Position numbers and translations under genes: made by a program. DNA of 64,000 bases from Burkholderiales bacterium. GTDB taxonomy: Bacteria > Pseudomonadota > Gammaproteobacteria > Burkholderiales > Ga0077523. The notes under the pieces were generated by a model that searched no databases, had not been told where the DNA came from, and was given only the letters and a program-made list of their open reading frames with translations. Where the stretch lies: contig JAIESW010000028.1 of the NCBI GenBank assembly GCA_019745565.1, positions 1 to 64,000 of the forward strand, in the 5' to 3' direction. Positions 1 to 64,000 of the stretch are shown in pieces (within the stretch, counting starts at the first letter, position 1; each line of letters begins with the position of its first letter).

Positions 1-521
1 ATGTCGGCCTCGGCCTGGGCGAGTTCGGTCTGGCGGCGCTGCAGTTCCGCGAGGCCGATCACGTCGGCGTCGAACAGCTGCTGGGCGCGCTCCGCCGCGC
101 GCTGCGCGAGCAGCTTCGCGGAATAGGCCTTCAGGAAGGAGAGCTGGGCGGTCGAAAGCTCGGTGGAGTTGAGGGTTGCGAGCACCTGGCCGCGCGTCAC
201 GTTCTGCCCGACGATGGCCCTCAGGTCCGTGATGCGCCCGGTGACCGACGCGCCGATGCGGGCGACGCGCGTTTCATCGACGCTGGCGGAGGCCGGCACG
301 CGGATCGTCTCGCGGTATTCCACGGTCTGCACCGGCGCCACCTTCAGCCATTTTGCCACTTCGGCATCGGCGACGATGCTCATGGGATCGTTCGCGGGTG
401 CCGGTGCGGCCTGTCCCGTCTTGGGGGGCGCGGTCTTGGCGTTGTCTTCCTTGCCGCCGCAGGCAGCAAGCGCCGCGCAGCAGATCAGGGCAAGGGCGAG
501 GGTGTTCGTGGGGCGGGTCAC
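1..521 (-). CDS. RND efflux periplasmic adaptor lipoprotein (CzcB/HlyD family), 3' end outside window
   Basis: This is the membrane-fusion subunit that bridges an inner-membrane RND pump and the outer-membrane channel. Only the first about 173 codons are present; the gene runs off the left edge. The N-terminus is a short hydrophobic signal ending in the lipobox LAAC (Cys near residue 21), so the mature protein should be a lipoprotein. A Gly/Ala/Pro-rich linker follows, then the barrel-sandwich hybrid (around VTGRITDLRAIVGQNVTRGQ) and the start of the alpha-hairpin, rich in Ala, Gln, Glu and Arg (AERAQQLFDADVIGLAELQRR). The start is the GTG at 521-519, which overlaps the TolC-family gene's stop in a GTGA pair and implies translational coupling. 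The order channel-adaptor resembles czcCB, so the pump gene probably lies just left of the window. The exported substrate (metal or organic) cannot be told from this fragment. Confidence 0.88.
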   Translation of the reverse strand, partial: MTRPTNTLALALICCAALAACGGKEDNAKTAPPKTGQAAPAPANDPMSIVADAEVAKWLKVAPVQTVEYRETIRVPASASVDETRVARIGASVTGRITDLRAIVGQNVTRGQVLATLNSTELSTAQLSFLKAYSAKLLAQRAAERAQQLFDADVIGLAELQRRQTELAQAEAD

Positions 522-1768
522 TTCGTGTCTCCTGGCAGGTCCTTGGCAGTGAGGCGATCGATCTCGATGGCCGCCGCTTGTTTCTCGAATCGCGCGTTGA
601 GGAAGTCGGCGCGGATGGTCCGCAGCACGCGCTGCGCATCCAGCACCTCGATAAAGCCGCGTTCGCCGAACCGGAAGGCGGCCTCGGCCACGCGCAGCGC
701 ATTCTCGGCCTGGCGCAGCAGGCCGCCTTCGAAAGCTGCGATCTGCTGGGTCGCGACGTTGAAGCGGTTGTAGTTCACCTCCAGGTCGCCCAGCAGTTCG
801 ATGCGGACACGCTCGGACTGTGCGGCCGCCTGCTGGAACTGCGCCACCGACTCGCCGATCGGACCCTGGCGCTGGTCCCACAACGGAATCGGGATCGCCA
901 GGCCGAAGATGTTGCGCTGCTGGTCGGGGTCGCGGTCGACACCGGCGAACAGCGTGGGACGCGGGACGCGCAGCGCACGCTCGGACTCGAGGCGCGCCTC
1001 GGCGCGGCGGATGTCGGCCTGCGCCTGCTGGACTGCCGGGTAGCGCTTCAGCACCTGCTGGCGCAACGGCTCGAGGTCGTCGGCCAGCGTGACCGGCTGC
1101 ACCTCGCCCACCACATCGATGTCCGTGGGCAGGGGCGCCCCGATCAGGATGCGCAGTTGCGCCAGCGCCTGGGTCACACGCAGCTTCGCGCTGTTGGCCT
1201 GGTTGACCGCGCTCGACAGTTCCGCCTCGGAACGTACCAGTTCGAAGCGCGCGCCTTCGCCGACCTTCACGCGCAGTTCGATCCGGTTCTTGATCTGTTC
1301 CAGCAGCTTCTGGTTGTCGAGCGCCAGTTCGTATTCGGCCCGGCGGCGCAGCACTATGTAGAAGGCCTGCTTCACATCGGCGCGCAGCAGCAATCGTGCT
1401 TCCTGCATCGCGTAGCGGCTGCCTTCGAGGCCGGCCTCGGCGGCGCGGATGCGCGGCGCACGGTGGTTGGGGAGGTCGATCGGCTGGCCGACGGCGATGC
1501 TCGTCCCCTGGCCGGAGCTCGTGCCCGGCACGCGGGCACGCACGCCGCCGGTCAGGAACTCGAGTTCAGGGTTCGGGAAGGCGCGGGCGGTCGTGATGCC
1601 GGCGCGGGCGCGCTCCACTTCAGCCAGGGCGATCTGCAGCCGTGGACTGTGGCGCTCGGCAAGCTCGAGCGACCGCTCGAGCGTCAGCGTTTCCGCTGCG
1701 GGGACCGCGAGGGGCACCGCGAGCAGAACGGCTGCGAACAGCCGGGTCGAAAAGGGTGTGGAACTCAT
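518..1768 (-). CDS. TolC/CzcC-family outer-membrane efflux protein
   Basis: This is the outer-membrane channel subunit of a tripartite efflux system, 416 residues. It has a signal peptide (MSSTPFSTRLFAAVLLAVPL, cleaved after VPA) and two repeated helical-hairpin/beta modules typical of the OEP family, with periodic Ala/Arg/Glu coiled-coil segments (AEVERARAGITTARAFPNPE; the second repeat has ADIRRAEARLESERA). The frame is open upstream to 1849, but the ATG at 1768 directly precedes the signal peptide and is preferred. The length and the CzcC-like opening (ERSLELAERHSPRLQIALAE) fit the heavy-metal subgroup better than TolC itself. It is translationally coupled to the downstream adaptor by a 4-base overlap. 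Confidence 0.9.
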   Translation of the reverse strand: MSSTPFSTRLFAAVLLAVPLAVPAAETLTLERSLELAERHSPRLQIALAEVERARAGITTARAFPNPELEFLTGGVRARVPGTSSGQGTSIAVGQPIDLPNHRAPRIRAAEAGLEGSRYAMQEARLLLRADVKQAFYIVLRRRAEYELALDNQKLLEQIKNRIELRVKVGEGARFELVRSEAELSSAVNQANSAKLRVTQALAQLRILIGAPLPTDIDVVGEVQPVTLADDLEPLRQQVLKRYPAVQQAQADIRRAEARLESERALRVPRPTLFAGVDRDPDQQRNIFGLAIPIPLWDQRQGPIGESVAQFQQAAAQSERVRIELLGDLEVNYNRFNVATQQIAAFEGGLLRQAENALRVAEAAFRFGERGFIEVLDAQRVLRTIRADFLNARFEKQAAAIEIDRLTAKDLPGDTK

Positions 1769-1933
1769 GCGATGAACGAATCCTGGGACAACGGGAAAAG
1801 CCGGCGCCGTATGCGAGATACGGTCCGGCGGTGAGGGGCGATGCGGCACGGGTACGTGCGCGACCGGCCGAATGGGGTCGGCCCGGTACCACGGCGTCCT
1901 GCGCGGCGCGGCCGTCCCTCGGGCCGCCAGCGG

Positions 1934-2314
1934 TCAGGCGCGGGAGGGCGGGCGGTCGGGCGGCGTCGGGACGCGACTGACGATCCTGACCGGAGGCGCA
2001 CTCTTGTGGCGATCCGATTCGTGTCTGGTGGCTTCGGCCGGCAGGAGCTCGCGCAGGCCGAGGGATTCGTGGTCCATGTCGCTCGACTGGGCGTCCACCA
2101 CGGTGGCCGAGCCGATCAGCTGGGCTTCATCACCGCCATCCACGGACCCCAGGAACCCGATGCACACGAACAGCGCCACCAGCGCTGCGACGAGCAGCTT
2201 GAAGGAGGGCGACGTTCGCGGATATGGGGATGTGGGTGAGGCCAAGAGGGTCGGGCGGTCGGATGCGGAAGGGGCCGGTTCGCGCTGCACTGCCGCAGGA
2301 TCGGCCGGCTTCAT
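1934..2314 (-). CDS. Small single-pass membrane protein of unknown function
   Basis: This is a 126-residue protein I do not recognise. A Pro/Ser-rich N-terminal stretch of about 37 residues is followed by one clear membrane segment (FKLLVAALVALFVCIGFLGS, about 38-57). A polar tail of about 70 residues follows with several His, Asp and Glu (for example MDHESLG and RHESDRHK), predicted to be periplasmic. It lies 165 bases upstream of the TolC-family gene on the same strand, a position where czc-type operons often carry a small accessory protein. It does not look like CzcI. The codons show the same G/C-rich third-position bias as its neighbours, which favours a real gene, but the start and function are uncertain. 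A metal-linked role is only an inference from position. Confidence 0.5.
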   Translation of the reverse strand: MKPADPAAVQREPAPSASDRPTLLASPTSPYPRTSPSFKLLVAALVALFVCIGFLGSVDGGDEAQLIGSATVVDAQSSDMDHESLGLRELLPAEATRHESDRHKSAPPVRIVSRVPTPPDRPPSRA

Positions 2315-2435
2315 TGGTCCAGGATGCCCGGCAGAAGTTCCTGAGTTGCTGAGGATACTTGCTTCCGACTCGATGAGAAATAGGCGGGCGGATGCCGGAA
2401 GGGCGCATTGCGCTGCGCAAAGCTCGATGGGCGCT

Positions 2436-2906
2436 TCAGACAGCGGTCAGCTTGTCGTGGGCCCAGTCCAGGACGCGGCGCACCCGCGGCACGAGCAGCT
2501 TGCGGGCTGCGCCCTCCGAGAGCCAGCGGAACTCGTCGTGTTCGGGTCGGCCCAGCACCGGTGAAGGATGCAGGGTGACCTCGCCGGCCGGGCTTTCCGC
2601 CAGGTAATAACGGGCGATCTTGCCGCGGCTGTAGGGCTCGGTCTCGATGTAGGCCTCGCCCCAGTGGAACGTGAGCTCGGAAAGACCGGCCTCCTCATGG
2701 GTTTCACGCACCGCGGCAGCGAGCGGTGCCTCGCCGGGTTCCACACCGCCCTTGGGAAAGTCCCAGTATTGAAACGACCGCAGCAGCAGGAAGCGCCAGG
2801 CGCGGTCGAAGCGCCGCACCACCACGACACCCGCGGAGAATGGCCGGCCGGACCTCGGCGCGCCGGCCTTGGCGGATATGGGCGGGTGTACTCCGGTCCG
2901 AGGCAC
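2436..2906 (-). CDS. Nudix (MutT-type) hydrolase
   Basis: This enzyme hydrolyses nucleoside-diphosphate-linked substrates. The Nudix box is complete: GGVEPGEAPLAAAVRETHEE followed by AGL, matching G-x5-E-x7-RE-U-x-EE-x-G-U with the metal-binding Glu residues intact. The preceding segment (FLLLRSFQYWDFPKGG) resembles the diadenosine tetraphosphate hydrolase/MutT-like group with a WxFPKG motif. The substrate cannot be assigned. The frame stays open upstream into the LarA gene, but that part is not coding-like. A GTG at 2906 gives about 156 residues, and a start closer to SAGVVVVRR is equally possible. There is no ATG in the right place, so the start is uncertain. It is the last gene of the minus-strand group that begins with the LarA homologue. 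Confidence 0.82.
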   Translation of the reverse strand: MPRTGVHPPISAKAGAPRSGRPFSAGVVVVRRFDRAWRFLLLRSFQYWDFPKGGVEPGEAPLAAAVRETHEEAGLSELTFHWGEAYIETEPYSRGKIARYYLAESPAGEVTLHPSPVLGRPEHDEFRWLSEGAARKLLVPRVRRVLDWAHDKLTAV

Positions 2907-2937
2907 CGCGCCGAGCCCGTCAGCCCTCGCCGGGCCG

Positions 2938-2963
2938 CCCCAAGAGGGCTGGCCCCCTTGGGG
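2938..2963. repeat. G/C hairpin element between LarA and Nudix genes
   Basis: An imperfect palindrome: CCCCAAG (2938-2944) pairs with CTTGGGG (2957-2963), with an inner GGG/CCC pair around a CTGG loop. It is followed to about 2990 by further G-rich sequence containing GGCC-gta-GGCC. It sits immediately downstream of the LarA stop on the minus strand and upstream of the Nudix start. It could act as a transcription terminator or processing site without a U-tract, or be a copy of one of the short intergenic repeats common in betaproteobacteria. No second copy is visible in this window. Confidence 0.45.
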
Positions 2964-2998
2964 GGAGGGGCCGTAGGCCCGTCGGGGGGGTGAACACC

Positions 2999-4285
2999 TC
3001 AGGCCGCTGCGCGGTAGATTGGCACCACGTACGGGCCCTCGGGGATCACGGCCACGTCCGGATCGCCGGTGCTGCGCACGGCTGCCTCGATGGCGGCCTC
3101 CACCGACGGCACGTTGTTGACGCCGGTGAGCGCGCGGTCCTCGGGCGTGAGGCCGCCGGCATAGAGATGCACGGCGCCCACCTGCATCGGCTTCACCTGC
3201 ATCTGGGTCTGCCACTCGTCGACGTCGGCGTAACGCTTGGCGCTGATGTTCTTCAGGAATCCTTCTGCCCCCAGCGCGATCAGCCGACGCTGGGCTTCGA
3301 CGAACTCCTCCGAGCCCATGCCTTCGGAGCATTCGGAGGCGATCACCAGGTTGCCTCCGGGTTCGAGGATGTCCATCGGCGCCACCATGCCCTTGACCGT
3401 CTGGTAGTAGGTCTTGTCCAACGGATAGCCCGCCGCGCTGGTCACCACTGTCTTGAAGCGCCGCGGCACCGCGACCTGGGCATAGCCCCGGATGAACTCG
3501 ACGGCAGCGAGATGGCTTTCGACCACGTCGCCGTAGTTCACGAACGAGAGGCGGCGATGCTCGTCGATCACGGTGTTCACCGCCAAGACCGGCCCCAGCA
3601 TGCGCACGATCGCCAGTTGTTCCCGATGCAGCGGATTGCCTTCCAGGATGCAGTTCTCGGCCTTCGGGTCGGCCATGAAGCGGTGGCTGTGGAACGTGGT
3701 GATGGTCTCCTGGTGCGCGATGCCGGGTGCGATCACCTTGCGTCCACCGGAATAGCCGGCCATGAAATGCGGCTCCACCAGGCCGGTGACGATCTTCACG
3801 TCGGCTTCCACGAACCGACGATCGAGCTTCACCGCCGTGCCATGGGGCGTGCGACCCAGATCCACGTGATCGGCGTCGTTGCGGGCGTAGTGGTTTTCGA
3901 CCCGCACGGTGGACAGGACCCAGGGATCGCCCACCAGTTCTTCGAGCTCGGCGCCGAGGTTGGGGCGATGCAGACCGGTCGCGACGAGGACGGTGATGTT
4001 CGACCGGTCGATGCCGGCGACCAGCAACTGGCGGACGATGGGGCCGAGGAGGAGGCCGTTGGGGACCGGGCGCGTGATGTCGCAGATCAGGATGCAGGCG
4101 CTGCGCCTGCCCCGCGCCTCGTCCTGGAGTGCCCTGGCCTGCACCGGTGTCGACAGCGCCTCGTCGATCGCCTCGGCGGGGGAGGGGAGGACCGGCATCT
4201 CCGGCTTGCGGATGACGCTCGCCCGGACGCCGGCCGGCAGTCCGACACTCAACGTGCCGCGACCATAATTCAGTTCTATTTTCAT
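2999..4285 (-). CDS. larA: LarA-family nickel-pincer enzyme (lactate racemase-like)
   Basis: This is a homologue of lactate racemase LarA and 2-hydroxyacid racemases/epimerases, which use a nickel pincer nucleotide (NPN) cofactor tethered to lysine. The protein has 428 residues, the usual family length. The key residues fall where expected from L. plantarum LarA: His106 in ATGLHRP, His173 in EPHFMAG, cofactor-binding Lys183 in SGGRKVIAPG and His199/His201 in TFHSHRF. No cofactor synthesis genes (larB, larC, larE) are in the window, so NPN would have to be made from elsewhere. The substrate is unknown, since many LarA relatives act on 2-hydroxyacids or sugar acids other than lactate. It starts at ATG 4285 and appears to be a solo gene followed by the hairpin at 2938-2963. 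Confidence 0.85.
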   Translation of the reverse strand: MKIELNYGRGTLSVGLPAGVRASVIRKPEMPVLPSPAEAIDEALSTPVQARALQDEARGRRSACILICDITRPVPNGLLLGPIVRQLLVAGIDRSNITVLVATGLHRPNLGAELEELVGDPWVLSTVRVENHYARNDADHVDLGRTPHGTAVKLDRRFVEADVKIVTGLVEPHFMAGYSGGRKVIAPGIAHQETITTFHSHRFMADPKAENCILEGNPLHREQLAIVRMLGPVLAVNTVIDEHRRLSFVNYGDVVESHLAAVEFIRGYAQVAVPRRFKTVVTSAAGYPLDKTYYQTVKGMVAPMDILEPGGNLVIASECSEGMGSEEFVEAQRRLIALGAEGFLKNISAKRYADVDEWQTQMQVKPMQVGAVHLYAGGLTPEDRALTGVNNVPSVEAAIEAAVRSTGDPDVAVIPEGPYVVPIYRAAA

Positions 4286-4561
4286 GGGGTTGCCTGCTCA
4301 GCTACGGCTCGGTGGCTGGACTATAGCACCGCTCTCGCGGCCTGGAACGCCGATCGGACCACGACGTCCATCGCGTGCTTGCAAGAGATTTCACTTAAAG
4401 TACTTGCAATAAGCCAAGGAATCCATTGCAATCCCGCCCGTGCATCCTATCTGTGCCGCAAAACAAGAACGTTGAAGCCGCTCCTGTTGCACGGCGGTTC
4501 GCCTGAGGCGGACCAGGGGTTCCTGTCCCCCGGGAAAGTCGCAGGCGCTGTGCCGGAAGGC

Positions 4562-5890
4562 ATGGACACGGTCCCGGACTTCCGGGGGGAAACCTATTCG
4601 GAAGCGACGCCACTGCGGCGCCGCAGCCTGCCGGCCGATCTGCCCGACCGCCTGGTTACCCTAGACCGCGTGGGTGAGGCGCTGACCACGGCGCATCGGG
4701 CCCGGCACGACCTGGTGCTGCTGCTGATCGGGATCGACGATCATGCGAGCGGTGCCGGACGGCTGCGGCGCAGCGACGCCGATGCACTCGGTCTCCAACT
4801 CGAGGATCGGCTGCTGGGTGCGGCGATCGGCGCGGGCAGCGTCGCCCGTGTCTCGACCAATTCCTACGCGGTGATGGTGTCGGGTGCCGCTGCGTCGAGT
4901 GCAGCGCGGCGCTGCGCCAATCGCATGCTCAACGTGCTCTCGCGGCCGTTCTATATCGGCAACGCTGCGGTGCGCGTAAATGCCGCCATCGGGGCGAGCA
5001 CGTTTCCGCGCGATGCGACGCGACCGGACGAACTGCTGCGGCGTGCCGAGCAGGCGCTGACCGCGGCGCGCCGCGCCGGGCCGAATGCGTTCCGGTCGGT
5101 GCAGACCCGCTCCCGCAACGGGACCGACGCTCAGACCCTGTTGCGTGCCGGATTGCGTAGCGCTGTCTCCCGCAACGAACTGGAACTGCACTATCAGGCC
5201 AAGTTCGACCTCGCCGATGGCCGCGTCACCGGCGCCGAAGCGCTGCTGCGCTGGCGGCATCCGGACCTGGGACTGGTGGAACCGGCCCGGTTCATCCCGC
5301 TCGCCGAAGCCGACGGGCACATCGTGCCGATCGGCGAATGGGTGCTGCGCGCGGCCTGCGAACAGGTGCGCCGCTGGCGCGATCGCGGGATCGAGATGCA
5401 GGTGGGCGTGAACGTGTCCGCCCGCCAGTTCCGCGAGGCCAACCTGGCGCAGCGTATCCTCGACATCCTGCAGGCCCATCGCGTGGACCCGTCGTGGATC
5501 GAACTCGAACTCACCGAAAGCGCGGTGATGGACGATGCCGACGGCGTGGTCGCCGCGCTCGAGCGATTGAAGGCGAGCGGCGTCCGGCTTGCCATCGACG
5601 ATTTCGGTACCGGCTATGCGAGCTTGAGCTACCTCACGCGCCTGCCGGTCCACGTGGTGAAGATCGACCAGTCGTTCGTGCGCGGCCTCGCGAACCGCTC
5701 CGACAATGGGGCGATCGTGCTCGCCATCGTGCGTCTCGCGCGCAACCTCGGCATGGACGTCATCGCCGAAGGGGTCGAGACCGGCCGCGATCTCGCGGCG
5801 CTGCGCGCCTGGGGCTGCGACCGGGCGCAGGGCTATTTCTTCGGCAAGCCGCTGCGCGCCGACGAGTTCACGGCGCGGTTCGGGATCTAG
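4562..5890 (+). CDS. EAL-domain c-di-GMP phosphodiesterase with degenerate GGDEF domain
   Basis: A 442-residue cytoplasmic protein with an N-terminal diguanylate-cyclase-like domain (about 28-178) and a C-terminal EAL domain (about 190-440). The GGDEF signature is replaced by STNSY at about 98-102, so the first domain cannot make c-di-GMP by the usual mechanism; it may bind GTP or serve as a dimerisation module. The EAL domain retains its catalytic set: EALLRW (Glu226), Asn284 in NVSARQF, Glu316 in ELELTES, Asp346-Asp347 in DDFGTG, Lys367 in KIDQSFV and Glu403 in AEGVET. It should therefore hydrolyse c-di-GMP. No membrane or PAS sensor is present. The ATG at 4562 is chosen because the long upstream open frame is antisense to larA. 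The gene is monocistronic, with about 276 bases of untranslated sequence before it. Confidence 0.9.
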   Translation: MDTVPDFRGETYSEATPLRRRSLPADLPDRLVTLDRVGEALTTAHRARHDLVLLLIGIDDHASGAGRLRRSDADALGLQLEDRLLGAAIGAGSVARVSTNSYAVMVSGAAASSAARRCANRMLNVLSRPFYIGNAAVRVNAAIGASTFPRDATRPDELLRRAEQALTAARRAGPNAFRSVQTRSRNGTDAQTLLRAGLRSAVSRNELELHYQAKFDLADGRVTGAEALLRWRHPDLGLVEPARFIPLAEADGHIVPIGEWVLRAACEQVRRWRDRGIEMQVGVNVSARQFREANLAQRILDILQAHRVDPSWIELELTESAVMDDADGVVAALERLKASGVRLAIDDFGTGYASLSYLTRLPVHVVKIDQSFVRGLANRSDNGAIVLAIVRLARNLGMDVIAEGVETGRDLAALRAWGCDRAQGYFFGKPLRADEFTARFGI

Positions 5891-5916
5891 GCTCCTTGCG
5901 CGTGGGGCCGCCAGGC

Positions 5917-5931
5917 GCACCAAAGCGGCGC
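5917..5931 (+). promoter_or_regulatory. NtrC-like enhancer site (candidate)
   Basis: GCACCAAAGCGGCGC matches the palindromic NtrC consensus GCACTAAATTGGTGC at 11 of 15 positions. It lies about 110 bases upstream of the sigma-54 element at 6042-6055, a normal distance for an enhancer-binding activator. The match is imperfect in the right half-site, and only one site was found. Confidence 0.45.
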
Positions 5932-6041
5932 AGCAGCGCATCGCGGCGCACGACGGCGAGGCGTGCCCTGCCGGACCCGGTTCCCGCTCGGGCATCGTGA
6001 ACCGAGCAATGGCGCGGCTTTGCGGGCCGCTGCCGGCGCTG

Positions 6042-6055
6042 GGCACGTCGCTTGC
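6042..6055 (+). promoter_or_regulatory. Sigma-54 (RpoN) promoter for the biuret/carboxybiuret hydrolase operon
   Basis: GGCACG-tcgc-TTGC is a near-perfect -24/-12 element: the GG and GC dinucleotides are separated by exactly 10 bases and both flanking hexamer cores fit the consensus GGCACG-N4-TTGC. The base before GG is G rather than T. Transcription would start near 6067, leaving a leader of about 100 bases before the ATG at 6170. Confidence 0.75.
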
Positions 6056-6169
6056 GCTCTCGCGGGCGAACCAGCCGCCTCGAGGTCGACAGCCCGGTGC
6101 CACGATGCCTCGCCCGCCTCCCGGGGCGCGCTTGAACCCGCCTTCCGCAGTCTTCCAGGAGCCGCCATC

Positions 6170-6847
6170 ATGATGCACACCGTCGCCGCGCGCCCGTTCG
6201 CCTATCGCTTCGATCCCGCCGTCACCGCGCTGGTGGTGATCGACATGCAACGCGACTTCATCGAGCCCGGCGGTTTCGGCGACGCGCTCGGCAACGACGT
6301 GAGTCTGCTCGAGGGCATCGTGCCGACCGTGCGCCGGCTGCTCGACGTCTGTCGCGCTTCGGGTATGCTCATCGTTCACACCCGCGAAGCCCATCGTGCC
6401 GACCTGTCCGACTGTCCTCCCTCCAAGCGCAACCGCGGCGACGCGAAGCTGCGCATCGGCGACCACGGCCCCATGGGGCGCATTCTCGTCGCCGGTGAGC
6501 CGGGCAACGACATCCTGCCCGAGGTGGCACCGCTCGAAGGGGAGATCGTGATCGACAAGCCCGGCAAGGGTGCGTTCTACGCCACCGCGCTCGGCGACAT
6601 CCTGCGGCTGAAGGGCATTACCCATCTGCTGTTCGCGGGCGTGACCACCGAGGTCTGCGTGCAGACCACCATGCGCGAGGCGAACGACCGCGGTTACGAA
6701 TGCCTGGTGGTGGAGGACGCCACCGAGAGCTACTTTCCGGAATTCAAGCGCGCGGCCCTGGAGATGATCCGTGCGCAGGGCGCCATCGTCGGCTGGAGTG
6801 CCACCTGCGACGAACTGGCGACGGCGTTGAACGGCGTGCACCGATGA
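6170..6847 (+). CDS. Isochorismatase-family cysteine hydrolase (biuret hydrolase-like)
   Basis: A 225-residue cysteine hydrolase of the isochorismatase fold, cleaving a C-N amide bond. The catalytic triad is visible: Asp25 in VVIDMQRDF, a Lys in IDKPGKGAF (130 or 133) and Cys163 in [11 protein letters not shown] with the preceding cis-peptide region. Relatives include biuret amidohydrolase (BiuH), ureidoacrylate hydrolase RutB and N-carbamoylsarcosine amidase. BiuH is favoured because the next three genes belong to the AtzEGH group of 1-carboxybiuret metabolism. AGGAG (6157-6161) lies 8 bases before ATG 6170, deciding this start over the adjacent ATG at 6173. The stop overlaps the next start (ATGA), so it is the first gene of a tight operon driven by the sigma-54 element upstream. 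Confidence 0.85.
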
Positions 6848-7026
6848 CGCCGGAGGAGACGACCGCCTACGTCCAGGTTGCCGCCGGTGCCCAGGGCTTC
6901 GAGCTGAGCACCGAACAAGTCGCCCGAGTCGCTGCGGTGCTGGCACGCACCGTGGAGATGGCCGACCTTCTGATGGAGTTTGATCTGCCCGAGTCCGCCG
7001 AGCCGGCCCCCCAGTTCCGGCCATGA
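6844..7026 (+). CDS. atzG: AtzG-like small subunit (DUF4089)
   Basis: A 60-residue protein of the AtzG/HpxX type. In the structurally known AtzEG complex, AtzG is the small partner that binds and stabilises the amidase AtzE. It has a helical [20 protein letters not shown] segment followed by a helix through [20 protein letters not shown], the usual DUF4089 pattern. Both ends overlap neighbours by 4 bases (ATGA at 6844-6847 and at 7023-7026), so translation is coupled on both sides, consistent with stoichiometric complex formation with the downstream amidase. Confidence 0.85.
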
Positions 7027-8390
7027 GGGCCCTGGAGATCGTTGCGGCGATCCGCTCCGGCGGCGCGACGGCGACGTCGGTCGTCGAAGCGGCACTCGCG
7101 CGTATCGAGGCGCACAACGGAACGATCAACGCGTTCACGGCCGTGACGGTGGAGCGCGCGCGACGAGAGGCCGCGGCCATAGACGCGTTGAAAGCCCAAG
7201 GCAAGCCGCTGCCGCCATTGGCCGGCGTGCCCTACGCGGTGAAGAATCTGTTCGATGTCGAGGGTCTCGCGACACTCGCGGGCTCGCGTCTGCACGAGTC
7301 GCGGAGGCCGGCAACGCAAGACGCGATGCTCGTCCGGCGCCTGCGCGAAGCCGGCGCGATCCTGGTGGGCGCGCTCAACATGGACGCCTACGCCTATGGC
7401 TTCACCACCGAGAACACGGCATACGGTCCGACGCGCAACCCGCGCGATCCCGCGCGCAGCGCCGGCGGATCGTCGGGCGGATCGGGCGCGGCAGTGGCGG
7501 CGGGCATGGTGCCGCTCGCGCTCGCGTCCGACACCAACGGATCGATCCGCGTGCCGGCATCGCTGTGCGGCGTGTTCGGATTGAAGCCCACCTACGGCCG
7601 CCTGTCCCGTACCGGCAGCTTTCCGTTCGTGTACAGCCTCGATCACCTGGGGGCGATGGGCGCGACGACCGACGACGTCGCCGCCTGCTACGACGCGATG
7701 CAGGGACCCGATGCGACCGATCCGGCCTCCGCGCAGCGGCCGGTGGAACCGGTGCTGCAGGAATTGGTGCGGGGTGTCGACGGTCTCCGTGTGGCGCGAC
7801 TCGGCGGCTATTTCGACATCAACGCCGGTGAGGAAGCGCGCGCGGCCACCCGGCGGGTGGCCAATGCCTTCGAGGGGGCAAGGGAAGTGGAATTGCCCGA
7901 AGTGGAACGCGCCCGCGCAGCGGCGTTCGTCATCACGGCCGCCGAGGGCGGAACGCTGCACCGGAAGACCCTGCAGCAGCACTACGACGGTTTCGAGCCG
8001 CACAACCGCGACCGTTTCCTCGCGGGTGCGTTGACGCCCGGCACCTGGTACGTGAAGGCCCAGAAGGTCCGGGCCTGGTTCGCCCATCGGTGCAGCGAGA
8101 TCTTCGAACGGTTCGACGTGCTGATCGCGCCGGCCACACCGGTGGTGGCGCAACCGCTCGGTGCCGAGTGGCTGGAACTGAACGGCCGGAGCCTGCCGCT
8201 GCGTCCCAGCCTCGGCATGCTCACGCAGCCGATCTCCTGCATCGGCCTGCCGGTGATGACCGTTCCGGTCGCCGGCGTGAGTGCGCTGCCGATCGGCGTG
8301 CAACTGATCGCCGCACCCTGGCGGGAAGATCTCTGCCTGCGTGCGGCGGCACACCTCGAACGCGTGGGCGTGGCATCGTGTCCGGCATGA
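7023..8390 (+). CDS. atzE: AtzE-family amidase (1-carboxybiuret hydrolase type)
   Basis: An amidase-signature hydrolase of 455 residues. The Ser-cisSer-Lys triad is visible: Lys74 in [12 protein letters not shown], cis-Ser150 in [15 protein letters not shown] and nucleophile Ser174 in [11 protein letters not shown]. The AtzG partner before it and the AtzH-like protein after it place it in the AtzE/HpxY subgroup. AtzE hydrolyses 1-carboxybiuret in the cyanuric acid pathway, and HpxY is linked to oxalurate use. No cyanuric acid hydrolase (AtzD) or allophanate/dicarboxyurea hydrolase (AtzF) lies in the window, so the true substrate is open: carboxybiuret, oxalurate or a related ureide. Confidence 0.88.
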
Positions 8391-8776
8391 GCACACCCGA
8401 AGTCAACCGTCCCGACGTCCTGGCCGAGGTCCGGGCGGCCTTCGAGCGCTACGAACAGGCATTGGTGAGCAACGACGTCACCACGCTCGACGAGTTGTTC
8501 TGGGCGAGCCCGCATACCGTACGTTACGGAGCCACGGAGAACCTGTACGGACGCGATGCGATCATCGCATTCCGCAAGGCGCGCTCGCCGCTCAATCTCG
8601 CGCGCACGCTGCGCAATACCGTCATCACCACGTTCGGCGCCGATTTCGCGACGGCCTCCACCGAGTTCCTGCGACCGCCCGGGACGAAGGTCGGGCGTCA
8701 GATGCAGACCTGGGTGCGTACCGGCGAGGGTTGGCGCGTCGTGGCGGCGCACGTGAGCCTGCTGGCGGAACCGTGA
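8387..8776 (+). CDS. atzH: AtzH/HpxZ-like protein (DUF3225, SnoaL-like fold)
   Basis: A 129-residue cone-shaped NTF2/SnoaL-type protein of the AtzH/HpxZ group. The opening ([20 protein letters not shown]) and the segment [20 protein letters not shown] are characteristic, with FRKARSP and a C-terminal Trp-rich strand ([19 protein letters not shown]). The molecular role of AtzH is not settled; it may assist or replace part of the amidase pathway. It overlaps the atzE stop by 4 bases (ATGA) and is the last gene of the tightly coupled set. Confidence 0.85.
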
Positions 8777-8828
8777 CCGCGGGCTGCGGACGCTATCATC
8801 CGTCCGTCCTGTCGATCACCACCGCCCG

Positions 8829-9401
8829 ATGACCCCTCGACTTGTCGCCTTCGCCGGCAGCCTGCGCTCGGCCTCCTTCAACCGCAAGCTGCTCGCCATC
8901 GCCGTGGCTGGCGCGCGGGCTGCCGGAGCCGAAGTGACGCTGCTCGATCTGCGCGACTTCGCGATGCCGCTCTATGACGGGGACCTGGAGGCTGCGCAAG
9001 GCATCCCGCCCGCGGCGCGTGAACTGAAACGGCTGTTCAAGGAGCACCACGGTTTCCTGATCGCGTGTCCGGAATACAACACGTCGATCACGGCAGTGCT
9101 GAAGAACACCATCGACTGGGTGTCGCGGCAGGACGGTGCCGAGTCGGGGCGCGCGCCCTACGAGGGCAAGGTGGCCGGCCTGTTCTCCGCATCGCCCGGG
9201 CCGCTCGGGGCCGTGCGCTCGCTCGAAGCGGTCCGAGGTATCCTGATGTCGCTGGGTTGCCTGGTGCTGCCCCAGCGCGGTTCGATCGTGCGTGCGGGCG
9301 AGGCTTTCGCCGCCGACGGGACGCTCAAGGATGCGAAGCAGACGGACATGGTCCACGGCGTAGCTGCCGAGACCGTGCGACTGATCGGCAAGTTGCAGTG
9401 A
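8829..9401 (+). CDS. NADPH-dependent FMN reductase (chromate/quinone reductase-like)
   Basis: A 190-residue flavodoxin-fold oxidoreductase. The FMN phosphate loop GSLRSASFNRKL is at about 10-21, and the PEYNTSITAVLKNTIDW motif (about 81-97) marks the NAD(P)H-dependent FMN reductase family, which includes ChrR-type chromate reductases and ArsH-like enzymes. It probably transfers electrons from NAD(P)H to FMN, quinones or xenobiotics in the cytosol. It begins 52 bases after atzH and may share its transcript. A TATCAT hexamer at about 8793 could instead serve as a -10. The physiological substrate is not evident. Confidence 0.85.
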   Translation: MTPRLVAFAGSLRSASFNRKLLAIAVAGARAAGAEVTLLDLRDFAMPLYDGDLEAAQGIPPAARELKRLFKEHHGFLIACPEYNTSITAVLKNTIDWVSRQDGAESGRAPYEGKVAGLFSASPGPLGAVRSLEAVRGILMSLGCLVLPQRGSIVRAGEAFAADGTLKDAKQTDMVHGVAAETVRLIGKLQ

Positions 9402-9461
9402 CACGGGCCTGCGTCGCAACGGTGCGTGGTGCGGAAGCCATGCCCGACGGTGGTGCGGCGG

Positions 9462-9487
9462 CGCATTGCATTTGTTGGGGCAATGCG
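9462..9487. promoter_or_regulatory. Perfect inverted repeat upstream of the Anbu operon
   Basis: CGCATTGC (9462-9469) and GCAATGCG (9480-9487) are perfect 8-base arms separated by 10 bases. They end 116 bases before the first start of the Anbu operon. The spacing is two helical turns or less from arm centre to arm centre, which suits a dimeric operator, although an RNA hairpin is also possible. The regulator is unknown. Confidence 0.45.
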
Positions 9488-9603
9488 ATGGAATCGACGC
9501 AAACGCATGATTGGGATGGAAAACGACCGCTGTCGCCGGCGTGGCACAGCGGTTGCACCAGGACGGGGCAAACGACCATGAGAAGTCACCGCTGAGAGCG
9601 GAC

Positions 9604-11022
<1,419 letters not shown>

Positions 11023-11035
11023 GGGCTCGCCGACC

Positions 11036-12007
11036 ATGATGCTGAGCCGCACCGCCTCCAACCTGTACTGGATGGCCCGTTACGTCGAGCGCATGGAGAA
11101 CACCGCGCGCATCCTCGACGTGACGTATCGCATGTCGCTGGTGCCGAAGGATTCCCGCCTGGCGGACCAGGAGTGGTACGCGCCACTCTATATCACGGGC
11201 ACGCTCTATCCCTTCACCGGACGTTTCAACGAGGTCAACGCCCGCGGCGTGCTGCATTTCATGACGATCGATCCGGACAGTCCGTCCAGCATCGTGGCGT
11301 GCGCGCGGGCCGCCCGCGAGAACGCCCGGGCGGTGCGCGGGCGCATCACCTCCGAGATGTGGGAGATACTCAATGCCACCTGGCTCGAGATCCAGAAGAT
11401 CACCGACGCGGAGCTGACCTCGGACCGGCTCCTCGCGTTGTTCGAATGGGTCAAGGAGCGCTCCCATCTCTTCCGCGGCGTGACCGTGGGCACCATGCTC
11501 CAGGACGAGGCGTTCCAGTTCAACCGCCTCGGCACGTTCATGGAGCGCGCCGACAATACCGCCCGCATTCTCGACGTGAAGTACCACGTGCTGCTGCCGA
11601 GCCTCCAGGACGTGGGCGGGGCGGTGGACTACTATCAGTGGGCCGCGGTGCTGCGCTCGGTGTCGTCGTTCGAGTCCTATCGCAAGGTCTACCGCGACGT
11701 CATCACGCCGCTTCGGGTGGCGGAGCTCCTGATCCTGCGCGCCGACATGCCGCGCAGCCTGCACCACTGCATGCGCGAGGCCTACGAGATCCTCCGCGCC
11801 ATTTCGCGCGGCCAGTCGAACGAGGCCACCCGGCTGGCGGGCGAGATGCACGCGGGGCTCCAGTTCGGGCGCGTCGACACGATCTTTGCCGCCGGATTGC
11901 ATGAATACCTGACCGAGTTCCTGCGTCGGACCGGCGTGCTGAGCGACGAGGTGGCTCGCACGTTCTTCGGCGGCGGGCAGAGCCAGCAACAGGTTCAGGC
12001 GGCCTGA
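11036..12007 (+). CDS. Alpha-E domain protein (DUF403), Anbu operon
   Basis: A 323-residue all-helical alpha-E protein. The N-terminus (LSRTASNLYWMARYVERMEN) is the family hallmark, followed by TARILDVTYRMSLVP. The segment QFNRLGTFMERADNTARILD at about 160-180 is an internal repeat of the same motif. Its biochemical role is unknown, but it co-occurs almost always with the permuted ATP-grasp protein and with transglutaminase-like proteins. It lies 13 bases after the ATP-grasp gene and 73 bases before the Anbu gene. Confidence 0.88.
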   Translation: MMLSRTASNLYWMARYVERMENTARILDVTYRMSLVPKDSRLADQEWYAPLYITGTLYPFTGRFNEVNARGVLHFMTIDPDSPSSIVACARAARENARAVRGRITSEMWEILNATWLEIQKITDAELTSDRLLALFEWVKERSHLFRGVTVGTMLQDEAFQFNRLGTFMERADNTARILDVKYHVLLPSLQDVGGAVDYYQWAAVLRSVSSFESYRKVYRDVITPLRVAELLILRADMPRSLHHCMREAYEILRAISRGQSNEATRLAGEMHAGLQFGRVDTIFAAGLHEYLTEFLRRTGVLSDEVARTFFGGGQSQQQVQAA

Positions 12008-12080
12008 GGTGATTGGCGCAGCTCGAGGCGGTTGGCTATAGTGCCGTTCCAGACGAAGCACACGAAGGCGGGAAACAGAC

Positions 12081-12815
12081 GTGACGTATTGCGTAGCCAT
12101 ATCGCTCGATTCCGGGATGCTGTTCGCATCCGACTCGCGGACCAACGCGGGGGTCGACCATGTCGCCACGTTCAGCAAGATGAAGGTGTTCGAACGCAAG
12201 GACGAGCGCGTGATGGTGCTGCTGTCCTCCGGCAACCTGGCCATCACCCAGGGTGTCATCAATCTTCTGGAGCGCCAGGCCCAGGCGGAGCCCGGGGGCG
12301 ACACCATCTGGAACGCCCGCAGCCTGTACGACGTGGCCTCCATGGTGGGCGACGCCCTGCGCGAGATGCAGCGGCGCGACGGCCCCTACCTCATGCAGGG
12401 CAACATCGACTTCAACGCAACGCTGCTGCTGGGCGGGCAGATCGCGGGCGAGCAGCCGCGCCTGTTCAACATCTACTCCCAGGGCAACTTCATCGAGGCC
12501 ACGCCGGATTCGATCTACTTCCAGGTGGGCGAGAGCAAGTACGGCAAGCCGGTGCTCGACCGGGTGATTTCTTCCGGCACCTCGGTAGCCGAGGCGGCCA
12601 AGTGCGTCCTGATCTCCTTCGATTCCACTATTCGCTCGAACATCTCGGTGGGGTTGCCGATCGAGATGCTGTGGTTGCCGAGGGACGCCATGCGGGTGGG
12701 CATCCACAAGCGCATCGCCGAGGGCGACCCGTACTTCACCATGCTGCGCCAGGGCTGGGGCGGCGGCTTGCGGAGGGTGTTCGGCGAGTTGCCGAATCCG
12801 GACTGGCTGTCCTGA
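12081..12815 (+). CDS. Anbu: proteasome-type N-terminal nucleophile peptidase
   Basis: A 244-residue protein of the Anbu (ancestral beta-subunit) family, a proteasome/HslV relative. After removal of Met1 the nucleophile is Thr2 (MTYCVAISLDSG). Asp18 in FASDSR and Lys33 in TFSKMKVFERK complete the Thr-Asp-Lys set of N-terminal-nucleophile peptidases. Known Anbu proteins assemble as open helical or ring oligomers; peptidase activity is weak and the substrates are undefined. An ATP-dependent unfoldase partner is absent here. The neighbouring ATP-grasp, alpha-E and transglutaminase genes suggest handling of a peptide-linked product. Start ATG 12081. Confidence 0.92.
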   Translation: MTYCVAISLDSGMLFASDSRTNAGVDHVATFSKMKVFERKDERVMVLLSSGNLAITQGVINLLERQAQAEPGGDTIWNARSLYDVASMVGDALREMQRRDGPYLMQGNIDFNATLLLGGQIAGEQPRLFNIYSQGNFIEATPDSIYFQVGESKYGKPVLDRVISSGTSVAEAAKCVLISFDSTIRSNISVGLPIEMLWLPRDAMRVGIHKRIAEGDPYFTMLRQGWGGGLRRVFGELPNPDWLS

Positions 12816-12876
12816 TCTTCCGCGAGGCGTCCCCGGGCGGCGCCTCCCGTATTTCGCCACTTGCCTCGCCGCTGCC

Positions 12877-15800
12877 ATGACCATCCGCGTCGCCCTCTAT
12901 CACGAGACCCACTACCGGTTCGACCGGCCGGTGAACCTGTCGCCGCACGAGATCCGTCTGCGGCCCGCGGCCCACTGCCGCACGCCGATCGAGAGTTATT
13001 CGCTCAAGATCCTGCCGGCCAAGCACTTCATCAACTGGCAGCAGGATCCGTACGGCAACTTCGTCGCGCGGCTCGTGTTTCCCGAGAAGGCGCGCGAGCT
13101 GAAGGTGGTGGTGGACCTGGTGGCCGACATGACGGTCATCAATCCGTTCGATTTCTTCCTCGAGCGCAATGCCGAGCGTTTCCCGTTCGAGTATCCCGAC
13201 ATCACGCGGCGCGAGCTGGCCCCCTTCCTCGAAACCGATCCGCTGACGCCGAAGCTCGCGGCGTGGGTGGAAGCTTTCCGGCGCGAGCATCTCGCCGAGC
13301 CGATGCCCACCGTCGACATGCTGGTGGCGCTCAACCAGAAAGCGCAGGGTGCGGTCCGCTACATCGTGCGGATGGAACCCGGCGTGCAGACGCCGGAGGA
13401 AACCCTCGACCAGGCGTCCGGGTCGTGCCGCGATTCCGCGTGGCTGCTGGTGCAGGCCCTGCGCCATCTGGGCCTCGCCGCGCGTTTCGTCTCGGGCTAC
13501 CTGGTCCAGCTCACGCCGGACGTGAAGGCGCTGGACGGCCCTGCGGGACCGGAGCAGGACTTCACCGACTTGCATGCCTGGGCCGAGGTGTACCTGCCCG
13601 GCGCGGGCTGGGTCGGTCTCGATGCGACCTCGGGGCTGATGGCGGGAGAGGGGCACATTCCGCTGGCAGCGACCGCGCAGCCATCCAGCGCGGCGCCGGT
13701 CACCGGTTTCACCGATCCGTGCGAGGTGCAGTTCAGCTTCGAGATGAAGGTGACACGGGTGCACGAAGACCCGCGGGTCACCAAGCCGTACACCGAGGAG
13801 CAATGGCAGCGTATCGACCGGCTCGGCGAACAGGTGGACACGCAGCTCCGCGCATGGGACGTGCGCCTTACCATGGGTGGTGAGCCCACGTTCGTGTCCG
13901 CCGACGACATGGACGGCGTGGAGTGGAACTACGCGGCCCTCGGCGATCGCAAGCGCGAACTGGCCGGCGAACTGCTGCTGCGTCTGAAGGACCGATTCGC
14001 GCCGGACGGCATGCTGTATCACGGCCAGGGCAAATGGTATCCGGGTGAGCCGCTGCCGCGCTGGGCGCTGGGCGTGCTGTGGCGCCAGGACGGCAAACCG
14101 CTCTGGAAGGACCCGCAATGGCTCGCCGGGGACGCGCAGGGCACCGCCGGGCATGCGGATGCGCTGCGTTTCGTCGAGACACTGACCGGCCTGCTCGGCC
14201 TGCATCGCGACTACGTCATTCCGGCTTACGAAGACGTCTGGAACGTCGCGCAGCAGGAGCGGCAACAGCCGCTTAATGTTGATCCGCTCGAGCGCGATCT
14301 GAAGAACCCGGTCGACCGCAGCAAGCTCGCACGCCTGCTGGACGGCAAGCTCGGCGACCCGGTGGGCTACGTCCTGCCGCTGAAGGCCGTACCGGCTGCC
14401 GGTGGCAAGCACGCCTGGCAGAGTTCGCCCTGGCCGCTGCCACGGGAGCATTGCTACCTGGTCGGCGGCGATTCGCCGATGGGGTATCGGTTGCCGCTCG
14501 CGTCGTTGCCCGTGGCGGCACCCGAGGACGTGGAACCGTTGCACGAACCCGATCCGTTCGATCCGAAGGATGCGTTGCCCGCCGGCGTACAGCAGCTTGG
14601 CGAGGATCCCGAGAAGCCGAAGCCGGTCAAAGTGCAGAAGGGCAAGTCGGCGCCCGAAGTGGTCCGCACGGCGCTCTGCGTCGAGCCGCGCGAAGGACGC
14701 CTCCATGTGTTCCTGCCGCCGGTGAGCTCCGCCGACGAGTACACGGACCTGGTTGCCCGCATCGAGAACGCCGCCGCCCGCTGCCGCACGCCGGTGCGCA
14801 TCGAAGGCTACCTCGCGCCCTTCGATGTCCGGCTGAAGCGGTTGTTCGTCACGCCGGACCCGGGCGTGATCGAGGTCAACATCCATCCGGCCACGTCGTG
14901 GAGCGAACTCACGACGAACACCCGGACGCTCTACGAAGACGCGCGCCTCACGCGGCTCTCCACCGAGAAGTTCATGCTGGATGGCCGCCACACCGGCACC
15001 GGCGGCGGCAACCACGTGACCATCGGGGGTGCCACGCCGGTGGACAGCCCGCTGCTGCGGCGTCCCGATCTGCTGCGCAGCCTGATCACCTACTGGCAGA
15101 ACCATCCGGCGCTGTCGTACCTGTTTTCCGGCATGTTCATCGGGCCCACGAGCCAGGCGCCGCGCGTGGACGAAGCGCGCGACGACAGCCTGTACGAGCT
15201 GGAGATCGCGTTCCAGGAAATGGCGCGCGCCACCAAGCCGGGCGAGGAAACGCCGGCCCCCTGGCTGGTGGACCGCCTGCTGCGCAACCTGCTGATCGAC
15301 GTGACCGGCAACACCCATCGGGCCGAGTTCTCCGTCGACAAGCTGTATTCGCCCGACGGTCCCACCGGCCGGCTTGGCCTGCTCGAATTCCGTGCCTTCG
15401 AGATGCCACCCCATTGGCAGATGAGTTGCGTGCAGCTCCTGCTGCTGCGGGCGCTGATCGCGCGCTTCTGGAAGATGCCGTACGAGAACCGCCTCATCGA
15501 GTGGGGCACCGGCCTGCACGATCGCTTCCTGCTGCCGCACTTCGTGGCCCAGGACATGGAAGAGGTGATCGAGGACCTGAACCGTGCCGGCTACGCGTTC
15601 GACGTGCACTGGTTCGCGCCGTTCTTCGAGTTCCGTTTCCCGCGGTTCGGGACCGTGGTCCACCAGGGCGTCGAACTGGAGCTCCGGCAGGCCCTCGAAC
15701 CCTGGCACGTGCTGGGCGAGGAGGTGGCCGGCAGCGGCACGACCCGCTACGTGGATTCGTCGGTGGAACGCATGCAGGTCAAGGTACGGCATCTGAGCGG

Positions 15801-16233
15801 CCACCGTTTCGTGGTGCTGTGCAACGGACGGCCGCTGCCGCTGACGGCGACCGGCACGCGCGGCGAGTACGTAGCCGGCGTGCGCTATCGCGCGTGGCAG
15901 CCGCCCTCCGCACTGCACCCGACGATCAAGGTTCACACACCGCTCGTATTCGATCTCTACGACACCGGCAGTGGTCGAGCACTCGGCGGATGCACTTACC
16001 ACGTCATGCATCCGGGCGGGCGCAGCTACGAGCGCTTTCCGGTCAACGCCAACGAAGCGGAAGCGCGCCGCGTGGCACGGTTCCAGGCCATCGGCCATAC
16101 GCCGGGACCGATGCCGTTCCGGCCCGAGCAGCCGAACCGGTGGTTCCCCATGACGCTGGATCTGCGGCGCGCGCCGGACCACGGCGTGGCCGGCGCATCC
16201 ATCGCCGGCCAGGTGACCCAGGCGCAGCAGTAG
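12877..16233 (+). CDS. Large transglutaminase-like protein with DUF2126 C-terminal region, Anbu operon
   Basis: An 1118-residue protein. The N-terminal half (about 1-290) is a bacterial transglutaminase-like cysteine peptidase domain with a complete triad: Cys184 in SGSCRDSAWL, His233 in DLHAWAEVYL and Asp249 in GLDATSGLMAG. The remainder is the DUF2126 region (from about RAWDVRLTMGGEPTFVS), which carries YHGQGKWYPGEPLPRWA and a Gly/His-rich loop (HTGTGGGNHVTIGGAT) resembling glutamine synthetase/gamma-glutamylcysteine ligase-like active sites. Protease and putative ligase activities may be combined. There is no signal peptide. It is the last gene of the Anbu operon, 61 bases after the peptidase. 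Confidence 0.88.
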   Translation: MTIRVALYHETHYRFDRPVNLSPHEIRLRPAAHCRTPIESYSLKILPAKHFINWQQDPYGNFVARLVFPEKARELKVVVDLVADMTVINPFDFFLERNAERFPFEYPDITRRELAPFLETDPLTPKLAAWVEAFRREHLAEPMPTVDMLVALNQKAQGAVRYIVRMEPGVQTPEETLDQASGSCRDSAWLLVQALRHLGLAARFVSGYLVQLTPDVKALDGPAGPEQDFTDLHAWAEVYLPGAGWVGLDATSGLMAGEGHIPLAATAQPSSAAPVTGFTDPCEVQFSFEMKVTRVHEDPRVTKPYTEEQWQRIDRLGEQVDTQLRAWDVRLTMGGEPTFVSADDMDGVEWNYAALGDRKRELAGELLLRLKDRFAPDGMLYHGQGKWYPGEPLPRWALGVLWRQDGKPLWKDPQWLAGDAQGTAGHADALRFVETLTGLLGLHRDYVIPAYEDVWNVAQQERQQPLNVDPLERDLKNPVDRSKLARLLDGKLGDPVGYVLPLKAVPAAGGKHAWQSSPWPLPREHCYLVGGDSPMGYRLPLASLPVAAPEDVEPLHEPDPFDPKDALPAGVQQLGEDPEKPKPVKVQKGKSAPEVVRTALCVEPREGRLHVFLPPVSSADEYTDLVARIENAAARCRTPVRIEGYLAPFDVRLKRLFVTPDPGVIEVNIHPATSWSELTTNTRTLYEDARLTRLSTEKFMLDGRHTGTGGGNHVTIGGATPVDSPLLRRPDLLRSLITYWQNHPALSYLFSGMFIGPTSQAPRVDEARDDSLYELEIAFQEMARATKPGEETPAPWLVDRLLRNLLIDVTGNTHRAEFSVDKLYSPDGPTGRLGLLEFRAFEMPPHWQMSCVQLLLLRALIARFWKMPYENRLIEWGTGLHDRFLLPHFVAQDMEEVIEDLNRAGYAFDVHWFAPFFEFRFPRFGTVVHQGVELELRQALEPWHVLGEEVAGSGTTRYVDSSVERMQVKVRHLSGHRFVVLCNGRPLPLTATGTRGEYVAGVRYRAWQPPSALHPTIKVHTPLVFDLYDTGSGRALGGCTYHVMHPGGRSYERFPVNANEAEARRVARFQAIGHTPGPMPFRPEQPNRWFPMTLDLRRAPDHGVAGASIAGQVTQAQQ

Positions 16234-16250
16234 CCATCGGTGCCACGGCG

Positions 16251-16269
16251 CGAATCCGTCAGGGATTCG
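16251..16269. terminator. Hairpin after the Anbu operon (weak terminator candidate)
   Basis: CGAATCC (16251-16257) pairs perfectly with GGATTCG (16263-16269) around a 5-base loop, 18 bases after the transglutaminase stop. No T-run follows, so Rho-independent termination is doubtful. It may instead stabilise the 3' end or regulate the downstream gene at 16331. Confidence 0.35.
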
Positions 16270-16330
16270 TCAACCGGTCGTGCTTACGCTCTCGCCGGAC
16301 TCGCCCCGAGTCCTTCCACGGAGTGTGCGC

Positions 16331-16819
16331 ATGAATACAGTCAGAAAGTCACTACTGGCGATGGTGCTCGCCATGGCCGCTGCAGGTGCAGACGCGCAAT
16401 CGATCCCCAAGAGCGGCTCGCTCACGCTGCACACCGCATACAAGGGTTCCGGCGATGTCCACCAGGTCACCGATTCGCGGGTCTACTGGGTCGGAACCTG
16501 GCTCGGCATCAGCTACAACGGTGCCGGCAGCGGGTTGTTCCACGCCAATCCGGTGACGTGTGCCGGTTTCCTCGATCTCGTCAACGGCGCCGGACCCAGC
16601 AAGGGTGTCTGCACCTTCGCCGACGGGACCGACAAGGTGCATGGCGAATGGACCGGCAACACCGTGACCAACGCGCCCTACGAGGGCTCGGGCAGGTTCA
16701 TCGCGGGCACCGGCAAGTTCGCGGGGATCACGGGCGGCTGGTCGTTCAAGTGCGTGCCGGTGAACTTCAATGCGGGGCAATGGACCTGCGATCAGAAGGT
16801 CGACTACCGGCTGCCCTGA
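16331..16819 (+). CDS. Secreted protein of unknown function
   Basis: A 162-residue exported protein. The signal peptide is clear (MNTVRKSLLAMVLAMAAAGA, cleavage about after ADA). The mature part is Gly/Thr-rich and predicted to be all beta, with three cysteines (VTCAGF, GVCTFAD and FKCVPV; a fourth in WTCDQK), enough for two disulfides. The repeated Gly/Trp/Thr pattern (HGEWTGNTVTNAPYEGSGRF, then GTGKFAGITGGW) resembles small lipocalin-like or allene-oxide-cyclase-barrel exported proteins, but I cannot assign a function. The ATG at 16331 is chosen because it opens the signal peptide. It ends 9 bases before the converging regulator gene. Confidence 0.7.
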   Translation: MNTVRKSLLAMVLAMAAAGADAQSIPKSGSLTLHTAYKGSGDVHQVTDSRVYWVGTWLGISYNGAGSGLFHANPVTCAGFLDLVNGAGPSKGVCTFADGTDKVHGEWTGNTVTNAPYEGSGRFIAGTGKFAGITGGWSFKCVPVNFNAGQWTCDQKVDYRLP

Positions 16820-16828
16820 CGCTGCGCC

Positions 16829-19800
16829 TCAAGCGCCTTCGAGTATTCGCTTGCGAAGGCGCTCCGATTCCGCGGAGGGTTGGATTCCTAGGAGGACCGA
16901 CAGGGTCTGGCGCAGCCGCCGGTAGACCGCTGCCACGTCGGCCGCACGACCGCGCGCGGCGTGGCAGCGCATGAGTCCGCGATAGCAGGCCTCCGCGAGC
17001 GGTTCGGCTTCGATGCCGCGGAGATACAGCCGTTCGGCCGCATCGGTATCGGTGCGCTCGAGCGGCGCGGCGACCCGTTCCACCAGCCGCGCGAACGTGT
17101 CGCGCAGCCGCAGCCGTGCCGCAGTGGTCCAGGCGTCGCCTTCGTCGTGCGGCAGCAGCGGTCCGCGATACACGGCGATCGCCCGCAGCCTGTCGGGCTC
17201 ACGCCCGCTGGCGGCAAGGCGCTCGAACGCGGTGAGATCCACCCATGCGCAGGTCGGATCGAGGACGAGGCGACCTTCGGCCGAACGGATCGCGTCGGGG
17301 AGGTCGAGCATCCGCCGCAGCCGATAGAGGGCCGTGGACTGGGACATCACCGCGGCGTCGCCGTCCAGGTCGGGCCACAGCAGGTGACGCGCGTTCTCCA
17401 CGGAAATGCCGTGCTCGCCGTGGAGGGCGATGAGCTTCAGCAACGCCAGCACCTTTCTCGGAGGCTTGCGTCCGAACTCGATGGGATTGCCGAATCGGTG
17501 CACGGTGAACGGACCCAGCATGCGGATCTCGAGCGGATGCGGCCAGTCGGGCTCGTCCGGCGTGGGAGGGCGGATGCCCCATTCGGCGACGAGGCGTGCG
17601 ACGTGGGCGCGCTCTATCCCCATCTTCCATGCGAACGAGAACAGGCGTGGCAGGAACGGGCGGGCCCACGACAGGACCGCGATGCGCTTGTGGTTCGCGG
17701 CGAGTGCCAGGCATGTCGACAGGAGTTCCGCCGCTTCCGAGGCTGCGCCTCGCGCGAGTGCCGCGTGGGCACGGAGCGCCGCATACAGCGCGTCGGGATA
17801 GTTGCACACGGTGCCCGCAAGGCCGGCCTCGGCATCGGCCACCAGTTCCAGCGCCGCTTCGGTGTCGCCGGCCGCCATGCGGTAGACGGCCTGCATGGAC
17901 TGGGCCCACGCAAGCCCAGCCATGATGAAACCGTTCTCGCGCCACGCTTCCAGCCCGCGCTCGCCGACACGGATGGCGGTGGCCGTATCACCGGCGACGA
18001 AGTGAGCCAGCGCGGTCGAGCACGCCGCGTAAGCGGCGGGGGAACTGTAGGTCGGGTCGGCGGCCGCGGCCTGCAGCCGGGTCGCTTCGAGGAGCGCCGC
18101 TTCGCTGCGTCCCAGATGGGCGAGGCACTGGACGCCGTACCATGACCACGCCCGGGCGATCGTCTTGAAGCCGTGCCTTTGCGCGACGGCGGTGGACTGG
18201 ACGGCCCATTCCAGCGCCTCTTCGTAGCGGGCGTCGAAGAAGGTGTAGACCAGGATCCAGCCGGTCGCCAGTGCCCTCGACATCACCGCGAGCTGTTCGC
18301 CTGCCAGCCAGCGACGCAGGACCGGTATGACGCGCGCGGCGAGTGCCTCGTCGCATCGGAAGTGGGCATAGGCGAGCAGTCCGGTGCCCGCCTGGATCGC
18401 CTGCGTGGGGCCCAGGCGGCCGTGCGACAGTTCCCGATCCAGTATCGCGGCGGCGGTGGGGATCAGGGGATGGTTCGGCCGGCGATAAAGGGAGGTGTAG
18501 AGCAACGTGTGCCACGCGCGGACCATCGCGTCCGGTGACTCGGGCGGGTTCGAAGCGAGCAGCCGCGCGAGCACGTCGATCCAGCGGTCCCACCCTTTGT
18601 AGGTCGCGCTGCTCATCATCATGGTTTCCATCAGCGCGAAGGCGGCATTCGACTGGCCCGCCTCGTCGCCGAGTTCGACGAAGCGTTCGTAGGCCGCCTC
18701 GAAGATCTTCGTGGCTTCCGCCGGGTCGCTCGTCGCGGTGGCATGGCCGTCGAAAAGCAGCAGCCAGGGATCGGCGGCAATCAGCTCCGCAGGGACGCAG
18801 TCCAACCAGCCGCGCAACGTCTGGAGCTGCCCCTGGTCCGTCAGCCGCTGCGCGCCCTGCCGGATGAGTCGTGCGACCCGCTCCCAGTTGCCGAGCGCGC
18901 GGTGCTGTTCGATGGCGTCGGCGAGCAGTCCGTCCTCTTCGAGGAGGCCGGCCACCTTGTCGCGCAACGCCCGCAGTTCGTCCGGCGCGAGCTCGTGCTC
19001 GAGACGATCCAGCAGGAACGCGCGGAACAGATCGTGATAGCAGTAGCTTGCCGGCTGGTCCACGGCTTCGGGTTCACGGCGCGCAGTGAAGAAATGCCGG
19101 CGGTACAGACCTTCGAGCAGTTCGCCGGCGTGGTCGTCGGCGGTCAACGCGTGCGCCTGCGCTGCGGTGACGGTCGGCAGCAGCGCCGTGCGCAACAGCA
19201 ATGCGCGCAGCGGTGCATCGAGCGTCCGGAACAGTTCGTCCGCGAAGTACGCGAAGACCGCGTCCCGGGACGCACGGTCCATCCGCGGCGCCGCGCGGTC
19301 CGCCGCTCTGTTGGCCGAGCGGGACAGCATGAGGACGATACCGGCAGCCCAACCGTCGGTGAGTGCGTGCAGCGCCTCGCAGTCGACGTGGGCCGGTGCG
19401 CCCAGGGAGTCCACGACGGCCCTGGTCTCGGCGAGATCGAGGCGCAGATCGTCGGCACCGATGAGATCGGCCTGGCGGTTCGCCTGCACGGCGATGAGAT
19501 CGTCCGGCAACTGGTAGCGGCTCAGCGCGATGAGGCGCACGCCCTCGGGCGCTTCCTCGATGGCGCAACGGAGCACGGCGTGAAACGATGCGCCGGCTGC
19601 GCGATGACAGTTGTCGAACACCAGCGTGCCGGCAGGCGGCACGACCTGGTAGAAGCGCCGGAAGAACTGACGGCAGAAGGCGCCGGTGTCCGCCTGGTGC
19701 TCGGGCGTGAGGTAAGGCAGCGGCGGTGCGGCGGGGTCGATGCCGGCGGCGACGGTGACGAGGTACGCGATCATCGCCGAGGCGTCCCGGTCGCCCTCGT

Positions 19801-20017
19801 CAACGTGGAACCACAGCGACGGCTCGTCGCTCGCGCGGAGGTAGTCCGACACGAGGGTCGTCTTGCCGCTGCCCGCCGGTCCGCAGACCCACGTGCAGGG
19901 CAGGTGCCGGAGCGCTTCCAATCGGGCGAACAGGCGTTCGCGCGGCGCCGCGGCGGGCAAGCGGGGCCGGGACAGTTTCGCCAGCGGGACCGCGGTGTCG
20001 AGCAGACGTTTCGCCAT
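16829..20017 (-). CDS. Large NTPase/TPR transcriptional regulator with SARP-type winged helix and BTAD domain
   Basis: A 1062-residue STAND-type regulator. The N-terminus holds a P-loop (GPAGSGKTT, about 46-54) and a Walker B-like strand (GTLVFDNCH), arranged as in MalT/LuxR-family NTPases. The middle is a long helical tetratricopeptide-like region rich in Ala and Leu. The C-terminus is not a LuxR helix-turn-helix but an OmpR/SARP-type winged helix (LEIRMLGPFTVHRFG, then FGRKPPRKVLALLKLIALHG and LLWPDLDGD) followed by a bacterial transcriptional activator domain (RLRRMLDL, AFERLAASG, AERLYLRGIEAEPL). It likely activates transcription when an inducer is bound to the TPR/NTPase part; the inducer and targets are unknown. 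The start ATG 20017 is chosen over the open frame to 20224 because the upstream residues are not protein-like. It is divergent from the PEGA/kinase genes. Confidence 0.88.
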   Translation of the reverse strand: MAKRLLDTAVPLAKLSRPRLPAAAPRERLFARLEALRHLPCTWVCGPAGSGKTTLVSDYLRASDEPSLWFHVDEGDRDASAMIAYLVTVAAGIDPAAPPLPYLTPEHQADTGAFCRQFFRRFYQVVPPAGTLVFDNCHRAAGASFHAVLRCAIEEAPEGVRLIALSRYQLPDDLIAVQANRQADLIGADDLRLDLAETRAVVDSLGAPAHVDCEALHALTDGWAAGIVLMLSRSANRAADRAAPRMDRASRDAVFAYFADELFRTLDAPLRALLLRTALLPTVTAAQAHALTADDHAGELLEGLYRRHFFTARREPEAVDQPASYCYHDLFRAFLLDRLEHELAPDELRALRDKVAGLLEEDGLLADAIEQHRALGNWERVARLIRQGAQRLTDQGQLQTLRGWLDCVPAELIAADPWLLLFDGHATATSDPAEATKIFEAAYERFVELGDEAGQSNAAFALMETMMMSSATYKGWDRWIDVLARLLASNPPESPDAMVRAWHTLLYTSLYRRPNHPLIPTAAAILDRELSHGRLGPTQAIQAGTGLLAYAHFRCDEALAARVIPVLRRWLAGEQLAVMSRALATGWILVYTFFDARYEEALEWAVQSTAVAQRHGFKTIARAWSWYGVQCLAHLGRSEAALLEATRLQAAAADPTYSSPAAYAACSTALAHFVAGDTATAIRVGERGLEAWRENGFIMAGLAWAQSMQAVYRMAAGDTEAALELVADAEAGLAGTVCNYPDALYAALRAHAALARGAASEAAELLSTCLALAANHKRIAVLSWARPFLPRLFSFAWKMGIERAHVARLVAEWGIRPPTPDEPDWPHPLEIRMLGPFTVHRFGNPIEFGRKPPRKVLALLKLIALHGEHGISVENARHLLWPDLDGDAAVMSQSTALYRLRRMLDLPDAIRSAEGRLVLDPTCAWVDLTAFERLAASGREPDRLRAIAVYRGPLLPHDEGDAWTTAARLRLRDTFARLVERVAAPLERTDTDAAERLYLRGIEAEPLAEACYRGLMRCHAARGRAADVAAVYRRLRQTLSVLLGIQPSAESERLRKRILEGA

Positions 20018-20125
20018 GGATGTCGGGGGTTGCCCGACGGCCGGGTGCCGCAAACACCCGTGCCGCAGGGCGCGATGCCGATGAAGGGAACGTGCAGGAT
20101 CAGTCCAACCGCCGCCGGGCGACCG

Positions 20126-20154
20126 GCGGGTTCGCGCTCGCGCCGCGAACCCGC
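20126..20154. promoter_or_regulatory. Perfect 11-base inverted repeat in the divergent regulator/PEGA-kinase intergenic region
   Basis: GCGGGTTCGCG (20126-20136) and CGCGAACCCGC (20144-20154) form a perfect palindrome with a 7-base spacer. It is midway between the regulator start (20017, minus) and the PEGA protein start (20239, plus). It may be the operator of the regulator or an attenuator hairpin in either leader; no run of T follows on either strand. Confidence 0.5.
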
Positions 20155-20238
20155 GCAGGCTAGCCTCGCGTCGTCTTCCTATCAAGCCGGGCCCGCTTGT
20201 GGCCGTAGAATGCGGCACCCTCACGCCGCATCGCGTTC

Positions 20239-21147
20239 ATGGCCGACAGCTATCCCGCGCCGCGCCCGGTTTCAGCCAGCGTCATCCTGCTTCGCAGTCA
20301 CGAATTCGCGCGCAAAGCCGTCGCCGAGCAGGCGCGCGTCAAGGCGCAGCTCGAGGCGCTGGTGGCTTTCGCCACCATGCCGCTGGCCGCCGGCCGCTGG
20401 CTGGTGCTGGAGGCGCCTGAAGGACTCGCGATAGTCGTGCTGTCCGGTGCGGAGGCTGCCTTCGACACCGCGCGGCGGGCGCTGACCGCTGCAGCCGATC
20501 TGCCGCTGGCGGTGGGCGTCAATCTCGGTCCGGTGCTGGCCGAGGTCAACGAGCGCGGCGATGCCGTGCTGGCCGGCGATGGCATCGAAACCGCAATGGT
20601 GATCGCCGGCTTCGCCGCACCGGGCCATCTGCTGGTTTCGCGCAGCGTGCGTGACGCCGTGCTGGAGCAGGCGCCCGAGCGCGGCGAGGATCTGCGCTCG
20701 ATGGGAACGTTCACGGACACGCGCGTGCGCACACACGAGCTGTTCGCCCCGGACGAGCACGCTGCCCGGAGGCGCAGGCGCCGCCTGTTCGCGCTCGGTG
20801 CCGCCAGCTTCTGCGGCATTCTCGCGATCGGCTTCGCCGCGCGTCAGTCGCGCGAGCGGCGCATGGTTGCCGGTGCGCGTGCGTCGGTGGAATTCGCCAT
20901 CACGCCGCGCGGTGATGTGTACATCGACGGTGCGCCCAAGGGCCGCAGCCCGCCGCTCGAGCGCATCGCGATCTCTCCGGGTGCGCACACCATCGAGGTG
21001 CGCAACGGCCAGAACGCGCCGCTGCAGCTCAGGGTGAACCTGCAGCCGGGCGAAACCATGGCCATCCGCCACAGCTTCAACGCGCCGGCGCCGGCGCCCG
21101 CGAGTCCCGGGTTGATGCAGGACCTCAAGCGCAAGCTGGGCATGTGA
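20239..21147 (+). CDS. Membrane protein with cyclase-like N-terminal domain and PEGA domain
   Basis: A 302-residue protein in three parts. Residues about 10-170 resemble a class III adenylate/guanylate cyclase catalytic fold: GVNLGPVLAEVNERGDAVLA followed by GIETAMVIAGFAAPGHLLVS mirrors the cyclase GDAVNxAARL-APGxILVS region. The expected metal-binding aspartates and the catalytic Asn/Arg are not evident, so it is probably non-catalytic. A run of Arg (177-182) leads into one membrane segment (about 183-202). A periplasmic PEGA domain follows (about 217-280, VYIDGAPKGRSPPLERIAIS, then GAHTIEVRN). It is coupled to the next gene, a Ser/Thr kinase, by a one-base stop/start overlap (TGATG), so it probably works as its sensor or scaffold. 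Confidence 0.75.
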   Translation: MADSYPAPRPVSASVILLRSHEFARKAVAEQARVKAQLEALVAFATMPLAAGRWLVLEAPEGLAIVVLSGAEAAFDTARRALTAAADLPLAVGVNLGPVLAEVNERGDAVLAGDGIETAMVIAGFAAPGHLLVSRSVRDAVLEQAPERGEDLRSMGTFTDTRVRTHELFAPDEHAARRRRRRLFALGAASFCGILAIGFAARQSRERRMVAGARASVEFAITPRGDVYIDGAPKGRSPPLERIAISPGAHTIEVRNGQNAPLQLRVNLQPGETMAIRHSFNAPAPAPASPGLMQDLKRKLGM

Positions 21148-22325
21148 TGATCGACGAGACTCCCGACCGCTTCGGGCGGTATCTGATCGATTCCGAACTG
21201 GGCCGCGGCGCCATGGGTGTGGTCTATCGCGCCCTCGACCCGGTGCTGGACCGCACCGTCGCGGTGAAGACGATTGCGCTGTCGGCCGATCCCGAGGAGC
21301 GCGAACGTTCGGAGGCGCGCTTCTACCAGGAAGCCAAGGCCGCCGGCGGTCTCAACCATCCGGCCATCATCACGATCCACGACGTGGGCCGTGAGGGCGG
21401 CATGGTCTGGATGGCGATGGAACTGCTGGAAGGTACCGAGCTGCGCCATCTGCTGGCGAACGAACGCATGGGCGTGGAACGTGCGCTCGACATCGTCGGT
21501 CAGGTGGCCGATGCGCTCGGCTATGCCCACGAGCGCGGGGTGGTTCATCGGGACATCAAGCCCGCGAACATCATGATCCTGCGCGGCGGCCAGGTGAAGA
21601 TCATGGACTTCGGCATCGCGCGTCTCTGGATCTCCGACGTGAAGACCCAGACCGGCATGCTGCTCGGGTCGCCCAAGTACATGTCGCCGGAACAGGCGAT
21701 GGGCAGCGGTGTCGACCAGCGGTCCGACATCTTCTCGCTCGGCGTGGTGCTGTACGAGATGCTTACCGGCAATCCGCCGTTCGCCGGCAAGGACGTGACG
21801 CAGCTTCTGTACAACGTCTCCACGGTGATGCCGCCGCCGCCGAGCACCATCAACCGGGCGGTGCCCGAGATGGTGGATCTGGTGATCGCCAAGGCGCTCG
21901 CCAAGAACCCGGCCGATCGCTACCAGAGCGCCGCCGAGATGCAGGCCGACCTGCTCGCCTGCCGCTACGAGGTCGCGCAGCAGGCCGCGTCGGACGACGC
22001 CACGGTCCGCCTCGATGCCGCGACGCCCGGCGCCGACGGCAGCCGGACCCTGTCGGGCGGCAGTACGCTCGTGGGCACCGATGCCGCGGTGCGCCTGCCG
22101 GTGTCGCGGCGGTTCGATGCCGGCGTGGCGCTCGCGTACCTGGAGCACCTCGCGGAGCGCAGCGGCGTCGACGACGGCAGCGCGACCCTCGCGGCACGGG
22201 CAGCGACGCTGGCGCGCACCACGCGCAAGCGCATCGACCGGGTGCAGCGCAAGACCGACGCGCTGATGCTGACCGGCGTCGTCGCGGTGGCGTGTGTCAT
22301 TGCGTTCCTCATCGTGTATCTGTGA
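21147..22325 (+). CDS. Membrane-anchored Ser/Thr protein kinase (Hanks type)
   Basis: A 392-residue eukaryotic-like kinase. The catalytic domain spans about 10-270 with glycine loop LGRGAMGVVY, Lys41 (VAVKTI), HRDIKPANI (catalytic Asp136), DFG at 154-156 and the activation-segment end GSPKYMSPEQA. All catalytic residues are intact. A Thr/Ser/Arg-rich linker follows, then one C-terminal membrane segment (about 370-391) with almost nothing outside, making it tail-anchored. The ATG at 21147 shares its A with the upstream stop; a GTG at 21144 would add one residue. Coupling to the PEGA protein suggests a shared signalling module. The envelope genes that follow on the same strand are plausible but unproven targets. 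Confidence 0.9.
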   Translation: MIDETPDRFGRYLIDSELGRGAMGVVYRALDPVLDRTVAVKTIALSADPEERERSEARFYQEAKAAGGLNHPAIITIHDVGREGGMVWMAMELLEGTELRHLLANERMGVERALDIVGQVADALGYAHERGVVHRDIKPANIMILRGGQVKIMDFGIARLWISDVKTQTGMLLGSPKYMSPEQAMGSGVDQRSDIFSLGVVLYEMLTGNPPFAGKDVTQLLYNVSTVMPPPPSTINRAVPEMVDLVIAKALAKNPADRYQSAAEMQADLLACRYEVAQQAASDDATVRLDAATPGADGSRTLSGGSTLVGTDAAVRLPVSRRFDAGVALAYLEHLAERSGVDDGSATLAARAATLARTTRKRIDRVQRKTDALMLTGVVAVACVIAFLIVYL

Positions 22326-22410
22326 GCGCGGTATCGCGCGTGATCCGGCTCGGGTATCTTCGCGACCGGGATGCGGCGGAGGTCGGCGGATTTCCGAGGG
22401 AGGACGGACC

Positions 22411-22827
22411 GTGAAGCGGATGGCGATCGCAATCGTGGTGTCGATGATGGCGGCCGGGCCGTGTGCGGCCGAGAGCTGGGTCCGCGTCGGCGGCGACGGC
22501 GAGGCCGATCACTTCGTGGACGAAGCGACGCTCGCGCGCAACGGCGAGATCGTGCGGGCGGCCAAGCGTGCCGTGTACCGCAATCCGCAACCGATCGGCG
22601 GCACCGCCGGCATGCCGCTCATCCTCGAATCGGTGGGCGTGGTCGAGGACGATTGCGACCGGATCCAGCACCGCGTGATCTCCATCACGCTGATCGGTGA
22701 AGGGCAGAAGGTCATCTGGAGCTCCGGCGACATGAAGCGCATCTGGGAGAGCATCGATCCCGGCTCCCCGGGGTTCGCCACGCTCGAGTTCGTCTGCGCA
22801 CATACCGCCCAACGCGAGCCGCCATGA
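22411..22827 (+). CDS. Exported surface-adhesin-E-like small protein
   Basis: A 138-residue exported protein. A signal peptide (KRMAIAIVVSMMAAGPCAAE) is followed by the segment WVRVGGDGEADHFVDEATLA, then RNGEIVRAAKRAVYRNPQ. This is the pattern of the surface-adhesin protein E family, which comprises small beta-rich envelope proteins of poorly known role. Two cysteines (DDCDRIQ and EFVCAHT) could form a disulfide. GGAGG lies about 7 bases before the GTG at 22411, which decides this start over ATG 22420. It overlaps the alpha-2-macroglobulin gene by 4 bases (ATGA), so the two are translationally coupled. Confidence 0.72.
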   Translation: MKRMAIAIVVSMMAAGPCAAESWVRVGGDGEADHFVDEATLARNGEIVRAAKRAVYRNPQPIGGTAGMPLILESVGVVEDDCDRIQHRVISITLIGEGQKVIWSSGDMKRIWESIDPGSPGFATLEFVCAHTAQREPP

Positions 22828-25800
22828 AGGTCATTCGCGTCCTGGCCGCAGCCGTCGCGCTGTTTGCATTCCTCGCTGCAGCGGCGGGGTACGCGGCCGA
22901 TACCGCGAGCGTGGAACTGTTCGCCCCCCAGGGCGAAGTGAAGGATGTGCGGCAGGTCGCCGCGCGCTTCGCGACGCCGATGGTGCCGTTCGGCGACCCG
23001 CGGCTGGTGGAGCCCTTCGATATCGACTGCGCCGAGAAGGGCACCGGCCGGTGGGTCGACGCCCGCAACTGGGTGTTCGACTTCGAGCGCGATCTGCCGG
23101 CCGGCGTGCGCTGCCGCTTCACGCTGAAGGCCGATGCGAAGGACTTCGCAGGCAACGCGGTCGCGTCGGCGGCATTCTCGTTCACCACCGGCGGTCCGGC
23201 GGTCCGCGAGACCATGCCCTGGGAAGGCTACGAGGCCGTCGACGAGAACCAGGTGTTTATCCTCGGGCTCGACGCGCCGGCAACCGAGGAGAGCGTGCTG
23301 CGCAACGCCTATTGCGACGTGTCCGGCAAGGCGGAGCGCGTGCCGGTACGCATCGTCACCGGCGTCGAGCGCAAGGCGATCCTCGAGCGGCGCCAGGATT
23401 TCCTGAATCGCTGGAGCCGCCTGTTCGCGCGCGGATCGAAGTACGCGAAGTTCCTCAACGAGAAGGACTACGACCGGCTGCCGCTCGTCCTCCTCGCGTG
23501 CCGCAGCCGGTTGCCGGCCGAGGGCGAGATGCATCTGGTGTGGGGCAAGGGGATCACCACGCCGTCCGGCGTCGCCACGAGCGAAGCGCAGACGCTCGCT
23601 TTCAAGGTGCGCGCCGAGTTCACGGCCAAGTTCACGTGCGAGCGCACCAACGCGAACGCCCAATGCATCCCCGTCCTGCCCATGAACCTGTCGTTCACTG
23701 CGCCCATCGATGTGGCCGCGGCGGAACGGATCCAGTTGAAGGGCGAGGGCGGTGCTCTCTGGAAACCAAAGATCGCCGACGACGCGCGCCGTTCCGGGTT
23801 CGTCGACTCCGTGTCGTTCCCGGGGCCGTTGCCCGAGCGCGCGACCTTCCAACTCGTGCTGCCCGAGGGGCTGAGAGACGACGCCGGTCGGCCGCTCGCC
23901 AACGCCCGCCGGTTCCCGCTGACCGTCAAGACCGATGCCGCGCCGCCGCTCGCGAAGTTCGCGGCGCGCTTCGGCATCGTCGAACTGAACGCCGAGCCGG
24001 CGCTGCCGATCACGCTGCGCAACGTCGAGAAGTCGCTCGACGGCAAGCAGGTGAGCGTCAATGGTGAGGCCGGTAAGCCGGGTGTGCCGGGCCGGATGCT
24101 GCGCGTGCAGTCACCGGTGGAAATCCTCACGTGGCTGCGCAAGCTGGAGAACGGCGAGGCCCGCTGGGATGAGGACGGGTACGTCTCGCGCAGCGTGTTC
24201 GATGCAGCCGATCGGACGAAGGCGTTCACGTTGCCGAAGCCCGGGGGCGAGCGCGAGCTCGAGGTGGTCGGCATTCCGCTGGCCGGTCCCGGGTTGCACG
24301 TGGTCGAGGTGGTGAGTCCGAAGCTCGGCAAGGCGCTGCTGAAGGACGGTGCGCCGTACTACGTCGCCGCCGGTGCGCTGGTCACCAATCTGGCGGTGCA
24401 CTTCAAGTGGGGTCGCGAGTCGTCGCTCGTCTGGGTGACGACGCTCGACCACGGCGAGCCGGCGGCCAATGCCGACGTGCTGGTGCAGGACTGCAACGGC
24501 CGCGTGCTGCACCAGAGCCGCACCGACGCCTCGGGCATCGCGCGCGTCAGGAAGGCGCTGCCCTCGAGGGAACAGCTCCCTGCCTGCCGCCAGTCGTGGG
24601 ACCGGGAACTGTTCGTCGTTGCCCGGCTCGGCAACGACGTGAGCTTCGCGTTCTCCGACTGGAACGAGGGCATCGCGCCCTGGCGGTTCAATCTCAGGAC
24701 CTATGGCGCCGCGGGGCCCCAGATCATGACCACCGTGATGGACCGCACGCTGGTGCGGGCGGGCGACGCGGTGGGCATGAAGCATTTCGCGCGCTTGCAC
24801 ACGGGCAGCGGGTTCGCGCTGCTGGGCGCGCCGGAGCTGCCGGCGCGGGCCGTGATCATGCATCAGGGCAGCGACCAGCGCTGGGATCTGCCGCTCAAGT
24901 GGGACGCCGCCGCCGGCATCGCCGAATCGTCCTTCGCCGTGCCGAAGGATGCGAAGACGGGGACGTACACCATCACGTTGGCCGGTCCCAGGCGCGGTGA
25001 CGAGGAGAACTACGTGCGCGGCGTGACCTCGGGATCGTTCCGGGTCGAGGAGTTCCGCGTGCCCGTGCTGCGTGCGACGGTGCAGGCGCCGGCGCAGCCG
25101 CTGGTCAACGCGCGCGAAGCCACGGTGGGTCTGCAGCTCGCGTATCTGTCGGGTGGCGGTGCCGGTTATCAGCGGGTCAAGCTGCGGTCGGTGCTGCAGC
25201 CTAAGAGCGTGAGTTTTCCGGATCACGACGGTGTCGTGTTCGCCAACGGCGACGTCAAGGAAGGGCGCGTGGAGGATGTGCCGCGCTGGAACTTCGGCGG
25301 CTACGAGGAAGGCGAGGAGGACGAGGAGACGCCGGCTGCGCCCGAACCCAACGTGCGACCGCTCAAGACCCAGGTGCTGGCGCTCGATGGCGGCGGTGCA
25401 GCGTCGGCACGGATCGATGGTCTGCCGAAGTCCGACGTGCCCCAGGACCTCATCGCGGAGATGGAGTACGCCGACCCGAACGGTGAGGTCCTGACGCGCG
25501 CGACGCGACTGCCGCTGTGGCCTGCCGGTGTCTTGCTGGGCGTCAAGCCGGACGGCTGGGCGCTGTCGAAGGACAAGGTGAAGATCAAGGTGGTCGCCGT
25601 GGATCCCGCCGGGCGGCCGCTGACGGGCGTCGACGTGGCAGTCGATCTGTTCGAGCGCCAGCAGTTCTCGCATCGCAAGCGCCTGATCGGCGGGTTCTAC
25701 GCGTACGAGTACGGTGCCGAAGTGAAGCGCATCGGCGACTTCTGCCAGGGGCGCACCGACGACAAGGGCCTGCTGTTCTGCGAGGCGCCGGTGGCGCGTT

Positions 25801-28577
25801 CGGGCAACATGATCCTGCGGGCGCGTGCGCAGGACGCGGCGGGCAACGCCGCCGTGGCGAAGGCCGAGGCCTGGGTCGCCGGCGACGGCGAGTGGTGGTT
25901 CGAGGTCGCCAACGACGACCGCATGGACGTGATCCCGGAGAAGAAGCGCTACGAGCCTGGCGACACTGCGGTGTTCCAGGTGCGCGCGCCGTTCCGTGCG
26001 GCGCAGGCGCTCGTTACCGTGGAGCGCGAGGGCATCATCGATGGATTCGTGAAACCGCTCACGGGCAGGGAGCCCGTGGTGGAGGTGCCGCTCAAGGGCC
26101 AGTACGCACCGAACGTGTTCGTCTCGGTGCTGGCGGTGCGCGGACGCGTCGCCGACGTGCAGCCCACGGCGCTGGTCGATCTCGGCAAACCCGCGTACCG
26201 GATGGGCGTGGCGGAGATCAGTGTCGGGTGGCGTGCGCACGAGCTGCGCGTGAAGGTCGCACCGGAGCGCGATGCGTTCCGCGTCCGCGACAAGGCGAGG
26301 GTCGCGATCGAAGTGGTACGCGCCGATGGCGGTGCGCCGGTGAAAGGTGGTGAGGTGGCCGTCGCCGCCGTCGACGAAGCGCTCCTGGAACTGCTGCCGA
26401 ACGATTCCTGGCGTCTGCTCGACACCATGATGCAGGCACGTCCCATCGAAGTGACCACGGCCACCGGCGCGATGCAGGTGGTGGGCCGGCGCCACTACGG
26501 ACGCAAGGCGCTGGTCAGCGGCGGTGGCGGTGGCCGCCAGACTTCGCGCGAGCTGTTCGACACGCTGCTCCTGTGGAAGTCGCGCGTGAAGCTGGACGAT
26601 CGCGGCCGCGCCGAAGTGGAGGTGCCGCTCAACGATTCGCTCACCGCCTTCCGCATCGTCGCCGTGGCGAGCCGCGGCAGCAGCTGGTTCGGCACCGGCC
26701 AGGCCACGATCCGCACGAGCCAGGACGTGATCCTGCTGTCGGGTCTGCCGCCGCTGGTGCGCGAGCAGGACAGGTACGGCGCCACGTTCACGGTGCGCAA
26801 TGCCTCGACCGGTCCGCTCGATCTCAAGCTGGAGGGCTCGGTGGCGGCCGTGGGAACGAAGGGCGAGCCGCAGGTGCTGCCTGCGAAAAGCATGCAGCTC
26901 GCGGCCGGCGAGGCCCTGCCCGTGACGTGGGAGACGACGACGCCGAGCAACGCCGAATCCCTGCAGTGGTCGATCGCCGCGCGCGATGCCTCGGGCAGCG
27001 GCGACAGTCTGAAGGTCACGCAGAAGGTGGTGGCTGCCGTGCCGGTGCGCACGTTCCAGGCGACGCTGGTGCAACTCGACGGCAAGCTCGCCATGCCGGT
27101 CGCTCGTCCGGAGGATGCGATCCCGGGCCGCGGCGGCGTCGCGGTGCAGTTGCGCAGCCGGCTCGCCGATGAACTGGCCGGTGTGCGCGAGTACATGACG
27201 GCCTATCCGTACACCTGCCTCGAGCAGCGTACGTCCATCGCGATCGCACTGCGCGACGAGAGCCGCTGGCGGGCCCTGATGGCGGCGCTGCCGGCATACC
27301 TCGATCGCGACGGGCTGGCGAAGTATTTCCCGATCATGGACCAGGGCAGCGACACGCTCACCGCCTACCTGCTGTCGATCGCCCACGAAGCCGGCTGGGA
27401 GATTCCCGCGGCCCCGCGCGCCCGCATGCTGGCCGGCCTCACCGGATTCGTCGGCGGTTCGGTGGTGCGCCATTCCGCGCTGCCCACCGCGGATCTGGCG
27501 CTGCGGAAGGTGGCGGCACTGGACGCGATCACGCGCTACAACCCGGAAGCGGAAGCGACGCTGGCGAGCACGTTCAGCATCGAACCCAATCTGTGGCCCA
27601 CGTCCGGCGTGATCGACTGGCTCTCGGTGGCCAGGCGCTGGCTCGCGTTGCCGGCGCGCGAGGAACAGGCCGCACGTGCAGCGCAGATCCTGCGCTCGCG
27701 GCTCACACTCCAGGGCACCACCATGGGGTTCTCCACCGAGCGCTCGGATTTTCTCTGGTGGCTGATGGTCTCGAGCGACGTGAATGCGAACCGCGCGCTG
27801 CTCGTCCTGATGGACGATCCCGGGTGGCGCGAAGACCTGCCGCGCATGGTGCGCGGCAGCCTGGGACGGCAGCAGCGCGGACACTGGAACACGACCGTGG
27901 CGAATGCATGGGGCACGCTCGCCATGGAGAAATTCTCCGCGGCGTTCGAGGCCGAGCCGGTGAGCGGTACCACGCGCGCGACGCTGGCCGGCACGGCCAG
28001 GGCGTACGACTGGAAACCGTCCGAGAAGGGCGGCGGCTTCGCCTTCGAATGGCCGCGGCAGCCTGCCGAACTTGCGCTGGCGCAGGACGGCACCGGCAAG
28101 CCCTGGGTCACGGTCCAGAGCCGGGCCGCGATCCCGTTGAAGATCCCGTTCTCAAGCGGCTATCGGATCGTGAAGTCGGTCACGCCTACGGAAGCCTCGG
28201 GCAGCGACTGGCGCCGCGGCGACGTGTTGCGCGTCCGACTGGAACTGGAGGCCCAGAGCGACATGACGTGGGTGGTGGTGAACGATCCGATTCCGGCCGG
28301 CGCCACCATCCTCGGCAGCGGGCTCGCCGGCGATTCGCCGACGCTCACGGCCGGCGAGCAGCGGCAGGGTTGGGTTTGGCCGGCCTTCGAGGAGCGCACG
28401 TTCGAGGCGTTCCGCGCCTACTATCGCCTGGTACCGAAGGGCAAATGGACCGTCGAATACACGCTGCGGCTCAACAATCCCGGCACGTTCTCGCTGCCGC
28501 CCACGCGGGTGGAGGCCTTGTACGCGCCGGAGATGTTCGCGGAGCTGCCCAACGCGATCGTGACCGTGGCGCCGTGA
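22824..28577 (+). CDS. Bacterial alpha-2-macroglobulin (ECAM/YfhM-like), thioester type
   Basis: A 1917-residue periplasmic protease trap. It has a signal peptide (MKVIRVLAAAVALFAFLAAA, then GYA) without a lipobox Cys, unlike the lipoprotein in E. coli. Many macroglobulin beta domains follow, then the thioester segment YPYTCLEQRTSIAI, with reactive Cys1465 and Gln1468 intact. The helical thioester domain and the C-terminal receptor-like domain end at VTVAP. An attacking protease would cleave the bait region and be trapped covalently through the thioester. It overlaps the penicillin-binding protein 1C gene by 4 bases (GTGA), the widespread yfhM-pbpC pairing in which trapping is thought to guard the periplasm while PBP1C repairs peptidoglycan. 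Confidence 0.95.
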   Translation: MKVIRVLAAAVALFAFLAAAAGYAADTASVELFAPQGEVKDVRQVAARFATPMVPFGDPRLVEPFDIDCAEKGTGRWVDARNWVFDFERDLPAGVRCRFTLKADAKDFAGNAVASAAFSFTTGGPAVRETMPWEGYEAVDENQVFILGLDAPATEESVLRNAYCDVSGKAERVPVRIVTGVERKAILERRQDFLNRWSRLFARGSKYAKFLNEKDYDRLPLVLLACRSRLPAEGEMHLVWGKGITTPSGVATSEAQTLAFKVRAEFTAKFTCERTNANAQCIPVLPMNLSFTAPIDVAAAERIQLKGEGGALWKPKIADDARRSGFVDSVSFPGPLPERATFQLVLPEGLRDDAGRPLANARRFPLTVKTDAAPPLAKFAARFGIVELNAEPALPITLRNVEKSLDGKQVSVNGEAGKPGVPGRMLRVQSPVEILTWLRKLENGEARWDEDGYVSRSVFDAADRTKAFTLPKPGGERELEVVGIPLAGPGLHVVEVVSPKLGKALLKDGAPYYVAAGALVTNLAVHFKWGRESSLVWVTTLDHGEPAANADVLVQDCNGRVLHQSRTDASGIARVRKALPSREQLPACRQSWDRELFVVARLGNDVSFAFSDWNEGIAPWRFNLRTYGAAGPQIMTTVMDRTLVRAGDAVGMKHFARLHTGSGFALLGAPELPARAVIMHQGSDQRWDLPLKWDAAAGIAESSFAVPKDAKTGTYTITLAGPRRGDEENYVRGVTSGSFRVEEFRVPVLRATVQAPAQPLVNAREATVGLQLAYLSGGGAGYQRVKLRSVLQPKSVSFPDHDGVVFANGDVKEGRVEDVPRWNFGGYEEGEEDEETPAAPEPNVRPLKTQVLALDGGGAASARIDGLPKSDVPQDLIAEMEYADPNGEVLTRATRLPLWPAGVLLGVKPDGWALSKDKVKIKVVAVDPAGRPLTGVDVAVDLFERQQFSHRKRLIGGFYAYEYGAEVKRIGDFCQGRTDDKGLLFCEAPVARSGNMILRARAQDAAGNAAVAKAEAWVAGDGEWWFEVANDDRMDVIPEKKRYEPGDTAVFQVRAPFRAAQALVTVEREGIIDGFVKPLTGREPVVEVPLKGQYAPNVFVSVLAVRGRVADVQPTALVDLGKPAYRMGVAEISVGWRAHELRVKVAPERDAFRVRDKARVAIEVVRADGGAPVKGGEVAVAAVDEALLELLPNDSWRLLDTMMQARPIEVTTATGAMQVVGRRHYGRKALVSGGGGGRQTSRELFDTLLLWKSRVKLDDRGRAEVEVPLNDSLTAFRIVAVASRGSSWFGTGQATIRTSQDVILLSGLPPLVREQDRYGATFTVRNASTGPLDLKLEGSVAAVGTKGEPQVLPAKSMQLAAGEALPVTWETTTPSNAESLQWSIAARDASGSGDSLKVTQKVVAAVPVRTFQATLVQLDGKLAMPVARPEDAIPGRGGVAVQLRSRLADELAGVREYMTAYPYTCLEQRTSIAIALRDESRWRALMAALPAYLDRDGLAKYFPIMDQGSDTLTAYLLSIAHEAGWEIPAAPRARMLAGLTGFVGGSVVRHSALPTADLALRKVAALDAITRYNPEAEATLASTFSIEPNLWPTSGVIDWLSVARRWLALPAREEQAARAAQILRSRLTLQGTTMGFSTERSDFLWWLMVSSDVNANRALLVLMDDPGWREDLPRMVRGSLGRQQRGHWNTTVANAWGTLAMEKFSAAFEAEPVSGTTRATLAGTARAYDWKPSEKGGGFAFEWPRQPAELALAQDGTGKPWVTVQSRAAIPLKIPFSSGYRIVKSVTPTEASGSDWRRGDVLRVRLELEAQSDMTWVVVNDPIPAGATILGSGLAGDSPTLTAGEQRQGWVWPAFEERTFEAFRAYYRLVPKGKWTVEYTLRLNNPGTFSLPPTRVEALYAPEMFAELPNAIVTVAP

Positions 28578-30676
28578 TCCGGCGCGGCGCGCTCGCGGCG
28601 GCGGTCCTCGTCGCATCGGCGCGGGTCACGGCGGCAGTTCCGGCATTCGAGGACGTGCAGCGCGCGTATCTGCCGAGCGAGGCGGTGCTGCTCGATCGGC
28701 ACGGCGAGGTGATCCACGAACTGCGCGTGGACGCGAAGGTGCGCCGCCTGCCCTGGGTGTCGCTCGCGCGCGTGTCGCCGGCTCTGGTGGATGCGGTGCT
28801 GCGCGCCGAAGACAAGCGGTTCTTCGAGCATTCGGGGGTGGACTGGCGGGCGCTCGGCGACGCAGCGGTGGACACCGTCGTGCGCGGCGCGCCGCGCGGC
28901 GCGAGCACTTTGTCCATGCAGGTGGCGGCGATGCTCGAACCGCAGTTGAAGGCGGCCGGCCAGCGCCGCACGATGGCGCAGAAGTGGGACCAGATCCGTG
29001 CCGCAGGCGAACTGGAGAAAGCGTGGACCAAGCGCCGCATTCTCGAGGCCTACCTCAACCTTTCCACCTTTCGCGGTGAACTGGTGGGCGTCGGCGCCGC
29101 CGCGCGCGGCCTGTTCGGGAAGGATCCTTCGGGCATCGATGAACGCGAGGCCGCGATTCTCGCGGCGCTGCTGCGCGGTCCGAACGCGAAGCCGCCGGTG
29201 GTGGCGAAACGCGCTTGTCAACTCGCCGGGACGCCGTCCTGTGCGGCGTACGAGTCGCTGGCGCGCGCGTATCTCGCCGAGCCGCCGCGCTTCGAAGGAC
29301 GGCCGGCGCTGGCCCCGCAGCTTGCGCGCGAACTGCTGACGAAGGATGCTCGGCGGGTCCAGACCACCCTCGACGCGCACCTGCAGGCGGTGATGCTGGA
29401 AACGCTGCAGCGCCAGCTCGTCCAGCTCGCGAGCCGCGGCGTGCGCGATGCCGCGGCGCTGATTCTGGACAACGCGTCGGGCGAGGTGCTGGCTTACGTC
29501 GGAAACACCGGCGCCGGTTCGAGCGCGCCCTTCGTCGACGGCGTCCGGGCGCCACGCCAGGCCGGCTCCACGCTGAAACCTTTCCTGTACGCGCTCGCCA
29601 TCGAGGACCGTCTGTTGACGGCGGCTTCGCTGCTCGACGATGCGCCGGCGAACCTGGTGACGCCAGCCGGCCTGTACGTGCCGCAGAACTACGATCGAGA
29701 GTTCCGCGGCGTCGCGAGCGTCCGCACCAGCCTCGCGGGATCGCTCAACGTGCCGGCGGTGCGCACCCTGATGCTGGTGGGCACGGAGCGCTTCGCCGAC
29801 CGGTTGCGGGAAACCGGATTCGAGAGCGTGGTGGAATCGGGGGACTACTACGGCTTCTCCCTCGCCCTCGGCGCCGCCGACGTCACGCTGTGGCAGCTCG
29901 CGAACGCCTATCGGGCGCTCGCGAACGGCGGCCAATGGAGTCGGCCGCGCGTACTGCCTGCGCCGCCCGGCCGGAGTGTCGCCGTCATGGATCCCGGCGC
30001 GGCCTACATCGTGAGCGACATCCTTTCGGACCGGAATGCCCGCAGCATCACCTTCGGACTCGACAATCCGCTCGCCACCCGCTTCTGGACCGCGGTCAAG
30101 ACCGGCACCAGCAAGGACATGCGCGACAACTGGTGCATCGGCTTCTCGCGCCGGTACACCGTGGGTGTGTGGGTCGGCAATTTCGACGGTTCCCCGATGC
30201 GCGACGTATCCGGCGTGTCGGGGGCGGCGCCGGCGTGGCTCGATCTCATGAACGCGCTGCACCGGTCCGACGCCAGGACGCCCGCACCGGCCCGGCCCGC
30301 CGACGTGGTGATCCAGCACGTGCGCTTCGTCCCCGAGATCGAAGCCGAGCGCGACGAACTGTTCCTCGCCGGCACCGAAGTGGCGGAGGTGCACGTGAAG
30401 CCGCCGCTGCCCGTGGCCGCCCGCATCGTGTATCCGGGCGAGGGGACCATCATCGCGCTCGATCCGGACATTCCTGCTGCCGCGCAGCGTGTGCGCTTCG
30501 AGGCCTCGGTACCGGACGCAAGCCTGCAATGGCGCATCGTGGGCGAGGCCCCGGAAGCGGTGGCCGATGCGCTGTGGCAGCCGCATGCGGGTCGCTTCGA
30601 ACTCGCCCTGGTCGACGCCGAAGGACGCGAACTCGACCGCGTTCGGTTCGAGGTCCGGGGCAGCGCTGGGCGCTAG
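28574..30676 (+). CDS. pbpC: Penicillin-binding protein 1C (glycosyltransferase/transpeptidase)
   Basis: A bifunctional class A PBP of 700 residues. A short N-terminal signal/anchor (RRGALAAAVLVASARVTAAV) leads to the glycosyltransferase-51 domain with catalytic Glu79 in RAEDKRFFEHSGVDW and the GASTLSMQVA motif. The transpeptidase domain contains the SxxK motif with Ser332 (AGSTLKPFLY), SLN and KTGTSKDMRD. A C-terminal BiPBP_C domain (about 615-700) is present. It starts at the GTG overlapping the alpha-2-macroglobulin stop. The frame is open far upstream, but only inside the macroglobulin gene. PBP1C binds beta-lactams poorly in other species and is thought to assist wall repair. Confidence 0.93.
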   Translation: MIRRGALAAAVLVASARVTAAVPAFEDVQRAYLPSEAVLLDRHGEVIHELRVDAKVRRLPWVSLARVSPALVDAVLRAEDKRFFEHSGVDWRALGDAAVDTVVRGAPRGASTLSMQVAAMLEPQLKAAGQRRTMAQKWDQIRAAGELEKAWTKRRILEAYLNLSTFRGELVGVGAAARGLFGKDPSGIDEREAAILAALLRGPNAKPPVVAKRACQLAGTPSCAAYESLARAYLAEPPRFEGRPALAPQLARELLTKDARRVQTTLDAHLQAVMLETLQRQLVQLASRGVRDAAALILDNASGEVLAYVGNTGAGSSAPFVDGVRAPRQAGSTLKPFLYALAIEDRLLTAASLLDDAPANLVTPAGLYVPQNYDREFRGVASVRTSLAGSLNVPAVRTLMLVGTERFADRLRETGFESVVESGDYYGFSLALGAADVTLWQLANAYRALANGGQWSRPRVLPAPPGRSVAVMDPGAAYIVSDILSDRNARSITFGLDNPLATRFWTAVKTGTSKDMRDNWCIGFSRRYTVGVWVGNFDGSPMRDVSGVSGAAPAWLDLMNALHRSDARTPAPARPADVVIQHVRFVPEIEAERDELFLAGTEVAEVHVKPPLPVAARIVYPGEGTIIALDPDIPAAAQRVRFEASVPDASLQWRIVGEAPEAVADALWQPHAGRFELALVDAEGRELDRVRFEVRGSAGR

Positions 30677-30722
30677 GAATGTGCTCCCCCCGCCGGGCCC
30701 GCGGGTCTTCCCTCTCGGGCCC

Positions 30723-30737
30723 AGCCCGTGCCGGGCT
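30723..30737. terminator. Short hairpin between convergent pbpC and unknown gene
   Basis: AGCCCG (30723-30728) and CGGGCT (30732-30737) pair around a 3-base loop in the 69-base convergent gap, which also contains overlapping CGGGCC/GGCCCG tracts (about 30695-30722). It is G/C-rich without a T-run, so it is a weak or bidirectional terminator at best. Confidence 0.35.
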
Positions 30738-30745
30738 CGCCGCGA

Positions 30746-31465
30746 TCAGACGGTGCCGGCTTCGACTTCGCCCACGGCCTTGGCCGGCGGGGCGAGCAAC
30801 TCGGGCATGCCGCGCGACTGGCACAGCGCGATCGCGTGCGGCTTCTGCAGGCGGCCGCGCAGCAGCGTGAAGGCGTTCTCGGGCAGTTCGAGGCGGATCC
30901 TGGCGGTGGACGCGAAGGCGCGCGCCGCGGCTTCGTCGAGGAAGAAGCTGAAGCCGGCCGCGGGATTGCCGGTGGGAACGGCGCGCCACACGTTGAGCAG
31001 GTCGGGCAGCTTGTCCAGGGCGGCGGCTTCGCCCGAAGTCATGAAACGGCGCCGGGCGGGCCGATCCGCGCCGAGGGCCTTCATCCACTGGCCGGTCTCG
31101 TCGTCGAACCACGGCAGTTCACGCCGGAATACGGAGGCCACCAGCTCCCACCAGGTCCCGTGGTCGATCCTGCCGCCCTTGTCGGTCAGCACCCGGAGCT
31201 GGTACGCCCGGGCATGCATCTCGAGCCAGCGGTCGTAGGCCTGACTTTCCAGCAAAGTTTCGGCACGCTGGGACAGGGAGTCGTACAGGCCGTTCACGTA
31301 GCTCGCGAGCGGCGGGATATAGGGCGCCTGGACGATCAGCGGGTGCTCGAGCGAGGGCAGGCGACCCGGGCGCCGCACCAGACAGGCTGCCAGATCCGGA
31401 TGCAGCGGCTCCGGTTCGGGCAGGCCGGCCAAGCGGCGGGTGGCGGTGGTGGCGTCGTTCATCAT
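30746..31465 (-). CDS. Conserved-looking protein of unknown function
   Basis: A 239-residue cytoplasmic protein I do not recognise. It has no signal peptide or membrane segment. It is largely helical, with a Trp/Tyr-rich central region (LYDSLSQRAETLLESQAYDR, then WLEMHARAYQLRVLTD; later WWELVASVFRRELPWFDDET) and a C-terminal segment of alternating strands (AFTLLRGRLQKPHAIALCQS). The start is ATG 31465 (a second ATG at 31462 is adjacent). The open frame extends to 31645, but into the divergent promoter region. It stands between pbpC and the divergent MFS gene. No functional clue comes from context. Confidence 0.68.
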   Translation of the reverse strand: MMNDATTATRRLAGLPEPEPLHPDLAACLVRRPGRLPSLEHPLIVQAPYIPPLASYVNGLYDSLSQRAETLLESQAYDRWLEMHARAYQLRVLTDKGGRIDHGTWWELVASVFRRELPWFDDETGQWMKALGADRPARRRFMTSGEAAALDKLPDLLNVWRAVPTGNPAAGFSFFLDEAAARAFASTARIRLELPENAFTLLRGRLQKPHAIALCQSRGMPELLAPPAKAVGEVEAGTV

Positions 31466-31638
31466 GCTCGTGGACTCTGGCCAGTGAGGCGGGTAAACCG
31501 GTGCCAAGCGAGTTGCGTTCCCGGCTTGCCCTCGAGGGCGCCGATGATGACAGATCAAGGCGTCGGGTGTGCGGTCGGGAGCGGGGCGCGCGGGCCAAAC
31601 CTCACGGGATGGCAAGTATCGCGGGCTTCGATCAGGCG

Positions 31639-31667
31639 TAGCCAAGCCCTGGGACGGTCCCTACAAT
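31639..31667 (+). promoter_or_regulatory. Sigma-70 type promoter candidate for the MFS gene
   Basis: TAGCCA (31639-31644), a 17-base spacer and TACAAT (31662-31667; 5 of 6 with TATAAT) lie about 73 bases upstream of the GTG start at 31740. Confidence 0.45.
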
Positions 31668-31739
31668 GCGGGCACCCGCGCGGTGGGGCCCCCGAGCCCG
31701 TCCCGACGAGGCACAAACAATCACAGGGGAGAGGCAGCA

Positions 31740-33092
31740 GTGGCCACGCAAACCGTTTCGCGGGAGTTCGAGGAGGCGACATTCAGCAAAGTCGCCTGGC
31801 GGCTGATCCCGTTCCTGTTCATCTGCTACATCGTCGCGTTCCTCGACCGGGTGAACGTAGGCTTCGCGAAGCTGCAGATGTCGGGCGATCTCAAGTTCGA
31901 CGACGCCATCTACAGCCTGGGCGCTGGCATCTTCTTTATCGGCTACTTCATCTTCGAGGTACCGAGCAACGTGATCCTGGAGAAGGTCGGGGCGAAGATC
32001 TGGATCGCCCGCATCATGATCACCTGGGGGATCATCTCGGCGGCGTTCATGTTCGTCTCGACGCCGTTCTGGTTCTACACCCTGCGCTTCCTGCTGGGCG
32101 TGGCGGAAGCGGGCTTCTTCCCCGGCATCATTCTGTACCTGACCTACTGGTTTCCCGGCGATCGGCGTGCGAAGGTGGTGGCGCTGTTCATGACCGCGAT
32201 CGCGATGGCCAACGTCATCGGTTCCCCGGTGTCGGGCGCCATCATGCAGTACATGGACGGGTACAACGGTTGGCGCGGTTGGCAGTGGCTGTTCCTGCTG
32301 GAGGGGCTGCCGTCGGTTGTGGTCGGTATCCTGGTGCTCGTGCTGCTCGACGACGGCCCGAAGAGGGCGAAATGGCTGACGCAGCCGGAGCGCGAACTGA
32401 TCGCCGAACGCATCGCTGCCGACAATGCGGCCAAGGGCAGTCATCACGGCAAGCACGACCTCATGGGGGCCTTCAAGGATCTGCGCGTCTGGGCCTTCGC
32501 GGTGGTCTACCTGGCCGGCGTCACCGGTTTCTATGCCGTCAACTTCTGGATGCCGACGATCATCCAGGAGCTCGGGATGAAGAACGACGAATACCTCAAG
32601 GTAGGTCTGCTCAGCATGATCCCCTGGGGCGTGGCGGCGGTCGCGATGGTGCTGAACGGCATGCACTCCGACCGCACCGGCGAACGCCGGTGGCATGCGG
32701 CGGGCGGACTCCTGGTGGCAATCCTCGGGATGCTGATCCTGGCTTTCGTCCCCAAGCATGAAGTGGTGCTGTCGCTGGCAGGTCTCACCTTGATCACCTC
32801 CGGCATCCTGTCCTGGGTGGCCACGTTCTGGTCGCTGCCGACCGCGTTCCTGACCGGCACTGCGGCCGCAGCGGGCATCGCCTGGATCAATTCGGTCGGC
32901 AACCTCGGCGGCTACTTCGGGCCCATGCTCATCGGGCAGCTGCGTGCCGCCGCGAAGGCGGCGGGGAGCGGCGACGGCGCGACCCACGCCTTCCTCGCCC
33001 TGGCTGCGTTGGCATTGATCGGGGTCCTCATTACCGTGCTCATGCGGCCGGCAAAGGCCGGTACCGCTGCGGTGCCGGAAGCGGCGCGATAG
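31740..33092 (+). CDS. MFS transporter, anion:cation symporter family
   Basis: A 450-residue inner-membrane transporter with 12 predicted membrane segments. The first segment and loop (LIPFLFICYIVAFLDRVNVG, then FAKLQM) and the RFLLGVAEAGFFPGIILYLT motif are typical of the ACS family that takes up organic anions (tartrate, phthalate, 4-hydroxyphenylacetate, galactonate). The substrate is unknown. The GTG at 31740 follows AGGGGAGAGG with normal spacing and begins with ATQTVSREFEEA. No catabolic gene is adjacent, so it is an orphan transporter followed by a hairpin at 33107-33138. Confidence 0.88.
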   Translation: MATQTVSREFEEATFSKVAWRLIPFLFICYIVAFLDRVNVGFAKLQMSGDLKFDDAIYSLGAGIFFIGYFIFEVPSNVILEKVGAKIWIARIMITWGIISAAFMFVSTPFWFYTLRFLLGVAEAGFFPGIILYLTYWFPGDRRAKVVALFMTAIAMANVIGSPVSGAIMQYMDGYNGWRGWQWLFLLEGLPSVVVGILVLVLLDDGPKRAKWLTQPERELIAERIAADNAAKGSHHGKHDLMGAFKDLRVWAFAVVYLAGVTGFYAVNFWMPTIIQELGMKNDEYLKVGLLSMIPWGVAAVAMVLNGMHSDRTGERRWHAAGGLLVAILGMLILAFVPKHEVVLSLAGLTLITSGILSWVATFWSLPTAFLTGTAAAAGIAWINSVGNLGGYFGPMLIGQLRAAAKAAGSGDGATHAFLALAALALIGVLITVLMRPAKAGTAAVPEAAR

Positions 33093-33106
33093 CGCTCCCG
33101 GGCGTG

Positions 33107-33138
33107 TCGGGCGAGGCAGGCAGCCTCGCCTCGCCCGA
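33107..33138 (+). terminator. Stem-loop after the MFS gene
   Basis: TCGGGCGAGGC (33107-33117) pairs perfectly with GCCTCGCCCGA (33128-33138) over 11 bases with a 10-base loop, 15 bases after the stop. The stem is very stable but there is no T-run, so it is either a non-canonical terminator or an mRNA 3' stabiliser. Confidence 0.55.
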
Positions 33139-33188
33139 TACTCCCGGCGACCGTCAGGCGCTCCGGGCATGCCAATCGCTTGCCCGGG

Positions 33189-33218
33189 CTGACCGGAGGC
33201 GGCAGCTACCAGTACAAT
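33189..33218 (+). promoter_or_regulatory. Sigma-70 type promoter candidate for the histidine kinase operon
   Basis: CTGACC (33189-33194; TGAC core of TTGACA), an 18-base spacer and TACAAT (33213-33218) lie about 47 bases before the ATG at 33265. Confidence 0.45.
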
Positions 33219-33264
33219 AGCGCGCCTGTCCGCTCCCCCTCGCTGGTACATCCGACCCCGCTCC

Positions 33265-35082
<1,818 letters not shown>

Positions 35083-35086
35083 TCGC

Positions 35087-37003
35087 ATGCCGACCCTACC
35101 GGCCCGCATCGGCAAGTACGATATCCGCGCACAGCTGGGCGCGGGGGCCATGGCGGTCGTGTACCAGGCCTACGATCCGGTGATCGAGCGCACGCTCGCG
35201 ATCAAGGTGGTGGACAAGGCGCGTCTGGACGAGAGCGAGTCCGACACCATCCTGGAGCGCTTCCGCGTCGAGGCGCGCGCGGCCGGGCGGCTGCAGCACC
35301 AGAACATCGTGGCGGTGTACGACTTCGGCGAGGAGGGCAACCTCGTCTACCTCGTGATGGAATGCGTGTTCGGCCGGCCGCTGACGGCCTACCTGCAAGC
35401 GGAGGATTTCCGCGGCGAACCGGACAAGGTCTGCGAAATCCTCCTGCAGATCCTGTCGGCGCTGCAGTATTCGCACGCGCAGGGCGTGGTCCATCGCGAC
35501 ATCAAGCCCGCCAACATCATGGTGACGCGCGAAGGGTCGATCAAGATCGCCGACTTCGGCGTCGCGCGCATCGAATCGTCCCAGCTCACCCAGACCGGTG
35601 ACCTGATCGGGACGCCTTCCTACATGTCGCCCGAGCAGTTCGCTGGCGAAACCGCAGACGCGCGCACCGACCTGTACGCGACTTCCGTGGTGTTCTACGA
35701 GCTGCTCACGCGCAAGCGGCCGTTCGAAGGCAGCAACAACGCCGTGATCATGCACCGCGTGTTCACCGAGACGCCCACCGCGCCGTCGATCGTCAATCCG
35801 CTGCTGTCGGACGCGCTCGATGCCGTCGTGCTGCGCGGCATGGCCAAGGACGCGCAGGATCGCTACCGCAGTGCCCATGACTTCGCCCTCGCGATCCGCG
35901 AAGCCATGGGCATCGGCCTGCTGAAGACGGCGGCGCCCGTGGTGGACAACAGGCCGAAGATCGCCCCGAACCTGCTGAAGGCGGTGCGCAGTGCGCCGGC
36001 AGCGCCGGCGACGAACGGCGAGGCCGCCCGCGCCACGCCCGGCACGGCCAACCAGCGGGCGACGGCGCTGGCCCCGCTCAAGGCCACGCCGACGGCCGCG
36101 CCCGACAAGCCCGTGATCCTCTTCGTCGACGACGAGGCGCGCATCCTCACGGCGCTGCACGCGTTGTTCCGCCAGAAGTACACGGTGTTCACCTCCGACG
36201 ATCCGCGCCAGGCGGTGGAGATGGTGAAGCGACTGCAGGTGCACGTGCTGGTGTCCGATCAGCGCATGCCCAACATGCTCGGCGTGGAACTCCTGCGCGA
36301 GGTGAAGGAGATCTCGCCCAAGACCGTGCGCATCCTGCTGACCGGCTATTCGGATCTCGCATCCATCGTCGGGTCCATCAACGAGGGCGAGGTCTGGCGC
36401 TTCATCAACAAGCCCTGGGACACCCAGGACGTGCAGCGCATCGTGGCCGAGGCGGTCGCGATCGCCACCGAGATGCCGGAAGTCCCGGCCTGGCAGATGC
36501 CGGCCAAGCCGCGCTTCGAGGAATCGATCCTGTCGCTCGATCCGGGCAACATCGTGACCCCCGGACTGCTGGGCCAGTACGGCGAGCGCCACTGGGTCGC
36601 GCAGGCGCGCGATCTCGACGAGGCCATCACCCTCCTGCAGGAGCGCGAGGTGGCGGTGCTGGTGGCCGACATGGACAGCGATCCCCAGGAAGTGAAGTCG
36701 CTCCTGCACCTGCTGAAGCGCGACTATCCGCAGATCCTCACCATCGCGGTCACCCAGACCATCGATGCCGAGATGCTGATCGAGCTCATCAACGAAGCTC
36801 AGGTGCACCGCTTCATCAGCAAGCCGGTGAATGCAGCGCTGCTCCAGCAGCACGTCGACGCGGCCATGAACCGTTATCACACCTACAAGGCCACGCCGGC
36901 GCTCGCGATGGCGCAGAAGGTCGAGGAGCAGAAGGCGGCGCCGGTGCTGAAAAGCGGCCTGATGGACCGCCTGCGCGCCATCGCTCGCTTCGGCGCCCGC
37001 TGA
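35087..37003 (+). CDS. Ser/Thr kinase fused to two receiver domains
   Basis: A 638-residue fusion. Residues about 10-275 form a Hanks-type kinase with glycine loop LGAGAMAVVY, Lys40, HRDIKPANI (catalytic Asp138), DFG at 156-158 and the GTPSYMSPEQ segment. An Ala/Pro/Thr-rich linker follows. Receiver 1 (about 340-465) is a complete REC domain: FVDDEARIL acidic pocket, phospho-acceptor Asp391 in VSDQRMPN, LLTGYSD and FINKPWD. Receiver 2 (about 480-612) is divergent. It lacks the paired acidic residues (SLDPGNIV) but keeps a possible acceptor Asp528 (LVADMDSD) and the FISKPVN lysine. There is no DNA-binding or other output domain, so phosphorylation by the adjacent histidine kinase probably controls the Ser/Thr kinase. 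Confidence 0.9.
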   Translation: MPTLPARIGKYDIRAQLGAGAMAVVYQAYDPVIERTLAIKVVDKARLDESESDTILERFRVEARAAGRLQHQNIVAVYDFGEEGNLVYLVMECVFGRPLTAYLQAEDFRGEPDKVCEILLQILSALQYSHAQGVVHRDIKPANIMVTREGSIKIADFGVARIESSQLTQTGDLIGTPSYMSPEQFAGETADARTDLYATSVVFYELLTRKRPFEGSNNAVIMHRVFTETPTAPSIVNPLLSDALDAVVLRGMAKDAQDRYRSAHDFALAIREAMGIGLLKTAAPVVDNRPKIAPNLLKAVRSAPAAPATNGEAARATPGTANQRATALAPLKATPTAAPDKPVILFVDDEARILTALHALFRQKYTVFTSDDPRQAVEMVKRLQVHVLVSDQRMPNMLGVELLREVKEISPKTVRILLTGYSDLASIVGSINEGEVWRFINKPWDTQDVQRIVAEAVAIATEMPEVPAWQMPAKPRFEESILSLDPGNIVTPGLLGQYGERHWVAQARDLDEAITLLQEREVAVLVADMDSDPQEVKSLLHLLKRDYPQILTIAVTQTIDAEMLIELINEAQVHRFISKPVNAALLQQHVDAAMNRYHTYKATPALAMAQKVEEQKAAPVLKSGLMDRLRAIARFGAR

Positions 37004-37021
37004 AGACCGCTCCGGCGCCCC

Positions 37022-37063
37022 TTGATCTGCATCAAGGGGCTCGGAAGGACTAGACTCTAGCAT
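37022..37063 (+). promoter_or_regulatory. Fnr box and -10 element upstream of ccoI
   Basis: TTGAT-ctgc-ATCAA (37022-37035) is a perfect Fnr/Anr palindrome. TAGCAT (37058-37063) begins 22 bases after the box, giving the class II geometry with the box centred near -41.5 and a start near 37070, 54 bases upstream of ccoI. Confidence 0.8.
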
Positions 37064-37123
37064 CGTCGTATCGCCGGCAGCGGCGCCGTGCGCGGCCGTC
37101 GTCCGGAATCCACGAGAGCGAGC

Positions 37124-39643
37124 ATGACGTCTGCGGCGGTGCTGCGCGCATCGGTCCCGGCAGCGGAGCGGAGCGTGTGTTTTCACTGTGGGCTTCCGGT
37201 GGCGGAAGCCGGGCGCTACACCGTGGTCGTGGACGGCGCGGTGCGCGAGATGTGCTGCACGGGCTGCAGGGCGGTGGCCGAGACCATCGCCGGTGCCGGA
37301 CTCGCGTCCTACTACCGCAGCCGCGAGAGCCTGCCGCCGCGCGAGTCCGGGGTCGAGCCGCGGCCCCCGACGGCGCGTGCCGTGCTGGAGGTCTACGACC
37401 GCCCGGAGTTGCAGCGCGGGTTCGTCACCGAGCACGCCGACGGCACGCGCGAAGCGGTCCTGATCCTCGAAGACATCCATTGCGCCGCGTGCGTGTGGCT
37501 GAACGAGCAGCACCTCGCGCGCCAGCCAGGCGTGACGAGCGTCGACATCAACTACGTGAGCCGGCGCGCGCGCGTGCGCTGGGACCCCGCGCAGATACGT
37601 CTGTCGCAGCTGCTCTGCGCCGTCGAGGCCATCGGCTATCACGCCTGGCCGGACGACGATGCGAACCGGGCGCGCGTCGAACGCCGCGAGCGGCGCCAGG
37701 CGCTGTGGCGGCTTGCCGTCGCGGGCCTCGGAATGATGCAGGTGATGATGTACGCGTATCCGGCCTATGTTTCCGGCGCGGGCGAACTGCCGCTCGATCT
37801 CGAGCGGCTGATGCGCTACGCGAGCCTGGTGCTCACGCTGCCCGTCGTGCTGTTTTCCGCCGCGCCCTTCTTCCGGGGTGCGGTGCGCGATCTCGGCATG
37901 AAGCGTCTCGGCATGGACGTGCCGGTGGCCCTCGGCGTCGGCGCGGGATTCCTCGGGAGTTGCTGGAGCACGTTCACCGATGGCCCGGCGGTCTACTTCG
38001 ACTCGGTCACGATGTTCGTCTTCCTGCTGCTGCTCGGCCGCTTTCTCGAACGCGCCGCGCGCGACCGCGCCTACGAATCGGTGCGCCGGCTGGCGCGCGC
38101 CATTCCGGCCGTGGCGACGCGCATCGCGGACGATGGTGCGACCCATGAGATCGTCCCTGCCGTCACGCTGCTGCCGGGGCAGACGGTCCTGGTACCGCCC
38201 GGCGAAGCGTTTTCCGCCGACGGGCTGATGCTGACCGGGGCCACGCAGGTGGACGAGACCCTGCTTACCGGCGAGAGCCGCCCGATCGCGAAGGCTGTCG
38301 GCGATGAAGTGACGGGCGGTGCCCTCAACCTGACGGCTCCGGTGACCGTACGCGTGACCCGGGTCGGCAACGACACCCGTCTCGCGGCGATCGTCCGGCT
38401 GATGGAGCAGGCCCAGGCACGGCGCCCGGCGCTCGCGGCAACGGCCGATCGCCTGGCGTTCTGGTTCGTGCTCGTCATTCTCGCGATCGCTGCCGTGACG
38501 GCCGGCGTGTGGTGGTGGATCGATGCAGCGCGCGCGCTGCCGATCGCGGTGGCGGTGCTGGTGGTCACGTGTCCGTGCGCGTTGTCGCTCGCCACGCCAG
38601 CCGCGCTGACGGTGGCGATCGGCACGCTGGCCCGGCGCGGCGTGGTGGTGGCGCGCAGCGGTGCGATCGAGGCGCTCGCGCGGGTGACCTACGTGGTCAT
38701 CGACAAGACCGGCACACTGACGGAGGGCCGACCCACGCTGGTCGAGACCTGCGTGCTCGGCACGCTCGACGCCGCGGAATGCCGCCGGCTTGCAAGCGCG
38801 CTGGAACGCGGATCGAATCATCCGATCGCGCTCGCGCTGCGCGATGGTATCGAGGCGGCGGACGAGGCGACCGATACCGTGCATACGCCGGGCGGCGGCA
38901 TCGAAGCGACGGTGGGCGGACGGCGGCTGCGCATCGGGAACCGGCGATTCGTGGAGGCCTGGCTGGATGGCGGTGCGTTGCCGCAGGAAGCGGACCGGCG
39001 AACCACTGAAGTCTGGCTGGTAGCGGCGGAAGGCGCGCTGGCCGTCTTCAGGCTGGGCGATGCCCTGCGTCCGGATGCCGCGGAACTGGTTTCGAAGCTG
39101 CGCGCTGCCGGTTGCGAGATCGTCCTGGCGAGCGGCGACGACAGCGGCCCGGTCATGGACATCGCCCAGCGCCTGCGCATCGGGATCCGCCATGCGGAAC
39201 TGTCCCCGGAGGACAAGCGTGCGCTGGTGGAACGATTGCAGCGCGGCGGCGCCCGGGTTGCGATGATCGGCGACGGCATCAACGATGCGCCGGTCCTCGC
39301 GCAATCGGATTGCGCCATCGCCATGGGTAGCGGCGCGGCGCTCGCGCACAGCGCCGCCGATGTCGTGATCACGGCCAGGCGGCTGGTGGCCATCGCCGAT
39401 GCCCTGCAGTTTGCGCGCCGAACCCTCGCCGTGGTCCGCGGCAATCTCGCCTGGGCCTTCGTCTACAATGTGATTGCCATACCGCTTACGGTGCTGGGCT
39501 GGGTTCCACCGTGGGCGGCGGCCCTCGGCATGTCCGCCAGTTCGCTGCTGGTGGTCGCCAACGCGCTGCGGCTGCGCAACGTGCGGCGCACATCGGATGA
39601 AACCTCACGGATCGATCGGATGGCAGTCGCGAGTCCCCGTTGA
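37124..39643 (+). CDS. ccoI: CcoI/FixI copper-transporting P1B-type ATPase
   Basis: This inner-membrane ATPase exports copper for cbb3 oxidase assembly. It has 839 residues. The N-terminus carries a cysteine-rich zone (CFHCGLP and CCTGC) and a heavy-metal-associated domain with CAAC in EDIHCAACVWLNEQH. The membrane domain has the CPC motif (Cys483-Pro-Cys485). The phosphorylation site is Asp527 in DKTGTLTEG, followed by the hinge GDGINDAPVLA. The start ATG 37124 begins with TSAAVLRAS; the open frame extends to 37088 but that part is unlikely to be translated. It precedes ccoS by 4 bases and is preceded by an Fnr box. Confidence 0.93.
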   Translation: MTSAAVLRASVPAAERSVCFHCGLPVAEAGRYTVVVDGAVREMCCTGCRAVAETIAGAGLASYYRSRESLPPRESGVEPRPPTARAVLEVYDRPELQRGFVTEHADGTREAVLILEDIHCAACVWLNEQHLARQPGVTSVDINYVSRRARVRWDPAQIRLSQLLCAVEAIGYHAWPDDDANRARVERRERRQALWRLAVAGLGMMQVMMYAYPAYVSGAGELPLDLERLMRYASLVLTLPVVLFSAAPFFRGAVRDLGMKRLGMDVPVALGVGAGFLGSCWSTFTDGPAVYFDSVTMFVFLLLLGRFLERAARDRAYESVRRLARAIPAVATRIADDGATHEIVPAVTLLPGQTVLVPPGEAFSADGLMLTGATQVDETLLTGESRPIAKAVGDEVTGGALNLTAPVTVRVTRVGNDTRLAAIVRLMEQAQARRPALAATADRLAFWFVLVILAIAAVTAGVWWWIDAARALPIAVAVLVVTCPCALSLATPAALTVAIGTLARRGVVVARSGAIEALARVTYVVIDKTGTLTEGRPTLVETCVLGTLDAAECRRLASALERGSNHPIALALRDGIEAADEATDTVHTPGGGIEATVGGRRLRIGNRRFVEAWLDGGALPQEADRRTTEVWLVAAEGALAVFRLGDALRPDAAELVSKLRAAGCEIVLASGDDSGPVMDIAQRLRIGIRHAELSPEDKRALVERLQRGGARVAMIGDGINDAPVLAQSDCAIAMGSGAALAHSAADVVITARRLVAIADALQFARRTLAVVRGNLAWAFVYNVIAIPLTVLGWVPPWAAALGMSASSLLVVANALRLRNVRRTSDETSRIDRMAVASPR

Positions 39644-39647
39644 AGGC

Positions 39648-39806
39648 ATGGACATCCTCTATCTGCTGATTCCGCTCAGCGTCGTCCTGGTGATCGCCAT
39701 CGGGGCGGCGTTCTGGTGGTCGGTCCGCAGCGGTCAGTTCGATGATCTCGAAGGGCCGGCGTATCGCATCCTGCAGGACGACGACCGGGCCGGCGCGAAG
39801 GACTGA
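39648..39806 (+). CDS. ccoS: CcoS, cbb3 oxidase maturation protein
   Basis: A 52-residue single-pass membrane protein (MDILYLLIPLSVVLVIAIGA) followed by FWWSVRSGQFDDLEGPAYRI, the diagnostic CcoS sequence. It is required for cofactor insertion into the cbb3 oxidase in Rhodobacter. It starts at ATG 39648, 4 bases after the ccoI stop, and precedes the Fnr box of ccoN. Confidence 0.93.
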   Translation: MDILYLLIPLSVVLVIAIGAAFWWSVRSGQFDDLEGPAYRILQDDDRAGAKD

Positions 39807-39825
39807 GCCGGCGCCGTCCCCGCGT

Positions 39826-39867
39826 TTGATCTGTGTCAACCGGTCACGGATCGACGATTGCTACGAT
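39826..39867 (+). promoter_or_regulatory. Fnr box and -10 element upstream of ccoN
   Basis: TTGAT-ctgt-GTCAA (39826-39839) matches the Fnr consensus at 9 of 10 positions. TACGAT (39862-39867) begins 22 bases later, again class II spacing, and is about 26 bases upstream of the ccoN start. Confidence 0.8.
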
Positions 39868-39893
39868 GCAGCATCGGACAAGGGAGCCTCGGG

Positions 39894-41318
39894 ATGCAAG
39901 GAGAATCGACGTACAACTACGGCGTCATCCGGCAGTTCGCCATCATGACCGTGGTCTGGGGCATCGTCGGCATGCTGGTCGGGGTGGTGCTGGCCGCCCA
40001 GCTGCTGTGGCCTGACCTCACGCTCAACATCCCGTGGCTGTCCTACGGACGGTTGCGGCCGCTGCACACCAACGCGGTGATCTTCGCGTTCGGGGGATGC
40101 GCGCTGTTCGCGACCTCGTACTTCGTGGTGCAGCGCACCTGTCACGCACGCCTCTTCTGCGGCAAGCTCGCCGCGTTCACCTTCTGGGGCTGGCAGGCGG
40201 TCATCGTCGCGGCGGCGATCACGCTGCCGCTCGGGTACACCACCGGCAAGGAATACGCCGAGCTCGAATGGCCCATCGACGTGCTCATCACGCTGGTCTG
40301 GGTGTCCTACGCGATCGTGTTCTTCGGGACCATCGCCAAGCGCAAGGTGGCGCACATCTACGTCGCCAACTGGTTCTTCGGCGGCTTCATCCTCACCGTG
40401 GCGCTGCTGCACCTGGTGAACAGCGCCGAGATCCCGGTGACGCTGTGGAAATCGTACTCGGCCTACTCCGGCGTGCAGGATGCAATGGTGCAGTGGTGGT
40501 ACGGCCACAACGCGGTGGGCTTCTTCCTCACCGCGGGCTTCCTCGGGATGATGTACTACTTCGTGCCGAAGCAGGCGGGGCGGCCGGTGTATTCCTACCG
40601 GCTGTCGGTGGTGCACTTCTGGGCGCTCATCTTCACCTACATGTGGGCCGGCCCCCACCATCTGCACTACACGGCGCTGCCGGATTGGGCGCAATCGCTC
40701 GGCATGGTGTTCTCGCTGATCCTGCTGGCGCCGTCGTGGGGCGGGATGATCAACGGCATCATGACCCTGTCGGGGGCGTGGCACAAACTGCGGACCGATC
40801 CGATCCTCAAGTTCCTGATCACCTCGCTGTCCTTCTACGGGATGTCCACGTTCGAGGGGCCGATGATGTCGATCAAGACGGTCAACTCGCTGTCGCACTA
40901 CACCGACTGGACCATCGGCCACGTGCATTCCGGTGCTCTCGGATGGGTGGCGATGATCTCCATCGGCAGCCTGTACTACCTGATCCCGCGGCTTTTCGGG
41001 CGCGAGGAGATGTACAGCGTCAAGGCGATCACGGTGCACTTCTGGGTGTCCACCATCGGTGTCGTGCTGTACATCGCCGCCATGTGGATCGCCGGCGTCA
41101 TGCAGGGGCTCATGTGGCGCGCTGTCAACGCCGACGGCACGCTGACCTACACATTCGTGGAGAGCGTCAAGGCGACGGCCCCGTTCTACGCGATCCGGCT
41201 GGTGGGCGGGCTGCTGTTCCTGAGCGGCATGTTCATCATGGCGTGGAACACGTGGAAGACGGTGGTCGGCGCCAGGGCGGTCGATGCCCCCATCCTGCAA
41301 CCGGCGGCTGCGCACTGA
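39894..41318 (+). CDS. ccoN: CcoN, cbb3-type cytochrome c oxidase subunit I
   Basis: This is the catalytic haem-copper subunit that reduces O2 with high affinity, 474 residues with about 12 membrane segments. Conserved His ligands are visible in RPLHTNAV (low-spin haem), YGHNAVGFF (CuB), AGPHHLHY (CuB His pair) and [12 protein letters not shown] (haem ligands). The ATG at 39894 ([10 protein letters not shown]) is preceded by AGGGAG and fits the usual family start; the open frame begins 36 bases earlier. It heads the ccoNOQPGH operon. Confidence 0.97.
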
Positions 41319-41334
41319 ACGGGATCCGACGACC

Positions 41335-41949
41335 ATGGCCTTCAATCACGAGTTCATCGAAAAGAACATTCCCTGGATGATCGTGCTGGTGGTGCTCACC
41401 GTCAGCGTGGGCGGGCTGGTGGAGATTGTCCCGCTCTTCTTCCAGAAGTCCACGACCGAGCCGGTGGCCGGCGTGAAGCCGTATTCGCCGTTGCGTCTCG
41501 CCGGGCGCGACGTCTACATCCGCGAGGGCTGCTACAACTGCCACTCCCAGATGGTGCGTCCGTTCCGCGCCGAGACCGAGCGCTACGGCCACTACTCGGT
41601 CGCCGGCGAGTTCGTGTACGACCACCCGTTCCAGTGGGGCAGCAAACGCACCGGACCGGACCTCCACCGAGTCGGGGGGCGCTACAGCGACGAGTGGCAC
41701 CGGCTGCACTTTCGCAATCCGCGCGACGTGGTGCCGGAATCGAACATGCCGGCCTACCCGTGGCTGGCCGAGACCCCTGCCGACGCTGCGACCATCCAGG
41801 CGAAGATGCGCGCGTTGCGGGTCGTGGGCGTGCCCTACACCGACGAGGAGATCGCGGGCGCGAAGGAGGAACTCGCGAACCGCACCGAGCAGGATGCGCT
41901 CATTGCATATCTCCAGGGCCTCGGCACCGCTCTCAAGAACGTGAGGTGA
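41335..41949 (+). CDS. ccoO: CcoO, cbb3 oxidase mono-haem subunit II
   Basis: A 204-residue membrane-anchored cytochrome c. One N-terminal membrane segment (about 12-35) is followed by the haem-binding site Cys66-Tyr-Asn-Cys69-His70 ([18 protein letters not shown]). The distal Met ligand is probably in [11 protein letters not shown]. It passes electrons from CcoP to the CcoN haem. Start ATG 41335, 16 bases after ccoN. Confidence 0.96.
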
Positions 41950-41954
41950 ACCCC

Positions 41955-42146
41955 ATGGACTTCGCCATCAACGACCTGCGCGCGGCCATCACCGCCGTTT
42001 CCTTCGTGCTGTTCCTGGGCATCGTCGCCTGGGCCTGGAGCGGGCATCGCAAGCGCGCCTTCGAGGAGGCCGCGCGGCTGGTCTTCGACGATGAAGACGG
42101 CGGTGCGAACGGCCGCAACGAACCCCATTCACGGACCGGAACATGA
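41955..42146 (+). CDS. ccoQ: CcoQ, small cbb3 oxidase subunit
   Basis: A 63-residue single-pass membrane protein. A membrane helix (AAITAVSFVLFLGIVAWAWS) is followed by the usual basic/acidic tail (GHRKRAFEEAARLVFDDEDG). It stabilises the oxidase complex. Start 5 bases after the ccoO stop; its stop overlaps ccoP by 4 bases (ATGA). Confidence 0.92.
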   Translation: MDFAINDLRAAITAVSFVLFLGIVAWAWSGHRKRAFEEAARLVFDDEDGGANGRNEPHSRTGT

Positions 42147-43054
42147 GCGATTTCACCAACGACTTCTGGAGCGTCTACGTCGCGGTCATCACCGTCGCGA
42201 GCATCGTCGCGTGCGGCATCCTCCTCAAGGCGCTCTCCACCAAGCGGGTGCCGGGCAGTTCGGTCGAGACCATGGGCCACGTGTGGGACGGCGACCTGGA
42301 GGAGTACAACAACCCGCTGCCGAAATGGTGGATGTGGCTTTTCTACATCACCATCGTCTTCGGCATCGCCTACGTAGTGCTGTACCCGGGCCTCGGCAGC
42401 TATGCCGGCGTCTACAAGTGGTCGTCCCAGGGTCAGTGGGAGAAGGAGCAGAAGCAGGCGGCCGAGCGCTTCGGGCCGATCTTCGACAAGTACGCGGCCA
42501 TGGACTTGAAGCAGGTGGCGGCGGACCCGGCGGCGCGCGAGATCGGCCAGCGCCTGTACCTCAACTACTGTTCGCAATGCCACGCGTCCGACGCGCAGGG
42601 CAGCCGCGGCTTCCCCAACCTGACCGACGGTGACTGGCTGTACGGCGGCGATCCGCAGACCATCAAGACCACGATCCTCGAAGGCCGCAACGGCATGATG
42701 CCGCCGCTCGGCGCTGCGCTGGGCGAGGAGGGCACGAAGAACGTCGCCCACTACGTCCTGTCGCTCTCCGGCATGACCCACGATTCTCTGAGAGCCGACA
42801 AGGGCAGGGAACTGTTCGGGCAGAACTGCGCCGTGTGCCATGGCGCCGAAGGCAAGGGCAATCCCGCCATGGGCGCGCCCAACCTCACCGACCGCATCTG
42901 GCTGTACGGCGGCGGCGAGACTATCGTCATGGAGACCATCAGCAAGGGCCGCACCGGTCACATGCCCGCGTGGCAGGACTTCCTGGGCGAAGCGAAGGTG
43001 CACGTGCTGGCGGGCTACGTGTGGGGACTCTCCAACAACCCGGGCTCGCAGTAG
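42143..43054 (+). CDS. ccoP: CcoP, cbb3 oxidase di-haem subunit III
   Basis: A 303-residue di-haem cytochrome c. Two N-terminal membrane segments (about 8-30 and 62-81) flank GHVWDGDLEEYNNPLPKWW, the diagnostic CcoP region. Haem sites are Cys143-Ser-Gln-Cys146-His147 and Cys229-Ala-Val-Cys232-His233, each with a methionine in the later MMPP and HMPAW segments. It takes electrons from soluble cytochromes. It is coupled to ccoQ by overlap. Confidence 0.97.
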   Translation: MSDFTNDFWSVYVAVITVASIVACGILLKALSTKRVPGSSVETMGHVWDGDLEEYNNPLPKWWMWLFYITIVFGIAYVVLYPGLGSYAGVYKWSSQGQWEKEQKQAAERFGPIFDKYAAMDLKQVAADPAAREIGQRLYLNYCSQCHASDAQGSRGFPNLTDGDWLYGGDPQTIKTTILEGRNGMMPPLGAALGEEGTKNVAHYVLSLSGMTHDSLRADKGRELFGQNCAVCHGAEGKGNPAMGAPNLTDRIWLYGGGETIVMETISKGRTGHMPAWQDFLGEAKVHVLAGYVWGLSNNPGSQ

Positions 43055-43090
43055 GGCAGCGAGTCGGCGGAACGCGGGCCTCGAGCGAAC

Positions 43091-44524
43091 ATGGACGCAC
43101 GCGTAGCGGGAGTGGCGGAGGCAGCCGACACCGTGGAGCAGACGCTCTACGAGATCCGCCGCAAGATCTATCCGCGTGCCGTCAGCGGACGCTTCGCCGC
43201 GATCCGCTGGTCCCTCGTGTTCCTCACGCAGGCCGTGTTCTATGGCCTCGCGTGGCTGCAATGGAACGGCCGCCAGGCGGTGCTCTTCGACATCGCCGCG
43301 CGCAAGTTCTACATCTTCGGGCTGGTGCTGTGGCCGCAGGACATCGTGTACCTCACGGTGCTGCTGATCCTGTCCGCGTACTCCTTGTTCCTGTTCACGG
43401 CGGTGGCGGGGCGGCTGTGGTGCGGCTACGCCTGTCCCCAGACCGTGTACACCGAGATCTTCCTGTGGATCGAGCGCAAGGTCGAGGGCGACCGCATGGC
43501 GCGCATGAAGCTGGACCGTGGCGCCACCGATGCGCGCAAGCTGCGGCTCAAGGCCACCAAGCACGGTCTCTGGATCGCGCTGTCGCTGTGGACCGGTTTC
43601 ACCTTCGTGGGCTACTTCACGCCGATCCGCGAACTGTTCGTCAATGTCGCAGCATTGTCGGTGGGGCCGTGGGAAGCGTTCTGGATGTTGTTCTACGGCT
43701 TCGCCACCTATGGCAATGCAGGGTGGATGCGGGAACAGGTGTGCAAGTACATGTGCCCCTACGCGCGGTTCCAGGGGGTGATGTTCGATCCGGACACACT
43801 GGTCATCACCTACGATCGAGACCGCGGCGAACCGCGCGGCGGTCGCTCGAAGAGCGTCGACCCGAAGGCCCGCGGGCTGGGCGACTGCGTGGATTGCGGC
43901 ATCTGCGTGCAGGTGTGCCCCACCGGCATCGACATCCGCAACGGCCTGCAATACGAGTGCATCGGCTGTGCGGCTTGCATCGACGGCTGCAACCAGGTGA
44001 TGGACAAGATGGGCTATGCGCGCGGGTTGATCCGCTACTCCACCGAGAATGCGGTCAAGCGGCACGAGGACCAGGCCGCGATCCTGCGCCGCGTGTTCCG
44101 TCCGCGCGTCCTGGTCTACACCGGCATTCTCTGGCTGGTGCTGGTCGCGGCGGCGGCCATGCTGTGGCAGCGCGCCCCGTTCAAGGTGGACGTCATCCGC
44201 GACCGCGTCGCCATGCAAGCCGACGCCGGCGACGGCGTGGTGCAGAACGTGTACCGTCTTCAGATCATGAACACCGACGAGACGCCGCGCAGTTTCGCCA
44301 TCTCTGCGAGCGGTATGCCCGGCCTCGAACTGTCCTTGCGCGAGAACCCGGTGGAACTCGGCGGAGCCACGTCGCGCATGGTGCCGGTGCGGGTCAAGGC
44401 GAAGCCGGATGCCGGCACGCACGGGTCGGTAGAGATCGAGTTCCGCATCGAAGGACGCAGCCGTGGCGAGAACGATCTCACGCCGGCGGTCATCGTCGAG
44501 AAGACGCGGTTCATCGTGCCGTGA
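43091..44524 (+). CDS. ccoG: CcoG, cbb3 oxidase assembly ferredoxin-like protein
   Basis: A 477-residue polytopic membrane protein with two [4Fe-4S] ferredoxin motifs (CVDCGICVQVCPTG, then CIGCAACIDGCNQ) and a conserved CGYACPQTVYTE loop. A C-terminal Ig-like periplasmic domain extends from about residue 370. Known CcoG proteins reduce Cu(II) to Cu(I) for cbb3 assembly. It starts 36 bases after ccoP and is part of the same transcript. Confidence 0.94.
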   Translation: MDARVAGVAEAADTVEQTLYEIRRKIYPRAVSGRFAAIRWSLVFLTQAVFYGLAWLQWNGRQAVLFDIAARKFYIFGLVLWPQDIVYLTVLLILSAYSLFLFTAVAGRLWCGYACPQTVYTEIFLWIERKVEGDRMARMKLDRGATDARKLRLKATKHGLWIALSLWTGFTFVGYFTPIRELFVNVAALSVGPWEAFWMLFYGFATYGNAGWMREQVCKYMCPYARFQGVMFDPDTLVITYDRDRGEPRGGRSKSVDPKARGLGDCVDCGICVQVCPTGIDIRNGLQYECIGCAACIDGCNQVMDKMGYARGLIRYSTENAVKRHEDQAAILRRVFRPRVLVYTGILWLVLVAAAAMLWQRAPFKVDVIRDRVAMQADAGDGVVQNVYRLQIMNTDETPRSFAISASGMPGLELSLRENPVELGGATSRMVPVRVKAKPDAGTHGSVEIEFRIEGRSRGENDLTPAVIVEKTRFIVP

Positions 44525-44555
44525 GCATGAATGCGCAATGCGAAGGAGCCGCACC

Positions 44556-45065
44556 ATGACGAAGTCTCCCGCAAGCCCGATGCCCTGGTACCGTGAACCG
44601 TGGCCATGGCTGCTGATGGCGGGTCCCGCCGCAGCCATCGTAGGAGGCATCGCCACGGCTTGGATCGCCGTAGTGCATCAGGACGGTCTCGTGGCCGACG
44701 ACTACTATAAGGAAGGGCTCGGGATCAATCGCACCATTGCGCGGTACGAGGCGGCCGCGCGGCTCGGTATGGCTGCCCGGGTGCAGTTCTCGGATGACGG
44801 ACAGGCGGTGCGCGTGTTCCTGTCCGGCAGGGCGGAAACGCCGCAGCGTCTCCGGCTGAAGCTCGCCCACGTGACGCGAGCCGATCTCGATCGATCACTC
44901 GTGCTCGACCGGACCAAGGGCGGCTGGTACGAAGGCCGGATCGGTGTGCTGGAGGCCGGTCGCCGTACGCTGCTGCTCGAGGACGAGGATCGCGGCTGGC
45001 GCCTCACCGGAACCTGGCAGCCGGAAACCGATCGCGCGCTGTCGCTCGACGCGATGTCGAACTAG
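44556..45065 (+). CDS. ccoH: CcoH/FixH cbb3 oxidase assembly protein
   Basis: A 169-residue membrane protein. One membrane segment (PWLLMAGPAAAIVGGIATAW) is followed by the FixH signature VADDYYKEGLGINRTIARYE and a periplasmic beta domain ending in GTWQPETDRALSLD. It helps assemble CcoN. The ATG at 44556 follows GAAGGAG, whereas the open frame begins at 44463 inside ccoG. Confidence 0.9.
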   Translation: MTKSPASPMPWYREPWPWLLMAGPAAAIVGGIATAWIAVVHQDGLVADDYYKEGLGINRTIARYEAAARLGMAARVQFSDDGQAVRVFLSGRAETPQRLRLKLAHVTRADLDRSLVLDRTKGGWYEGRIGVLEAGRRTLLLEDEDRGWRLTGTWQPETDRALSLDAMSN

Positions 45066-45075
45066 GTCGACGGCC

Positions 45076-45381
45076 ATGAATCCGCGGCTGCTCATTCACT
45101 TGCTGTGGCCCGCCTTCATCGTGGCCGGGGTGGCGAACGCGGTGTTCTTCACCATCGTCGATCCGATCGATCTCTCGCTGTTCGGGTGGCCGATCGGCAA
45201 CAACCGGTTGGCTGCCTACACCCTGGGCTTCTTCGGGTTCTGGGCCGTGGCAGCCGGGTCCAGCGCGCTGACCTGCTTCTTCCAGCGCTCGGCGGCCGAG
45301 ATCAATCAATGCCCGCTGGAACCGGAAGGACGCCCGCCGGGCTGTCCCAAACGCGAGGACCCGCAGGCGAACTGCGGCTGA
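45076..45381 (+). CDS. Small cco-linked membrane protein
   Basis: A 101-residue protein with two membrane segments (about 6-28 and 45-67). A short C-terminal tail is rich in Cys and Pro (INQCPLEPEGRPPGCPKRED, then ANCG); four Cys residues in total are visible. It is the last gene of the cbb3 cluster, 10 bases after ccoH, and ends 4 bases from the converging fnr gene. I do not know its function. The Cys-rich tail facing one side of the membrane could bind a metal, but this is only suggestive. Confidence 0.72.
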   Translation: MNPRLLIHLLWPAFIVAGVANAVFFTIVDPIDLSLFGWPIGNNRLAAYTLGFFGFWAVAAGSSALTCFFQRSAAEINQCPLEPEGRPPGCPKREDPQANCG

Positions 45382-45385
45382 CGCG

Positions 45386-46129
45386 CTAGCAGGGCCGCTG
45401 GCCGATCAGCTCGCGCAGACGCGGGATATCGATGATGCGCACGTGCTTCTGCTGCACGCTGATCATGCCTTCGCCCTGGAACTTGGAGAACACCCGGCTC
45501 ACGGTCTCGAGCTTCAAGCCGAGGTAGCTGCCGATCTCCTCGCGCGTCATGCGCAGGTAGAACTCCGAGGGTGAATAGCCGCGCGCGGTGAAGCGTTGCG
45601 AGAGATTGACGAGGAATGCCGCGAGGCGTTCCTCGGCGCGCATGCTGCCGAGCAGCATCATGACGCCGTGATCGCGCACGATCTCGCGGCTCATCACCTT
45701 GTGGAAGTGGTGTTGCAGGCTGTGCAGTTCGCGCGACAGCTCCTCGAGGTGCCCGTAGGGGATCACGCAGACTTCGCTGTCCTCCAGCGCGACCGCGTCG
45801 CAGGTGTGCTTGTCGGTGCCGATGCCGTCCATGCCGAGCAGCTCGCCCGCCATGGAGAAGCCGGTGACCTGGTCGCGCCCGTCGACCGCCGTCACCATGG
45901 TCTTGAAGAACCCGTAGCGCACCGCGTACAGGGCATCGAACCGATCGCCTGCGCGGTAGACGTTGGTGCCCTTGCGGAACGTGCGCCGCAGGGTGACCAG
46001 CTGATCGAGCTTGCCCAGCTCCTCGTCCGACAGACCGATTGGCAGGCACAGTTCCTTCAGGCCGCAGGTCGAACAGGCGACGCGCAGCTTGTCGATGGGG
46101 ACCGGATGAAGAGCGATCGTTGCCGACAT
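45386..46129 (-). CDS. fnr: Fnr/Anr oxygen-sensing transcription regulator
   Basis: A 247-residue CRP/FNR-family regulator. The N-terminal cluster ligands Cys19, Cys22 and Cys28 (VACSTCGLKELCLP) and Cys110 (DKHTCDAV) match the four [4Fe-4S] ligands of E. coli FNR. The helix-turn-helix contains EEIGSYLGLKLETVSRVFSK with the Glu-Ser-Arg residues that read TTGAT. It starts at ATG 46129; the open frame to 46390 overlaps hemN and is rejected. It is divergent from hemN, and an Fnr box lies between them. It is likely the activator of the cco genes and hemN. Confidence 0.95.
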   Translation of the reverse strand: MSATIALHPVPIDKLRVACSTCGLKELCLPIGLSDEELGKLDQLVTLRRTFRKGTNVYRAGDRFDALYAVRYGFFKTMVTAVDGRDQVTGFSMAGELLGMDGIGTDKHTCDAVALEDSEVCVIPYGHLEELSRELHSLQHHFHKVMSREIVRDHGVMMLLGSMRAEERLAAFLVNLSQRFTARGYSPSEFYLRMTREEIGSYLGLKLETVSRVFSKFQGEGMISVQQKHVRIIDIPRLRELIGQRPC

Positions 46130-46168
46130 GCGGGAGCTCCTGATCCTTACATGACGATGATCCGGCGG

Positions 46169-46210
46169 TTGATCCAGGTCAACGAGGAACGGTCTGCCCG
46201 GAACTAGTCT
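46169..46210 (+). promoter_or_regulatory. Fnr box and -10 element between fnr and hemN
   Basis: TTGAT-ccag-GTCAA (46169-46182) matches the Fnr consensus at 9 of 10 positions. TAGTCT (46205-46210) begins 22 bases later, class II spacing for hemN transcription. The box is 40 bases upstream of fnr, so it could also control fnr itself. Confidence 0.78.
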
Positions 46211-46246
46211 TGGAGCCGGTTCGGAAGCTTCTGGATTGCCGTAGGC

Positions 46247-47638
46247 ATGATACCGCAGAGTTCCCTGGTGATCGACGCAGGACTGCTCAGGCGCTACGAC
46301 CAGAGCGGGCCGCGCTACACCTCCTACCCGACCGCGGATCGCTTCGTGGAAGCATTCGACGCGGCGACCTATCGGCGGCAGCTGGAGCATCGCGATCTTG
46401 GCGGCATCGCGCGCGGGCTATCGCTGTACGTGCACATCCCGTTCTGCAGCAACATCTGCTTCTACTGCGGCTGCAACAAGATCATCACGCGCGACCATGG
46501 CAGGTCGGCCAAGTACCTGCGCTACCTCGCCAAGGAAGCCGCGATGGTGGCCGCCGCGGTGGCGGGGAACCGGCAGCTGTGTCAGTTCCACATCGGCGGC
46601 GGCACGCCCACCTTCCTGGCCCCGGAGGAGCTGCGACGGCTGATGGACATCCTCACGTCGCACTTCGCCTTCGCCTCCGACGGCGAGTACTCCATCGAGA
46701 TCGACCCGCGCAGCGTCGCGCCGGGGACCATCGGCATGCTGGCGCAGCTGGGCTTCAACCGCATGAGCGTCGGCGTTCAGGACTTCGATCCGGTGGTGCA
46801 GAAGGCCGTGAACCGCATTCAGGACGAAGCGCTGACTCGCGCCGCCGTGGCCGAGGGGCGCGCGGCCGGGTTCAAGTCGATCAACCTCGACCTGATCTAC
46901 GGCCTGCCGAAGCAGAACGTCATCGCGTTCAGCCACACCATCGACCGCGTGATCGAGATCGATCCGGACCGGATCGCCCTGTACGGCTACGCGCACCTGC
47001 CGCAAGTGTTCAAGCCGCAGCGGCGCATTGCGGAAGCCGACCTGCCGGATGCCGAGACGCGCATCGACATGATGATGCTCGCAATCCGGCGCTTGAGCGC
47101 CGCGGGCTACCTGTACATCGGCATGGACCACTTTGCGAAACCCGGCGACGAACTGGCGGTCGCGCAGCGTCAGGGACGGCTGCACCGCAACTTCCAGGGG
47201 TACTCGACCCACGCGGAGTGCGATCTCGTCGCCCTGGGTGTCACCGCCATCGGCGCCGTGGGCCCCACGTATGTCCAGAACCGCCGCACGCTCGACGAGT
47301 ACTATGATCACCTCGACGCGGGACTGCTGCCGGTGCTGCGCGGGATCGAGCTGTCGGCCGACGATCTGTTGCGGCGGGCGCTCATCCAGTCGCTGATGTG
47401 CCATGGGGCGGTCTCCATCGAGTCGCTGGAGATCGCGCACCTGATCGAGTTCGAACGGTACTTCGCCGAGGAGCTGATGGACCTGCAGACCTTCATCGAC
47501 GACGGGCTGGTGGAGCGTGACGACGAATGGCTCACGGTCACGCCGCGGGGGCGGCTGCTGGTCCGGGCGATCTGCATGGTGTTCGACCGGTACCTTCGCA
47601 CCCAGCGCCGGGCGGCGACCTATTCGAAGGTGATCTGA
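46247..47638 (+). CDS. hemN: Oxygen-independent coproporphyrinogen III oxidase (HemN)
   Basis: A 463-residue radical-SAM enzyme that decarboxylates coproporphyrinogen III to protoporphyrinogen IX without O2. The cluster motif is Cys67-x3-Cys71-x2-Cys74 (YVHIPFCSNICFYCGCNKII). RYTSYPTADRF at the N-terminus distinguishes true HemN from the HemW chaperone. It supplies haem under the same low-oxygen conditions as the cbb3 oxidase. Start ATG 46247. Confidence 0.95.
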   Translation: MIPQSSLVIDAGLLRRYDQSGPRYTSYPTADRFVEAFDAATYRRQLEHRDLGGIARGLSLYVHIPFCSNICFYCGCNKIITRDHGRSAKYLRYLAKEAAMVAAAVAGNRQLCQFHIGGGTPTFLAPEELRRLMDILTSHFAFASDGEYSIEIDPRSVAPGTIGMLAQLGFNRMSVGVQDFDPVVQKAVNRIQDEALTRAAVAEGRAAGFKSINLDLIYGLPKQNVIAFSHTIDRVIEIDPDRIALYGYAHLPQVFKPQRRIAEADLPDAETRIDMMMLAIRRLSAAGYLYIGMDHFAKPGDELAVAQRQGRLHRNFQGYSTHAECDLVALGVTAIGAVGPTYVQNRRTLDEYYDHLDAGLLPVLRGIELSADDLLRRALIQSLMCHGAVSIESLEIAHLIEFERYFAEELMDLQTFIDDGLVERDDEWLTVTPRGRLLVRAICMVFDRYLRTQRRAATYSKVI

Positions 47639-47642
47639 GACC

Positions 47643-48365
47643 GTGTCGGGCAGCGCAGAGCTGATCGTCACCCTGGCGGGCGCCGCTTTCCTCGTGGGCC
47701 TGCTCGGCGGCGTGCACTGCGTTGCCATGTGCGGCGGCATCACGGCGTCGCTGTCCGGTGCGACCGGGCCGAACCTACCGGCGTGGCAGGTGCAGTCGGG
47801 CTACAACCTGGGGCGTATCGGGAGCTACGGTGTCGCGGGTGCCATCGCCGGGACGATCGGCGGGGGCGGGCTACTGCTGCGGGAACTGCTGCCGGTGCAG
47901 CTCGCCTTTTTCATCGTCGCCAACGTCCTGCTCGTGGCGCTGGGTCTGTACCTGGGCGGCTGGTCGCGCTGGATCGTCCGCCTCGAGGAGCCCGGGCGAC
48001 AGTTGTGGCGCTTCGTGCAGCCGCACGTCCAGCGGCTGCTGCCGGTGGACAGCTGGCCGAAGGCGCTGGCGGCGGGGGCCCTGTGGGGCTGGCTGCCCTG
48101 CGGACTGGTGTACAGCCTGCTGGCGTCCGCCGTGCTGGCGGGGAGCCCGGCGGGAGGCGCCGCCGTCATGCTGGCGTTCGGTCTGGGAACGGCCCCCAAC
48201 CTGCTCGGCGCCGGGTTCGCCCTCGAGAAGACGCGCTCGCTCCTCGGACCCCGGACACTCCGCCGCTGGGCCGGAGCATTGGTCGCCGGGTTCGGGGTGG
48301 TGGGGCTGGCGCGCGCGGCCGACCTCGGGGAACACATCCGCCGCGGGCTGCTCTGCCTACTGTAG
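47643..48365 (+). CDS. TauE/SafE-like (UreH-type) membrane protein
   Basis: A 240-residue inner-membrane protein with about six segments. It has the paired signatures GGVHCVAMCGGI (about 22-33) and GWLPCGLVYSLLAS, typical of the sulfite-exporter/UreH/DsbD-like family found next to cbb3 genes. A role in metal or thiol transport supporting oxidase assembly is plausible but unproven. The GTG at 47643 is 5 bases after the hemN stop, so the genes are probably cotranscribed. Confidence 0.82.
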   Translation: MSGSAELIVTLAGAAFLVGLLGGVHCVAMCGGITASLSGATGPNLPAWQVQSGYNLGRIGSYGVAGAIAGTIGGGGLLLRELLPVQLAFFIVANVLLVALGLYLGGWSRWIVRLEEPGRQLWRFVQPHVQRLLPVDSWPKALAAGALWGWLPCGLVYSLLASAVLAGSPAGGAAVMLAFGLGTAPNLLGAGFALEKTRSLLGPRTLRRWAGALVAGFGVVGLARAADLGEHIRRGLLCLL

Positions 48366-48408
48366 AGGCGGCAAAGGCCCCGGGCCCCCGAAAAAGGCCT
48401 GTTCCGGC

Positions 48409-48438
48409 TTGAGCGGTCGGGGCGAAATAGTCTAATAT
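48409..48438 (+). promoter_or_regulatory. Promoter of the rpsB-tsf transcription unit
   Basis: TTGAGC (48409-48414), an 18-base spacer and TAATAT (48433-48438, 5 of 6 with TATAAT) form the best sigma-70 type promoter in the window. Transcription would start near 48445, giving an rpsB leader of about 170 bases. Confidence 0.68.
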
Positions 48439-48510
48439 TCAAAGTTATCCCGGCTCCGGAGGTCGCATGACCATCCGGGTTCGGGAAATTCGCACATCCG
48501 CACCCCCAAG

Positions 48511-48568
48511 ATCTGCAGTGGTGCCCGGTCCGACCGGGTCTGCAGATGCCCGGTTCACGCGAACCGGG
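48511..48568 (+). promoter_or_regulatory. Tandem hairpins in the rpsB leader (candidate S2 autoregulatory site)
   Basis: Hairpin 1 (48511-48547) has an outer stem ATCTGCAG/CTGCAGAT and an inner stem CCCGGT/ACCGGG. Hairpin 2 (48549-48568) is CCCGGTTC/GAACCGGG with a 4-base loop. They lie 47 bases upstream of the rpsB ATG and have no T-run, so they look like a structured leader rather than a terminator. Ribosomal protein S2 represses rpsB-tsf through a leader structure in E. coli; a comparable role here is inferred. Confidence 0.55.
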
Positions 48569-48614
48569 TTCCAGCGGATGGAGGCTCAACCCGTAGTCGT
48601 CAGGAGTGAAGCAA

Positions 48615-49364
48615 ATGTCCGTGACCATGCGTCAGATGCTGGAGGCCGGCGTCCATTTCGGCCACCAGACGCGGTACTGGAACCCGAAGATGGCGCCGTA
48701 CATCTTCGGCCACCGCAACAAGATCCACATCATCCATCTCGAGAAGACCCTCGCGATGTACCAGGACGCGATGAAGTACGTGCGTCAACTGGCTGCCAAC
48801 AAGGGCACCATCATGTTCGTGGGCACCAAGCGCCAGGCTCGCGACATCGTGCGCGAAGAAGCGGTCCGCGCCGGCTGCCCGTACGTCGATCACCGCTGGC
48901 TGGGCGGCATGCTCACCAACTTCAAGACCGTCAAGGGATCGATCAAGCGCCTGCGCGAGATGGAATCGATGGTGCAGGACGGCTCGATGGAAAAGCTGGT
49001 GAAGAAGGAAGGCCTCATGTTCCAGCGCGAACTCGAGAAGCTCGAGCGCAGCCTGGGCGGCATCAAGGACATGAACGGTCTGCCCGACGCGCTGTTCGTG
49101 ATCGACGTCGGCTACCACAAGATCGCCGTGACCGAAGCTGCCAAGCTCGGAATTCCGGTGGTCGGGGTGGTCGATTCGAACCACTCGCCCGACGGCGTCA
49201 ACTACGTCATCCCGGGCAACGACGATTCGAGCCGCGCGATCCGCCTGTATGCGCGCGGCGCCGCGGATGCGGTGCTGGAAGGCCGCAGCCAGATCGTCCG
49301 CGAAATCGTGGGCGGCGACGAATTCGTCGAAGTCGAGACGACCGAAGAACAAGCAGCATCGTGA
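48615..49364 (+). CDS. rpsB: 30S ribosomal protein S2
   Basis: A 249-residue ribosomal protein of the small subunit, with the family opening [20 protein letters not shown], then YWNPKM. GGAG at 48603-48606 lies 8 bases before ATG 48615, which is preferred over an upstream GTG at 48606 that would overlap the Shine-Dalgarno. First gene of the rpsB-tsf pair; followed by the terminator/attenuator hairpin. Confidence 0.98.
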
Positions 49365-49371
49365 TGCACGG

Positions 49372-49395
49372 CCCCGGCGACCCGCCGGGGTTTTT
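49372..49395 (+). terminator. Intrinsic terminator/attenuator between rpsB and tsf
   Basis: CCCCGGC (49372-49378) pairs with GCCGGGG (49384-49390) around a 5-base loop and is followed by five T (49391-49395). This is the only hairpin in the window with a clear T-run. It would partly separate rpsB from tsf expression, as attenuation between these genes is known elsewhere. Confidence 0.8.
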
Positions 49396-49457
49396 CATTT
49401 CCCGCGGTGGACGACCCGGTTGACGGGTGCGGTCGCGCGGAAGAATCAGGAGCGAAC

Positions 49458-50348
49458 ATGGCGGAAATCACCGCTTCCATGGTGAAGGAACTGCGCGAGA
49501 AGACCGACGCGCCGATGATGGAATGCAAGAAGGCGCTGTCCGAAGCGGGCGGCGACATGGCGAAAGCCGAGGAGATCCTGCGGGTCAAGCTGGGCAACAA
49601 GGCTGCCAAGGCATCCGCGCGTGTGGCGGCGGAAGGCATCGTGGGCACCTGGCTCGCCGGTGACGGCAAGCTCGCCGCCATCGTCGAAGTGAACTGCGAA
49701 ACCGACTTCGTCGCGAAGAACCCGGACTTCCTGGGGTTTGCGGCAAAGCTGGCTGAGCTGGTGGCGTCGAAGAATCCCGCCGACGTGGCGGCGCTGTCCG
49801 CGCTCACGATCGACGGCAAGACGGTGGAAGCCACGCGCGCCGAGCTGGTGGGTCGCATCGGCGAGAACATGTCGATCCGCCGTTTCGTGCGCATTCAGGC
49901 GAAGGGCAAGGTCGCCCAGTACGTTCACGGCGGTGCCAAGATCGGCGTCCTGGTGGACGTGGTTGGCGGCGACGAGACGCTCGCCAAGGATCTGGCCATG
50001 CACATCGCTGCGGCCAAGCCCGTGGCGTTGTCGAAGGAACAGGTGCCGGCCGAGCTGATCGAGAAGGAACGCAACATCGCTGCCGCCAAGGCGGCCGAGT
50101 CCGGTAAACCGGCGGACATCGCAGCCAAGATGGTGGAAGGCAGCGTCCAGAAGTACCTGAAGGAGGTCACGCTGTTCGGTCAGCCGTTCGTGAAGGACGA
50201 CAAGCAGACGATCGAGCAGCTGCTCAAGGCCAAGGGCGCTTCGGTGCCGGCGTTCACGCTGTATATCGTGGGCGAAGGCATCGAGAAGAAGACGACGGAC
50301 TTTGCTGCCGAAGTCGCGGCCCAGGCCGCCGCCGCAGCAGCACGCTAG
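49458..50348 (+). CDS. tsf: Elongation factor Ts
   Basis: The nucleotide exchange factor for EF-Tu, 296 residues. The N-terminal signature [20 protein letters not shown], then [17 protein letters not shown], is diagnostic, and [10 protein letters not shown] is the conserved core motif. AGGAG precedes the ATG at 49458. It follows rpsB across the terminator. Confidence 0.98.
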
Positions 50349-50366
50349 AGCCGACGCGATCGCCCG

Positions 50367-51083
50367 ATGCCGCAGGCCGCCTTCAAGCGCATCCTCCTCA
50401 AGCTATCGGGCGAAGCCCTCATGGGCGACGACAGCTACGGCATCAACCGCGGCGTGATCGAGCGCATCTGCGGCGAGATCGCGGACGTGGTCAATCTCGG
50501 TGTCGAGGTGGGTGTGGTGATCGGCGGCGGCAACATCTTCCGCGGCGTCGCGCCCGGTGCCGCGGGGATGGATCGGGCGACCGCCGACTACATGGGCATG
50601 CTCGCCACCGTGATGAACGCGCTGGCGCTGCAGGATGCCATGCGCCGCGTTGGCCTCTCCGGTCGCGTGCAGTCGGCGCTCAACATCGAGCAGGTGGCCG
50701 AGCCGTACATCCGCGGCAAGGCCATCCGCTACCTGGAAGAAGGCAAGGTCGTCATCTTCGCGGCCGGCACCGGCAACCCGTTCTTCACCACCGACACCGC
50801 GGCGGCATTGCGCGGCATGGAGATGAACGTCGACATCGTGCTTAAGGCCACCAAGGTGGACGGGGTCTACACCGACGATCCGAAGACCAATCCGGACGCC
50901 ATGCGCTACCAGCAACTCACCTTCGACGAGGCCATCGTCAAGAACCTGAAGGTGATGGACGCCACCGCACTCACCCTGTGCCGGGACCAGAAGCTGCCGA
51001 TATGCGTGTTCAGCATCTTCAAGGCGGGGGCGCTGCGGCGGGTGGTGCTGGGCGAGGACGAGGGCACGCGCGTACACGCGTGA
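50367..51083 (+). CDS. pyrH: UMP kinase
   Basis: Phosphorylates UMP to UDP, 238 residues. The amino-acid-kinase fold shows [15 protein letters not shown] at the N-terminus, [24 protein letters not shown] and [15 protein letters not shown]. The start ATG is 19 bases after tsf, in the usual tsf-pyrH-frr order. Confidence 0.98.
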
Positions 51084-51115
51084 GGCAGGCAACTTAAGGG
51101 GCAAGGGGACGACGC

Positions 51116-51673
51116 ATGATCGCTGACGTCAAGAAGACCACCGAGCAGAAGATGCAGAAGTCGCTCGAAACCTTGAAGGCCGATCTCGGCAAGGTCCGCA
51201 CCGGTCGCGCGCACACCGGGATCCTCGACCACGTCAAGGTCGACTACTACGGCAATCCGACGCCCATCAACCAGGTGGCGAACGTCACGCTGATCGACGC
51301 CCGCACCATCGGCGTCGCGCCGTTCGAGAAGAAGCTGACCCAGGCCATCGAGAAGGCGATCCGCGAGTCGGATCTCGGACTCAACCCGGCGTCGGTGGGC
51401 GACATGGTGCGCGTGCCGATGCCTGCGCTCACCGAAGAGCGCCGGCGCGACCTCATCAAGGTGGTGAGAGGGGAGGCGGAGAACGCCCGCGTCGCGATCC
51501 GCAACGTGCGCCGCGAAGGCAACGACCAGTTGAAGAAACTGCTCAAGGACAAGAAGGTGGCGGAGGACGAGGAGCGTCGCGGGCAGGACGACATCCAGAA
51601 GCTCACGGACCGCTACATCGCCGAGGTCGAGAAGGCCCTGTCGGCGAAGGAAGCGGAACTCCTCGCGGTTTAG
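51116..51673 (+). CDS. frr: Ribosome recycling factor
   Basis: A 185-residue factor that splits post-termination ribosomes with [23 protein letters not shown] (about 21-40) and the later [20 protein letters not shown] are diagnostic of the family. Separated by 33 bases from pyrH, with AAGGGGCAAGGGG before the ATG. Confidence 0.98.
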
Positions 51674-51682
51674 GGCCTGACC

Positions 51683-52486
51683 TTGGCCAAGCACGAAAGC
51701 TCGACGCTCGATGTCCCGGCCACAGGCGCGGTGCCGCGGCACGTCGCCGTCATCATGGACGGCAACGGGCGCTGGGCGAAGAAGCGGTTCCTGCCGCGCG
51801 TCGCCGGCCACAAGCGTGGCGTGGAAGCGGTGCGCGACGCCGTGCGCGCGTGTGCGGGCGCCGGCGTCGAATATCTCACGCTGTTCGCGTTCTCGAGCGA
51901 GAACTGGCGCCGGCCGGCCGACGAGGTCTCGTTTCTCATGCAGCTCTTCGTGCGCGCGCTCGAACAGGAAGTGGCGCGGCTGCACGAGAACGGCATCCGA
52001 CTGAAGATCGTGGGCGACCTGTCGGCGTTCGAGCCGCGGTTGACGCGTCTCATCACCGATGCGGAGAAGCTGACCGCCGACAACGACGGCCTCACCCTCA
52101 CCATCGCCGCGAACTACGGCGGCCGCTGGGACATCCTGCAGGCGGTGAACCGGCTGTGCGCAGCCGATCCTTCGAAGGCCGGCCGCTACACCGAGGAGGA
52201 CCTCGCGCCGTGGCTCGCCATGAGCTACGCGCCCGAGCCGGACCTGTTCATCCGCACCGGCGGCGAGCAGCGCGTGAGCAACTTCCTGCTGTGGCACCTG
52301 GCCTACACCGAACTCTATTTCACCGATACGCTGTGGCCGGATTTCGGCGACGCGGAGCTGCGTCGGGCCTTCGAGTTCTACTGCACGCGCGAGCGCCGCT
52401 TCGGACGCACGAGCGAGCAGGTGGCCGGGCGCGACGACGCCGAGCCGACGCCGCGCCGGATCGCCTCGGACGCCGCGGGCCGTTGA
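51683..52486 (+). CDS. uppS: Isoprenyl transferase (undecaprenyl diphosphate synthase)
   Basis: A cis-prenyltransferase of 267 residues making the C55 lipid carrier for peptidoglycan and lipopolysaccharide. Asp26 in [15 protein letters not shown] binds Mg2+ and diphosphate. [14 protein letters not shown] and [20 protein letters not shown] are also conserved. The start appears to be TTG 51683, 10 bases after frr; a GTG at residue 17 is the alternative. The C-terminal tail after [10 protein letters not shown] is poorly conserved. Confidence 0.95.
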
Positions 52487-52504
52487 CGCCGTCCCGCCCG
52501 AACT

Positions 52505-53329
52505 ATGCTGCGGCAGCGGATCCTGACGGCAGCGGTGGTGTTGCTGGTGGCGCTGGCCGCGCTGTTCTGGTTTCCCAACGCCGCATGGTCGCTGTTCGTC
52601 GCGCTCGTGACGACACTCGGCGCCTGGGAGTGGGGGCGGCTGTCGGGCTGGCGCCCGCTCGCGCGCGTGGCCTATGCGGCGGTGATCGGGGCGAGCTGCA
52701 TCGCGATCTTCATCGCGCTGTCACACGGTGCCACGGTCGTGCAGCAGGAGCGGTTCGACCTCGCGATCTTCGGCATCGCGCTGGCCTTCTGGGTATGTAT
52801 CGCGCTGCCGTGGATCGCGTGGCGCTGGCGCCTGCGCAGTCCGCCGGCACTGGCACTGGTCGGATGGTGGGTGCTGGTGCCTGCGTGGCTGGCGGCAACC
52901 CGCATGCAACTGCACCCGGCGCTGCTGCTGGCACTGCTCGTGGTCATCTGGATCGCCGACACGGCGGCGTACTTCGCCGGCCGGCGCTTCGGCCGCAACA
53001 AGCTGGCACCGCTGGTGAGTCCGGGCAAGACCTGGGAAGGCGTGGCCGGCGCGTTTCTCGGCGTGGTGGTCTACTTCATGGTGCTCGGCGCGTTGCGCAT
53101 TCCCGCCTTGCCCGAGCTGCTGCGCTGGCCGGTGGTGGCGGTGTTCTTCGCGATGACGGCGCTCGGCATCGTGGGTGATCTCTTCGAGTCGTGGATGAAG
53201 CGCGAGGCCGGTGTGAAGGACAGCGGGACCTTGCTGCCCGGCCACGGCGGCGTACTCGACCGCATCGATGCGCTGACCGCGAGCCTGCCGCTCGCGGGGC
53301 TCGCCGCGCTGACGATCCTCGCCCCCTGA
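52505..53329 (+). CDS. cdsA: Phosphatidate cytidylyltransferase
   Basis: An integral membrane enzyme of 274 residues making CDP-diacylglycerol from CTP and phosphatidate. It has about eight hydrophobic segments and the CdsA signature [15 protein letters not shown], followed by [20 protein letters not shown], then [14 protein letters not shown]. Its neighbours are uppS and dxr in the standard order. Confidence 0.96.
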
Positions 53330-53342
53330 TGGAACGCACGGC

Positions 53343-54554
53343 ATGCACGGCGTAGCGATCCTCGGTTCCACCGGCAGCGTCGGGCGCAATACGCTCGACG
53401 TGATCGCCCGACATCCGGACCGCTTCCGCGCGGTGGCGCTGTCGGCTCACCGGCAGATCGATGTCCTGTTCGAACAGTGCCTGGCGCATCGGCCGGACCT
53501 GGCAGCCGTTGTCGACGCCGACGCGGCGCAACGCCTGCGTGATCGCCTGGTGGAGGCCGGTGTGCCGACGCAGGTGATGAGCGGTCCGGACGGCCTCGAG
53601 GCCGTGGCGACCCACGATCGGGCGCAGTCGGTGATGGCCGCCATCGTGGGCGCCGCGGGTCTGCGACCGACATTGGCGGCCGCCGAGGCGGGCAAGCGCA
53701 TCCTGCTCGCCAACAAGGAAGCGCTGGTGATGGCGGGCGCGGTCTTCATGGATGCCGTCCGGCGCGGCGGTGCGACGCTGCTGCCGATCGACAGCGAGCA
53801 CAACGCCGTGTTCCAGTCGTTGCCGCGCGGCTACGGCGGCGATCTCGCCGGATCGGGCGTGCGCCGCATCGTGCTCACCGCGTCCGGCGGGCCGTTCCGC
53901 ACGCTGCCCCTGGAGCGCTTCGCGGCCGTAACGCCGGAGCAGGCCTGCGCCCATCCGAACTGGGTCATGGGCCGCAAGATCTCGGTGGATTCGGCGACCA
54001 TGATGAACAAGGGCCTCGAGGTCATCGAGGCCCACTGGTTGTTCAATGCGCCGCCCTCGGCCATCGAGGTGGTGATCCACCCCCAGAGCGTGGTGCATTC
54101 CATGGTGGAGTACGTGGACGGATCGGTGATCGCCCAGCTCGGCAACCCCGACATGCGGACACCGATCGCGCACGCGCTCGCGTATCCGGAGCGGGTCGAA
54201 TCCGGAGCCGCGCCCTTGCAGCTCGCGGCGGTGGCCGCGCTCAGCTTCGAAGCACCGGATCCCGCGCGCTTTCCCTGCGTCGGTCTCGCCTTCCGCGCAC
54301 TGGAGCAGGGCGGGGCGGCCCCGGTCGCCCTCAACGCCGCCAACGAGGTGGCCGTGGCGCGGTTCCTCGAAGGGGCACTCACGTTCGATCGGATTCCGGC
54401 ACTGGTCGAGGCGGTCGTCGCACGAACGCCCACGACCGCTGTCCATGACCTCGATGCCGTATTCGAGGTGGATGCCGGTGCCCGCCGCGCCGCTGCGGCC
54501 TGGCTCGAAAAGAACAACGCCGTGCGCGGCGCCGCTGCGCGCGCCGGCGCTTGA
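53343..54554 (+). CDS. dxr: 1-deoxy-D-xylulose 5-phosphate reductoisomerase
   Basis: The second enzyme of the MEP isoprenoid pathway, 403 residues. The NADPH-binding loop [13 protein letters not shown] is at about 8-20; [15 protein letters not shown] holds metal ligands. Other conserved segments are [14 protein letters not shown] and [20 protein letters not shown]. The C-terminal helical domain ends in GAAARAGA. Start ATG 53343. Confidence 0.97.
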
Positions 54555-54569
54555 AGGGGAGCTAAACCC

Positions 54570-55928
54570 ATGAACATTCTGTCCACCATCCTCGCCTTCG
54601 TCGTCGCACTGGGTTTGCTGATCGTGTTCCACGAGCTGGGACACTACCTGGTGGCGCGGCTGTGCGGCGTGAAGGTGCTCCGCTTCTCGGTGGGCTTCGG
54701 TGCGCCGATCTGGCACCGCAGGCTCGGCCGCGACGGCACCGAGTGGGCGATCGGCGGTTTTCCGCTGGGCGGCTACGTGAAGATGCTGGACGAGCGCGAA
54801 GGGCCGGTGGCACCGTCGGAGCTGCACCGTGCCTTCAACCGGCAGAACGTCTGGCGCCGCAGCGCCATCGTGGCTGCCGGACCCATCGCGAATTTCCTGC
54901 TGGCGATCGCGCTCTACTGGCTGCTGTTCGTGCACGGCATGCCGGGTCTGCGCCCGGTGGTGGACGCACCGCCGGCCGGCACCGCGGCTGCCGTGGCGAG
55001 CTTCGAGACCGGCGACATCATCACACGCGTGGGCAGCGCGCGCGTGGACACCTGGCAGGACGTGCGCTGGCAGCTGCTCAAGCACGCCATCAAGCGCGAG
55101 ACGGTCACGGTGGAGGTCGAGGATGATCGCGGCGCGCACCGGCAGCGCACGCTCGACCTCGGTGCGATCGAGTCGAAGGACCTCGATGCCGACTTCCTGC
55201 GCGTGATCGGTCTTTCGCGCTACCAACCCGCGATCGTCGGCATGGTGGAAGCGGGCAGCGTCGCGGAGCGGGCCGGGCTGCGGCCGGGCGACCAGATCGT
55301 CGGCATCGACGACGTGAACGTTGCCCGCTGGAGCGACTTCGTGTCGGTCATCCGCGAGAAGCCCGAGGTCGCGGTGATGCTGCAGGTGGTGCGCGGCGCG
55401 GAGGACCTCGATGTCACCGTGACGCCGGCGCCGAAGGACGAGAACGGGAAGACCATCGGCCGCATCGGCGTCGGTCCGATCGACGGTCCGTCGGGCCTGC
55501 AGCGCTACACCGTGCGCGGCGGCATGGCGCCGCTCGAGGCAGTCGCCGCCGCCGCGCGCGAGACCGTCGACAAGTCGGTCTTCACGTTGCAGATGCTGTG
55601 GGAGATGATCTTCGGCCGCGTATCGCCCAAGAACCTGAGCGGTCCGCTCACCATCGCGGACTACGCCGGTCAGTCGGCGCAGCTCGGCTGGATCTACTAC
55701 ATCCAGTTCCTCGCGGTGATTTCCATCAGTCTCGGCGTGCTCAATTTACTGCCGGTACCGTTATTGGACGGTGGGCACTTGATGTACTATTTCGCGGAGA
55801 TCCTCAAGGGCAGTCCGGTGTCGGAGCGAACGCTCGAAATGGGGCAGCGGGTGGGGATGATCATGCTGTTCGGCCTCATGGCGTTCGCCATCTATAACGA
55901 CATCAACCGCCTGGTCGGCGGCTCCTAG
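54570..55928 (+). CDS. rseP: RseP site-2 protease
   Basis: A 452-residue intramembrane zinc metalloprotease that cleaves anti-sigma factor RseA and releases sigma-E. The HExxH motif (His21, Glu22, His25 in VFHELGHYLVARL) and the C-terminal LLPVPLLDGGHLMYY motif are intact. Two PDZ domains lie between (about 115-205 and 210-300). It is next to bamA, whose misfolding is the kind of stress this pathway senses. Confidence 0.96.
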   Translation: MNILSTILAFVVALGLLIVFHELGHYLVARLCGVKVLRFSVGFGAPIWHRRLGRDGTEWAIGGFPLGGYVKMLDEREGPVAPSELHRAFNRQNVWRRSAIVAAGPIANFLLAIALYWLLFVHGMPGLRPVVDAPPAGTAAAVASFETGDIITRVGSARVDTWQDVRWQLLKHAIKRETVTVEVEDDRGAHRQRTLDLGAIESKDLDADFLRVIGLSRYQPAIVGMVEAGSVAERAGLRPGDQIVGIDDVNVARWSDFVSVIREKPEVAVMLQVVRGAEDLDVTVTPAPKDENGKTIGRIGVGPIDGPSGLQRYTVRGGMAPLEAVAAAARETVDKSVFTLQMLWEMIFGRVSPKNLSGPLTIADYAGQSAQLGWIYYIQFLAVISISLGVLNLLPVPLLDGGHLMYYFAEILKGSPVSERTLEMGQRVGMIMLFGLMAFAIYNDINRLVGGS

Positions 55929-55931
55929 CGG

Positions 55932-58199
55932 ATGAAGCGTTCTCTTATCGCGGTACTGATCGCCCTCGCTTACGCACCGACCGCCCAAGGCTTCGAACCC
56001 TTCCAGATCCGCGACATCCGCGTCGAAGGCATTCAGCGCACCGACGCGGGCACGGTATTCAGCTATCTCCCCGTCAAGGTCGGCGACCAGATGACGGACG
56101 AGAAGGCGACGCAGTCGATCCGCCTGCTGTTCCAGACCGGTTTCTTCAAGGACGTGCAGATCGAGGGCGAGGACGGCGTGCTCGTCATCTCGGTGCAGGA
56201 ACGTCCGGCCATCGCCGCCATCGACGCGCGCGGCTCGAAGGAATTCGACAAGAAGAAGCTGCTCGAGATCATGCGCCAGGCGGGGCTGCAGGAAGGGCGC
56301 ATCTTCGATCGCTCGATCCTCGAACGCGCGAAGCAGGATCTCAAGAACCAGTACATCGCGCGCGGCAAGTACGGGGTGGACGTGCAGACCACGGTCAACC
56401 CGCTCGAGCGCAACCGCGTGTCGATCAACTTCAACATCTCCGAAGGCGAGGTGGCGAAGATCCGCGGCGTCAACATCGTGGGCAACAAGGTCTTCAAGGA
56501 CAAGGAACTCCTCGATCTGATCGTGCTGCGCACGCCGGGGGTGATGACCTGGTACACGAAGAACGACCAGTATTCGAAGCAGAAACTTTCGGCCGACCTG
56601 GAGACGCTGCGCTCGTTCTACCTGAACCAGGGCTACCTCGAGTTCACCATCGATTCGACCCAGGTGGCGATCAGCCCCGACAAGCGCGACGTCTACATCA
56701 CCATCAACGTCACCGAGGGCGACAAGTACAAGGTCACCGACGTGCGGCTCGCCGGCGAGTTGCTGCTGCCGGAGACGGAGCTGCGGCGCCTGGTGAAGGT
56801 GCGGGCGGGCGACACCTTCTCGCGCGAGCGTCTCACCGAATCCACCAAGCTCATCACCGACCGCCTGGGCAACGACGGCTACGCCTTCGCCCAGGTGAAC
56901 GCCGTGCCCGAGGTCAACCGGGAGAAGCGCGAGGTCGCCTTCACGCTGTACGTGGACCCGGGCCGGCGCGTGTACGTGCGCCGCATCAACATCGGCGGCA
57001 ACCAGAACACCAAGGACGAGGTGATCCGTCGCGAGTTCCGGCAGATGGAAGGTGCCTGGTTCTCGCAGGAGAAGATCAACCGCTCCAAGGTGCGCGTCGA
57101 TCGTCTCGGCTATTTCGCCGAGGTCAACATCGACAATCCGGCAGTGCCCGGCACCAACGACCAGGTCGACGTCAACATGAACGTCAAGGAGCGGCCCACC
57201 GGCAGCGTGACGTTCGGCGCCGGCGTGTCGAGCGCGGAGCGGATCATCCTCTCGGGTTCGATCTCGCAGCAGAACGCGTTCGGCACCGGCAACGCGCTGT
57301 CGCTGTCGCTGCAGACCGGCCGCATCAACCGCATCCTGGCGTTGTCCTACACCAATCCCTACTGGACCGACGACGGCGTGAGCCGCGGCTTCGATCTGTA
57401 TTCGCGGCGGTTCAATCCCACGGTGCTGCGGTCCTCCAGCTACATCACGAACACCGATGGTGCCGGTGTGCGCTTCGGTGTCCCGGTCTCCGAACTCGAC
57501 ACGATCAACTACGGTCTCGCGCTCGAGAACACCGAGATCCAGACCTTCAGCAACAGCGCGCAGCGCATCAAGGACTTCGTCAACACCTTCGGTTCCACCA
57601 ACCTCGGCATCATCGGCACCGTCGGTTTCGCGCGCGATGGTCGCGACAGCACCATCGCGCCGACGCGCGGCACATTGCAGCGCGTGACCCTCGAGTCCGG
57701 ACTGCCGGGCGGCGACCTGCGCTACTACAAGCTGGGCTACAAGGCCCAGCACTACATTCCGGTGTCGCGCTACACCACGATCCAGGTCGGGGGCGAGATC
57801 GGCTACGCCGACGGGATCGGCGATCTGCCGCTGCCGTTCTACAAGAACTACTACGCGGGCGGCGTCAACAGCGTGCGCGGCTATGCCACGTATTCGCTGG
57901 GTCCGCGCGACGAGTTCGGGTTCTCCACCGGCGGTCCGCGGCTGCTGCTGGGCAACGTGGAGTACTACTTCCCGTTCCCCGGGGCGGGCAAGGACAACAG
58001 CCTGCGGCTGTCGGGTTTCTTCGACGCCGGTATGGTGGATAATACGTACAGCAGCGAATTCCTGCGCTATTCGGTCGGTCTGTCGCTTAACTGGTTCTCG
58101 CCGGTGGGCCCGCTCAAACTGAGCTTCGGCTTTCCGCTCAACGCCAAGGATGGCGACCGGCTGCAGCGCATCCAGTTCACCCTCGGCACCATTTTCTGA
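55932..58199 (+). CDS. bamA: BamA outer-membrane protein assembly factor
   Basis: A 755-residue core of the BAM machine. The signal peptide (MKRSLIAVLIALAYAPTAQG) is followed by five POTRA domains (about 23-420), then a 16-stranded barrel. It has the GGVNSVRGYATYSLGPRDEF loop and ends in the C-terminal beta-signal with terminal Phe (LGTIF). Starts 3 bases after rseP. Confidence 0.97.
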   Translation: MKRSLIAVLIALAYAPTAQGFEPFQIRDIRVEGIQRTDAGTVFSYLPVKVGDQMTDEKATQSIRLLFQTGFFKDVQIEGEDGVLVISVQERPAIAAIDARGSKEFDKKKLLEIMRQAGLQEGRIFDRSILERAKQDLKNQYIARGKYGVDVQTTVNPLERNRVSINFNISEGEVAKIRGVNIVGNKVFKDKELLDLIVLRTPGVMTWYTKNDQYSKQKLSADLETLRSFYLNQGYLEFTIDSTQVAISPDKRDVYITINVTEGDKYKVTDVRLAGELLLPETELRRLVKVRAGDTFSRERLTESTKLITDRLGNDGYAFAQVNAVPEVNREKREVAFTLYVDPGRRVYVRRINIGGNQNTKDEVIRREFRQMEGAWFSQEKINRSKVRVDRLGYFAEVNIDNPAVPGTNDQVDVNMNVKERPTGSVTFGAGVSSAERIILSGSISQQNAFGTGNALSLSLQTGRINRILALSYTNPYWTDDGVSRGFDLYSRRFNPTVLRSSSYITNTDGAGVRFGVPVSELDTINYGLALENTEIQTFSNSAQRIKDFVNTFGSTNLGIIGTVGFARDGRDSTIAPTRGTLQRVTLESGLPGGDLRYYKLGYKAQHYIPVSRYTTIQVGGEIGYADGIGDLPLPFYKNYYAGGVNSVRGYATYSLGPRDEFGFSTGGPRLLLGNVEYYFPFPGAGKDNSLRLSGFFDAGMVDNTYSSEFLRYSVGLSLNWFSPVGPLKLSFGFPLNAKDGDRLQRIQFTLGTIF

Positions 58200-58206
58200 C
58201 GACTCG

Positions 58207-58238
58207 GCCGTGGCGTCGGTTTGCTGACGCACCACGGC
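58207..58238 (+). promoter_or_regulatory. Intercistronic hairpin between bamA and ompH
   Basis: GCCGTGG (58207-58213) pairs with CCACGGC (58232-58238); an inner CGTC/GACG pairing (58214-58217 with 58226-58229) continues it with a 2-base bulge. It is located 7 bases after the bamA stop and lacks a T-run, so it may tune the relative expression of bamA and the chaperone by processing or attenuation. Confidence 0.45.
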
Positions 58239-58262
58239 ACGAGCATGACGGAGACCACACCA

Positions 58263-58769
58263 GTGAAATTGACCGCCCCGCTGTTTGGCGCACTCGCGCT
58301 GCTGCCGGCGCTGGCGCTCGCCCAGGCCGACATGAAGGACCTCAAGATCGGCTTCGTGTCGATCGAGCGCATCCTCAAGGACTCGCCGCCCGCGGTGAAG
58401 GCCAACAAGAAGCTCGAGAAGGAGTTCCAGGCGCGCGGCCAGGAGATCGAGAAGCTCGCCAAGCAGGCGCGCGAACTGCAGGCGGTGCTCGAGAAGGAAA
58501 GCGTCACCATGTCGGAGAGCGACCGGCGCACCAAGGAAGGCGAACTCGGGCGTTTGAACCGCGACCTGCAGCGGCTGCAGCGCGAATTCCGCGAAGAGCT
58601 CAACCTGCGACGCAACGAGGAATTCCAGCAGATCATCGAGCGGGCGAACAAGGTCGTGCAGCAGATCGCCGAAGCCGAGAAGTTCGATCTGATCCTGCAG
58701 GAGGCCGTGTTTCGCAGCCCGCGCATCGACATTACCGAAAAGGTCCTGAAGGCGCTCACCGACAAGTGA
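58263..58769 (+). CDS. OmpH/Skp-family periplasmic chaperone
   Basis: A 168-residue chaperone that shields unfolded outer-membrane proteins on their way to BamA. A signal peptide (KLTAPLFGALALLPALALAQ) is followed by DMKDLKIGFVSIERILKDSP and long helical tentacles rich in Lys, Glu and Gln. The GTG at 58263 follows GGAG at 58249-58252; the ATG at 58245 lacks a ribosome-binding site. Directly downstream of bamA, as in most proteobacteria. Confidence 0.93.
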   Translation: MKLTAPLFGALALLPALALAQADMKDLKIGFVSIERILKDSPPAVKANKKLEKEFQARGQEIEKLAKQARELQAVLEKESVTMSESDRRTKEGELGRLNRDLQRLQREFREELNLRRNEEFQQIIERANKVVQQIAEAEKFDLILQEAVFRSPRIDITEKVLKALTDK

Positions 58770-58802
58770 TCGGTGCTTGAAGGGGCGGCCGCCGGTACCC
58801 AC

Positions 58803-59852
58803 ATGAACGCTGCGCATCCGCCCTATACCCTCGAACAGATTGTCGCCCGCCTCGGCGGGGAACTCATCGGTCCGCCGCACATCTCGGTCCGGCAGGTGGC
58901 CCCCCTGGACCAGGCGGGTCCGGAGGATCTGTCCTTCCTGACCGGCGGTAAGTACCGCCGACTGCTGGAGGGGACGCGGGCGGCCGCGGTCATTCTCGGC
59001 ACGGCCGACCGCGACAGCACCGAGCGGCCGCGTATAGTCAGCACCAACCCGTACGCCTATCTCGCGCGCGCCTCGGCTTTGCTCAATCCGGCGGCGCCGG
59101 TCGAGCCGGGCATTCACGCTACGGCCGTGGTCGATCCCCGGGCGAGCGTGGCGGCGAGCGCGTCGATCGGTCCTTGCGTGACGGTGGGCGCCGGCGCCAC
59201 GATCGGCGAGCGCGCCGTGATCGGTGCCGGGTGCGCCATCGGGACTGACGCATCCATCGGCGCGGATACGCGGCTCCATGCCAACGTCGTCGTCTATCCG
59301 GGTTGCCGCGTCGGTGCGCGAGGCATCCTGCATTCCGGTGTCGTGATCGGCGGTGACGGCTTCGGCATCGCCGAGGAGGATGGCCGCTGGATCAAGGTGC
59401 CGCAGGTGGGGCGGGCGATCCTCGGGGACGACGTCGAGATCGGTGCCAACACCACGGTGGATCGCGGAGCGCTGGGCGACACCGTGATCGAGGACGGCGT
59501 CAAGATGGACAACCTGATCCAGATCGCGCACAACGTCGTCGTCGGTGCGCATACCGCCATCGCCGCCTGCGCCGGCATCGCGGGCTCGGCCCGCATTGGC
59601 CGGCAGTGCCGCATTGGCGGAGCCGCCATGATCCACGGCCATATCGAAATCTGCGACCACGCGATCGTCGGAGCCGGTACGATGGTGCGCAAGAGCATCA
59701 CCGAACCGGGTATCTACGATGGTTTCTTTCCCAGTCTGCCGCACCGCGAATGGATGAAGAACCTCGCACAGTTCAACCGCCTGCACGAACTCGGCCGCAC
59801 CGTGCAGGAACTCAAGGCAAGGCTCGAGGCGCTCGAAGGGAAAGCCAAGTGA
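58803..59852 (+). CDS. lpxD: UDP-3-O-(3-hydroxyacyl)glucosamine N-acyltransferase
   Basis: The third step of lipid A synthesis, 349 residues. An N-terminal uridine-binding domain ([16 protein letters not shown]) is followed by a left-handed beta-helix of hexapeptide repeats. [14 protein letters not shown], then WIKVPQVG, is typical, and the catalytic His lies in [16 protein letters not shown]. The ATG at 58803 is preferred; a GTG at 58773 would add ten residues of no family resemblance. Its stop overlaps fabZ (GTGA). Confidence 0.96.
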
Positions 59853-60310
59853 ACGCGATGGAAATCCATCAGATCCTGCAGTATCTGCCGCACCGGTATC
59901 CCTTCCTGCTGGTCGATCGGGTGCTGTCCTGCGAACCGGGCAAGGAGATCACGGCGCTCAAGAACGTGACCATCAACGAGCCGTTCTTCGCCGGCCACTT
60001 CCCGCACTACAAGGTGATGCCCGGGGTTCTCATCATCGAGGCCATGGCCCAGGCCGCCGCGATCCTGTCGTTCAAGACCGTCGACACCAAGGCGGACGAG
60101 AACTCGGTCTACTATTTCGTCGGCATCGACAACGCGCGTTTCAAGAAGCCGGTGACGGCGGGCGACCAGCTCATCATCACGGCCCGGCTCGAGCGTCAGC
60201 TGCGCGGCATCTGGAAGTACGCGGCCGAGGCCAAGGTCGACGGCGCGCTCGTGGCCGAGGCGGGCCTCATGTGCACCATGAGGGACGTTTCCGCGATCGT
60301 CGGCTCATGA
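59849..60310 (+). CDS. fabZ: 3-hydroxyacyl-ACP dehydratase FabZ
   Basis: A 153-residue hot-dog-fold dehydratase of fatty acid elongation. [18 protein letters not shown], then [20 protein letters not shown] with catalytic His and IIEAMAQA with catalytic Glu, are diagnostic. AAGGGA about 8 bases upstream favours the GTG at 59849 that overlaps the lpxD stop; the ATG at 59858 is an alternative. It overlaps lpxA by 4 bases (ATGA). Confidence 0.96.
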
Positions 60311-61077
60311 TCCATCCGACCGCCATCGTGCACCCTGCCGCACGGCTCGGCGCCGGCGTGACGGTGGGCCCCTACGCCGTGATCGGCGAGCACGTGAGCA
60401 TCGGGGACGGCACCTCGATCGGGCCGCACGCGGTGGTGACCGGCCACACGACGATCGGCCGCGACAACCGCATCTTCCAGTTCACGTCCGTCGGCGACGA
60501 ACCGCAGGACAAGAAGTACGCCGGCGAACCCACCCGGGTGGAGATCGGCGATCGCAATACGATCCGCGAGTTCTGCACCATCAACTGCGGCACGGTGCAG
60601 GACATCGGCGTCACCCGCTTGGGGCACGACAACTGGATCATGGCCTACGTGCACGTCGCCCACGACTGCGTGGTGGGCAGCAACGTGATCATGGCGAACT
60701 GCACGCAGCTCGCCGGCCACGTGCACGTGGGCGACTGGGTGATCCTCGGGGGTTTCACCGGTGCGCACCAGTTCTGCCATATCGGGGCGCATGCCATGAC
60801 GGCCATCGCGACCGTGCTGGTGCACGATCTGCCGCCCTACGTCATGGCGAAGGGCGACACGGCCAATGCCCACGGCATCAACGCCGAAGGACTCAAGCGC
60901 CGCGGCTTCACCGCCGAGGCGATCGCCGGCATCCGCCGAGCCTACAAGACGCTGTATCGATCGGGTCTCACGCTCGACGAGGCGCGCGCCGCGCTCGCCG
61001 AGCAGGTTGCCGAGTGTCCGGAAGTCGGGGTGATGGTGGAGTTCCTCGGGCGGACGACACGCGGCATCGTCCGGTAG
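60307..61077 (+). CDS. lpxA: UDP-N-acetylglucosamine acyltransferase
   Basis: The first step of lipid A synthesis, 256 residues. A left-handed beta-helix begins [18 protein letters not shown]. Catalytic His is in [14 protein letters not shown], with [11 protein letters not shown] and [13 protein letters not shown] further on. [15 protein letters not shown] is the form common in betaproteobacteria. The start overlaps the fabZ stop by 4 bases. Confidence 0.97.
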
Positions 61078-61083
61078 GGCGCC

Positions 61084-62286
61084 GTGGAGCGACAGGTGCG
61101 CATCGCGATGGTGGCGGGCGAAGCTTCGGGCGATCTCATCGCCGCGCCGCTGATCGCGGCACTGAAGGCCCGTCTTCCGGGTGCACGCTTCTTCGGCATC
61201 GGCGGGCCGAAGATGCAGTCGGCCGGTTTCGAGACCTGGTTCGACATGGAAACGCTCGCGGTGCGCGGCTACGTGGAGGCGGCGCGCAGCATCCCGCGCA
61301 TCCTCTCGATCCGCGGACAGGTGAAGTCGCGGCTGCTCGACGATCCGCCCGATCTCTTCGTGGGCATCGATGCGCCCGACTTCAACCTGGGGCTCGAGGA
61401 GCGGCTGCGCAGCGCCCGCATCCCCACGGCCCACTACGTCGGGCCGTCCATCTGGGCCTGGCGCGGCGAGCGCATCCACAAGATCAAGCGTGCAGCGGAT
61501 CGGGTGCTGGCACTGTTCCCCTTCGAGCCCGCGATCTACGAAAAGGCCGAGATACCGGTCACGTTCGTGGGGCATCCCCTGGCAGACGAAGTGCCCGCAG
61601 TGCCGGACCGCGACATCGCCCGCGAGCAGTTCCGGTTGCCGCTCAATGCACCGGTGTTCGCGCTGTTGCCGGGCAGCCGGCGCGGCGAACTCGAGCAGCA
61701 TGCCGGCCTGTTCCTCGACACCGCCAAGCTGATCGTGCAGCAGGTGCCCGATGCCCGCTTCCTGGTGCCGCTTACCAGCCGGGCGACGCGGATGCAGTTC
61801 GAAGTGGCCCAGTACGAGCACAAGGCGGCGGATCTGCCGCTCACCATCCTGTTCGGCCATGCCCAGATGGCGATGACCGCCGCCGACGTCGTGCTGGTGG
61901 CTTCGGGCACCGCGACGCTGGAGGCGGCGCTGTTGCGCCGACCCATGGTCATCACCTACCGCGTGCCGAAGCTCACGTGGCATCTGATGTGGCCGCGCCG
62001 CCTGTTGCCTTACGTGGGTTTGCCGAACGTGCTGGCAGGGCGGTTCGTGGTTCCGGAGATCCTGCAGGACGAGGCCACGCCGGCGAACCTCGCACAGGCG
62101 TTGCTAAACCAGTTGCGCGACAAGGTGGTGCGCGAGCGCCAGCAGCTCTGCTTCGAGGCGATCTACCACTCGTTGCGGCAGGGTGCCGCCGAGCGCGCTG
62201 CGGAAGCTCTGATGCCCATGCTGGAAGGGCGCCGAACCGGTCCGGCGCAGGTGTCCCTGTCGATCCCGGAGGGTTCGCGTCCGTGA
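61084..62286 (+). CDS. lpxB: Lipid A disaccharide synthase
   Basis: A 400-residue glycosyltransferase family 19 enzyme that joins UDP-diacylglucosamine and lipid [16 protein letters not shown] at the N-terminus, [31 protein letters not shown] and [17 protein letters not shown] are diagnostic. The GTG at 61084 is 6 bases after lpxA. Its stop overlaps rnhB (GTGA). Confidence 0.97.
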
Positions 62287-62864
62287 CCCGCCTCACCCTC
62301 GTGGCCGGCGTCGACGAAGCCGGGCGCGGGCCGCTCGCGGGGCCGGTGGTAGCAGCCTGCGTAGTGCTCGATCCGAAGCGGCCCATCGCCGGGCTCGCCG
62401 ACTCGAAGAAGCTTTCGCCGCAACGGCGCACGCTGCTCGCGGTGCAGATCCGCGACCGCGCGCTCGCCTGGGCGGTGGCGTCCGCCAGCCCGAGCGAAAT
62501 CGACGAGCACAACATCCTGCGCGCCACGCTGCTTGCCATGGCGCGGGCGGTCGAGGGGCTGGGCCTCCTGCCGGACGAGATCCTGGTGGACGGCCTGCAC
62601 TGTCCGCCCGTGTCGTGCCGCGCACGTGCGGTGGTGAAGGGCGATGCGACCGTGCCGTCAATCAGTGCGGCGTCGATCCTCGCCAAGACCGATCGCGACG
62701 CGATGATGGACGCGCTGCACGAGCGGTTTCCCGGCTACGGGTTCGACCGGCATCGCGGCTATCCGACACCGGAGCACGTCGCAGCGCTGCGCCGCCTGGG
62801 TCCGACCGAAGTGCACCGCCGCAGCTTTGCGCCGGTGCGCGCGGCCTTCGAGCTGCACGCCTGA
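62283..62864 (+). CDS. rnhB: Ribonuclease HII
   Basis: A 193-residue endonuclease removing RNA primers and misincorporated ribonucleotides. Catalytic motifs are [17 protein letters not shown] (Asp-Glu), [16 protein letters not shown] and [16 protein letters not shown], then HRGYPTPEH. The GTG start overlaps the lpxB stop by 4 bases. Confidence 0.96.
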
Positions 62865-62868
62865 CACC

Positions 62869-63318
62869 ATGGACATCGCGCGCTGGTTGCATCTGCTGGG
62901 TGTGGCGGTCTGGGTCGGCGGCATGTTCTTCGCATACATGGCGCTGCGGCCGGCTGCGGTCGCCGTGCTGGAACCGCCCCTGCGCCTGTCGCTGTGGCAC
63001 CAGACCCTGAGCCGTTTCTTCCGCTGGGTGTGGGTGGCCGTGGCGCTGATTCTGGCCTCGGGCCTGCACATGATCGCGGTGCTGGGCGGTCACGGTGCTC
63101 CCGTTTACGCCTGGGTCATGCTGGCGATCGGCATCGTGATGATGCTGATCTTCGCGCACGTGTTCTTCGCACCCTACCGCCGGCTGGGCCGCGCGGTCGC
63201 CGCGGGCGACTGGAAAGCGGGCGGGGCGGCTCTGGGTCAGATCCGGAAACTGGTGGGTCTCAACCTGATCCTGGGGTTGATCACCATCACGGTGGCGACC
63301 GTGGGCAGGATGCTCTGA
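62869..63318 (+). CDS. CopD-like four-helix membrane protein
   Basis: A 149-residue inner-membrane protein with four predicted segments. WLHLLGVAVWVGGMFFAYMA at the N-terminus and conserved His residues (HLLG, SGLHMIA, FAHVFF) resemble the CopD/CtaG-type copper or haem membrane family, but the full CopD motif set cannot be confirmed. Starts 4 bases after rnhB and may be cotranscribed. The role is unknown. Confidence 0.75.
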   Translation: MDIARWLHLLGVAVWVGGMFFAYMALRPAAVAVLEPPLRLSLWHQTLSRFFRWVWVAVALILASGLHMIAVLGGHGAPVYAWVMLAIGIVMMLIFAHVFFAPYRRLGRAVAAGDWKAGGAALGQIRKLVGLNLILGLITITVATVGRML

Positions 63319-63335
63319 ATCGTTGAAGGGGGAGA

Positions 63336-63370
63336 ACTGCCACCTCTTTCGCGTCGAATGCTGTGGCAGT
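63336..63370. terminator. Inverted repeat between convergent CopD-like and ppsR genes
   Basis: ACTGCCAC (63336-63343) and GTGGCAGT (63363-63370) are perfect 8-base arms with a 19-base spacer, in the 78-base convergent gap. A bidirectional terminator or mRNA end is possible, though the loop is long and no T-run follows. Confidence 0.35.
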
Positions 63371-63396
63371 CTCGCGTCGACAGAGGTTCTCTACGC

Positions 63397-64000
63397 TCAA
63401 AAGCTCTGCCGGTGCAGCTGCCCCTGGTGCACGATGGTCGCTGCCAGTTCCTCGATCGAACGGTTGGTCGCGTCGAGGAAGGGAATCCCTTCCTCCCGCA
63501 TCAGCATCTCCGCCCGGTCGATCTCGTACTGGCAGTTGTCGAGCTGCGCGTAGCGGCTGTTGGGTCGCCGCTCGTTCCGGATGTGTGCGAGGCGCGGTGC
63601 CTGAATGGTGAGGCCGAAGAGCTTGCGCCGGTACTTGTTGAGGCGGGCCGGCAGCTTCATGTCCTGGAAGTCCTCGGGGATCAGCGGATAGTTCGCCGCG
63701 CGGATGCCGTACTGCAGTCCCAGGTAGAGGCACGTCGGCGTCTTGCCGGAGCGCGACACGCCCACCAGGATCACGTCGGCCTCGTGCAGTTCCTTGGTGG
63801 ACACGCCGTCGTCATGAGCGAGGCAGAAGTTCACCGCTTCGATGCGCGAGTGGTATTCGTTGGTGTTGCGCACCCGGTGCGACCGGCCGATCTCGTGGCT
63901 GTGGCTGACTCCCAGCTCCTGCTCCATCGGCGAGATGAACACCTGGAAGCAGTCGAGATAGAGCCCGTTCGACTTGGCGATGACCGCGCTCACCTCCGTG
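63397..64000 (-). CDS. ppsR: PEP synthase regulatory protein (kinase/phosphorylase), 5' end outside window
   Basis: A bifunctional kinase/pyrophosphorylase that switches PEP synthase on and off. About 200 residues of the C-terminal part are visible; the N-terminal region (about 70 residues) is right of the window. Family motifs are present: AVNFCLAHDDGVSTKELHEA, the P-loop VILVGVSRSGKTPTCLYLGL, then QYGIRAANYPLIPEDF, and LFGLTIQAPRLAHIRNERR, then PNSRYAQLDNC. Its gene ppsA normally lies divergently nearby, probably just beyond the window. Confidence 0.93.
   Translation of the reverse strand, partial: TEVSAVIAKSNGLYLDCFQVFISPMEQELGVSHSHEIGRSHRVRNTNEYHSRIEAVNFCLAHDDGVSTKELHEADVILVGVSRSGKTPTCLYLGLQYGIRAANYPLIPEDFQDMKLPARLNKYRRKLFGLTIQAPRLAHIRNERRPNSRYAQLDNCQYEIDRAEMLMREEGIPFLDATNRSIEELAATIVHQGQLHRQSF

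Follow-up and report, generated by a model that had tools for sequence, protein, structure and literature searches.

The window analyzed here, a 64,000-nucleotide stretch of DNA from a Burkholderiales bacterium, contains two adjacent genes on the forward strand that encode a membrane sensor histidine kinase (HK) and a Ser/Thr kinase carrying two receiver domains. The stop codon of the upstream HK gene (33265-35082, 605 amino acids) is separated by 4 bases from the ATG of the fusion gene (35087-37003, 638 amino acids), whose assignment is based on its open reading frame, Pfam matches and 66 distinct homologues with the same architecture. An earlier note, made from the sequence alone, had described the upstream protein as a complete membrane HK, and Pfam confirmed its DAHL, HisKA and HATPase_c domains. 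It consists of a first transmembrane segment (TM1, residues ~3-24), a periplasmic DAHL domain (30-262), a second transmembrane segment (TM2, ~261-283), a HisKA domain with His347 and a HATPase_c domain (488-595), the transmembrane segments being read off the sequence. His347 and the residues of the N-box and G-box, which are the hallmarks of a sensor HK, are invariant in 63/63 homologues.

The N-terminal half of the fusion protein is a Hanks kinase domain (residues 9-275; 35111-35911, forward strand), matched by Pfam Pkinase over residues 11-234 (E = 3.5e-50). All residues that define a Hanks-type Ser/Thr kinase are present, namely the catalytic Lys40, Glu62 of helix α-C, Asp138 of the HRD motif, Asn143 and Asp156 of the DFG motif (156-158), with Thr168 and Thr176 in the activation loop. 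The intact kinase proposed in the earlier note was thereby confirmed, and these five residues are intact in 64 of the 65 aligned homologues. The single catalytically degraded copy is an apparent pseudokinase, and its weak kinase score points to locus L202. In this locus (3937-7368), the kinase has seemingly lost its catalytic residues, both receivers remain and the open frame runs into the HK gene. The kinase domain is followed by a poorly conserved Ala/Pro-rich linker (residues 282-338; 35930-36100, forward strand), which is predicted to be disordered (pLDDT <50 throughout).

Pfam Response_reg matches the fusion protein in two stretches, the better of which covers residues 344-452. Both receivers, with Asp391 and Asp528, lie where the earlier note had placed them. 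REC1 (residues 343-458; 36113-36460, forward strand) has the acidic pair (Asp348 and Asp349), phospho-acceptor Asp391, Thr419 and Lys442 of an intact receiver, and none of the five varies among the 66 fused and 15 stand-alone proteins compared. REC2 (residues 480-602; 36524-36892, forward strand) gives a weak Pfam match, and still matches Response_reg when searched by itself (E = 1.2e-7). In an AlphaFold2 model of the fusion protein, built from 6 sequences (mean pLDDT 72, pTM 0.43), REC2 possesses all five β/α units of the receiver topology; Asp528 ends strand 3, Thr556 ends strand 4 and Lys579 follows strand 5. The model has no defined kinase-receiver contact, in keeping with its low pTM. No DNA-binding or other output domain was detected by Pfam in the fusion protein, in agreement with the earlier claim that the receivers carry no such output of their own.

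REC2 has the receiver fold and is partly degenerate in the residues for phosphotransfer, and on its sequence pattern it is a conserved pseudo-receiver. The earlier statement that it lacks the acidic pair holds for the second acid, which is replaced by Pro486, but not for the first, Asp485, which is kept; Asp528, Thr556 and Lys579 are also present. Position 486 is Asp in none of the 66 fused proteins, while Asp528 is invariant in all 66, Thr556 is Thr or Ser in 65/66 and Lys579 is Lys or Arg in 66/66. Of 32 stand-alone relatives, 22 have Glu and 7 have Asp at the position of Asp528. REC2 thus offers a clean case of a pseudo-receiver whose phospho-site is always Asp in the fused branch and mostly Glu in the stand-alone one. 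Helix α1 of a receiver is where histidine kinases dock, and its column entropy is 0.89 bits in REC1 versus 2.40 in REC2; the best-conserved elements of REC2 are α4, β5 and the β5-α5 loop. Because α1 is conserved in REC1 and has drifted in REC2, where α4-β5 is kept, we infer that phosphorylation is directed at REC1, and that REC2 no longer docks an HK but retains the face with which receivers dimerize or pass on their output. A role of REC2 as an allosteric or dimerization module would fit this conservation pattern. The HK-REC docking helices vary hardly at all, so that they yield little covariation signal. The possibility that REC2 is a decaying passenger was rejected on the basis of the invariant Asp528 (66/66) and the conserved α4-β5 region.

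The pairing of HK and fusion was followed across genomes. The earlier note had named rare adjacency among homologues as a finding that would count against its proposed conversion of a His-Asp signal into Ser/Thr phosphorylation, and the reverse was observed: a DAHL-containing HK lies directly upstream in 63/64 fused homologues with readable upstream DNA, the exception (L203) being a broken copy with two stops. The HK stop and the kinase start overlap or are at most 25 nt apart in 53/63 loci, a 4-base overlap being the commonest arrangement. A sample of 60 related genomes was searched with the whole protein and with an HK profile. Of the 11 genomes sampled from the genus besides this one, 10 have a homologue of the whole protein, in one case truncated by a contig end, and homologues also occur in 8 further families of the order. 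With 399 genomes sampled from the order, 66 distinct fused proteins were collected in all. Betaproteobacterium GR16-43 (L044) and a genome of the Gallionellaceae (L042) are among the named carriers. Among the 60 genomes, the HK profile detected the HK in 18 of 19 fusion-bearing genomes and in 0 of the 41 others, and the only fusion genome lacking it (G004) has a copy cut by a contig end. HK and fusion copy numbers are equal in each of these genomes, apart from the truncation in G004; G023 has two HKs and two fusions in tandem. Chance neighborhood was therefore ruled out by adjacency, locus context and genome-by-genome co-occurrence, and the fusion has the genetically linked cognate HK of a response regulator. 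The HK-fusion pairing is strongly supported, because the adjacency (63/64) and the matched presence and copy number are combined with intact catalytic residues, an invariant REC1 and a single fusion event. In one lineage, the whole HK-STK-REC-REC unit is tandemly duplicated (L037, L185-L189, L194, L199). The tandem copies form two diverged clades retained side by side, a natural setting in which to ask how paralogous pairs are insulated from each other.

The surrounding genes, named by sequence similarity and reading, differ among lineages. Throughout the genus, the order PBP1c-MFS-HK-STK-ccoI-ccoN is fixed. In other families, livHMGF-like branched-chain amino acid ABC transporter genes closely precede the pair at many loci, in the same orientation (LivH-LivM-LivG-type genes immediately upstream of the HK in L030, L031, L035-L037, L180, L184, L192, L193 and others), and several have convergent hemF-purD-purH downstream. 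The linkage to Liv-type transporter genes is only a lead to a possible DAHL ligand. The cbb3 oxidase genes were considered as a general target and rejected, because ccoI and ccoN follow the pair in this genus only and other families have the Liv transporter upstream or other neighbors. Comparison of the locus contexts identified no target gene that stays next to the pair from one lineage to another. Between the kinase gene and the genes for a ccoI-like copper ATPase and cbb3 oxidase, the window contains a perfect FNR/Anr-type palindrome, TTGATCTGCATCAA (37022-37035), for which 0.01 chance matches are expected in the window. A second, separate Hanks kinase of 393 amino acids with a C-terminal membrane segment is encoded at 21144-22325, and the 302-residue protein just upstream of it appears by eye to have a nucleotide-cyclase-like domain and a PEGA-type tail.

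In class-level (369 genomes) and phylum-level (349 genomes) samples, no full fusion turned up beyond the order at the thresholds applied, and none of the kinases outside L041-L044 from a contig scan had a REC1-like domain detectable by the profile employed. What occurs outside the order is a stand-alone REC1-REC2 protein of ~300-360 amino acids, found in many Gammaproteobacteria and nearly always with an HK beside it; one genome within the order (G059) also has a stand-alone REC-REC. In a tree of 98 REC-REC sequences, every fused protein falls in one clade (91/88), whose sister (100/90) is L264, a DAHL-HK with a stand-alone REC-REC lacking the kinase. The long branch of L264 (1.09) makes this placement good but not beyond doubt. 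Because the nearest relative is a DAHL-HK paired with a stand-alone REC-REC, the pairing of HK and receivers would predate the addition of the kinase. The simplest history is that an HK and a REC-REC protein came first, that the HK then became a DAHL-HK and that a Hanks kinase was fused once to the N-terminus of the receivers. With a traceable fusion event, the un-fused sister L264 provides a natural control. In another gammaproteobacterial lineage (L215, 6030-12651; the same as L267), genes for a Hanks kinase, a PP2C-like and an FHA-like protein, the latter two named by sequence reading, are situated directly upstream of an HK and a stand-alone REC-REC on one strand. This gene set is possibly an un-fused form of the kinase-receiver wiring.

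The observed anatomy, intact active sites, adjacency, co-occurrence and one fusion onto an existing HK/REC-REC pair favor, on balance, a two-component system in which the Hanks Ser/Thr kinase is the response-regulator output. The ligand, phosphotransfer, sign of control, role of REC2 and substrates are the conjectural parts of the following scheme. The DAHL sensor would bind a periplasmic ligand, upon which the HK would autophosphorylate on His347 and the phosphoryl group would move to Asp391 of REC1. REC2 may be a constitutive partner with which phospho-REC1 dimerizes, within one molecule or between two, through the α4-β5-α5 face, and the two receivers together would alter the assembly of the tethered kinase. 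The kinase would then autophosphorylate its activation loop (Thr168/Thr176) and phosphorylate Ser/Thr substrates. That phosphorylation of Asp391 by the HK switches the Ser/Thr kinase is the most likely reading, with a slight preference for activation over release of inhibition, and the sensor signal probably ends in the switching of a protein kinase and not of genes. The more specific proposal, an order-specific and vertically kept converter of His-Asp into Ser/Thr signaling, in which a phospho-receiver and an obligate pseudo-receiver directly switch a Hanks kinase, has about an even chance of being correct.

Several observations stand against the kinase as output. Stand-alone REC-REC relatives without any kinase lie beside HKs, so the receivers may have an output of their own, acting by partner binding; in L202, the kinase active site appears degraded and the receivers are intact; and the AlphaFold2 model (pTM 0.43) shows no defined contact between kinase and receivers. 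CheY and DivK are phosphorylated receivers that bind a target protein. By analogy, phosphorylated REC1-REC2 might itself be the output and bind a target, which the fused kinase would then phosphorylate, the receivers aiming the kinase instead of switching it. The wide occurrence outside the order of stand-alone REC-REC beside an HK and with no output domain agrees with this, as do the suitability of the long disordered linker (282-338) for tethering and the retention of receivers in L202 after loss of kinase residues. However, lineages do not share a target gene next to the pair, and the kinase residues are retained in 64/65 homologues; this main rival is considered unlikely.

The signal might also flow in reverse, the Ser/Thr kinase tuning the two-component pair by phosphorylating either the HK or the receivers. 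Such phosphorylation is documented: Ser/Thr kinases of Gram-positive bacteria phosphorylate the unlinked response regulators RitR, RR06 and RegX3 (reviewed in PMC12189002). This arrangement would leave the system with no output, since the HK and receivers carry none and the operon contains no further conserved gene, and it is rather improbable. Alternatively, the receivers could be a phosphate sink or an HK-docking anchor that leaves the kinase unaffected, the fusion merely bringing the kinase to the membrane sensor. Nothing specific speaks for this beyond the length and lack of structure of the linker. The retention of both receivers in every fused homologue, and of Asp528 in 66/66 although the stand-alone relatives mostly have Glu, make it very improbable. 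Switching of the Hanks kinase by the phosphorylated receiver is thus the preferred explanation.

Bacterial His-Asp and Ser/Thr signaling are usually regarded as distinct systems that are linked by cross-talk. Here, the two are joined in one protein that many families of the order have retained next to one sensor and, if the converter proposal is true, a single membrane sensor acts through protein phosphorylation and not through transcription. In the searchable literature, no characterized receiver-controlled Hanks kinase was found, although the response-regulator output censuses of Galperin may list one. These surveys reportedly include rare proteins with a receiver and a Ser/Thr kinase, and the kinase-receiver architecture is therefore not wholly new. 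Yeast Rim15, which a paper on pseudo-receivers cites (PMC12632262), is a Greatwall-like Ser/Thr kinase with a C-terminal receiver. It resembles the fusion in this combination, but it is eukaryotic, has a single receiver-like domain and no dedicated neighboring HK, and gives no sign of a common architectural origin. The best solved relatives of the kinase domain are PknB (1mru, E = 5.5e-78) and StkP (9ru3), and none of the best 60 PDB matches spans a kinase and a receiver. The fusion has the kinase domain in common with these Hanks kinases but differs in having two receivers as its C-terminal half and neither the transmembrane helix nor the sensor repeats of a PASTA kinase, the NCBIfam PknB_PASTA score being 317 bits against a cut-off of 450.

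In Pseudomonas aeruginosa PA3346, a receiver phosphorylated by an HK controls Ser/Thr phosphorylation chemistry (PMC12189002), as is proposed for the fusion. PA3346 is, however, a phosphatase with an N-terminal receiver, whereas the fusion has an N-terminal Hanks kinase and two C-terminal receivers. A REC-PP2C-STYK protein of Campylobacterota, predicted to be under the control of an HK and described as acting on a STAS protein (PMC9239204), likewise joins a receiver to a Ser/Thr kinase in this prediction, but with another kinase/phosphatase arrangement and no known cognate HK. The stand-alone REC1-REC2 proteins of other Gammaproteobacteria lack the kinase and usually have Glu at the REC2 phospho-site (22/32), but they share with the fusion a homologous receiver tandem, the same REC1 signature and an HK as neighbor.
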